Below are positions 1 to 64,000 of a stretch of DNA of 64,000 nt, piece after piece. The notes beneath the pieces were generated by a model. That model ran no database searches, was not told the origin of the DNA, and worked only from the letters and a program-made list of their open reading frames with translations. Position 1 is the stretch's first letter, and every line of letters starts with the position of its first letter. The stretch is taken from contig JAQBXR010000013.1 of the NCBI GenBank assembly GCA_027623295.1, positions 1 through 64,000 of the forward strand, given 5' to 3'. A program made the translations under genes and the position numbers. The DNA comes from Planctomycetota bacterium. Lineage in GTDB: Bacteria; Planctomycetota; UBA1135.

Positions 1-159
1 CCGTTTGACTGGATCGGCGCTACGTCCCCTGCTGGAGCGGGCCCGGCTCGTCATCCCGGGACTAATGTCCGTGAAATCTGCTTCGAAGGATTCCGAGCCT
101 CAGATGATGCTCAGGCTGGGAGATTTTCTGGTGGTGATTGTGGGACCGGTCCCACCTAA

Positions 160-247
160 TGGTGCGCGAGGGGGGACTTGAACCCCCACACCCTTACGGG
201 CACAGGCACCTGAAGCCTGCGCGTCTGCCAATTCCGCCACCTCGGCA
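160..247 (-). tRNA. tRNA-Leu (anticodon CAG), CCA encoded; acceptor stem poorly paired
   Basis: Reverse complement reads GCCGAGGTGGCGGAATTGGCAGACGCGCAGGCTTCAGGTGCCTG...GGGGGTTCAAGTCCCCCCTCGCGCACCA; class II variable arm, anticodon stem CAGGC-TTCAGGT-GCCTG, T-arm GGGGG-TTCAAGT-CCCCC. Confidence 0.85.
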
Positions 248-304
248 AGCTGGTTTCTACGGCGCGCATAAGATATCTTCCCCCACGGAGGAAGCAAGAC
301 CAAC

Positions 305-772
305 ATGTCCGGAAAAAAGAAACAGGCTGAGTTTGAGGCCGTCATCAATCGCAAAGCCAAACGGGAGTACGAAATCATCGAAACTCTCGAGGCTGGGATT
401 TCATTACTAGGTACTGAGGTCAAATCCTTGCGTGCCGGTCGAGTGAGCTTGGCTGAAGCCTATGTCCGAGCCAGAACCAGTGGTTTATGGCTGGAAAGCG
501 CCCATTTTGGAGAATACTCCAACGGAAATGTGAACAACCATGAGCCGCTTCGGTCACGACAGCTTCTGGTGCACAAGGCGGAAGGGCTCAAACTGCTGCA
601 GCGGGTCAAAGAGAAGGGGTTGACCTTAATTCCCCTGCGCATGTATTTCTCCGGCAAAAATGCAAAGGTTGAGATTGCTCTCGGCCGTGGGCGAAATTTG
701 CACGATAAGCGCCAGGTGGTAAAAGAACGCGAGGCAGAAAGAGAGCTCCGCCGTGCGACTCGTGGCCGCTAA
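305..772 (+). CDS. smpB: SsrA-binding protein SmpB
   Basis: 155 aa; INRKAKREYEIIETLEAGISLLGTEVKSLRAGRVSL and C-terminal GRNLHDKRQVVKEREAERELRR are characteristic; adjacent to tmRNA. Confidence 0.97.
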   Translation: MSGKKKQAEFEAVINRKAKREYEIIETLEAGISLLGTEVKSLRAGRVSLAEAYVRARTSGLWLESAHFGEYSNGNVNNHEPLRSRQLLVHKAEGLKLLQRVKEKGLTLIPLRMYFSGKNAKVEIALGRGRNLHDKRQVVKEREAERELRRATRGR

Positions 773-820
773 GGCCTCCTTCAGGGCCATAGTGTGATAC
801 AATGGAGTCGCAACTAGAGT

Positions 821-1170
821 GGGGGCGATCGGTTTCGACTGAAAGTTCCCTGGCTTAAGTGGCGTGCCGAGGTTGCGGAGATGGCCTCGTAAATCCTTCC
901 GCAAAGGCTTAACTGCCAACAATAACTTTAAACTCGCTGCTTAGGCAGTGACATTCGACTTGCCTTCGCCCGCTGGGCTTGTCGGATGATTGATCGCGGG
1001 CTAGCAACCTAATCCTGGCTCGGGAAAAGGAAGCGAAATACAATGAGCTTGTCTCCTTAACCACCTGTCCGTTGGCAGCTAAGGTGACGAGAATCAATAA
1101 CGGACTACGCACGTAGAAGCTTCTGTTTGGCCTTCTCAGGACGCGGGTTCGATTCCCGCCGCCTCCACCA
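821..1170 (+). ncRNA. ssrA: transfer-messenger RNA (tmRNA)
   Basis: 5' GGGGGCGATCGGTTTCGAC and 3' GGGTTCGATTCCCGCCGCCTCCACCA pair as a tRNA-like acceptor; internal tag ORF GCC AAC AAT AAC TTT AAA CTC GCT GCT TAG (915..944) = ANNNFKLAA*. Confidence 0.95.
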
Positions 1171-1223
1171 TTTGCACCCATCCTTGAGTGGAATGGAAGG
1201 ACGCAATCCACTAGGATTCAGTT

Positions 1224-1982
1224 TTGGATGTCATCATGCTGCCCCGTTTCCTAGCCCTAACCCTTGTTCTCGGCCTAGGCACTTCCTGTGCCATTCCGAC
1301 CATGGACGCCGTGCGCGACCTAGCCGCCATCCACACACCAACGGATTGGCAACCTACAAGTCCTGCGCAAATGACCACATCGCCCGCCAATTACTTTGGC
1401 GAGGTTGATGCGATTGCAGATACAGAAGGCTCCTATGCGGTGGAAGATCATCGTCAATTAGAGCTCGCTATTTTGCAACGCATTGCCCAGGTCGATATTT
1501 CCGACCCAGCGCGTTCGATTGAAGTTGGCTCTTGGCTGCTGATTGAATTGGCGCACGATGATTACCCGGAAGCGCGCGTGGAAGCCGCAAAAATCATTGC
1601 GAACTTGGCGGGCAATTGGATTCTGCATGAAGACGCTCGCATCGTCGAGGGCAAACCAGATGCTGACTTGCGAGTTGCGATTCAAGCCTTAGACCATGCC
1701 TCTTCATCCACAGAATTTCAACTTGCTTTAGGTCAATTACAAGTGGCCACCATTCCAGACACCATAGTTGGAATTCGGATTTTGACAGCACTTGGACGCA
1801 CTGCAAATCGTTTTTCCTTCACTACCGGCCAAGGAGATGCGCATGTATTCAGCCTTGCACTTAAAATCATTTTACAGGGGCTAGAAGAAGGCAGCCTTGA
1901 TTCGAATAAGGACGTCGCAGAGATATGCGAGCACTGGCATACCCTGCTCATGTCGCGCGCCATGTCACCAACCAATTCGTAA
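1224..1982 (+). CDS. putative lipoprotein, helical repeat-like, unknown function
   Basis: 252-aa ORF with signal peptide and lipobox-like LGTSC; start may be the second Met (1236). Confidence 0.6.
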   Translation: MDVIMLPRFLALTLVLGLGTSCAIPTMDAVRDLAAIHTPTDWQPTSPAQMTTSPANYFGEVDAIADTEGSYAVEDHRQLELAILQRIAQVDISDPARSIEVGSWLLIELAHDDYPEARVEAAKIIANLAGNWILHEDARIVEGKPDADLRVAIQALDHASSSTEFQLALGQLQVATIPDTIVGIRILTALGRTANRFSFTTGQGDAHVFSLALKIILQGLEEGSLDSNKDVAEICEHWHTLLMSRAMSPTNS

Positions 1983-2001
1983 GCCTTACGCGTTGAAGAA
2001 C

Positions 2002-3141
2002 ATGATCCTGACTGTTCTGAAGATCGGCCTTGCTGGCCTTTTGATTTGGTTTGTCTTGAACCAAATCGAAACACAGGACCGCCTGCAGGTCCCTGTGGTC
2101 TCGGAAACCGAAACCTATAAATCGGTTTACGGTGAGTATCAAGGCGACTGGCGTGCCGATCCCTGGGCGTTCACGGCCGAGGATGGCGCCGAGTACTCCG
2201 GAAATCAATCCGACGATTACATTCTGCAACCTGGCTTCTTCACGGCTATGCGCAGTCTAAAGATACGCTGGTACCTACTAGGTGTGGCACTCTGGGGAGC
2301 TTTATTGATCTTCGCAGCCCAGCGCTGGCGCATGCTCTTAGGAGCTGCCGGAGTTTCAGTGTCCTACCGCGAATCCTTCCGCCTCACCATCATTGGATAT
2401 TTCTTCAACAATGTCATGTTAGGTTCCACCGGCGGAGATCTAGTTCGCGCCGTCATGGTGACCCGCACGGTGGAACAAAACCGCATGCGCGCCGCAATCT
2501 CGGTAATTGTAGACCGCCTGATTGGCTTGTTTGCCTTAATGCTTATCGCAGGAACCGTTCTGAGTATGTTCTGGTTTGCGCATCGTATTTCGGAAGTACG
2601 AGGATTACGCATGGTGACAGGAACGGTTTATCTACTCCTGTTTATAGCAATCGTTGGCTCCGCCATTTACCTTTCAAGGCGTGCCCGCAAAAGCTTGGGC
2701 GTAGATTGGGTTTTGAGCAAACTGCCCGCACAGGCTTTGATTCAAAAACTAGACGATGCAATTACCATCTATCGTGACCACAAACGAACCGTGTTTGGAG
2801 CACTGCTGATTTCGATTCCTCTGCAGGTTTGCGGCATTTTGTCATTCTGGGCGATTGGAGTTGCACTTGGATCCCGCCTGACCTTAATGGAAGATTTTGT
2901 CATTTTCCCAGTGGTACAGACGGTTTCCGCTCTGCCACTTGCACCCGCAGGTTGGGGCGTCGGAGAAACTCTCTTCGGTACTTTCTTCCGCAGTTTCGGT
3001 TCCTCCTTTACTCTAGGGGTAGCCGTTTCTGTACTGTTCCGCCTGACGTCGCAGGTTGGATACGGACTCATTGGTGGCCTCATTTGGGCTACTTCCAAAG
3101 AACGACGTCAGGGCATTTCGATGCAGGATAAGAAATCATGA
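2002..3141 (+). CDS. lysylphosphatidylglycerol synthase TM region / UPF0104 (YbhN-like) family membrane protein
   Basis: Multi-TM protein with FFNNVMLGSTGGDLVRAVMVTR and LPLAPAGWGVGETLFGTFF motifs typical of the family; start placed at MILTVLKIG. Confidence 0.8.
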   Translation: MILTVLKIGLAGLLIWFVLNQIETQDRLQVPVVSETETYKSVYGEYQGDWRADPWAFTAEDGAEYSGNQSDDYILQPGFFTAMRSLKIRWYLLGVALWGALLIFAAQRWRMLLGAAGVSVSYRESFRLTIIGYFFNNVMLGSTGGDLVRAVMVTRTVEQNRMRAAISVIVDRLIGLFALMLIAGTVLSMFWFAHRISEVRGLRMVTGTVYLLLFIAIVGSAIYLSRRARKSLGVDWVLSKLPAQALIQKLDDAITIYRDHKRTVFGALLISIPLQVCGILSFWAIGVALGSRLTLMEDFVIFPVVQTVSALPLAPAGWGVGETLFGTFFRSFGSSFTLGVAVSVLFRLTSQVGYGLIGGLIWATSKERRQGISMQDKKS

Positions 3142-4037
3142 GTCTCGCCGTTTTTGGTTCGGTTGGTTTAGATGACATCATTACTCCCGAAGCTTCTGTG
3201 GAGGGCGTAGTCGGTGGTTCTGCGGTTTACTTTTCGCTTGCCGCATCTTTGTTTACCGATGTTCGCTTAGCAGCAAACGTTGGTGGTGATTTCCCGGCTA
3301 AAGCATGGGACACTTTGCGCGCACGTGGCACCGACTTTGAAGGACTACAAAAATTCGAAGACAAGCCAACTTTTCGTTGGAGTGGTCGCTATGAAGGTGC
3401 CATGAATGAGGCGGAAACTTTGCGCACCGACCTAAATGTCCTGATTGAACAACCCTTGGTGCCTGAGTCTTACAAAGATTCCAAGTATTTGTTCCTCGCG
3501 AACATGGCTCCGGTAACCCAGTTGGAAATCTTGCAGTCCTTTCCGAATGCAACCGCTTTTGCCGACACCATGAATCTGTGGATTGAACATGAGCGCGAAA
3601 CACTGGAACGCTTGCTCGAGTTGATTTACGGCCTAGTGTTGAACGAAGGCGAGGCCCGCATGTTGACTGGTGAGCACAATCTGCTTCGTGCTGGTGCGGC
3701 CCTCCAAGAAATGGGGCCAGAGGTCATTATCATTAAGAAAGGCGAACATGGAGCTTTCCTGTTCACTCCAGATGGCCGTTTTGGCCTTCCTGCTTATCCA
3801 GTGGAGAATGTGGTGGATCCGACTGGGGCTGGCGACAGTTTTGCCGGGGGCCTTATGGGAGCACTTGCTGAAGCAGATGATTTCAGTATGGATTCCTTGC
3901 GACGGGCGATGGCTTACGGCACTGTCTGCGCTTCCGTCACTGTGGAAGCCTTTTCTACGGCTGGACTAGAAGCCGCCAGTCGCACCGTCATTCAGGACCG
4001 CTACGACGAATTACGCGACTTCTTGCGCTTTTCTTAA
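3138..4037 (+). CDS. PfkB/ribokinase family sugar kinase
   Basis: N-terminal [15 protein letters not shown] and C-terminal [18 protein letters not shown] signature of PfkB kinases. Confidence 0.88.
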
Positions 4038-4152
4038 CCATTTATGGGTGTCTTCAAGTGTGGGGGTTCGTCTGCAGGGCGAAGTTTCCATAAAAGGAGT
4101 CTTGAAATCCCTAACAGAACCCTTACACTTCGAACAACCAAGGAGTACCACG

Positions 4153-5316
4153 ATGAATACTAAGAAGAACAAGCCCAACCCATTCCAGGCCACCAAAACC
4201 GGAAGCGCCAAACAAAAGGCCATTCAAGAGGCTTTGGCCAATGTCACTAAAGACTACGGTCCAGAGGCTGTCATGGATTTATCCAAGACCGACATGGGGC
4301 CTATCCGTGGCGTGAAAACCGGAACTATCGGCCTGGACGCTGCCCTTGGAGGCAAAGGCCTTCCACGAGGCCGAGTGATTGAGCTGTATGGTCCAGAATC
4401 AAGTGGTAAATCCACTCTGGCCATGTCTGTCATTGCCCAAGCTCAGAAAGAAGGTGGTTTTTGCCTTTTCATCGATGCTGAGCACGCTTTTGACCCAGAA
4501 TACGCCAAAAAGCTAGGGCTAAAACTAGATGGCGAACATTTCCTGCTTTCACAGCCGTCAACCGGTGAAGAAGGCCTAGATATCTGCGAACAGTTTGTGA
4601 AATCTAATGCAGTCGATGTCGTGGTCATCGACTCTGTGGCAGCTTTGGTGCCTAAAGTCGAGATGGCAGGCGAGATTGGAGACACCTTTGTGGGTGTACA
4701 GGCTCGCATGATGTCCCAGGCGCTGCGTCGCCTCACCACCGTCATCGGCAAAACCGACGCGGTGGTCATTTTCATTAACCAGCTGCGCGAGAAAATCGGT
4801 GTCATGTTCGGCAACCCAGAAACCACTCCAGGTGGCCGTGCGTTGAAGTTCTACAGTTCCATTCGCATGGATGTTCGCCGTATTGGCGCCATCAAAAACG
4901 GGGAGGAGATCATTGGCAACCGCACCAAGTGCACCGTGGTCAAGAACAAGGTGGCCCCCCCGTTCCGCCGCGCAGAGTTCGACATTCTCTACGATCAGGG
5001 CATCTCCACGGAAGGAGACATCATTGATCTCGGCCTGCAGCATGGTTTAGTCACCAAAGCAGGGGCCTGGTTCAGCTACCAGCATCCAACCAAAGGTGAA
5101 ATCCGCCTCGGCCAAGGTCGGGAATCAGTGCGTACTTTGTTGCGTGAAAATCCTGAAATGTGCGATGAAATGGACGGGCTCCTCCGCGAGATGATGAATC
5201 CGGTTAAAATCGAACCCGTTCAGGAGAAAAAGTCCCCTGAGCCAGAAACTGCTTCCAAGGTCGCTGAAGCGGGTGCCTCACCGAAGACAAAGGTGAAAGC
5301 TCGTAAAAAGGCCTGA
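4153..5316 (+). CDS. recA: recombinase RecA
   Basis: [55 protein letters not shown]; start at MNTKKNK preceded by aaggag. Confidence 0.98.
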
Positions 5317-5352
5317 TTTCAACCCAAAACCCTTCCATGGGCAAAACAAGGC

Positions 5353-7977
5353 ATGAGTCAACCTAAGAAGGTTGCCGAGATCCGTGAGGCGTTCCTTGGT
5401 TTCTTTGAAGCCAAGGAACATCTTCGTTTACCCTCGGATTCCCTAATCCCGTCAAATGATCCGACCCTGTTGTTCACAGGAGCGGGCATGAACCAATTCA
5501 AGGACGAGTTCCTTGGCAAGGGCCGAGATTTCAAACGAGTGACCACTTCGCAAAAGTGCTTGCGCGTACCTGACCTCGAGAACGTGGGGATTACTCCACG
5601 GCATCACACCTTTTTTGAAATGCTTGGCAACTTCTCCTTTGGAGACTATTTCAAGCACGAGACCATTCCTTGGGAATGGACCTTCTTCACTGAAGTCTTG
5701 GGTTGGGATGCGAATCGTTTTGCCGTAACCATCTTTGAAGAGGATTCAGAGGCTTTTGACATCTGGCACGATGTGATTGGCATTCCTGCTGAAAAGATTT
5801 ATCGCTTAGGTGAGAAGGAAAACTTCTGGCCAGCATCGGCGCCGAGCAAAGGGCCAAACGGCGTGTGTGGCCCTTGTTCCGAGATTTACTGGGATATGGA
5901 ACCAAGTGTCGCCTACCCGAAAAACGAAGGCTTGGAAGAATTGCCGGATCGTTTTGTGGAAGTCGGCAACTGCGTATTCACCCAATTCAATCGACGCGAT
6001 GGGGGAGTCCTTGAGCCTCTTCCACAAAAGAACATCGATGTTGGCTTAGGCCTAGAGCGGTTGGCTGCGGTCGCCCAAAACGCGGCCAATAACTTCGAAA
6101 CCGATCTGTTTGAACCAATCCTTGCTGGCATCCAAGAAGCCAGCGAGAAGAAATATCAAACGGACAATCCTGATGGCATTCGCATGCGCCGGATTGCAGA
6201 TCATGCACGTGCCGTATTTTTCTGTATTGCAGATGGTGCTATGCCGGGCCGCGAAGGTCGAGGTTATGTGGTGCGTAAGATTTTGCGCCGTGCAGTGCGT
6301 GATGGCTTGGAGCTTGGCATCGGGGGTTCCTTCCTGGGTGACTTGTTGCCAGCGGTACAAGAGTCCATGGGAGAGGCTTACCCAGAGCTTCTTGCCCAAC
6401 AAGATACCATTCGTGCTTTGGTCGAAGGTGAGGAGAGTCGTTTCCGCGAAGTCTATGCCCGTGGCATTGACCGCTTGGAAACGGACATGGAAACGCAAAA
6501 ATCGGCTGGCGTCACCATTTTCCCGGGCGACTTGGCCTTCGAACTTCATGACACTTACGGTTTCCCGCTCGATACCAGTCGCGTGATTCTTAAGGAGCAT
6601 GGCTTTAATCTGGATCAAGTTGGCTTCGACGCTGCCATGGAGGCACAAAAGCAACGTGCGCGATCCGGAAGTGAGATTTCGAGTGAAGTATTCACGCAAT
6701 CGCTGCCAAGCCGTCTCCAAGCGGAGAGCATCGCCGCCACCGATTTCTATGGCTATACCCAGGCCGAGATCGAAGCCAAGTTACTCGGCATCTTGGTCGA
6801 TGGCGCTTTGGTTGATGGAATAGAAAAGGGCCAAGATGCCGTTTTTGTTTTTGACCAAAGCACTTTGTATGCCGAGGGGGGTGGACAAGTCGGTGACCAA
6901 GGTTGCTGGTTTATCGATTCCAAAAAGGCTTTTGCGATTCAGCAAACGACTACGGAAGGCGGTTATTCCTTACATCAAGGCAAGGCTTTGATGAGCATCC
7001 AGAAAGGCGCCACCGGTGTCTTAAAATTAAATGTGGAGCGCCGCCAAGCGGCGGAACGCCATCACACCGCCACGCACTTACTTCATGCTGCTATGAAAGA
7101 GGTCGTCGGTGAACACGTAAACCAAGCCGGTTCCAAAGTTTCACCGGAAGGATTGCGGTTCGATTACACGCATCCAGAGGGTTTAGGTGCCGAAACAATC
7201 CGCCGCATTGAAGAGCTCGTCAACAAGCAAGTGCTAATGGCTACTCCGGTAGAGCAGCGCATGAGTTCCCTTGCGCAAGCAAAGGAAGATGGTGTGACCG
7301 CTCTGTTCGGTGAAAAATACGGAAATGAGGTACGTGTTGTTTCTGTACCGGGATTCTCAATGGAGTTGTGTGGCGGTTGCCACGTGAATAACACCGGCAA
7401 CATTGGACCTTTCCGAATCCTGGGTGACCGTGCTTTGGCAGCTGGCGTGCGTCGCATTGAAGCCGTGGCAGGCCCAGCGGCATGGACACTAATCTATGGA
7501 GATCAGGCGCAACTCGCCCAAATGTCCGCTGACCTCAAAGCTCCCGTCGCTCAACTGCCGGCCAAAGTTCTTGCACTTAAGGAAGAACTGAGGGAGGCCA
7601 AGCAGCGCAAAGTTGTTGCTGGCCCATCCCCAGACATCCTCGTTGCGGAACTTCAGGCTTCTATAGGCCTGGTCGCATGGAAACATTTACCCGATTTAGA
7701 TTCGGATTCTTTGCGGGCTATCAGCGACTCACTTAAGGGCGCGGGTCTCCCAGAGGTCGTTCTCCTCACTGGAGGAGACGCCAAATCGGTGCCATTCTTG
7801 TTTAATTGTCAAAATGGATCGGCACACAAAGCCGGGGACTTAGCCAAGGAATTTGGCAAATTAATCTGCGGCGGAGGGGGTGGAAGGCCTGATTTTGCCC
7901 AAGGAAAGGGGGCGGATGGCTCCGACCTGAAGGGTGCCGTAGACCAATTCCAAAAGTCCTTGTCTGCAAGTGCTTGA
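5353..7977 (+). CDS. alaS: alanyl-tRNA synthetase
   Basis: 874 aa; FTGAGMNQFKDEFLG, HHTATHLLHAAMKEVVG, ELCGGCHVNNTGNIGPFRI, GGGGGRPDFAQGKG. Confidence 0.98.
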   Translation: MSQPKKVAEIREAFLGFFEAKEHLRLPSDSLIPSNDPTLLFTGAGMNQFKDEFLGKGRDFKRVTTSQKCLRVPDLENVGITPRHHTFFEMLGNFSFGDYFKHETIPWEWTFFTEVLGWDANRFAVTIFEEDSEAFDIWHDVIGIPAEKIYRLGEKENFWPASAPSKGPNGVCGPCSEIYWDMEPSVAYPKNEGLEELPDRFVEVGNCVFTQFNRRDGGVLEPLPQKNIDVGLGLERLAAVAQNAANNFETDLFEPILAGIQEASEKKYQTDNPDGIRMRRIADHARAVFFCIADGAMPGREGRGYVVRKILRRAVRDGLELGIGGSFLGDLLPAVQESMGEAYPELLAQQDTIRALVEGEESRFREVYARGIDRLETDMETQKSAGVTIFPGDLAFELHDTYGFPLDTSRVILKEHGFNLDQVGFDAAMEAQKQRARSGSEISSEVFTQSLPSRLQAESIAATDFYGYTQAEIEAKLLGILVDGALVDGIEKGQDAVFVFDQSTLYAEGGGQVGDQGCWFIDSKKAFAIQQTTTEGGYSLHQGKALMSIQKGATGVLKLNVERRQAAERHHTATHLLHAAMKEVVGEHVNQAGSKVSPEGLRFDYTHPEGLGAETIRRIEELVNKQVLMATPVEQRMSSLAQAKEDGVTALFGEKYGNEVRVVSVPGFSMELCGGCHVNNTGNIGPFRILGDRALAAGVRRIEAVAGPAAWTLIYGDQAQLAQMSADLKAPVAQLPAKVLALKEELREAKQRKVVAGPSPDILVAELQASIGLVAWKHLPDLDSDSLRAISDSLKGAGLPEVVLLTGGDAKSVPFLFNCQNGSAHKAGDLAKEFGKLICGGGGGRPDFAQGKGADGSDLKGAVDQFQKSLSASA

Positions 7978-8041
7978 CCTTCTTCCCAGTTCTGAGAAAA
8001 TGGTCGGTCCTAGTGGGGCCTGGTGCCCTTCATAAATCGTC

Positions 8042-8224
8042 ATGGCTGTTCCAAAGAGAAAAAACTCCAAGTCCCGCGCCCGTAAAGGTCGCGCGGCTAT
8101 GAAAGCTCCATACGTTGCTATTCGTGCTTGCGCACGTTGTGACTCCATGGGCAAACCACACACCGTGTGTGATAACTGTGGGCACTACGGTGGCCGCGAG
8201 ATTATCGCGAAAGACGAATTCTAA
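8042..8224 (+). CDS. rpmF: 50S ribosomal protein L32
   Basis: MAVPKRKNSKSRARKGRA... with CARCDSMGKPHTVCDNCGHY zinc ribbon; precedes plsX. Confidence 0.96.
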   Translation: MAVPKRKNSKSRARKGRAAMKAPYVAIRACARCDSMGKPHTVCDNCGHYGGREIIAKDEF

Positions 8225-8230
8225 AGCTGC

Positions 8231-9226
8231 ATGAGGATTGCGGTTGACACGCTCGGTGGTGATCATGCACCACACGAGATTCTGAAGGGTGTTGCCATCG
8301 CATTGCGCGAGGGCGGTTTCTCTAGTGAAGAACTCGTGTTAGTTGGTCCTGAAGAGCTCATCAAGCAATTCCTCAAGGATGAAGGGATTACCGACCTCCC
8401 GACCATCGTGCACACCGAAGATGTGATCGAAGGTCATGAGAAGCCGGTAGTCGGTTTGCGTACCAAACCGAACTCATCCATTTCGCTTTGCGTGAAAACT
8501 GTGCGTGCTGGAAATGCCGATGGCTTGATTGCCTTCGGTAACACTGGCGCCACTGTTGCTGCTGCCACTATGGGACTTGGCATGCTTCCGGGCATTCGCC
8601 GTCCTGGCATTGCAGTCACCATTCTTGGGCGCGGTGGACGTTTCGTTTTGCTTGATGCTGGCGCAAACCCAACGCCGAAACCGGAGCATCTCTTTCAGTA
8701 CAGCCTCATGGGAGCGGCTATGTCGAAAGATTTGCTTGGCCGCGAGAACCCTCGGATTGGATTGCTCAACATCGGTGGGGAAGCAGGCAAGGGCAGTGAA
8801 GTCGTTCGTGCCGCTTACGAAACCCTAGAAGCCTCCGCCTTGAACTTCATCGGCAACGTGGAAGGCAACGAGTTGTTCGACGACAAGGCTGAAGTCTTCG
8901 TCGCCGATGGATTCGTCGGCAACATGGTGCTTAAAGTGGTCGAAGGATTCGCCGAATACCTGGTGCACTCAGCCGCCAAATCCGAAAACGGAAGCGGCGT
9001 TCGCGATGTGCTTCGCGGCATGCTTGGCGCGGCGGACTTCTCAGAAATCGGCGGTGCCACCCTCCTGGGAGTCAATGGCGTAGTTCTTATTGGGCACGGC
9101 CGATCTCACGCGAACGCAGTACTGCCCGCGTTGCGGGCCGTGAAGGCTGCCATTGAAGCTGGTCTGAACCATCACATTGTCGAAAGCCTCGCTTCCCATG
9201 GTGGGGAAGTCCCGAGCAGCTCATGA
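8231..9226 (+). CDS. plsX: phosphate acyltransferase PlsX
   Basis: MRIAVDTLGGDHAPHEILKG, GLIAFGNTGATVAAATMGLG, FVADGFVGNMVLKVVEG; synteny rpmF-plsX-fabH. Confidence 0.97.
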   Translation: MRIAVDTLGGDHAPHEILKGVAIALREGGFSSEELVLVGPEELIKQFLKDEGITDLPTIVHTEDVIEGHEKPVVGLRTKPNSSISLCVKTVRAGNADGLIAFGNTGATVAAATMGLGMLPGIRRPGIAVTILGRGGRFVLLDAGANPTPKPEHLFQYSLMGAAMSKDLLGRENPRIGLLNIGGEAGKGSEVVRAAYETLEASALNFIGNVEGNELFDDKAEVFVADGFVGNMVLKVVEGFAEYLVHSAAKSENGSGVRDVLRGMLGAADFSEIGGATLLGVNGVVLIGHGRSHANAVLPALRAVKAAIEAGLNHHIVESLASHGGEVPSSS

Positions 9227-10218
9227 CCTCACAGGAAGTCACCGTCGGAATCGCAGGTATGGGATATTCCATTCCAGACCAAGTGATTGATAACAATTAC
9301 TTCACTCGGTTTGTCGAAACTTCCGACGAATGGATTGTGCAGCGCACCGGCATCAAGGAACGGCGTTGGCTGGAGCCAGGCGAGAAGCCAAGTGACTTGT
9401 TCACCGCTGCAGCAAAAATGGCACTTGAGAAATCTGGCGTTGCTGCAGAAGATGTCGACCTCATCATTGTATGCACGGTTTCGGGCGATCATCAAGGCAC
9501 ACCGGCAAGTGCCTGCATTGTCCAAGACAACCTCGGCGCAAAAAATGCTGCCGCCTTTGATCTCCAAGCCGCCTGTGCCGGATTCCTTTATGGACTTCAG
9601 GTAGGCAGCCAGTTTATAAAGAGCGGCACTTATCAAAACGTGTTAGTCATTGGCGGAGAGTGCCTCTCGCGCCTGTGCGACATTTATGACCGCAACTCGG
9701 TCATTATTTTTGGCGATGGCGCCGGTGCCGCGCTGCTTCAACCACACTCGGTTTGTAAGCAAGGCCTCATCGAGGACATCACCATTGGCGCAGATGGGTC
9801 CGGTGCGCAGTACATCACGCGCCCTCGCGGTGGAGGGATCGAACGCCTCACCCCGGAAATTCTTTCCGAAGGCACGCACCTCATTCGCATGCAAGGCCGC
9901 GAGGTTTACCGCTTCGCCGTAGCCCGCATGACCTCGCTTATGAAATGGGCTATGGAAGGCCAGGACCTTGAGGAACTTTCCTTGGTGGTGCCACACCAGG
10001 TCAACAAGCGCATTCTTGAAACCGCCACTGAGAAGCTTGGTTTCCCCGAAGACAAGGTGTTCATTAACATCGACCGCTACGGCAACACTTCGGCTGGTTC
10101 GGTGCCTATCGCTATGTGCGAGGCCATCGAAGCCGATCTGTTCGAGAAAGACAAACTGGTGGTGATTGCCGCCTTTGGTTCTGGCCTTACTTGGGGTGCT
10201 GCGCGCATCCGCTGGTAG
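9223..10218 (+). CDS. fabH: beta-ketoacyl-ACP synthase III
   Basis: WIVQRTGIKERRW, AAFDLQAACAGFLYGL, VVPHQVNKRIL, YGNTSAGSVPIA. Confidence 0.97.
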   Translation: MTSQEVTVGIAGMGYSIPDQVIDNNYFTRFVETSDEWIVQRTGIKERRWLEPGEKPSDLFTAAAKMALEKSGVAAEDVDLIIVCTVSGDHQGTPASACIVQDNLGAKNAAAFDLQAACAGFLYGLQVGSQFIKSGTYQNVLVIGGECLSRLCDIYDRNSVIIFGDGAGAALLQPHSVCKQGLIEDITIGADGSGAQYITRPRGGGIERLTPEILSEGTHLIRMQGREVYRFAVARMTSLMKWAMEGQDLEELSLVVPHQVNKRILETATEKLGFPEDKVFINIDRYGNTSAGSVPIAMCEAIEADLFEKDKLVVIAAFGSGLTWGAARIRW

Positions 10219-10246
10219 GCTTCCTCCCCAAACCCCACCAAGAAGC

Positions 10247-11194
10247 ATGAAATTCGGCCTTTTGTTTCCCGGGCAAGGCGCCCAAGATGTTGGCATGGGC
10301 AAGGATTTTGCAGAGGCAAGTCCCGCTGCACGCGCCCTTTTTGAGGAGGCCGACTCCATTCTCGGATGGCCTCTGTCTAAGCTTTGCTTTGAAGGTCCCA
10401 TCGAGGACCTGACCGCGACGGACATTGCCCAGCCAGCCATCTACACCTGTTCCTTAGCCGCACTTGCCGCTTTTGAAGAACAGGCTGGCGCCAAGATTCA
10501 GCCAATCATGACTGCGGGACTTTCGCTAGGGGAGTACACCGCCATGGCAGCCGCCGGTGCTTTTTCCTTCGCCGATGGCCTACGCCTAGTGCGCCTTCGT
10601 GGTTCTGCCATGCAAGCCGCCTCCGATGCGATGCCATCCGGTATGGCTTCGGTTATGGGTATGGAACGCGAAGTCCTGGAATCCTTCTGCGTGGCCGTCT
10701 CTAAGGACACCGGCAAAATCTGCCAAGTCGCAAACCTAAACTCGCCCGGACAAATCGTGGTCAGCGGTGAAAACGCGGCTCTCGATGTTTTAGAAGCGAC
10801 CGCAAAAGAAGCGGGTGCACGACGCGTGATTCGTCTTCAAGTTGCTGGGGCATTCCACTCCGAAGTCATGCGCCCTGCAGCCACGCAATTGGAAGCCGCC
10901 CTTGAGAGTACGGATTTCCAAACGCCAAGCTGCCCGGTTTGGCAAAATGCCACCGCCAAAGCTTCTACTGATCCGTCGGTTCTCAAGGCCAACCTCATTG
11001 CGCAACTATGCGCACCGGTTCTTTGGCAAGACTCTTTTGCTGCTATGGCAAATAGCGCCGAAGGCATTACCTTCTTAGAACCAGCACCTGGCCGAGTCCT
11101 CGGTGCCATGGCGAAAAAGATTGCCCCCGGAAGTCATGTGTTGAGCTTAAAAGATCAACCCGCTCTCGAAGCCCTCCTGCAAAGTAACTTCTAA
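10247..11194 (+). CDS. fabD: malonyl-CoA:ACP transacylase
   Basis: MKFGLLFPGQGAQDVGMG, TAGLSLGEYTAMAAAGAFSF (GxSxG), VAGAFHSEVM. Confidence 0.96.
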   Translation: MKFGLLFPGQGAQDVGMGKDFAEASPAARALFEEADSILGWPLSKLCFEGPIEDLTATDIAQPAIYTCSLAALAAFEEQAGAKIQPIMTAGLSLGEYTAMAAAGAFSFADGLRLVRLRGSAMQAASDAMPSGMASVMGMEREVLESFCVAVSKDTGKICQVANLNSPGQIVVSGENAALDVLEATAKEAGARRVIRLQVAGAFHSEVMRPAATQLEAALESTDFQTPSCPVWQNATAKASTDPSVLKANLIAQLCAPVLWQDSFAAMANSAEGITFLEPAPGRVLGAMAKKIAPGSHVLSLKDQPALEALLQSNF

Positions 11195-11940
11195 TGCAAA
11201 CCCTCAAGAACAAACGCATCCTGGTAACCGGCGCCTCTCGGGGCATCGGGCAAGCCATTGCTGTGGACCTCGCCAAGCACGGTGCCAAAGTTGCAGTCCT
11301 TGCCACGCGCTTAGCCAACCTCGAGCAAACATGTGCGGCGATCGCTGCTGCTGGTGCCGAGTCACTTCCTTTGGAAGGGGATATCTCCCAAGCATCCACC
11401 GCCGTCAATGCGGTGAAAGCGGTAGTCGACGCATGGGGCGGCATCGATGGATTGGTGGCCAACGCGGGCATTACAAAGGACAACTTATTACTGCGCATGA
11501 CCGAAGAGCAGTTTGACCAAGTGATCGACGTCAACCTTAAGGGAAGCTTCCATTTCCTAAAGGCTGTCACCAAGCCGATGATGAAGCAAAGGGCCGGAAG
11601 CATTGTGTTTATTGGCTCCGTGGTCGCCGCGATTGGCAACCCTGGCCAGGCGAATTACTGCGCTGCTAAGGCGGGACTCCACGGCCTGGCTCGTTCCGCT
11701 GCCATGGAACTCGGCAGCCGGGGCATTACGGTAAACGTGATTTCCCCAGGTTTCATTGCCACCGACATGACTTCAGACCTCCCTGAAGCCGCTCAGGACG
11801 CCATGAAGAAGAAAATCGCACTTGGACGCCCTGGAAGCGGCCAGGACATCGCGGGAGCCGTACGGTTCCTGCAAAGCCCCGACGGCTCCTATATCACCGG
11901 ACAGGTGATGTTAGTCGACGGAGGCCTTTCCCTCGGGTAG
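11194..11940 (+). CDS. fabG: 3-oxoacyl-ACP reductase
   Basis: [59 protein letters not shown]. Confidence 0.96.
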
Positions 11941-12032
11941 TCGTACAAGTACAATCTGCCCTGGTCGACACGACGTCGGCCTATCCCTGCTGCCTCCGCA
12001 GCCAAACCAGAAGAACCCTCCCGATCAGAATC

Positions 12033-12272
12033 GTGACTGACATCGAAGAAAAGATCTACGAGATTGTCTGCGAACACATGGGTGCATCGCGTGACAAGCT
12101 TGCCCCTGAAACCAGCTTCATTAACGACTTAGGCGCAGACAGCCTTGACACTGTCGAGCTGGTCATGGAATTCGAAAGTGCATTCGACATCACCATCCCA
12201 GATGAAGATGCCGAAAAAATCCAGACCGTAGGGAACGCAATTTCCTACATTTCCGGAAAGGTTTCCGGCTAG
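12033..12272 (+). CDS. acpP: acyl carrier protein
   Basis: 79 aa, GTG start, [16 protein letters not shown] phosphopantetheine site. Confidence 0.97.
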
Positions 12273-12316
12273 AGGTTTAGACTTCAGCCAAAACCGGTTT
12301 AGAGGAACGCGTAATT

Positions 12317-13585
12317 ATGTCTAGCAAGGCACGTACCGTTGTCATCACCGGAATTGGTGCGCTAACTCCCTTGGGGATTGGCGCACCTTTAACTTTCGAC
12401 AAAATGCTCGAAGGTGAAACCGGATTCAAAATGATTGACCGGTGGGATACCAGCGAATTTGGAACTCACTTTGCTGCTGAGGTTCGGGGTTGTATTTACA
12501 AACCCGAAGATCACTTCACCACACTGCAGTTGCGTCGCATGGACCCATTTAGTCAGGTTGGCCTAGTTGCCGCCAAAGAAGCATGGGCCGATTCCGGCCT
12601 AGATGTGAACGCCATTGACTCTACCCGTGCAGGTGCCATTTTGGGTACCGGTATAGGAGGCATTCAAAGCATTCTCGAACAGAGCAAGATTCTTGCCGAG
12701 AATGGACCGCGTCGCGTCACGCCATACTTCATTTCCAACACCATGGCGAATGCGCTAGCCGCAAACGTCGCCATTGAATTTGGATTGCAGGGTGCTTGTT
12801 TCTTAACATCTTCCGCGTGCGCCTCTAGCGGACATGCGATTGGAATGGCTCTTCATGAGATTCGTTCCGGACGCGCAGACATCATGGTTACCGGCGGCTC
12901 TGAAACCACCACCAATGAACTTTGTCTTGCCGGATTCAATTCGGTCAAGGCTTTGTCGAAGCGTAACGATGACATCCACCGTGCTTCCCGCCCATTTGAC
13001 CGCGACCGAGATGGTTTCGTCATGGGAGAGGGCGCTGGAGTTCTCGTTATCGAGTCTCTAGAACACGCCCAAGCGCGTGGAGCCAAGATTTATTGTGAGC
13101 TAGCTGGATTCGGTCAATCCGATGACGCTGGACACATTACGGCTCCCGACAGCACCGGAAACCGGCCTGCTGCCGCTTTACAGTTAGCCATGAAAGATGC
13201 TGGAATCGACCCTTCCGAGGTGGATTACATCAATGCACACGGCACATCCACCATGCTTAATGATATGGTGGAGACGAAAGCGATTAAAATCGCTTTGGGT
13301 GAAGAGAACGCTAAAAATACGGCGATCTCTTCCACCAAATCCATGATTGGTCACCTCGTTGGCGCAGCCGCCGGCGTCGAGGCCATCGTCACAGCGCTTT
13401 CCCTTCACCGGGGAATCGCCCCTCAGACCCAAAACTACGAAACACCGGACCTTGAGAACGGACTTGATTTGGATTACATTCCAAACGAGCCGCGCAAAAA
13501 GGCGTTTCGTGCAGCCCTGTCCAACTCCTTAGGATTCGGCGGGCACAACGTCAGTATCGCTTTCCGGCGTTTCGACCAAGCCTGA
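12317..13585 (+). CDS. fabF: beta-ketoacyl-ACP synthase II
   Basis: LTSSACASSGHAIGMAL active site, INAHGTSTMLNDMVETKAI, SLGFGGHNVSIAFRRF. Confidence 0.96.
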   Translation: MSSKARTVVITGIGALTPLGIGAPLTFDKMLEGETGFKMIDRWDTSEFGTHFAAEVRGCIYKPEDHFTTLQLRRMDPFSQVGLVAAKEAWADSGLDVNAIDSTRAGAILGTGIGGIQSILEQSKILAENGPRRVTPYFISNTMANALAANVAIEFGLQGACFLTSSACASSGHAIGMALHEIRSGRADIMVTGGSETTTNELCLAGFNSVKALSKRNDDIHRASRPFDRDRDGFVMGEGAGVLVIESLEHAQARGAKIYCELAGFGQSDDAGHITAPDSTGNRPAAALQLAMKDAGIDPSEVDYINAHGTSTMLNDMVETKAIKIALGEENAKNTAISSTKSMIGHLVGAAAGVEAIVTALSLHRGIAPQTQNYETPDLENGLDLDYIPNEPRKKAFRAALSNSLGFGGHNVSIAFRRFDQA

Positions 13586-13606
13586 TTCCCCAGGCGGAGA
13601 TTTCAA

Positions 13607-13939
13607 GTGCAAAAGAAATTCGCAGAAGCCCTCAAAACCTTCCGTAAAGAGGTTTACAAGGTCGAGCATGATGCCGACCAACTCAAGGAACTGACCAACG
13701 ATGCCCTCAACCTTACCAAGGATTCGCTGGACAACGCCTACCACTATCACTTCCACAAGTTGCCTGATGCATCTCGTGCTGAAGTCATCAACATGATCAA
13801 CAACTACACGCTTGAGGCTCTTTTGCCTCCAATCGTGGAAAAGATCAACAAGCGTCAGTTGATGGTGGAACGGAAATTAGATCTACTCGTGAGCCTTCTT
13901 GAAGATGCACTCGAGAAGATCAATACCGAAGACCACTAA
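13607..13939 (+). CDS. small charged, probably helical protein of unknown function
   Basis: 110 aa GTG-start ORF filling the gap between fabF and the next gene. Confidence 0.7.
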   Translation: MQKKFAEALKTFRKEVYKVEHDADQLKELTNDALNLTKDSLDNAYHYHFHKLPDASRAEVINMINNYTLEALLPPIVEKINKRQLMVERKLDLLVSLLEDALEKINTEDH

Positions 13940-13953
13940 AGGTTTTCCACCCG

Positions 13954-15354
13954 ATGCTTTCCAGGGAAGAGCTACGTGCGGCCCTGCAGGACCGAGGACT
14001 ATCCCAAGTCTGGCTTCCCGCGGAACAAATTGGACCCGAGACGGTAAATCGTCTCGAGGGTGACTTATTGCAAATTGATTGGGAGCTCTTCGACCGCCAA
14101 CGCAAAGCCTTGCGGCGGTCGAAGGAGCGCACGCTTCCGGTAATTACGCCTCCTACACTGGTGAACCCGTCCAAGAAGGATGGTTCCCTAGAACAAAGTG
14201 CGGCGCGAGAAATGGGCGAAGCCGCCTTGCGCGAAGGCGGTGTAGCCATCCTCACCGTGGCTGGCGGTCAAGCCTCCCGGCTTGGCTTTGAAGGTCCTAA
14301 GGGGGCCTTTCCACTGGGGAACATAAGTGGCGCAAGCTTGTTCCAAATCATGGCCGGGCAAATCCGTCGCATGCGCGAAGTTTATGCATGCAACTTGCTT
14401 TGGATCATTCAAACGGGTCCAGGCAATCATGAAGAGACCAAAGCTTTCTTTGAGAAACGAAATCACTTTGGCCTTGGCGCTGCAAGCATGCGTTTCGTTT
14501 GCCAAGGAACCTTACCGGCCTTGAGCCCCAAAGGACAGCTTCTGTTAACCGCACCGGACAAGTTGTTCCGCAACCCAGACGGACATGGAGGCGTTTATCG
14601 CGCCATGAAAATGTCCGGCACACTTGCGGAGTTACGCAAACTGCAAGTCCACACTTTATTCTATTGCCAGGTCGACAATCCATTGGCATGGATTGGGGAT
14701 CCCGTTTTCATCGGACATCATCTCCAACAAGAAGCACGCATGTCGGTCAAGGTCGTTGAGAAAACTAATCCAACCGAAAAAGTTGGACTCGTAGTTGCCG
14801 ATGGAGACCGAAATACTTGCGTGGAATACTCCGACCTGGCGGAAGAGATTCAGGCGGAACGCGCTGCCGACGGGGGATTGAAGTATCGCGCTGGCAACAT
14901 AGCGATTCATGCCTTCTCTTTGGACTTTATGGAAGAAATGGCGGAAGCGAACCTGCCACTGCATCTTGCACGCAAAGAGATTTATTGCTTATCCTCCGAC
15001 GGTGTCACCTTGGCGCCTCGCGATGGCGTGAAATTTGAATCCTTCGTCTTCGACGCCTTGCCTTTGGCGCGTAAATCCGTGGTCCAACTTGCACTGCGCG
15101 AAGAAGAATTTGCACCGGTGAAGAATCGTGAAGGTGTAGATTCCATTCAAACATCCCGCGAATCATTGACCGCTCGAAGCAAGGATTGGATTGAGATTGC
15201 ACAGATAGGTGCACCGTTCACGCTATCCAGCAAGGTAGTGGAAATAGAAAGTGGACTTTGTTTGGGACCCGCTGATCTCACATCCAGAAAACAATCCCTC
15301 GAGTGGTTTTGCAACAATCAAATTCTCGGTCTAAAACGCCGGGTTGACGGTTGA
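13954..15354 (+). CDS. UDPGP-family nucleotidyltransferase (UDP-N-acetylglucosamine / UTP-sugar pyrophosphorylase)
   Basis: ILTVAGGQASRLGFEGPKGAFPLG and QVDNPLAWIGDPVFIGHH motifs; eukaryote-like UDPGP family rather than GalU/GlmU. Confidence 0.9.
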   Translation: MLSREELRAALQDRGLSQVWLPAEQIGPETVNRLEGDLLQIDWELFDRQRKALRRSKERTLPVITPPTLVNPSKKDGSLEQSAAREMGEAALREGGVAILTVAGGQASRLGFEGPKGAFPLGNISGASLFQIMAGQIRRMREVYACNLLWIIQTGPGNHEETKAFFEKRNHFGLGAASMRFVCQGTLPALSPKGQLLLTAPDKLFRNPDGHGGVYRAMKMSGTLAELRKLQVHTLFYCQVDNPLAWIGDPVFIGHHLQQEARMSVKVVEKTNPTEKVGLVVADGDRNTCVEYSDLAEEIQAERAADGGLKYRAGNIAIHAFSLDFMEEMAEANLPLHLARKEIYCLSSDGVTLAPRDGVKFESFVFDALPLARKSVVQLALREEEFAPVKNREGVDSIQTSRESLTARSKDWIEIAQIGAPFTLSSKVVEIESGLCLGPADLTSRKQSLEWFCNNQILGLKRRVDG

Positions 15355-15392
15355 CCTAGACCAACGGCGCTGAGAACATACGCGCCTTCGTT

Positions 15393-15478
15393 GCCGGAGT
15401 GGCGGAATGGCAGACGCGATGGATTCAAAATCCATTTCTCGCAAGGGAGTGGGGGTTCAAGTCCCCCCTCCGGCACCA
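15393..15478 (+). tRNA. tRNA-Leu (anticodon CAA), CCA encoded
   Basis: GCCGGAG...CTCCGGC acceptor, anticodon arm ATGGA-TTCAAAA-TCCAT, T-arm GGGGG-TTCAAGT-CCCCC, ends CACCA. Confidence 0.96.
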
Positions 15479-15545
15479 TTTTTAAGCAGGCTTGAATTGC
15501 CTCACAGAAACTGGGTATATTTTTAGCTTGAGCAATCCTGGACCC

Positions 15546-16112
15546 ATGTCGCAGCCCTTCCAACCTCTACTAGACGATTTAGTTGATCGCTGTTTCAGTA
15601 TTACCCTGCATCGCTTACGGGGTGTCCGCGGACTGATTAGCGGTTGGATTGAAATCGGCATCCCAGAAGGGGAGGAGCATCGGCTCCGCGAACGCATGGA
15701 GGAGGACCTCATCCTGCTCGCCCGTTTAGATTGGCTGCGCTCAATCATGCACCATGCGCCACCTATCCAGCGTTGTTTTGCAGGGGAGGCCCCACAGGTG
15801 TTGCTCGCTGCAGGACTAGGGGTTGGCACTCCGGAGGAAGCCGGTGAACGGCTTCCAGACATCAAAGACCCAGAGGCTGCCGTTGCCCTTGCCTTATGGC
15901 TACAAGGCGCCACCGTGGCTTACGATTCCGCCTCGATTCGCCTGGAATGGTTTGGTAACCACCTGGAAGCGCGTTTGGCCGTAACCCAGGATCATGACTG
16001 GACAATATGGAAGAACCTATTCGGCCATCTTGTGGTTGAAATGGAACCGCATCGCATCCGATTCCGCACCAGCTGTTTTGCGCGCTGGAAAGAAATCAGC
16101 GCCTCACACTAA
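15546..16112 (+). CDS. hypothetical protein
   Basis: Start chosen at MSQPFQPLLDD; no family recognised. Confidence 0.6.
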   Translation: MSQPFQPLLDDLVDRCFSITLHRLRGVRGLISGWIEIGIPEGEEHRLRERMEEDLILLARLDWLRSIMHHAPPIQRCFAGEAPQVLLAAGLGVGTPEEAGERLPDIKDPEAAVALALWLQGATVAYDSASIRLEWFGNHLEARLAVTQDHDWTIWKNLFGHLVVEMEPHRIRFRTSCFARWKEISASH

Positions 16113-16169
16113 TCTAGCTTGTCCTCGACCCATGGCCTAGAATCCCCTAAAATGAGGGGTTGAAGGACG

Positions 16170-17744
16170 ATGTCGGTACAGCACGAACAAGAAGATTTCC
16201 TCGCCCTGCTTCACGAGCTTGAAGCACGGTGCAAAGTAGACCCCTCTCTCAATCAGGAGTGGGAAGATGCACGCGCTGATTTCCTCAGTAAGAGCGGAGA
16301 AAACGTTCACACCGAGAATCGTTTTCGCGAATGGTTTTTGCTGGAACGTGTCTCGCCAACCTTAGGTTCACCACCAGCCGTTTTATGGGCTCCGGATGCA
16401 CCCGAAGTCGATTCCATTTGGCATCGACTTCTAGACTCCTTTTATGGAATTTTTCAAGGCATCGGTAATGACGACGAGGGTTTCCCGTTGCTGGAAGATC
16501 TTTGGAGCGGGCGTCAAATCCGGTTGATTGGCAGTCGCATGAAGATTGACGATACGGGAGTCATGGTGGGTCGTGTCGCTGTGGGTGGGGAGGAACACCA
16601 TGTACCTTTTCCTGGAACCGCATTCTTGATTGCCCCAGGCCTTGCCGATGCTTTAGCTAAAGACCTATCGAGCATTCGTGCAAAACAACCTCGTTCACGG
16701 CTCTCCCAGCAACAATGCGAAAATCTGCTGTTGCCTTACAGGGTTGCCCAAGAAGAGGAAAATCAGTCCACCGAAGATTTCCAACAACAGCTTCGTGAGT
16801 TATTGGAAGACCAAAACAAGTGGGACATTCCACAAGTCATTGCCTTACTCGAAAAAGAAGGGCCGCAAGAAACCCTGAACCAGATTGCCTTTGATTCCGA
16901 TATTGATTTGGAAGCCCTACGGCATTGCATCCATGGCTTAACCGCGCAGGGGTCGGACAACCCGATCAGCAGCAAGACTCCGGAGGAAGACCAAGACTAC
17001 TTAGATCCGAAAGATGTCCTAGAGGCCTTGGAAGCATTCGATACAGCTATAGAAAATGGCACGGACCTGGTTCAATCCTTTTCCGCTCTAGAAGAAAAAC
17101 TAGGGTTCGAAGCGGGAACCAGTGACCCATATCAAGAAGTTCTAAACGAGGGCACTAGTGCGGAACCAGTAGGCACACAAGAAGCACCCGGTAGCGCCAT
17201 GTGGATGGCAACCTATCTTTGGGAGCAGGAACAAATGGGAGCGCATCCGGGCCGAGAATCCCTGGAGGAGATCACCCATTTCCTTGAGTTCTTGCGCAAC
17301 ATATTCGGCCGCAACCTGGAAGCCGATGAAGTGCATCAACACCAAATTCTGGCCTATTTTTGTCAGGCAGAAAGCTCGGAAATTTTGACCGAACAACTTA
17401 GCCACCTAGAACCATTCCTCGCATGGCTGATAGAAGAACAAGGCGCCCTGATTCAAATGGATCAACCATCTCGAGAACTTATCCATCGGGTGGTTTCTGT
17501 GAACCAACACTGGTCTGGATCTGATTCCATCACTGGAAGCATGGCCATGGTGCAAGAGACGGACCCTTTACAGGTAGGCACCGATAGTGGAGATGCAGCC
17601 ATCGTGATGGGTTGGCCGGAAGGGTTTGATTTCCAACCTGGAATTGGTGATGCCCTGCGTGGCCAGTGGCGGCACGGCAAGTTTCAGATTGGAGCTTGGT
17701 TCCCGAAGGCCTTGATGCCAGCGGCAATCCCGACGCCGAGCTAG
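16170..17744 (+). CDS. large acidic hypothetical protein
   Basis: 524-aa continuous ORF, Glu/Asp/Gln rich, ATG preceded by gaagg; no recognisable domain. Confidence 0.75.
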   Translation: MSVQHEQEDFLALLHELEARCKVDPSLNQEWEDARADFLSKSGENVHTENRFREWFLLERVSPTLGSPPAVLWAPDAPEVDSIWHRLLDSFYGIFQGIGNDDEGFPLLEDLWSGRQIRLIGSRMKIDDTGVMVGRVAVGGEEHHVPFPGTAFLIAPGLADALAKDLSSIRAKQPRSRLSQQQCENLLLPYRVAQEEENQSTEDFQQQLRELLEDQNKWDIPQVIALLEKEGPQETLNQIAFDSDIDLEALRHCIHGLTAQGSDNPISSKTPEEDQDYLDPKDVLEALEAFDTAIENGTDLVQSFSALEEKLGFEAGTSDPYQEVLNEGTSAEPVGTQEAPGSAMWMATYLWEQEQMGAHPGRESLEEITHFLEFLRNIFGRNLEADEVHQHQILAYFCQAESSEILTEQLSHLEPFLAWLIEEQGALIQMDQPSRELIHRVVSVNQHWSGSDSITGSMAMVQETDPLQVGTDSGDAAIVMGWPEGFDFQPGIGDALRGQWRHGKFQIGAWFPKALMPAAIPTPS

Positions 17745-17809
17745 TAGGGCTAAAGATTCAGGAAAGACACGTTCCCTTGGCTTCTGTTTCGCCCTCAACG
17801 TAACGTCCG

Positions 17810-17823
17810 ATAATATATATTAT
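17810..17823. repeat. 14-bp perfect AT-only palindrome ATAATATATATTAT
   Basis: Direct reading; reverse complement identical. Confidence 0.9.
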
Positions 17824-17897
17824 GTTGCGATAATCCTATGGCGGGGAGGCTGTATGACCTTGAAATCAAGCTTTTTGACCCCTCTTGGGGATACTCC

Positions 17898-17930
17898 TGT
17901 GGATAACTGTGTGGATAACCCTGGGATAAA
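17898..17930 (-). promoter_or_regulatory. DnaA box cluster: two perfect boxes plus one core-only match
   Basis: TGTGGATAA at 17898-17906 and 17910-17918 (reverse complement TTATCCACA); core GGATAA at 17924-17929; spacing 12 and 11 nt. Confidence 0.7.
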
Positions 17931-17957
17931 CCGGCTACCGAGTTCTCACAACGCCTT

Positions 17958-18557
17958 CTAGGTGCGGCCCAAGAATAAAACCTTGGCCTCGCCCATCGCG
18001 TTGTATTCCACGCAACTCACTGACCCTGTAGGAATAACCAGATCATCCCAGGCCGGCAAATCCAAATGCATGGCGTCCGCCAAAACAGCTCTGATTGGAA
18101 ACATATGCGATACCAGAGCAACCGCGCCATCGCCGGAATGCTCCTGAACGATGTCAGTGAGACACGCCAAAACCCTAGTTCGCAAGTCACCTAAAGATTC
18201 GCCCTCATGGGCACGCCAATTCCAAGGATCCAGGCGATGCGATTCCCGGTCTGCTGGATATTGGGCATCTACCTCATTTGGGGTCTTACCAATCCAGCGT
18301 CCGCGGGCGATTTCCTTGAGGCCCTCGAGGCTTCTGATTTCCATGTCCATGCGGCCAGCCCTCACCTGTTCGGCCCCAAATTGAGCTCGGCTCAAGGGAC
18401 TTGCGTAAAGTGCCTGAAGAGGAATGGCTTGCAGTTGTACCGCTGCATTTTTAGCCTCTATACGGCCCTGCGGACTCAAATCCACCTCGGTGCCGCCATA
18501 AAAGGACCCATGCCGAGCTGGGCTGACCGCCCCATGTCGAATCAAAAAAAGACGCAT
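17958..18557 (-). CDS. histidine phosphatase (phosphoglycerate mutase-like) family protein
   Basis: MRLFLIRHGAVS (RHG motif), YASPLSRAQFGAE, VALVSHMFPIRA; start at internal Met 18557. Confidence 0.88.
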   Translation of the reverse strand: MRLFLIRHGAVSPARHGSFYGGTEVDLSPQGRIEAKNAAVQLQAIPLQALYASPLSRAQFGAEQVRAGRMDMEIRSLEGLKEIARGRWIGKTPNEVDAQYPADRESHRLDPWNWRAHEGESLGDLRTRVLACLTDIVQEHSGDGAVALVSHMFPIRAVLADAMHLDLPAWDDLVIPTGSVSCVEYNAMGEAKVLFLGRT

Positions 18558-18697
18558 TGCTCTTAAATATACTCTCCAATCCGAGGAAATCAACCAAAAG
18601 TGTTCCTGGAAAGGAACCATATGGCTTTTTCAGCCGGGTTTCAGGTTGGTACAATCTTTGCAATAGTCCTTTGCCTCTAAACCCGAGGAAACTAATC

Positions 18698-20713
18698 ATG
18701 AAACGCTGGTACCTGATTTTCACTCTTGCGGCTGGATTCATATTCAGTTCCGCAGACCTCTCCGCCCACGGTGGAACCTATAAAGGCCCCGGGGATACCG
18801 TGCCGCCTGGAGGCGGTGGTGCCTCGCCTGCTGCTCCGAGTTCACCAAGCTCCCCCAGCTCGCCGAGTACTCCAAGCTCTCCAAGCTCACCATCCACTCC
18901 GGCAACCCCGGCGACCCCAGCAACCCCAGGTGGCCCTGCCACTCCGGGCGCTTCTCCAACCACCGGTGGCGGTGACGCTTTAGGGGCTGACCTCAGTACT
19001 TGGGTGTTCTGGTGGGAGTTCAACAAAGACCGCTTTCTTAACCTGAAAGCAAAGGTCCACGGTGCTGCAACTGTGACCGATGGTGCAGGCCCCTTAGCTG
19101 GCCTTGGTGCTGGTGCCCAAGTGGCTAACACTTTGGCTCCAACCACTCCTCAAATTCAGAACATCATTGTTCCTGCATTGTTCGACCTTATCGAGAAAGA
19201 GGATGATCGTGACATTGCAACTGCAACGATGATTGCGTTGGCCAAAATTGGCTTCCGCGCGGATGACGCACGCAAGGTGTTCGAGAAGCATCTCGACTCC
19301 CCGGTTCAGGAAGTTTCTGAGACCGCTGCTCTAGCTTACGGCATCATGAAAGATGAAGGCGCAATCCCTGCGCTGGAACTTCTTCTGCGGGACAGCAAAG
19401 AAGGTCAATCCATGACTGGCGGTTTGGAAGTAGATCTCCGCACCCGCACCTTCTCCGCTTACGGCCTGGCACTCATCGCTCGTGAATCTACCAGCGAAGA
19501 AGTCAAGCAAAGTGTTGCAGACACTCTCTACGATATCTTAGTCACTGACGATTCGGCAATCAAAGACATTCGCGTGGCCTGTGTCATTGGTATTGGAGTT
19601 CTAGATCTTACGGAACCAACCGAAATGGTACGTAAGCTTAGTGCGCTGTTGGATGAGCAAAAAATGGACGAATTGGTTCTTGCTCACATTCCAAACGCAA
19701 TGGCAAAGTTGTTGCGTAACTTGCCAGCTGGCGACGCAACCCGCGATGCCACTATCGATCAGTTCATCAAGATTCTCAACAACAAGCCTAAGCGCAAGAC
19801 GATGGTGCGTCAGTCTACGATTCAGGCTGTAGGTATGCTTGCTGTTGCGGGTGACCCTCGCAACGAAGATATCTTTGACATCCTTGTGCATCAGCAGAAG
19901 AAGGGCAAGGATCAGCAGCTCAAGCACTACACTGCCATCTCCATGGCCTACCTCGGCGTTGCCGATAAAGGTAAGACTCGTGACGATGTCACCAAGTTCT
20001 TGGTCGACAACATGGTTAAGTCCAGCACTCCATACGAGCCTTGGTGCGGTCTTGCACTAGGCGTTATGGCCTTCATGCTAAACGAAAACGGTGAAGCCAT
20101 TAGCCCATTGGTCATGGAGGCAACCTTGACCAAATTCAACAAGACTCGCTCTCCTGAACCGAAAGGGGCTTACGCAATCGCTCTCGGCCTGATGAAAAAC
20201 GAAACTGCTAAGACGGATCTTCGGGTAGCTCTTGAAGAGTTCCGTGAGTCTCAGTTCCGTGGCTACACCGCCATTTCCCTTGGCCTTCTCAATGCTCGTG
20301 AATACATGGGTTATGTCGGCGAAGTTGTCGACGAAGCTAAGCGCGATCCAGACCTGCTCAAGCAAGCCAGTATCGGCCTCGGACTAATGAAGGATCGCAA
20401 TGCAGTGACCAAGCTCTTGGCCTACCTCGCTCCAGAGGATGGCACGAAGCCTCGTCTTGCAGTGCTTTCTTCGGTCGCAACTGCCCTGGGTTTCATTGGT
20501 GACAAGAGTTCGGTTCAACCGCTCGTCGATACCATGGGCAATGATCGCCTGACTGAACTTGGTAGGGCTTTCGCCTCGGTTTCTCTTGGAATGGTTGCTG
20601 ACCAGGGCGCCATGCCTTGGAACTCGGTGTTCGGTGAAGACCTGAACTACCGCGCTGCCGTGGCCACCTTGATTGACCAACAAACCGGCACCGGCATCCT
20701 CGACATTCTATAA
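18698..20713 (+). CDS. secreted HEAT-repeat protein with Ser/Pro/Thr-rich linker
   Basis: Signal peptide MKRWYLIFTLAAGFIFSSADLSA, SPSSPSSPSTPSS...ATPATPATPGG low complexity, then repeated helical HEAT-like units; SD-like gaggaa upstream. Confidence 0.85.
   Translation: MKRWYLIFTLAAGFIFSSADLSAHGGTYKGPGDTVPPGGGGASPAAPSSPSSPSSPSTPSSPSSPSTPATPATPATPGGPATPGASPTTGGGDALGADLSTWVFWWEFNKDRFLNLKAKVHGAATVTDGAGPLAGLGAGAQVANTLAPTTPQIQNIIVPALFDLIEKEDDRDIATATMIALAKIGFRADDARKVFEKHLDSPVQEVSETAALAYGIMKDEGAIPALELLLRDSKEGQSMTGGLEVDLRTRTFSAYGLALIARESTSEEVKQSVADTLYDILVTDDSAIKDIRVACVIGIGVLDLTEPTEMVRKLSALLDEQKMDELVLAHIPNAMAKLLRNLPAGDATRDATIDQFIKILNNKPKRKTMVRQSTIQAVGMLAVAGDPRNEDIFDILVHQQKKGKDQQLKHYTAISMAYLGVADKGKTRDDVTKFLVDNMVKSSTPYEPWCGLALGVMAFMLNENGEAISPLVMEATLTKFNKTRSPEPKGAYAIALGLMKNETAKTDLRVALEEFRESQFRGYTAISLGLLNAREYMGYVGEVVDEAKRDPDLLKQASIGLGLMKDRNAVTKLLAYLAPEDGTKPRLAVLSSVATALGFIGDKSSVQPLVDTMGNDRLTELGRAFASVSLGMVADQGAMPWNSVFGEDLNYRAAVATLIDQQTGTGILDIL
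18838..18960 (+). repeat. short-period low-complexity repeat encoding SPS/STP/ATP tripeptides
   Basis: Repeated agc tcn cca / cca gca acc units visible in sequence. Confidence 0.8.
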
Positions 20714-20744
20714 GGCAAAGCCGCGCCCTTCTTTGGGCTACTTT

Positions 20745-20785
20745 CGGAGGAGACGCAAATGCGTCTCCTCCGTTTCCCATTTTTT
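20745..20785 (+). terminator. Rho-independent terminator
   Basis: CGGAGGAGACGC-AAAT-GCGTCTCCTCCG perfect 12-bp stem followed by gtttcccatttttt. Confidence 0.92.
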
Positions 20786-20793
20786 AGCTAGAG

Positions 20794-21540
20794 CTAATTG
20801 CCGTCGTCGAACTGGAATTCGGCAACGAGTTCGCGAAACTCGAGAACAACCATCTGGCCATTTTCATCTTTAGCAACAACTTGGGCAGCGTCATCTTCGA
20901 CACGTTTGATGCGGCATGGGCCACGACGTGGGGAAATGATGGCATCGCCTGGGTTGAGCCAAGGCAAGTCTGCTTCCTGGATCTCTAAGCCGTGGTCAAC
21001 CAGGTCGTCCGGGTGAGGCTCGCCGGCTAATCCGAATAGGTCGCCTGAGTCTTGCTCCCATTGGCGGCCCGATGAAGTTACTACCCGCTCTCCGGGCATG
21101 ACGACATCGACCATCGGTTCAGGCGCGGGTTCAGGCGCGGGAGCGGGAGCGGGTTCAGGCGCGGGAGCGGGAACTACCTCCTGAAGTTTTGGCCTACCCG
21201 CCAACATGCGCATCAAGTCTTCTGCATATTCGCGCAGAACCACGTCCTTAGTGACATCAACCTGTAACTCCAAACGACCCTGGGCTGGTTTTCCTACCTC
21301 GCGCAAATAAGCACTTTCGGGCATGGCCAAGACATCCCACCAGATCTCCTTGAGGAAGCTTAGTCCCAGCTGCCTGGAGTGTTCCCACTGTAAAGCGGCA
21401 ACGTTGCCGCCCGATGCCAGCATTCTCTTCAGCAGAGCATCGAGAGTGCCATTGGGGAGCTCGCGTGTGACTTCCCCACCACCTGGGCGAAAAAGCAACA
21501 ACTGGTCTGGTTTTGCTGTGCGGCGTAGAAAAGCGCTCAT
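20794..21540 (-). CDS. hypothetical protein with Pro-Ala-Glu repeat linker and small C-terminal domain
   Basis: Start MSAFLRRTAKPD overlaps upstream stop (ATGA); PAPAPEPAPAPAPEPAPEP segment; C-term NPGDAIISPRRGPCRIKRVEDDAAQVVAKDENGQMVVLEF. Confidence 0.75.
   Translation of the reverse strand: MSAFLRRTAKPDQLLLFRPGGGEVTRELPNGTLDALLKRMLASGGNVAALQWEHSRQLGLSFLKEIWWDVLAMPESAYLREVGKPAQGRLELQVDVTKDVVLREYAEDLMRMLAGRPKLQEVVPAPAPEPAPAPAPEPAPEPMVDVVMPGERVVTSSGRQWEQDSGDLFGLAGEPHPDDLVDHGLEIQEADLPWLNPGDAIISPRRGPCRIKRVEDDAAQVVAKDENGQMVVLEFRELVAEFQFDDGN
21112..21176 (-). repeat. tandem degenerate GC-rich repeat encoding (A/E)P dipeptides
   Basis: ggttcaggcgcgggttcaggcgcgggagcgggagcgggttcaggcgcgggagcggg. Confidence 0.85.
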
Positions 21541-22052
21541 GGCAATAGGCGCACCGCACCTGTTGCCAACAACAACAAAAGCAAAACCGAGCCCAGCGGA
21601 TACCAACTGGTCGAAGCTGCACGATCATGCACATACTGGCGACGGGTTTCAGCCGTGCCTAAATAGGCCTGCACCGACTTTACGGAACGAGTCTCGGTAT
21701 CCACCCGTCCGGAAAAACGCTTCAGCCAAACATCGGATCGATCGCGACCTGCGGCAAAATTTGTGGGATTCCAGCAATCGGCTTGCATTGCGAAACGCAA
21801 GGCGTCGGGATGCTCCTCGGTAAGGTTGATGATTTCCTTGCGCACTTCGCCTTCTGCACCTGACCGTAAATATACAAAAGCACGTTCCAGGATGACCAAC
21901 TCATCGGCACGACGCGAAGCCGGCAAGGCTTCCCATTCCAAATGCAATTGCAACAATTGCTTTGCATCTACTGGAACCGCCGAAGAATCTTGCGCCAACA
22001 CCACGGAAGGCACAGCAAAAAAGGCGCACAGGAAAAGCAGTAAGCTCTTCAC
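21537..22052 (-). CDS. hypothetical exported protein with C-terminal TM helix
   Basis: GTG start (VKSLLLFLCAFFAVPSVVLAQ) overlapping upstream TAG; C-terminal YPLGSVLLLLLLATGAVRLLP. Confidence 0.7.
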   Translation of the reverse strand: MKSLLLFLCAFFAVPSVVLAQDSSAVPVDAKQLLQLHLEWEALPASRRADELVILERAFVYLRSGAEGEVRKEIINLTEEHPDALRFAMQADCWNPTNFAAGRDRSDVWLKRFSGRVDTETRSVKSVQAYLGTAETRRQYVHDRAASTSWYPLGSVLLLLLLATGAVRLLP

Positions 22053-23608
22053 TAGGGAGCCTCCTGCCACCACTCAATGGTCTGCTGCATAAGTAACGGA
22101 TTGAGGTCATCGGAAAACGGCATTACGCCCAACTTGGCTACGCCACCTTCCCGGGTTTGCCCAGGAAGACAAGCTGAGCCAACCTCTACCGGCACATGAC
22201 TAGGCAGCAAATCCACCAACTTGTGCAAAGATGGGAAAGGGAAGTCGCGACGTGCAAAAACCACCCAGTTCCGGCTACGAGGCACTCGATGCATACGAAT
22301 GTTGTCACCAAAGCTGAGTTCCAAACCTTTGCGAATGCGGTCTACGAAACCAATCTCTGCATCGATACTTGCGGTAGTTCCAAGATTCAACACCAGCAAA
22401 CCACCTGGCCGTAAATGCTCATACACCTCGGCGAAAAACTCCTGCGTGGCAAGGTGCAGAGGAATTTCAAACTGGCGGGCATAAGCATCGAGCAGGACGA
22501 TATCTAAGTCATCTCCTGCCACCTGTAAAAGGCTTCTGGCATCTGCGCCCGCAACCACTTCCACCTGCGCCGCGGCTTCCGCGCTTAAAGGCATCCAAGC
22601 ATTGCCAAGTTCCACTACAGCAGGATCGAGCTCCACCCCCACGGCATCCAATGCTAAGGGTGCCGCGCCAAACATAAGAGGCTGCATGGTGCTGCCCGCG
22701 CCAAATCCAAGAATCCAGGTCTTTAGGAGCGAAACATCGTCCTTAGGTAATTGATAGCGCGCATAAATGGGCGCCAAAGCAAATAGGTCGTAATATCCAC
22801 CTGGCCAAACTTGGCCTGGACGCCAAACCGATTGGAAGGAGTCCAATCCTTCATTCATTTGCAACCAACGCTCGCCATCCTCAAATTCGATCACGCGTAA
22901 GTGCTGATAAGAACTATCTGCGACCGCCTTGACCTCGGCACCCACAGGCAAGTTAGCGCCGGAAGCTGGATCTGGAATCATGAGCAAGGCCAGCGGCAAA
23001 ATAGCTGCCGCGCTAAGTCCCTTGCGTCCCCATAACAAAGCTCCTGCGACCAACAAGGCCACGCAGGTCAGAACCAAGGTCAAACGCACCCCGAGACTAG
23101 GAATTGCGTAGAAAGTAGAGAAAAGCACACCAGCTAAGGACCCAAGAGTGCCCACCGCAGAAATGTCTCCCGCAGCACGGCCAGGCCCGCGTTCTGCAGA
23201 ACGAATCTGCACCAACAAAGGGCTCAACATAGAGAGCATGAAGACTGGCGGCACGAAGAACAGCATGGCCGCGGTGAATGCACCTCTCTGGAATACACCA
23301 GCAGCTTCATCGAGAGTCAGGCCTTCGGGCAACAGGGTTTCGGCAAAGGGCTCCAGCAAGAAGATGCCCGAGCTCAATAACACTCCCCCAACAAACAGAC
23401 AAATAGCTGCCGCCTTCATCGGAGCTGCGCTGCGATTCGCAAGCCGTCCGCCTAACCAGCCGCCAAACGCAATGGACGCAAGCACCAAACCAATCTGTTG
23501 GCTCCACACCAAGGCGGAGGTACCAAACCAGGGTGCAAGCAAATGCACCCCAAGAATCTCAACGGCAAGCACAGCGAATCCTGCCAACCCTGCAGCGAGC
23601 AAAGTCAT
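22052..23608 (-). CDS. membrane-fused spermidine synthase-like protein (polytopic N-terminus plus SAM-dependent methyltransferase-fold C-terminus)
   Basis: N-terminal hydrophobic helices; ILGFGAGSTMQPLM, DAVGVELDPAVVELG, DIVLLDAYARQFEIPLHLATQEFFAEVYEHLRPGGLLVLNL. Confidence 0.85.
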   Translation of the reverse strand: MTLLAAGLAGFAVLAVEILGVHLLAPWFGTSALVWSQQIGLVLASIAFGGWLGGRLANRSAAPMKAAAICLFVGGVLLSSGIFLLEPFAETLLPEGLTLDEAAGVFQRGAFTAAMLFFVPPVFMLSMLSPLLVQIRSAERGPGRAAGDISAVGTLGSLAGVLFSTFYAIPSLGVRLTLVLTCVALLVAGALLWGRKGLSAAAILPLALLMIPDPASGANLPVGAEVKAVADSSYQHLRVIEFEDGERWLQMNEGLDSFQSVWRPGQVWPGGYYDLFALAPIYARYQLPKDDVSLLKTWILGFGAGSTMQPLMFGAAPLALDAVGVELDPAVVELGNAWMPLSAEAAAQVEVVAGADARSLLQVAGDDLDIVLLDAYARQFEIPLHLATQEFFAEVYEHLRPGGLLVLNLGTTASIDAEIGFVDRIRKGLELSFGDNIRMHRVPRSRNWVVFARRDFPFPSLHKLVDLLPSHVPVEVGSACLPGQTREGGVAKLGVMPFSDDLNPLLMQQTIEWWQEAP

Positions 23609-23617
23609 CTTAGCCCT

Positions 23618-24799
23618 CTAGCCGTCGGTAGGTTCTTCAGCCTCAGTTGGCAAATCCAACCGATGTAACTGCGCTGGATAAACCGAGCCATCTAAGAGGC
23701 CCACATAGTTCTCCAGCAGGGTGCCTAAAGAACGCGAGGCCTGGTATGAGTAAGACTCACCATTCCGCAAAATGGTAATGGGCTTGTCCAAGTCGACCAA
23801 GATGTCATTCAACATCAGGCGCACTTGGTAAACGTAAGCACCATCGATGGTGATGGTATTGGTGCCGCGGTCGACAGAAACCTTCAAACGAGTAGACTCG
23901 CCCTCAGGAACGGCTTTCCCGGTATCGTATTTCACGGCTTGCACCCAGTAAAAAACACCTTGCCATGGTTCCACCAACTCCACATCGAAGCTGGTTGGAT
24001 ATTTATTTGCAGCTTCTAAGCCAAGCATCCAGGTTGCTGCAGCTTCCACCGAATCCTGCTTTTCAACCGGAAGCATGGCATGGTTAGCCGCACCTTTGAC
24101 TTCGCCAGTTTCACCTTCGACAAAAGCCACTCCAGAAAAGAAATGTGGAAGCACTGCGGCATAAGCCGCGGCGAAGGATGCTCCTTGATCCCCTTTGCCA
24201 ATCATGAATAAACGACTTCGGTCCAGGCGATAGGCCACGGTGCAGCGACCAATAGGGCCAATGATAAGTTGCCGCCCTTCCTCTTCCATCAGGGCTGACT
24301 TGTCCAAACCGGAGATCATCGGCGCAAAAATAATGAAGGCCTCTTTGGTCTCCTCCGTGAGTCCATCAATCGTGGCCTGAGGATCGGAATCCAAAAGCAA
24401 GATGCCAGGGTAATTCACTTTGTCAGGGTTATAGCCTGCAGGCAGCCAAATCAAGAACGTGCCATAGGCACCCAAGTCTTGTTCGATCACCTTTCCCTTC
24501 TTGACGTCCGGGCCAGACCTATCGAAACTGCGTCCAGTCTGCAGAACAATCTCCCAGTCACGAACCAAAGACAAGGCGGAACGTCCCTTCAGCTTCTTAT
24601 CCATCTTCTGGACGATGTCATCAAGCTTAAGCAGCATTTCGGAAGCCTTAGCATGGTCACTTTCAATTTTGGCGTCGACCCATTCCCCAAACGGCTTACC
24701 GAGCTTCTTGATGTCACCGGAGTTCATTTCCGGTTCAGACTGCGCTGCAAGTGGCAACGCAAATGCCATTACGGCGATAAAGGAGTGGATTCGCTTCAT
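23618..24799 (-). CDS. hypothetical secreted protein (possible alpha/beta-hydrolase-like)
   Basis: 393 aa with signal peptide MKRIHSFIAVMAFALPLAAQS; GTFLIWLPAGYNPDKVNYPGILLLDSDPQ resembles esterase-type sequence. Confidence 0.65.
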   Translation of the reverse strand: MKRIHSFIAVMAFALPLAAQSEPEMNSGDIKKLGKPFGEWVDAKIESDHAKASEMLLKLDDIVQKMDKKLKGRSALSLVRDWEIVLQTGRSFDRSGPDVKKGKVIEQDLGAYGTFLIWLPAGYNPDKVNYPGILLLDSDPQATIDGLTEETKEAFIIFAPMISGLDKSALMEEEGRQLIIGPIGRCTVAYRLDRSRLFMIGKGDQGASFAAAYAAVLPHFFSGVAFVEGETGEVKGAANHAMLPVEKQDSVEAAATWMLGLEAANKYPTSFDVELVEPWQGVFYWVQAVKYDTGKAVPEGESTRLKVSVDRGTNTITIDGAYVYQVRLMLNDILVDLDKPITILRNGESYSYQASRSLGTLLENYVGLLDGSVYPAQLHRLDLPTEAEEPTDG

Positions 24800-24811
24800 G
24801 ATGTGCCTAGC

Positions 24812-25339
24812 TTAAAGGCGCGAGATTCGGGTAGCGAGCACAGCTTGCGCGAGTTCGCGTGTGGTGGAAACGGAAGAAACCTGATTTGGCAGGTCCATGG
24901 AAAGCCAATCGAGATTTCCGCGGAAACGGGAGTCCCCGGAATAGGCCTGAAGCCCCGTTTTAAGTGCTTCTTGGGTCTCAGAGAGACGGCCTTCACCCCA
25001 AAGAGATAAAGCTCGTTCCAGGTCCGAGTTGGCCCTTTCGGTTAACCTTATTTCCGGCAGCGGTAACCCTTGCCGCCGGCAGTAAAGAATGAAATTTGCC
25101 TGTGCAGTATCAGTGCCTTCTGCTGCCATGTAGACCCAGCCTTCGCGGACAAGGTCCGGAGGGCCGTGCTCGACGCGCGTGAGCGACTGAAATAATGCTT
25201 TCCGCCACGGCAACCGTTCCGGGTGGGGTTCGCTGAGGAGCACCCGAACCCGCTCTACGTGGCGCTCAGGAAGGGGGCCTTGAAGCGCAGTGGTTTCCGG
25301 GGCGAAAATGCCCCATAACCACAAAATTAATCCAACCAA
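24812..25339 (-). CDS. hypothetical protein
   Basis: 175-aa ORF with TTG start overlapping purM 3' end; hydrophobic N-terminus. Confidence 0.55.
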   Translation of the reverse strand: MVGLILWLWGIFAPETTALQGPLPERHVERVRVLLSEPHPERLPWRKALFQSLTRVEHGPPDLVREGWVYMAAEGTDTAQANFILYCRRQGLPLPEIRLTERANSDLERALSLWGEGRLSETQEALKTGLQAYSGDSRFRGNLDWLSMDLPNQVSSVSTTRELAQAVLATRISRL

Positions 25340-26373
25340 GCCACGCCCTCAATATCGGCGCAAATTTCACCCATGGCGAAGGCGGTTTGGCCTTGTGCTT
25401 CTAGGGCAGCAAGGAATTCTTGCTCGGCATCTGCATCCACCACCAAAATCATGCCAACGCCCATATTGAAGGCCTTCCAGCTTTCATCACGTTCGACATT
25501 TCCAGCCTTGCAGAGTTGAGTGAACACATTTTGTGCAGGTACTGCCTTGCGTGACACCTTGGCGCCAAGGCCGTTTAGGACCCGCGGCAGGTTGCCTGGT
25601 ACGCCACCACCCGTGATATGCGCCATGGCATGCAAGGCTTTGTTCTTCAGGTACGGCCGCAACGGCTCTAGATAACAGAGGTGCGGATCGAGGAGGACAT
25701 CGGCCGCGCTGCGGGTGTCGCCGGGGAAAGTATCGGTGTACTGAATCCCCATGCGCTCTTCGACAATGCGGCGCGCCAGGGAATATCCGTTGGTATGCAA
25801 GCCCACCGAAGGTAAACCGATTAACTTGTCGCCATGCTTGACCGAACTTCCGTCAATCAAGTAATCGCGATCCACCACACCAACCACGGTGCCGACGAGA
25901 TCGAACTCGCCTTCCGGGTAGACGCCGGGCATTTCCGCGGTCTCGCCGCCGAGCAATGCCACCTTGTGGTCGGTACAGGCATCCGCCACCCCGGTAATCA
26001 CAGACGCCACCATGACAGGGTCCAGCTTGCCCACCCCGACGTAATCGAGGAAGAACAACGGCTCCGCGCCCTGCACCAAGATGTCGTTGATGCAATGCTG
26101 CACCAAACAACGCCCCACGGTGTCAAAACGTTCCATGGCAGATGCAATCCGAATTTTGGTGCCTACACCATCATTCGAGGCCACCAAAACTGGCTTTTCG
26201 GCAAGTCCATCGGCGCGGAATAACCCGCCAAAACTGCCTACATCGGCCAATACACGTTCACCATGGCTACGGCGAATCGCCTTCTTGGATGCATCAAGAG
26301 CAGCCTCCGCCGCGGCGATATCAACGCCTGCGTCACGGTAGCTAAGAGAATTCGAGGAGGTCGGCTCGCTCAT
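25327..26373 (-). CDS. purM: phosphoribosylformylglycinamidine cyclo-ligase
   Basis: VASNDGVGTKIRIA, CINDILVQGAEPLFFLDYVG, LGGETAEMPGVYPEGEFDLVGTVVG, HITGGGVPGNLPRVL. Confidence 0.97.
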   Translation of the reverse strand: MSEPTSSNSLSYRDAGVDIAAAEAALDASKKAIRRSHGERVLADVGSFGGLFRADGLAEKPVLVASNDGVGTKIRIASAMERFDTVGRCLVQHCINDILVQGAEPLFFLDYVGVGKLDPVMVASVITGVADACTDHKVALLGGETAEMPGVYPEGEFDLVGTVVGVVDRDYLIDGSSVKHGDKLIGLPSVGLHTNGYSLARRIVEERMGIQYTDTFPGDTRSAADVLLDPHLCYLEPLRPYLKNKALHAMAHITGGGVPGNLPRVLNGLGAKVSRKAVPAQNVFTQLCKAGNVERDESWKAFNMGVGMILVVDADAEQEFLAALEAQGQTAFAMGEICADIEGVAWLD

Positions 26374-26415
26374 CGCCCACGATTCTACCTGCTCGCGCGT
26401 ATCATTCCTGCAACG

Positions 26416-27531
26416 ATGTCTTCCTCCCGCCGCCTTGTCATTCTTGGAGCCACCGGGACTGTTGGAACACAAGCCCTCAGCATCCTGGAAGAGTCCTCCT
26501 CGCCGCTCGAGGTGGTGGCTTTGTCCTGCCATCAACAGGGTGGGAAACTGGAAAAAATGGGGCCGCCACAGGCGCAGCGTTTCCAGACCAGCCAACCGGA
26601 TCAACACGCTGCCTTGCTCGCCTATTTGGAGCAAGGCGATTACGACGTCTGCCTCCATGGAATTGTCGGGGCCGCTGGGCTCCCCTTCACCGAAGCGGTT
26701 CTCAAGACCGGCCGCACTTTGGCCCTGGCGAACAAGGAATCCCTGGTCATGGCGGGTGATTTACTCATGCCCCTGGCGCGTAAAACTGGGGCTGAAATCG
26801 TGCCCGTCGACTCCGAGCATTCGGCCATTTTCCAATGCATGGTGGGCGCCTCGCAAAAGGATGTACGGCATCTTTGGTTGACCGCATCGGGTGGTGCTCT
26901 GCGCGATTTTCCGATGCAAGACCTAGCCAGGGTTACTCCAGCTCAAGCCTTAGATCATCCGAACTGGGACATGGGACCGCGCATTACGGTGGATTCCGCA
27001 ACCATGATGAACAAGGCTTTTGAAATCATCGAAGCGCGTTTCTTGTTCGATATTGCGGCGCCGGAAATTAAAGTGCTGGTCCATCGCCAATCCGTCATTC
27101 ACTCGATGGTTGAGTTTTTAGATGGCTCCATGCTTGCACAACTCGGTCCGCCCGACATGAGTTTGCCGATTCACTACGCGATTCATTATCCCGAGCGTTT
27201 AACTTCTCCCCTGCAAGGCTTCGATGCGCAAATGTTCTCCAAGCTAACCTTTGAAGAACCCGATGTCGCGCGTTACCCCGCATTAAAACTAGGCTGGATG
27301 GCTGCGGAAATGGGAGGCAACTCCGGGGCAGTCTTAAACGCTGCCGATGAAGTAGCCGTTGCCGCTTTCTTGGCCGGCGAAATTTCATATCAGAAGATTG
27401 CGGAGCTGTGTCAAGCAGCTCTCGAAAACATGGGTGGCGACCCCATTCCTAACTTAACCGCGGTTTACGCTGCCGATCAGCGCGCGCGTGATTTCGTTGC
27501 CGACCTTCTTAGCACGACTACAAGCAGATGA
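26416..27531 (+). CDS. dxr: 1-deoxy-D-xylulose 5-phosphate reductoisomerase
   Basis: ILGATGTVGTQALSIL, LANKESLVMAGDLL, VDSEHSAIFQC, SATMMNKAFEIIEARFLFD. Confidence 0.97.
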   Translation: MSSSRRLVILGATGTVGTQALSILEESSSPLEVVALSCHQQGGKLEKMGPPQAQRFQTSQPDQHAALLAYLEQGDYDVCLHGIVGAAGLPFTEAVLKTGRTLALANKESLVMAGDLLMPLARKTGAEIVPVDSEHSAIFQCMVGASQKDVRHLWLTASGGALRDFPMQDLARVTPAQALDHPNWDMGPRITVDSATMMNKAFEIIEARFLFDIAAPEIKVLVHRQSVIHSMVEFLDGSMLAQLGPPDMSLPIHYAIHYPERLTSPLQGFDAQMFSKLTFEEPDVARYPALKLGWMAAEMGGNSGAVLNAADEVAVAAFLAGEISYQKIAELCQAALENMGGDPIPNLTAVYAADQRARDFVADLLSTTTSR

Positions 27532-29324
27532 TGGCCACCCTTTTCACAGTCCTAGGCATTGGCCTCCTCCTTCTGCTACACGAAGCAGGACACTACTATG
27601 CTGCTCGCGCGGTCGGGATTAAGGTGCATGTGTTTTCGTTGGGCTTTGGGCCTAAGATCGTTGAATGGCGTTACAACGATTGCGATTTCCGTTTGGCTTG
27701 GATCCCCCTAGGCGGCTACGTGCGGGTTGCTGGGGAAGACCCAAATGTTGCACCAAAGCCAGGTGATTTGTTTTACGCAAGTGCACCGAAGCGGTTGCTG
27801 TTCTATTCGGGCGGCATCATCATCAACTTCCTGTTTGCTTTTTTATTGATTCCAATTCTGTTCATGGTTGGAGTTCCGTTTGAGGCTCCAGTGATTGGCA
27901 GCGTGAATCCTGGTGAGGCGGCATGGGAAGCTGGCGTGCAAGCCGGAGATCGCGTGATTGAAGTAGATGGTCGCACGGTTTATGGATTCCGCCATGTGCA
28001 TTCCTCGGTAGCTCTTGCACCACGCGAGGCGCCCATCGAAATGGTGGTTGTGGGGCTGGATGGCGAAACGCGTCATCTACAACTAACTCCGGAATACAAC
28101 TCGGAGAAAGGGTTTCAAGGTATCGGCGCGAATCCCTTTTTGGAACTACGTTTCAAAGCTGGCACCGAACTAGCCAAAGCCGCCAAGGGCGCTGCGATTC
28201 AAAGCGTGAATGGTGTGCCTAGCAATAGCGGAGCCTTGTTCGCTGCAATTTTGGAAGACGCGCGACAAAACATGGCGCCGCTTCAGGTGACCTACCTAAG
28301 CGACGATGGCATCCTTCGCGCAGCGACGGTGGAAGCCAGCATGATCACGCCAGAAAATGCGCCCGACCAAATCGGTATTGCGCCGTTGCGGCGTAAGGTA
28401 GAAACGGCATCTGGGCCACTGGATCAAGTATTCCTCAAAGGCACCGAATTGGTGCGCGTGAATCAACGGGAAATCCGCGGCCGGGGCGATGTCCTGCTCG
28501 CGATTCACGCTGCAGGCGGCCTTGAATCCTTTGCTTATCTCCCCGACGGCCCCGATTCCACTCCAGTCGAAACAGTTCTAGAGGCGCCAATCCTGATGAC
28601 CTCTTCCGATGCATCGTCTAATCTGCACTTGACCGCCACATCGGAGGTGCGGTATTCGGTTTACCCCGGAAGCGCGGCCGAGCGGGCCGGATTAGAAGAT
28701 GGCTGCCGCATTCTTCGCGTCGATGATGAGCCGGTTCCAAGCTTTGAGGAACTGCGCAGTTTGGTCCTAGGCATAGAACCCTCGGCGCAAGGTGAAACTA
28801 AGATCACCCTCGACGTCATCGACCCTGGCGAACAATTCTCGCGCAAGGTGGACATCGCCTTGGCGCCGATTCCAGGAGTGGCGTATGACCTGGAAATGCA
28901 GGTCGCCATGGAAAAGGTACGAACCAACAGCCCTTTGCGTGCGGTGTCTTTAGGATTTTTAGAAGCTAAAAGCATGGTTGGCGAAGTCTTGACTACCTTG
29001 CAACGCATGGTTTCTGGTTCCATCGACAAAAAGAATCTGGGTGGCATCATTAGCATTGGAACCGCTACGCACAGTTTTGCAAGCCAAGGTTTGATCCCTT
29101 TGTTCTTCTTCCTGTGCATGATTTCAGTCAACCTCGGCGTGCTCAACCTCATGCCGATTCCAGCTCTAGATGGTGGACACATCGTGTTTGCGCTTTATGA
29201 AATCATCGTCCGACGCCCTGTCAGCATGGCCGTGCAGAACGGCTTTCAAGTGATTGGTGTTTTTGTGGTTCTCTTTCTGCTGATCTTCGTAACCACCATG
29301 GATATTCAACGCTTGTTTGCTTGA
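27528..29324 (+). CDS. rseP: site-2 protease RseP/M50 family with PDZ domains
   Basis: LLLHEAGHYYAARAVGIKV (HExxH), two PDZ-like segments (AWEAGVQAGDRVIEVDG; AERAGLEDGCRILRVDD), LNLMPIPALDGGHIVFALYE. Confidence 0.93.
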   Translation: MMATLFTVLGIGLLLLLHEAGHYYAARAVGIKVHVFSLGFGPKIVEWRYNDCDFRLAWIPLGGYVRVAGEDPNVAPKPGDLFYASAPKRLLFYSGGIIINFLFAFLLIPILFMVGVPFEAPVIGSVNPGEAAWEAGVQAGDRVIEVDGRTVYGFRHVHSSVALAPREAPIEMVVVGLDGETRHLQLTPEYNSEKGFQGIGANPFLELRFKAGTELAKAAKGAAIQSVNGVPSNSGALFAAILEDARQNMAPLQVTYLSDDGILRAATVEASMITPENAPDQIGIAPLRRKVETASGPLDQVFLKGTELVRVNQREIRGRGDVLLAIHAAGGLESFAYLPDGPDSTPVETVLEAPILMTSSDASSNLHLTATSEVRYSVYPGSAAERAGLEDGCRILRVDDEPVPSFEELRSLVLGIEPSAQGETKITLDVIDPGEQFSRKVDIALAPIPGVAYDLEMQVAMEKVRTNSPLRAVSLGFLEAKSMVGEVLTTLQRMVSGSIDKKNLGGIISIGTATHSFASQGLIPLFFFLCMISVNLGVLNLMPIPALDGGHIVFALYEIIVRRPVSMAVQNGFQVIGVFVVLFLLIFVTTMDIQRLFA

Positions 29325-29325
29325 T

Positions 29326-30201
29326 ATGCGCGCCTGGCTCCAACTAGCACGTATTGCTTTAATGCCCACGATCCTGTGGGACTTTTACGTCGGTCTAATC
29401 TTGGTCGGTGGCATTTTCGAACGCACCACTCTGCTTGCTGGGGCCGCCTTATTGCTGCTGTACCACGGTGGCATGATGCTGAATGATTTGCGCGATGTGC
29501 AAGAAGACATGGAGGCCGAGCGCAAGCGCCCGCTGGTAGATGGGCGCATCTCCAAGGGTGCCGCCACCCTTATGATTCTGTTGTTCTTTGGCGGTGCCAT
29601 CGCCTTAGCGGAACTAGCTGGCCCACATTTGCGTTGGCCTACTTTGGTCCTGCTGGTTTTAATCCTGATCTACGATCTCGCCGGTTCCGGATTCCGGCAA
29701 CAACTCGGGCCGGCGCTCCTCGCAGCTGCCCGCTCCCTTAGTTTGAGCTTTGCCGCCTACGCATCTCTCGGATTTGATTCTGGACTGGCAGAATTGGGCT
29801 ACGGACCAGTTGGCGCCTATGCCCTCTATTTCCTGTTCGCCTCACGTCTTGCACAAAAAGAAGAGCACGGTGTTCAGGGGGTCAACGGCTTAACCTTCCT
29901 CTTCATGGCAAGCTTGGCGCCAGCAGTTCTATTTTACGATAGCGAGGTTTCCCCTATCTTCATTCCGGTTTGGATTTGCGTGGCACTTTACCTTTTACGC
30001 CCAGCATTCCAAGCACGTTACGAATTCTGGGGACCAGACAAAGTCCAAGCGATGGTGCGTCATGCCCTTGGTTCCGCACCCCTGATTCCAGGACTGGTGT
30101 TGCTTGCAAGTGGTGAAACCCACCTCATGCTGCAGTCCGTGCTTTCCATTCCGGTATGCCTTTCCGTGCGCTTCTTGGCGAAAACTTGGGCGCCGGAATA
30201 G
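29326..30201 (+). CDS. UbiA-family prenyltransferase
   Basis: MLNDLRDVQEDMEAERKRPLVDGRIS (NDxxDxxxD-like) and LILIYDLAGSGFRQQ; multi-TM. Confidence 0.85.
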   Translation: MRAWLQLARIALMPTILWDFYVGLILVGGIFERTTLLAGAALLLLYHGGMMLNDLRDVQEDMEAERKRPLVDGRISKGAATLMILLFFGGAIALAELAGPHLRWPTLVLLVLILIYDLAGSGFRQQLGPALLAAARSLSLSFAAYASLGFDSGLAELGYGPVGAYALYFLFASRLAQKEEHGVQGVNGLTFLFMASLAPAVLFYDSEVSPIFIPVWICVALYLLRPAFQARYEFWGPDKVQAMVRHALGSAPLIPGLVLLASGETHLMLQSVLSIPVCLSVRFLAKTWAPE

Positions 30202-30206
30202 AAGGC

Positions 30207-31856
30207 TTAGTAATACTCGCTTAAGATTCCAGTAATGAAGGATTGGATTTCGGCGCGGGGTTCGGACGCAGAAAGTTCCATCAGAATATGGAAGCCTTCC
30301 TGACGGAAAATTTGCGGGATTTTCTCCATAGTCGCTCTGCGCACGCGATCATCGACCTCTGGCGAAGAGGCTAGGTAGATCAAAAACTCTCTGGCAGCAG
30401 GGTTCTCAGGGTAGCGCCCAACACCGGGCACTACCATTTTCGCAATGGTCAGATTGGGGTTTTGCTCCCAGATCTGCCGAAACATGGGAATGGTTTGCTC
30501 ACCAAAATTGGCAAGAATTGTTCCAGAGACGCTGCGCACCTTTGGATCTTCTTCTTTATCGAGCACACGTTGTAATAGAAACTTGGCAGCTTCTGGAGAG
30601 CCTGTGCGCGTTAAAGCCTTAAGCAAACTCGATTGATGCTCACCGAGAGCAAATGGCCAACGTGGAATCAAGATGGCAGCAGTGCGTTCATCAGCTACGC
30701 CTTCCTTGCCCAAAACCTGCACGGCTTGAACGGATCCCTTTCCGGTTGGGAACTCCCGAGCAAGGCGCAGAAAAGGATCGAGACGATTCTTCTGACCACG
30801 TTCAATTAAGGCCAATAAGGCATTGAACCGAACATCTTCGTCTTCGGCGCTATCGGCAAGGCTTTCTAAAACCCCTAAACCAACGCCCTCAGCCACAGCA
30901 TCGTCACGACGCAACAGGCCGATTAATGTGAGTTGAGTTGCGACTTCTGTAGTGCTCGCCAAGGCAAGCACTGATTCCCAGTCACCCAACTCCCCCAACA
31001 TTTGCAAAGCCAAGGAACGGGTGCCGGAAGAAGGGTAAGCGGTTGGATCTAAATAGGGGCGAATGTTGTCCGCCACATCGCGGTCACCAAGCGCAATTCG
31101 AATGCCATAGGCTTGCAGGGATGGGAAGGGCGCTAAACGCGGCTCCAACTCTTGAAGCGCCAAGACTGCGCCAGGTTGATCCACCAAAAGCAAAGCCTTC
31201 CAACAAGATTCTCCGGCGACATCGCCAGCCGTTGAGTTCAACCAATCGCGACTTCCTTGTACAAGATACGCAATGGATTCTGCGTTTCCATAAAAGGCAA
31301 GCGCCTGCAAACCGGCAGTGCGCGGTGCCACCTCAGTTTCCTTGGAAACCAATTCTAGGACCTCTAACTCTTTACCCTCCGGCAACAACCGGGAAATGGC
31401 TTCAAATGCTGCCGAGCGCACCACGGGTGCCTGATTCAATCGTAATATTTCCAACAACACCTCGGACCCTTCCGAGTTCTCTGAGATCGATAAGGCACTA
31501 CACAGGCTTACCAGAAACCCCATCGAGGACCGACTTCCGGCTTCTTTCCGCAGCGCATCCATAAGGAAGGGCGTGGCTTCAGGGCCAAGTTCGCCCAAAC
31601 GCTCCAAAGCGAAATGATGGGCGTCTTTCGTGCCAATGCGCAAATGCTCAATGTATCGCTGTGCCCAGGCATCTTCCGCTGGTGGTTCATAGGGCAAACG
31701 CACCGAGCCTTCGCGAAAAACCTCGGGCGAATGCATGACTACGTTTTCCTGTTGGGCACCTTTCGAGGCTTCCTCTCCTCCGCAACTTGGCAGCGCGGCG
31801 GCTGCAGCAAACGGCAGGACTAGGCAGGCAGAAATCGGGTAGAATAGTCGCTTCAT
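30207..31856 (-). CDS. HEAT-repeat lipoprotein
   Basis: Signal MKRLFYPISACLVLPFAAAAALPSC (lipobox LPSC) and repeated helical HEAT-like units. Confidence 0.82.
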   Translation of the reverse strand: MKRLFYPISACLVLPFAAAAALPSCGGEEASKGAQQENVVMHSPEVFREGSVRLPYEPPAEDAWAQRYIEHLRIGTKDAHHFALERLGELGPEATPFLMDALRKEAGSRSSMGFLVSLCSALSISENSEGSEVLLEILRLNQAPVVRSAAFEAISRLLPEGKELEVLELVSKETEVAPRTAGLQALAFYGNAESIAYLVQGSRDWLNSTAGDVAGESCWKALLLVDQPGAVLALQELEPRLAPFPSLQAYGIRIALGDRDVADNIRPYLDPTAYPSSGTRSLALQMLGELGDWESVLALASTTEVATQLTLIGLLRRDDAVAEGVGLGVLESLADSAEDEDVRFNALLALIERGQKNRLDPFLRLAREFPTGKGSVQAVQVLGKEGVADERTAAILIPRWPFALGEHQSSLLKALTRTGSPEAAKFLLQRVLDKEEDPKVRSVSGTILANFGEQTIPMFRQIWEQNPNLTIAKMVVPGVGRYPENPAAREFLIYLASSPEVDDRVRRATMEKIPQIFRQEGFHILMELSASEPRAEIQSFITGILSEYY

Positions 31857-32895
31857 GTCGGACTCAAAGGCAGCAAAAAGCCAGCTTGGCTACAGCATTG
31901 GCCCCCATCACTTCAAGTATGGTCTATCGCTGGCACCAATGGCAGGTAACACAAACCTAGCATACCGTCGCTTGTGCAGGCGGTTTGGCGCGGAGTTGAC
32001 CACTACGGAAATGGTGAGTTCCATGGCCTTGCACCATAACGATGAAAAAACGCTGACCTATTTGGAGCGTGGCGATGACGAGGAACCGGTCGCAGCCCAA
32101 TTGTTTGGCTCCGACCCGGAAATCTTGGCCAAAGCTGCGCGCAAAGTGCAAGAACGTGGTTTTCATATCGTGGACCTGAACATTGGCTGTCCGGTGCCCA
32201 AGATTACCGGCGGCGGCGGCGGTAGTGCCTTATTGCGTGATCCCGAATTGGCCGAGCGATGCGTGGCCGCTATGCATGCGGCTACCGATATTCCAGTCAC
32301 CGTAAAAATGCGTGCAGGCTGGGATGAACAAGATCGCTCGGCGCCAGAGTTTGCCAAACGCATGGAACAAGCCGGCGCTGTTGGCTTAACCGTGCACGGC
32401 CGAACGCGGGAACAGAAGTACACCGGCTATGCTGATCTCAAGGTTATCCAGGCCATCAACGAAGCCATTTCAATCCCTGTGGTCGGCAACGGAGATGTCG
32501 TGGATTTGGATTCCGCCAAACGTATGGCGCAAACCGGTGTTGCTGGCATCGCCATCGGGCGTGGCGCGCTCGGCCGCCCATGGCTCTTCGATCAAACCCG
32601 AGCGATGTTAGCCGGCGATGTGATTCCAGAAGATCCAACCATGCAAGTCCGCGCTCAACTTTTGCTCGAGCTAGGAGCTGGCGTTTGCGGAATCTACGGA
32701 GAGCACCGCGGCATGCGCATCATGCGACGCCTCGCCACCGACTTCTTCCGTGGCATTTCAGGTGCTCCCACTATGCGCAAAGCCAGCCACGCCCTTGAGA
32801 GCATGGCTGACTTAGAACGCTTGGCTACTCGGATTTCTGACTCGGCAAATACTGATCCAAGTCAGCTAAATCTGGACGACTCCCGTCCCAGTTAA
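31855..32895 (+). CDS. tRNA-dihydrouridine synthase (Dus family)
   Basis: LSLAPMAGNTNLAYRRLCRRFGAELTTTEMVSS, DLNIGCPVPKITGGGGGSALLRDP, VHGRTREQKYTG, GNGDVVDLDSAKRM. Confidence 0.95.
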   Translation: MSDSKAAKSQLGYSIGPHHFKYGLSLAPMAGNTNLAYRRLCRRFGAELTTTEMVSSMALHHNDEKTLTYLERGDDEEPVAAQLFGSDPEILAKAARKVQERGFHIVDLNIGCPVPKITGGGGGSALLRDPELAERCVAAMHAATDIPVTVKMRAGWDEQDRSAPEFAKRMEQAGAVGLTVHGRTREQKYTGYADLKVIQAINEAISIPVVGNGDVVDLDSAKRMAQTGVAGIAIGRGALGRPWLFDQTRAMLAGDVIPEDPTMQVRAQLLLELGAGVCGIYGEHRGMRIMRRLATDFFRGISGAPTMRKASHALESMADLERLATRISDSANTDPSQLNLDDSRPS

Positions 32896-34330
32896 GGCCC
32901 TGGACGGTAAACAACTTGGTGGCGGCTTTGGCATAGTCCATGCGCGCCTGGAACTCCTGTGTTTCCGCTACCGAAAGATCGGTCTGAAACTCCAGAACTT
33001 GAAAGTTGGTCGAAGCCCCTTCCTGCAAACGACGCTGCTCCGCTTCTAACTGACGTCGGGCAACCGCACTCGCACGCGTAGTTACGGTGACGCGCTGCGC
33101 ATTAAAGTTGATATTACGTACCGCATCGCGCACTTCATTGGCGATTTCATTTTCCCGGTCACGCAAGTTGCGCACCGCCAAACGGTTCAACTGACGCGTC
33201 CGGTTTTCCCGACCCTCGTACTGCGCATTGCCGATTGGAATCTCAAACAGTAAACCAACGTTGTAGCCGGGTAAATCGCGGTCGGTCAGGCTGCTAAAAG
33301 CATCTCCAACTTGCGTCTCCTGCGCCGAATAGCTTCCGCTACCGGTGAGGTCCAACAGCGGCAAGGTATTGCGCTGAGCGACTTTCCAATCCAAATCGGT
33401 TTGGTCAATATCAATGCGCAGCTGACGAAGGTCAGCGCGGTATTCGCGCGCGGTTTCAAAAGAATCACGCCAATCAAGTTCCATGCTTTCAGCCACTGGA
33501 GGCAGACTGGATGGCTGCAATTCTAAATCCCATTGACCGCCATCTTCCAAACCGAATAATAAGATACGCAAACGGTCTGCGGATTGATGCACGGTGTTGT
33601 GCGCGGTGAGCAAGGCATCGGTCCGGGAAGCGATATCGGCTTCGGTTTGCACCACTTCTACTTCAGCAACTGCGCCAACGCGATACTTCGCTTCGGTCAG
33701 TGCTTTAAGCTCTTCTGCAAGCGATAAAGAGCGCTGCTTGACATCGCGGTCGGCATAGGCAAAGGCTAGGTCCCAATAAGCATCTACGGCGGCTTGCACG
33801 ACGTCGGTGCCAGCTTGACGAATGCCAGCTAAATCACGGTCTCGCGCGAACTCAGCCAGACGTATGGCTTGGGTTCCAGTCATATTCCATGCACCACGCA
33901 ACAAAGGCTGGGTGAAGTTCAGCGCGACCGAAACATCGGACTGCGGAGCCGGCAGAAAACTGGCATCGTTATAGCTTTCTGTGAAAGACAAGTTGAACGA
34001 GCCACCCGTGGTTAAGGCTTGGCGGATGCCCTGGTTGGCATCGAAACGCTTACTCTTGGTGGTACCAAAGGCGCTAAAGAAACCATTTGCTGGCGACTCA
34101 TCAAAGGAGTAGGTGGCATCTGCGAAAAGCACCGGATCAAAGGCGCCATCGGCCTCAAGCACGCCGCCTTCTGCAGCTAGGGCGCGCAACCTGGCTTGTG
34201 CCAACATAGGTGCTTGTTCGGACGCAAGTAGGACCACTTCCTCCAAACTGAGCTGGAGAACCGGCGGGGTTTCAGGTTCCTGAGCGCAAAGCGTTGCCAG
34301 GAAGATGGGAGCAAAACAGAGGGACAGCAT
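32825..34330 (-). CDS. TolC-family outer membrane efflux protein
   Basis: Signal peptide, LSLEEVVLLASEQAPMLAQARLR, two TolC-like halves with long coiled-coil segments. Confidence 0.88.
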   Translation of the reverse strand: MLSLCFAPIFLATLCAQEPETPPVLQLSLEEVVLLASEQAPMLAQARLRALAAEGGVLEADGAFDPVLFADATYSFDESPANGFFSAFGTTKSKRFDANQGIRQALTTGGSFNLSFTESYNDASFLPAPQSDVSVALNFTQPLLRGAWNMTGTQAIRLAEFARDRDLAGIRQAGTDVVQAAVDAYWDLAFAYADRDVKQRSLSLAEELKALTEAKYRVGAVAEVEVVQTEADIASRTDALLTAHNTVHQSADRLRILLFGLEDGGQWDLELQPSSLPPVAESMELDWRDSFETAREYRADLRQLRIDIDQTDLDWKVAQRNTLPLLDLTGSGSYSAQETQVGDAFSSLTDRDLPGYNVGLLFEIPIGNAQYEGRENRTRQLNRLAVRNLRDRENEIANEVRDAVRNINFNAQRVTVTTRASAVARRQLEAEQRRLQEGASTNFQVLEFQTDLSVAETQEFQARMDYAKAATKLFTVQGLNWDGSRPDLADLDQYLPSQKSE

Positions 34331-34411
34331 GGTAGTAAGGGGCTACCGGAAGCAGCCACGGGCATATCCTACGCACCTGCGGCCCGGAAGTTGGCAAGGA
34401 ATGGGGTGCGC

Positions 34412-35110
34412 CTAGTTTTCGCTCAAGAAGGGTGCGCCTTTCCAAGCCAGAGGGGCCTCGGCAGTTGAAGCTAATTCCCCCGTCAACACCCAGTGCCAGG
34501 CGGCATAGGCGCTTCGAGACGCGTCATCGGCGCCGGGCGATACCTTGCTATCCGCGCCAAAAGCTTGGATTTGGGCATCGTTTTGAGAGAAGACGCCTTC
34601 CTCACAGGCGGCCAAAAATGCGCTCCACTCTGCTTGCTCCACAGCAGGAACTGGGCGCTGGGCCGTCTTCCAATTCATGCTGACCCGCGCCATGCGGCTT
34701 GCTTGCTCCAAGGCACGCAATTGCTCAGCCTTCAAGATCGGCTGCTCCGAATCGAACTCATCTTCGGGACCAATGATGGTGTAACCCGAGTCGCCATCGA
34801 CAGCGTCTTCGCGCCAGCCTGCGTCGGAGTATTCCTGGCGTGGCTCGAAACCGAGTTTTGGCTTTTCGGTTTCCATCGGGCCAAACATATAGAACAAGGC
34901 AGCTACAGGAGCCGCTGCAATGGTCATGACTAACATGCCGGCCGCCACACGAATCAGTGGGTTGGACTGCATGGCAGAGCGGAAGCTCCAACTTTGGCGC
35001 ACGCGAGCCTCTAGAACTTCGAAAAAATCCTCTGACAATTCCGGCTGCGGGTATGCAGAACGCAACTCCTCAGCAAAAAGATCAAGCTCGTTTTCTTCTT
35101 CGAGATTCAT
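34412..35110 (-). CDS. putative anti-sigma factor / single-pass membrane protein
   Basis: 232 aa, cytoplasmic N-term then TM (LIRVAAGMLVMTIAAAPVAALFYMF), overlaps the ECF sigma gene stop. Confidence 0.7.
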   Translation of the reverse strand: MNLEEENELDLFAEELRSAYPQPELSEDFFEVLEARVRQSWSFRSAMQSNPLIRVAAGMLVMTIAAAPVAALFYMFGPMETEKPKLGFEPRQEYSDAGWREDAVDGDSGYTIIGPEDEFDSEQPILKAEQLRALEQASRMARVSMNWKTAQRPVPAVEQAEWSAFLAACEEGVFSQNDAQIQAFGADSKVSPGADDASRSAYAAWHWVLTGELASTAEAPLAWKGAPFLSEN

Positions 35111-35661
35111 GCTTCGTTACCGGGGTTTAGGTTTTGCACGCGATCGCGCAAACGGCGCAGGCTGTAGTAAACCCGCGATTTCACCGTTCCAATGGGGATG
35201 TCCAAAATCATCGAGACCTCTTTGTAGGGAAGTTGCTGAAGCACCGCAAGCTCGAGAAGTTCACGCGTCTCTTGGTCAAGTTTGCCGAGTGCGGCGCGGA
35301 GTTGAACCACGCGGTCATCGCGATCGGCGGACTCCACGGGGCCCAGTTGTACATCCAAGCCTTCGTTGGCCTCTTCTGAGGAGAACTCACGGCCGGAGCG
35401 TCGGCGATTATCGATCCACAGGTTGCGCGCGATGTGCAGGCAAAATGCATCCAAACGCCCGCTAGGTTGGTAGCGAGGCAAGTTCTGGATGATGCGGACG
35501 AAAACATTTTGGACCAGGTCTTCTGCAGTGGATGGCTGCGCGCCTTGACGGAGAAAGTAGCCCTTGAGCCGAGGGGCCATTTCCGAAACCAACTCGTCAA
35601 AGGCAGCGGAATCGCCGGCTTTAAATCGAACGAGGTAGTCATCTGGGGCTCCCGTGCTCAT
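35107..35661 (-). CDS. ECF-type RNA polymerase sigma factor
   Basis: AEDLVQNVFVRIIQNLPRYQPSGRLDAFCLHIARNLWIDNRRR (region 2) and LPYKEVSMILDIPIGTVKSRVYYSLRRLRD (region 4). Confidence 0.93.
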   Translation of the reverse strand: MSTGAPDDYLVRFKAGDSAAFDELVSEMAPRLKGYFLRQGAQPSTAEDLVQNVFVRIIQNLPRYQPSGRLDAFCLHIARNLWIDNRRRSGREFSSEEANEGLDVQLGPVESADRDDRVVQLRAALGKLDQETRELLELAVLQQLPYKEVSMILDIPIGTVKSRVYYSLRRLRDRVQNLNPGNEA

Positions 35662-35701
35662 GAACAAGGTCTGCAGGTAAACGGGTTAAGGGCAACAGAG
35701 T

Positions 35702-36184
35702 TCACGCTTTCTGCACCTTTTCCCAAGAATTTTTGAGGTCTTTTCGCAGAGCCTCAGAACGCGGGCCAAGGCCCATTAATTGCAGTAAACGTCCACTTTT
35801 CTCCACTATTAGACGGATTTCCAGCCGATCTGCAGGCCACCACTGCTCCAGGCGGTCAGCCCACTCCACTAAAACGACGTGCTCTTGGTCAAAACGTTCA
35901 CACAAGCCTTCGCCGAGCAAGGAATCCATACGCGCTTCGAAATAGGCATCTAGGTGTAAAACCGGGTGCCGCCCCTCATGCTCTTGACACAGGAGATATG
36001 TCGGCGAGCGCAACGGGGTGCTGCATTTCAAGCCGCGCCCGATGCCGCGGCTAATGCTCGTTTTACCGGTGCCAAGCTCCCCAATCAGGGCAACGCAATC
36101 TCCTGCCAGAAGAAGGCCTCCGAGAAGTTCACCAAAGCACTCCGATTGCGCTTCGTCGGCCAAGAAATAGGCGTGAGGCTTCAT
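35702..36184 (-). CDS. tsaE: tRNA threonylcarbamoyladenosine biosynthesis ATPase TsaE
   Basis: VALIGELGTGKTSISRGIGRGL, SPTYLLCQEHEG, VLHLDAYFEA, HVVLVEWADRL. Confidence 0.92.
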   Translation of the reverse strand: MKPHAYFLADEAQSECFGELLGGLLLAGDCVALIGELGTGKTSISRGIGRGLKCSTPLRSPTYLLCQEHEGRHPVLHLDAYFEARMDSLLGEGLCERFDQEHVVLVEWADRLEQWWPADRLEIRLIVEKSGRLLQLMGLGPRSEALRKDLKNSWEKVQKA

Positions 36185-37089
36185 GACCAATGATGCTCCC
36201 AGCCTTTCGCTTTGAGTCGTTTACCACGACCATTTTCAAGCCATCGAAGCTTCGAGCCTTCCGTGACGAAGCCGATGGCATGTATGCCCACCTTACGCAA
36301 AGTACGATCCTCCATCGCACGTTTGGATTGACTCGGATTCAGAATGACAAGCAACTCATAGTCTTCCCCTTCCCCCACAGCAGATTCCCAACCGGCTTGA
36401 TTTTGGCTAAGAGACCTATCTAAAGGCAATGCGGTGAGTTCGATTTCTGCACCCACCGCACTCGCGCGCAAGATACGCGGCAAGTCCTTGGCGAGACCAT
36501 CGGACAAATCCATCATCGCATGAGGCTTAAAGTTTTGCACCAAGCGTTTCCCTTCGCGCAGCCGCGGTTCGGGAAGTAGATGGGAGCCTGTAGTGAAAGA
36601 TGCCCCGAGTTTCCCAGTGACGAGGATGACATCGCCAGGTTTCGCGCCGGCACGTCCTGGAACCGGACCGTTGTCCAACCCCATGGCGGTACAAGTTAAA
36701 ACTACCTGAGAGGATTGACTACAATCCCCGCCGATGACCGGGACTTGGAAGGCATCGGCCTCTTTGAGGAAAGCTTTAGCAAGGGTGCGAATCTGTGACG
36801 CGGTCCAATCCGTAGGCAAAGCCAAAGTCCAAGAGACGGTCCAAGGTGTCGCCCCCACCGCGGCAAGGTCACTCAAGGTACGGCGCAGGAGTTTGCGCGC
36901 ATACGCGGTTGGGGTGGCATGGACATCTAAATGCACGCCGCCAACGACTTGGTCGACGGTTTGCAGCAATCGACGCCCCTTTGGAGGGGTCAATTGCGCA
37001 CAATCTGAACCTGGACCCAGAATCCCCTTTCTTCCGGCGAAGGAAGATTGGAAAATGCGATGCAGGCTTTCCTCGCTGAAGCCACTCAT
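36181..37089 (-). CDS. thiL: thiamine-monophosphate kinase
   Basis: GPGSDCAQLTPP, TVDQVVGGVHLD, RRTLSDLAAVGATPW, MMDLSDGLAKDLPRI, VGEGEDYELLVIL. Confidence 0.92.
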   Translation of the reverse strand: MSGFSEESLHRIFQSSFAGRKGILGPGSDCAQLTPPKGRRLLQTVDQVVGGVHLDVHATPTAYARKLLRRTLSDLAAVGATPWTVSWTLALPTDWTASQIRTLAKAFLKEADAFQVPVIGGDCSQSSQVVLTCTAMGLDNGPVPGRAGAKPGDVILVTGKLGASFTTGSHLLPEPRLREGKRLVQNFKPHAMMDLSDGLAKDLPRILRASAVGAEIELTALPLDRSLSQNQAGWESAVGEGEDYELLVILNPSQSKRAMEDRTLRKVGIHAIGFVTEGSKLRWLENGRGKRLKAKGWEHHWS

Positions 37090-37092
37090 CTT

Positions 37093-64000: not shown

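What the first reader, a model, noticed from the sequence alone, without database searches (positions are those of the whole stretch)
17745..17957. Perfect DnaA-box doublet beside an AT-rich palindrome in an intergenic gap
Seen: TGTGGATAA (=TTATCCACA) occurs at 17898-17906 and 17910-17918 in the same orientation, with a third core GGATAA at 17924-17929 (helical-phase spacing 12/11 nt). About 75 nt upstream is ATAATATATATTAT within an AT-rich stretch. Established: clustered DnaA boxes plus an AT-rich unwinding element is the layout of bacterial oriC, and also of DnaA titration or DnaA-regulated sites. Against oriC: upstream genes are all + strand and the nearest downstream genes are mostly - strand, i.e. 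converging on the site.
Basis: partly seen in the sequence, partly recalled or inferred. Interest (0 to 1): 0.7.

Follow-up and report, generated by a model that had tools for sequence, protein, structure and literature searches.

The report
Chromosome dimer-resolution site with DnaA boxes
The spot is not a replication start site but the chromosome-separation site (dif) in the terminus region, and in one planctomycete family it carries an unusual, conserved row of predicted binding sites for the replication-starting protein DnaA, hinting at a link between starting replication and finishing it.

Summary
The DnaA-box doublet is real: four head-to-tail boxes at 12/12/11 nt, the only tandem TGTGGA pair in this genome. 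The oriC reading is wrong. The AT-rich palindrome is the core of a Xer dif site (17803-17830), present about once per genome and found in many planctomycete and related lineages. The genome has exactly two tyrosine recombinases (XerC-like, XerD-like) and an FtsK gamma domain. The origin lies at dnaA-dnaN, the GC-skew minimum; this locus is on the terminus side. What is unusual is the array. In 14 genomes of 8 genera of the same family, a 3-4 unit DnaA-box array sits at 12-nt spacing on the XerD side of dif, always in the same orientation. The spacer is not conserved and the downstream gene varies. A matrix trained only on oriC boxes recognises the units. Dif-to-array distances (76-139 bp) cluster at one helical phase. 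No dif-plus-array was found in 380 sampled genomes of the phylum outside the family. Most likely DnaA forms an oligomer there that acts in cis with XerCD/FtsK at dif; the main rival is a DnaA sink that happens to sit at the terminus. DnaA binding and function are inferred, not shown.

The parts
17803..17830 (+). dif site, 28 bp: ACGTCCGATAA (XerC-type arm, 17803-17813), TATATA (central, 17814-17819), TTATGTTGCGA (XerD-type arm, 17820-17830). The 'AT-rich palindrome' 17810-17823 is its core.
   Evidence: near-perfectly conserved core, about one per genome, in unrelated gene contexts across lineages; arm assignment by analogy with E. coli dif (own knowledge).
17886..17897 (+). Array unit 1 (weak DnaA box, TGGGGATACTCC)
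   Evidence: in register with units 2-4; in relatives this unit is usually a full TGTGGA box.
17898..17909 (+). Array unit 2, perfect DnaA box TGTGGATAA (17898-17906) plus spacer
17910..17921 (+). Array unit 3, perfect DnaA box TGTGGATAA (17910-17918) plus spacer
17922..17931 (+). Array unit 4 (weak box TGGGATAAAC; core GGATAA 17924-17929)
   Evidence: a G-rich fourth unit (often GGG-A-AA) follows the three TGTGGA units in most relatives.
17831..17885 (.). Spacer between dif and array; sequence not conserved, length helically phased among relatives
16170..17744 (+). Upstream neighbour, 524-aa protein of unknown family, usually on the XerC side of dif in this family
   Evidence: no Pfam or NCBIfam hit.
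17958..18620 (-). Downstream neighbour, histidine phosphatase (PF00300)

Best explanation
This is the chromosomal dif site, acted on by XerC/XerD under FtsK control, in the replication terminus region of a planctomycete. It carries an accessory array of four head-to-tail DnaA boxes on its XerD side. Shown by sequence: the dif site, the conserved array, its family-wide attachment to dif, its likeness to the family's own oriC boxes, and its helical phasing to dif. Inferred: DnaA binds the array as a cooperative oligomer, and this complex acts in cis on the XerCD-dif complex (or on FtsK, which contacts XerD), so that dimer resolution is tied to DnaA or replication state, much as ArgR/PepA or ArcA/PepA govern cer and psi on plasmids.
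For: dif: core GATAATATATATTATGTTG conserved, one place in nearly every genome of the order that has it, reversed control essentially zero; same core in 55 genome stretches, mostly planctomycetes, Hydrogenedentota and chlamydiae. Exactly two tyrosine recombinases, best hits XerC and XerD; FtsK gamma domain present. Terminus: the two contigs that meet in dnaA have skew of opposite sign; in G011 the skew minimum lies about 530 nt past dnaA; C29, G003 and G011 turn from positive to negative skew on the dif side. Array: in 14 genomes of 8 genera, conserved columns in the dif-to-array region are limited to dif and the array; an oriC-trained matrix gives positive 4-unit sums (+18 to +45) against negative upstream and shuffled controls; the tandem pair occurs only at dif in 8 of the 14 genomes, this one included. 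Anchored to dif, not to the downstream gene, which is a histidine phosphatase, maoC, a HEAT gene or none of these. Phasing: distances 76, 77, 87, 97, 99, 108, 118, 120, 131 and 139 (degenerate array) bp; R=0.87 at 10.5 bp over 11 lineages, Monte Carlo p=3e-5; control distance dif to upstream stop codon R=0.34.
Against: No binding or recombination data. Array absent beside dif in three genera of the family (G012, G014/G022, G018) and outside the family, so it is dispensable. The phasing was noticed before it was tested; with a free choice of period between 6 and 16 the p-value on unique distances is only 0.01. Lineage counts rest partly on weakly supported forks. In G011 dif is about 260 kb from the skew maximum. 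No published DnaA-Xer interaction was found.
Confidence: 0.5

Rival explanations
1. The array is a DnaA titration or DnaA-ATP-lowering locus (like datA or the B. subtilis box clusters) that merely sits next to dif; being copied last, it would lower free DnaA at the end of replication.
For: Same box vocabulary as oriC, head-to-tail layout, intergenic, no consistent target gene. Such loci outside oriC exist in E. coli and B. subtilis (PMC13220808).
Against: Does not predict constant side and orientation relative to dif or helical phasing to it. Shared synteny could explain side and orientation but not phasing.
Confidence: 0.27
2. The array is a regulatory or translation-start element of a downstream maoC-like gene.
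For: In G009, G021, G011, G017 and G019 a MaoC-type reading frame runs in frame through the array, with the GTG of the third box a plausible start; maoC also follows the array in G010.
Against: Array kept in G000-G006 and G016 where no maoC follows; in G010 the array is read in another frame; a dif-adjacent maoC-like frame in another family (L053) has no array.
Confidence: 0.08
3. The 12-nt repeats are bound by some protein other than DnaA.
For: Binding was not tested; spacing is 12 nt here but about 11 nt in the tandem boxes next to dnaA.
Against: Units score like true oriC boxes with a matrix built only from oriC; DnaA carries the standard C-terminal HTH domain.
Confidence: 0.1
4. This is oriC or a second replication origin.
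For: DnaA boxes near AT-rich DNA.
Against: The AT-rich element is dif; the skew minimum is at dnaA-dnaN; the inverted boxes of the family's oriC are missing; genes converge.
Confidence: 0.02

Closest known systems
Chromosomal dif/XerCD/FtsK (E. coli dif)
   Same: 28-bp layout, palindromic arms around 6 bp, TTATGTT right arm, terminus side, two Xer recombinases, FtsK gamma.
   Different: E. coli-type dif needs no accessory DNA (own knowledge); here a conserved DnaA-box array begins roughly 55-115 bp beyond the XerD arm.
Plasmid Xer sites cer (ColE1) and psi (pSC101)
   Same: Xer core with an adjacent accessory stretch for host DNA-binding proteins (PMC5357621).
   Different: Chromosomal; accessory sites are DnaA boxes rather than ArgR, ArcA or PepA sites; distances vary in helical steps.
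datA, DARS and B. subtilis DnaA-box clusters
   Same: DnaA boxes outside oriC (PMC13220808).
   Different: None is known to me to be part of, or phased to, dif; no partner site such as an IHF site was identified here.
Head-to-tail boxes next to dnaA in this family's oriC
   Same: Tandem same-strand boxes, a strong one with weaker G-rich units after it.
   Different: About 11-nt steps there against 12-nt here; oriC also has inverted boxes and lies at the skew minimum.

Membership tests
Chromosomal dif site | 28-bp two-arm palindrome with 6-bp centre matching known dif | tested here: met
   comparison with E. coli dif from own knowledge.
Chromosomal dif site | One copy per chromosome | tested here: met
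   one match in G000 and in nearly all matching genomes.
Chromosomal dif site | Located in the terminus region, near the GC-skew shift | tested here: met
   offset of 8 kb in G000 and 27 kb in G003, about 260 kb in G011. Whole-genome skew could not be drawn (34 contigs).
Chromosomal dif site | XerC, XerD and FtsK gamma encoded | tested here: met
   (Xer scores somewhat below NCBIfam equivalog cut-offs).
Chromosomal dif site | Recombination by XerCD | not testable with these tools
   Needs an assay.
DnaA-box cluster | Boxes match the organism's DnaA consensus | tested here: met
DnaA-box cluster | Bound by DnaA | not testable with these tools
   Needs footprinting or ChIP.
oriC | At cumulative GC-skew minimum | tested here: not met
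   minimum is at dnaA-dnaN.
oriC | DnaA boxes beside an AT-rich unwinding element | tested here: not met
   The AT-rich element is the dif core.
Xer site with accessory sequences (cer/psi type) | Conserved protein-binding stretch at constrained geometry to the Xer core | tested here: inconclusive
   Conservation and phased geometry seen; protein binding not shown.
Xer site with accessory sequences (cer/psi type) | Recombination depends on the accessory protein | not testable with these tools
   Needs an assay.

The most novel reading that the evidence does not exclude
DnaA is an accessory factor of chromosome dimer resolution in this planctomycete family: a DnaA oligomer bound in helical phase next to dif controls XerCD/FtsK recombination, coupling the end of the chromosome cycle to the initiator.
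Probability: 0.35. Interest if true: 0.8.

Novelty: new variant of a known kind. Interest (0 to 1): 0.6.

Why it matters
dif is thought to work with XerCD and FtsK alone, and DnaA is known as an initiator, regulator and transcription factor. A conserved, helically phased DnaA array attached to dif would be the first sign known to me that the initiator acts at the terminus on chromosome separation, and it makes the question of crosstalk between initiation and segregation directly testable. It also supplies a dif sequence for Planctomycetota, where the large 2011 survey failed to predict one (PMC3025954).

Tried and rejected
oriC: rejected on skew, dif identity and oriC at dnaA-dnaN. Promoter of a neighbour gene: the gap lies between 3' ends in the window. 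Protein-coding origin of the 12-nt repeat (V-E-N-x in frame with maoC): rejected because the array persists without a maoC gene in G000-G006 and G016 and is in another frame in G010. FtsK-orienting motifs (E. coli GGGNAGGG): no polarity switch at dif in G000 or G011; a bias at the origin side in G011. Out-of-sample phasing test: further family genomes gave no dif next to the 524-aa gene, and the phylum-wide dif-plus-array pattern found only family members already seen. Presence of the array is not clustered on a DnaA tree: consistent with an old trait lost several times, but the tree is weak.

Full report
Observation. TGTGGATAA lies at 17898-17906 and 17910-17918, the core GGATAA again at 17924-17929, and ATAATATATATTAT at 17810-17823. 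A weaker unit at 17886-17894 makes it a four-unit, same-strand array at 12/12/11 nt. The assembly (2.447 Mb, 34 contigs, 88% complete) holds 11 TTATCCACA and only this one tandem TGTGGA pair. The gap lies between the 3' ends of a 524-aa gene of unknown family and a histidine phosphatase.

The palindrome is dif. Orthologous gaps in related genomes are unalignable except for two blocks: GTCYGATAATATATATTATGTTG and the box array. The first block has the two-arm layout of E. coli dif with the same TTATGTT right arm (own knowledge). In the order it occurs essentially once per genome, with the reversed control at zero or nearly so. It recurs in different gene contexts in 55 stretches of GTDB genomes, mainly Planctomycetota, Hydrogenedentota, Brocadiaceae and chlamydiae. 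The genome encodes exactly two tyrosine recombinases, best matched by XerC and XerD models although below their equivalog cut-offs, and an FtsK with gamma domain. Kono et al. 2011 could not predict dif for Planctomycetes (PMC3025954).

Where origin and terminus lie. dnaA is split between the ends of contigs C11 and C5, followed by dnaN. Skew is mostly negative along C11 and mostly positive along C5 read onward from dnaA, so the minimum is at dnaA. In relative G011 the minimum falls at C1:290,901, about 530 nt beyond the end of the dnaA match. Around dif, skew goes from positive or flat to negative in G000 (local maximum at 9.4 kb) and G003 (maximum 27 kb away); in G011 the maximum is about 260 kb away in a 5.7-Mb genome. 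dif is therefore on the terminus side, with an offset, as the survey found generally.

The array. Fourteen genomes in eight genera of the family (G000-G006, G009, G010, G011, G016, G017, G019, G021) carry the array on the XerD side of dif in the same orientation, and G013 has a degenerate version with the middle unit lost. G012, G014/G022 and G018 lack it. Thirty-seven dif loci of two other families of the order, the non-family loci among 55 dif loci, and 380 sampled genomes of the phylum outside the family show no dif-plus-array. A ten-position matrix trained only on boxes of the dnaA-dnaN region scores the units like true boxes; four-unit sums are +18 to +45 in the 13 array genomes tested, while upstream and shuffled controls are below zero; the best period is 12 in 12 of the 13 and 11 in G004 (G010 was added later). 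The origin region of the family also has tandem same-strand boxes, at about 11 nt, beside dnaA.

Attachment to dif. The gene after the array is a histidine phosphatase (G000, G001, G003-G006), maoC (G009, G010, G011, G017, G019, G021), a HEAT-repeat gene (G002) or a short non-maoC stretch (G016). The array stays with dif whatever follows. It is not a protein repeat: in several genomes no gene on that strand covers it, and in G010 the frame differs.

Helical phasing. Distances from the dif core to unit 1 are 76, 77, 87, 87, 97 (x4), 99, 108, 108, 118, 120 and 131 bp, and 139 in the degenerate case. At 10.5 bp per turn they share one phase: R=0.88 for 14 genomes, 0.87 for 11 lineage representatives (Monte Carlo p=3e-5), 0.84 for unique distances (p=5e-4). 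If the period may float from 10 to 11 the p is 0.0014, and from 6 to 16 it is 0.01 with the best period 10.7. The control distance from dif to the upstream stop codon gives R=0.34. The pattern was seen before it was tested, so this is suggestive rather than final.

Reading. The best account is a dif site with an accessory DnaA array. What is shown is sequence, conservation, uniqueness and geometry. What is inferred is DnaA binding, oligomer formation and an effect on XerCD/FtsK. cer and psi show that Xer sites can be governed by neighbouring DNA-binding proteins (PMC5357621). A DnaA sink that happens to neighbour dif is the main rival. No paper in the held library was found that links a DnaA-box array to dif; the library is incomplete.

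Noticed in passing
   Followed up: partly
L155 (G009) and L251 (G021): A second tandem TGTGGAGAACCCTGTGGAGA pair beside another conserved, sulfatase-like gene in one genus of the family.
   Followed up: partly
L247 (G010) and L248 (G012): The same 19-mer TGTGGAAAACCTGTGGAAA lies 12-19 kb upstream of dnaA near a molybdopterin-biosynthesis-like gene in two genera.
   Followed up: partly
L279:9443-9465: One viral contig carries an exact copy of the planctomycete-type dif core; it could be an element that uses host Xer.
   Followed up: no
G000:C11:139512 and G000:C5:156704: The assembly is broken inside dnaA; the two contig ends overlap within the gene with small differences, so the split looks like an assembly break.
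   Followed up: partly
L094-L096, L141, L017: A MaoC-type reading frame runs in frame through the array in five genomes, so the third DnaA box may supply its GTG start codon.
   Followed up: partly
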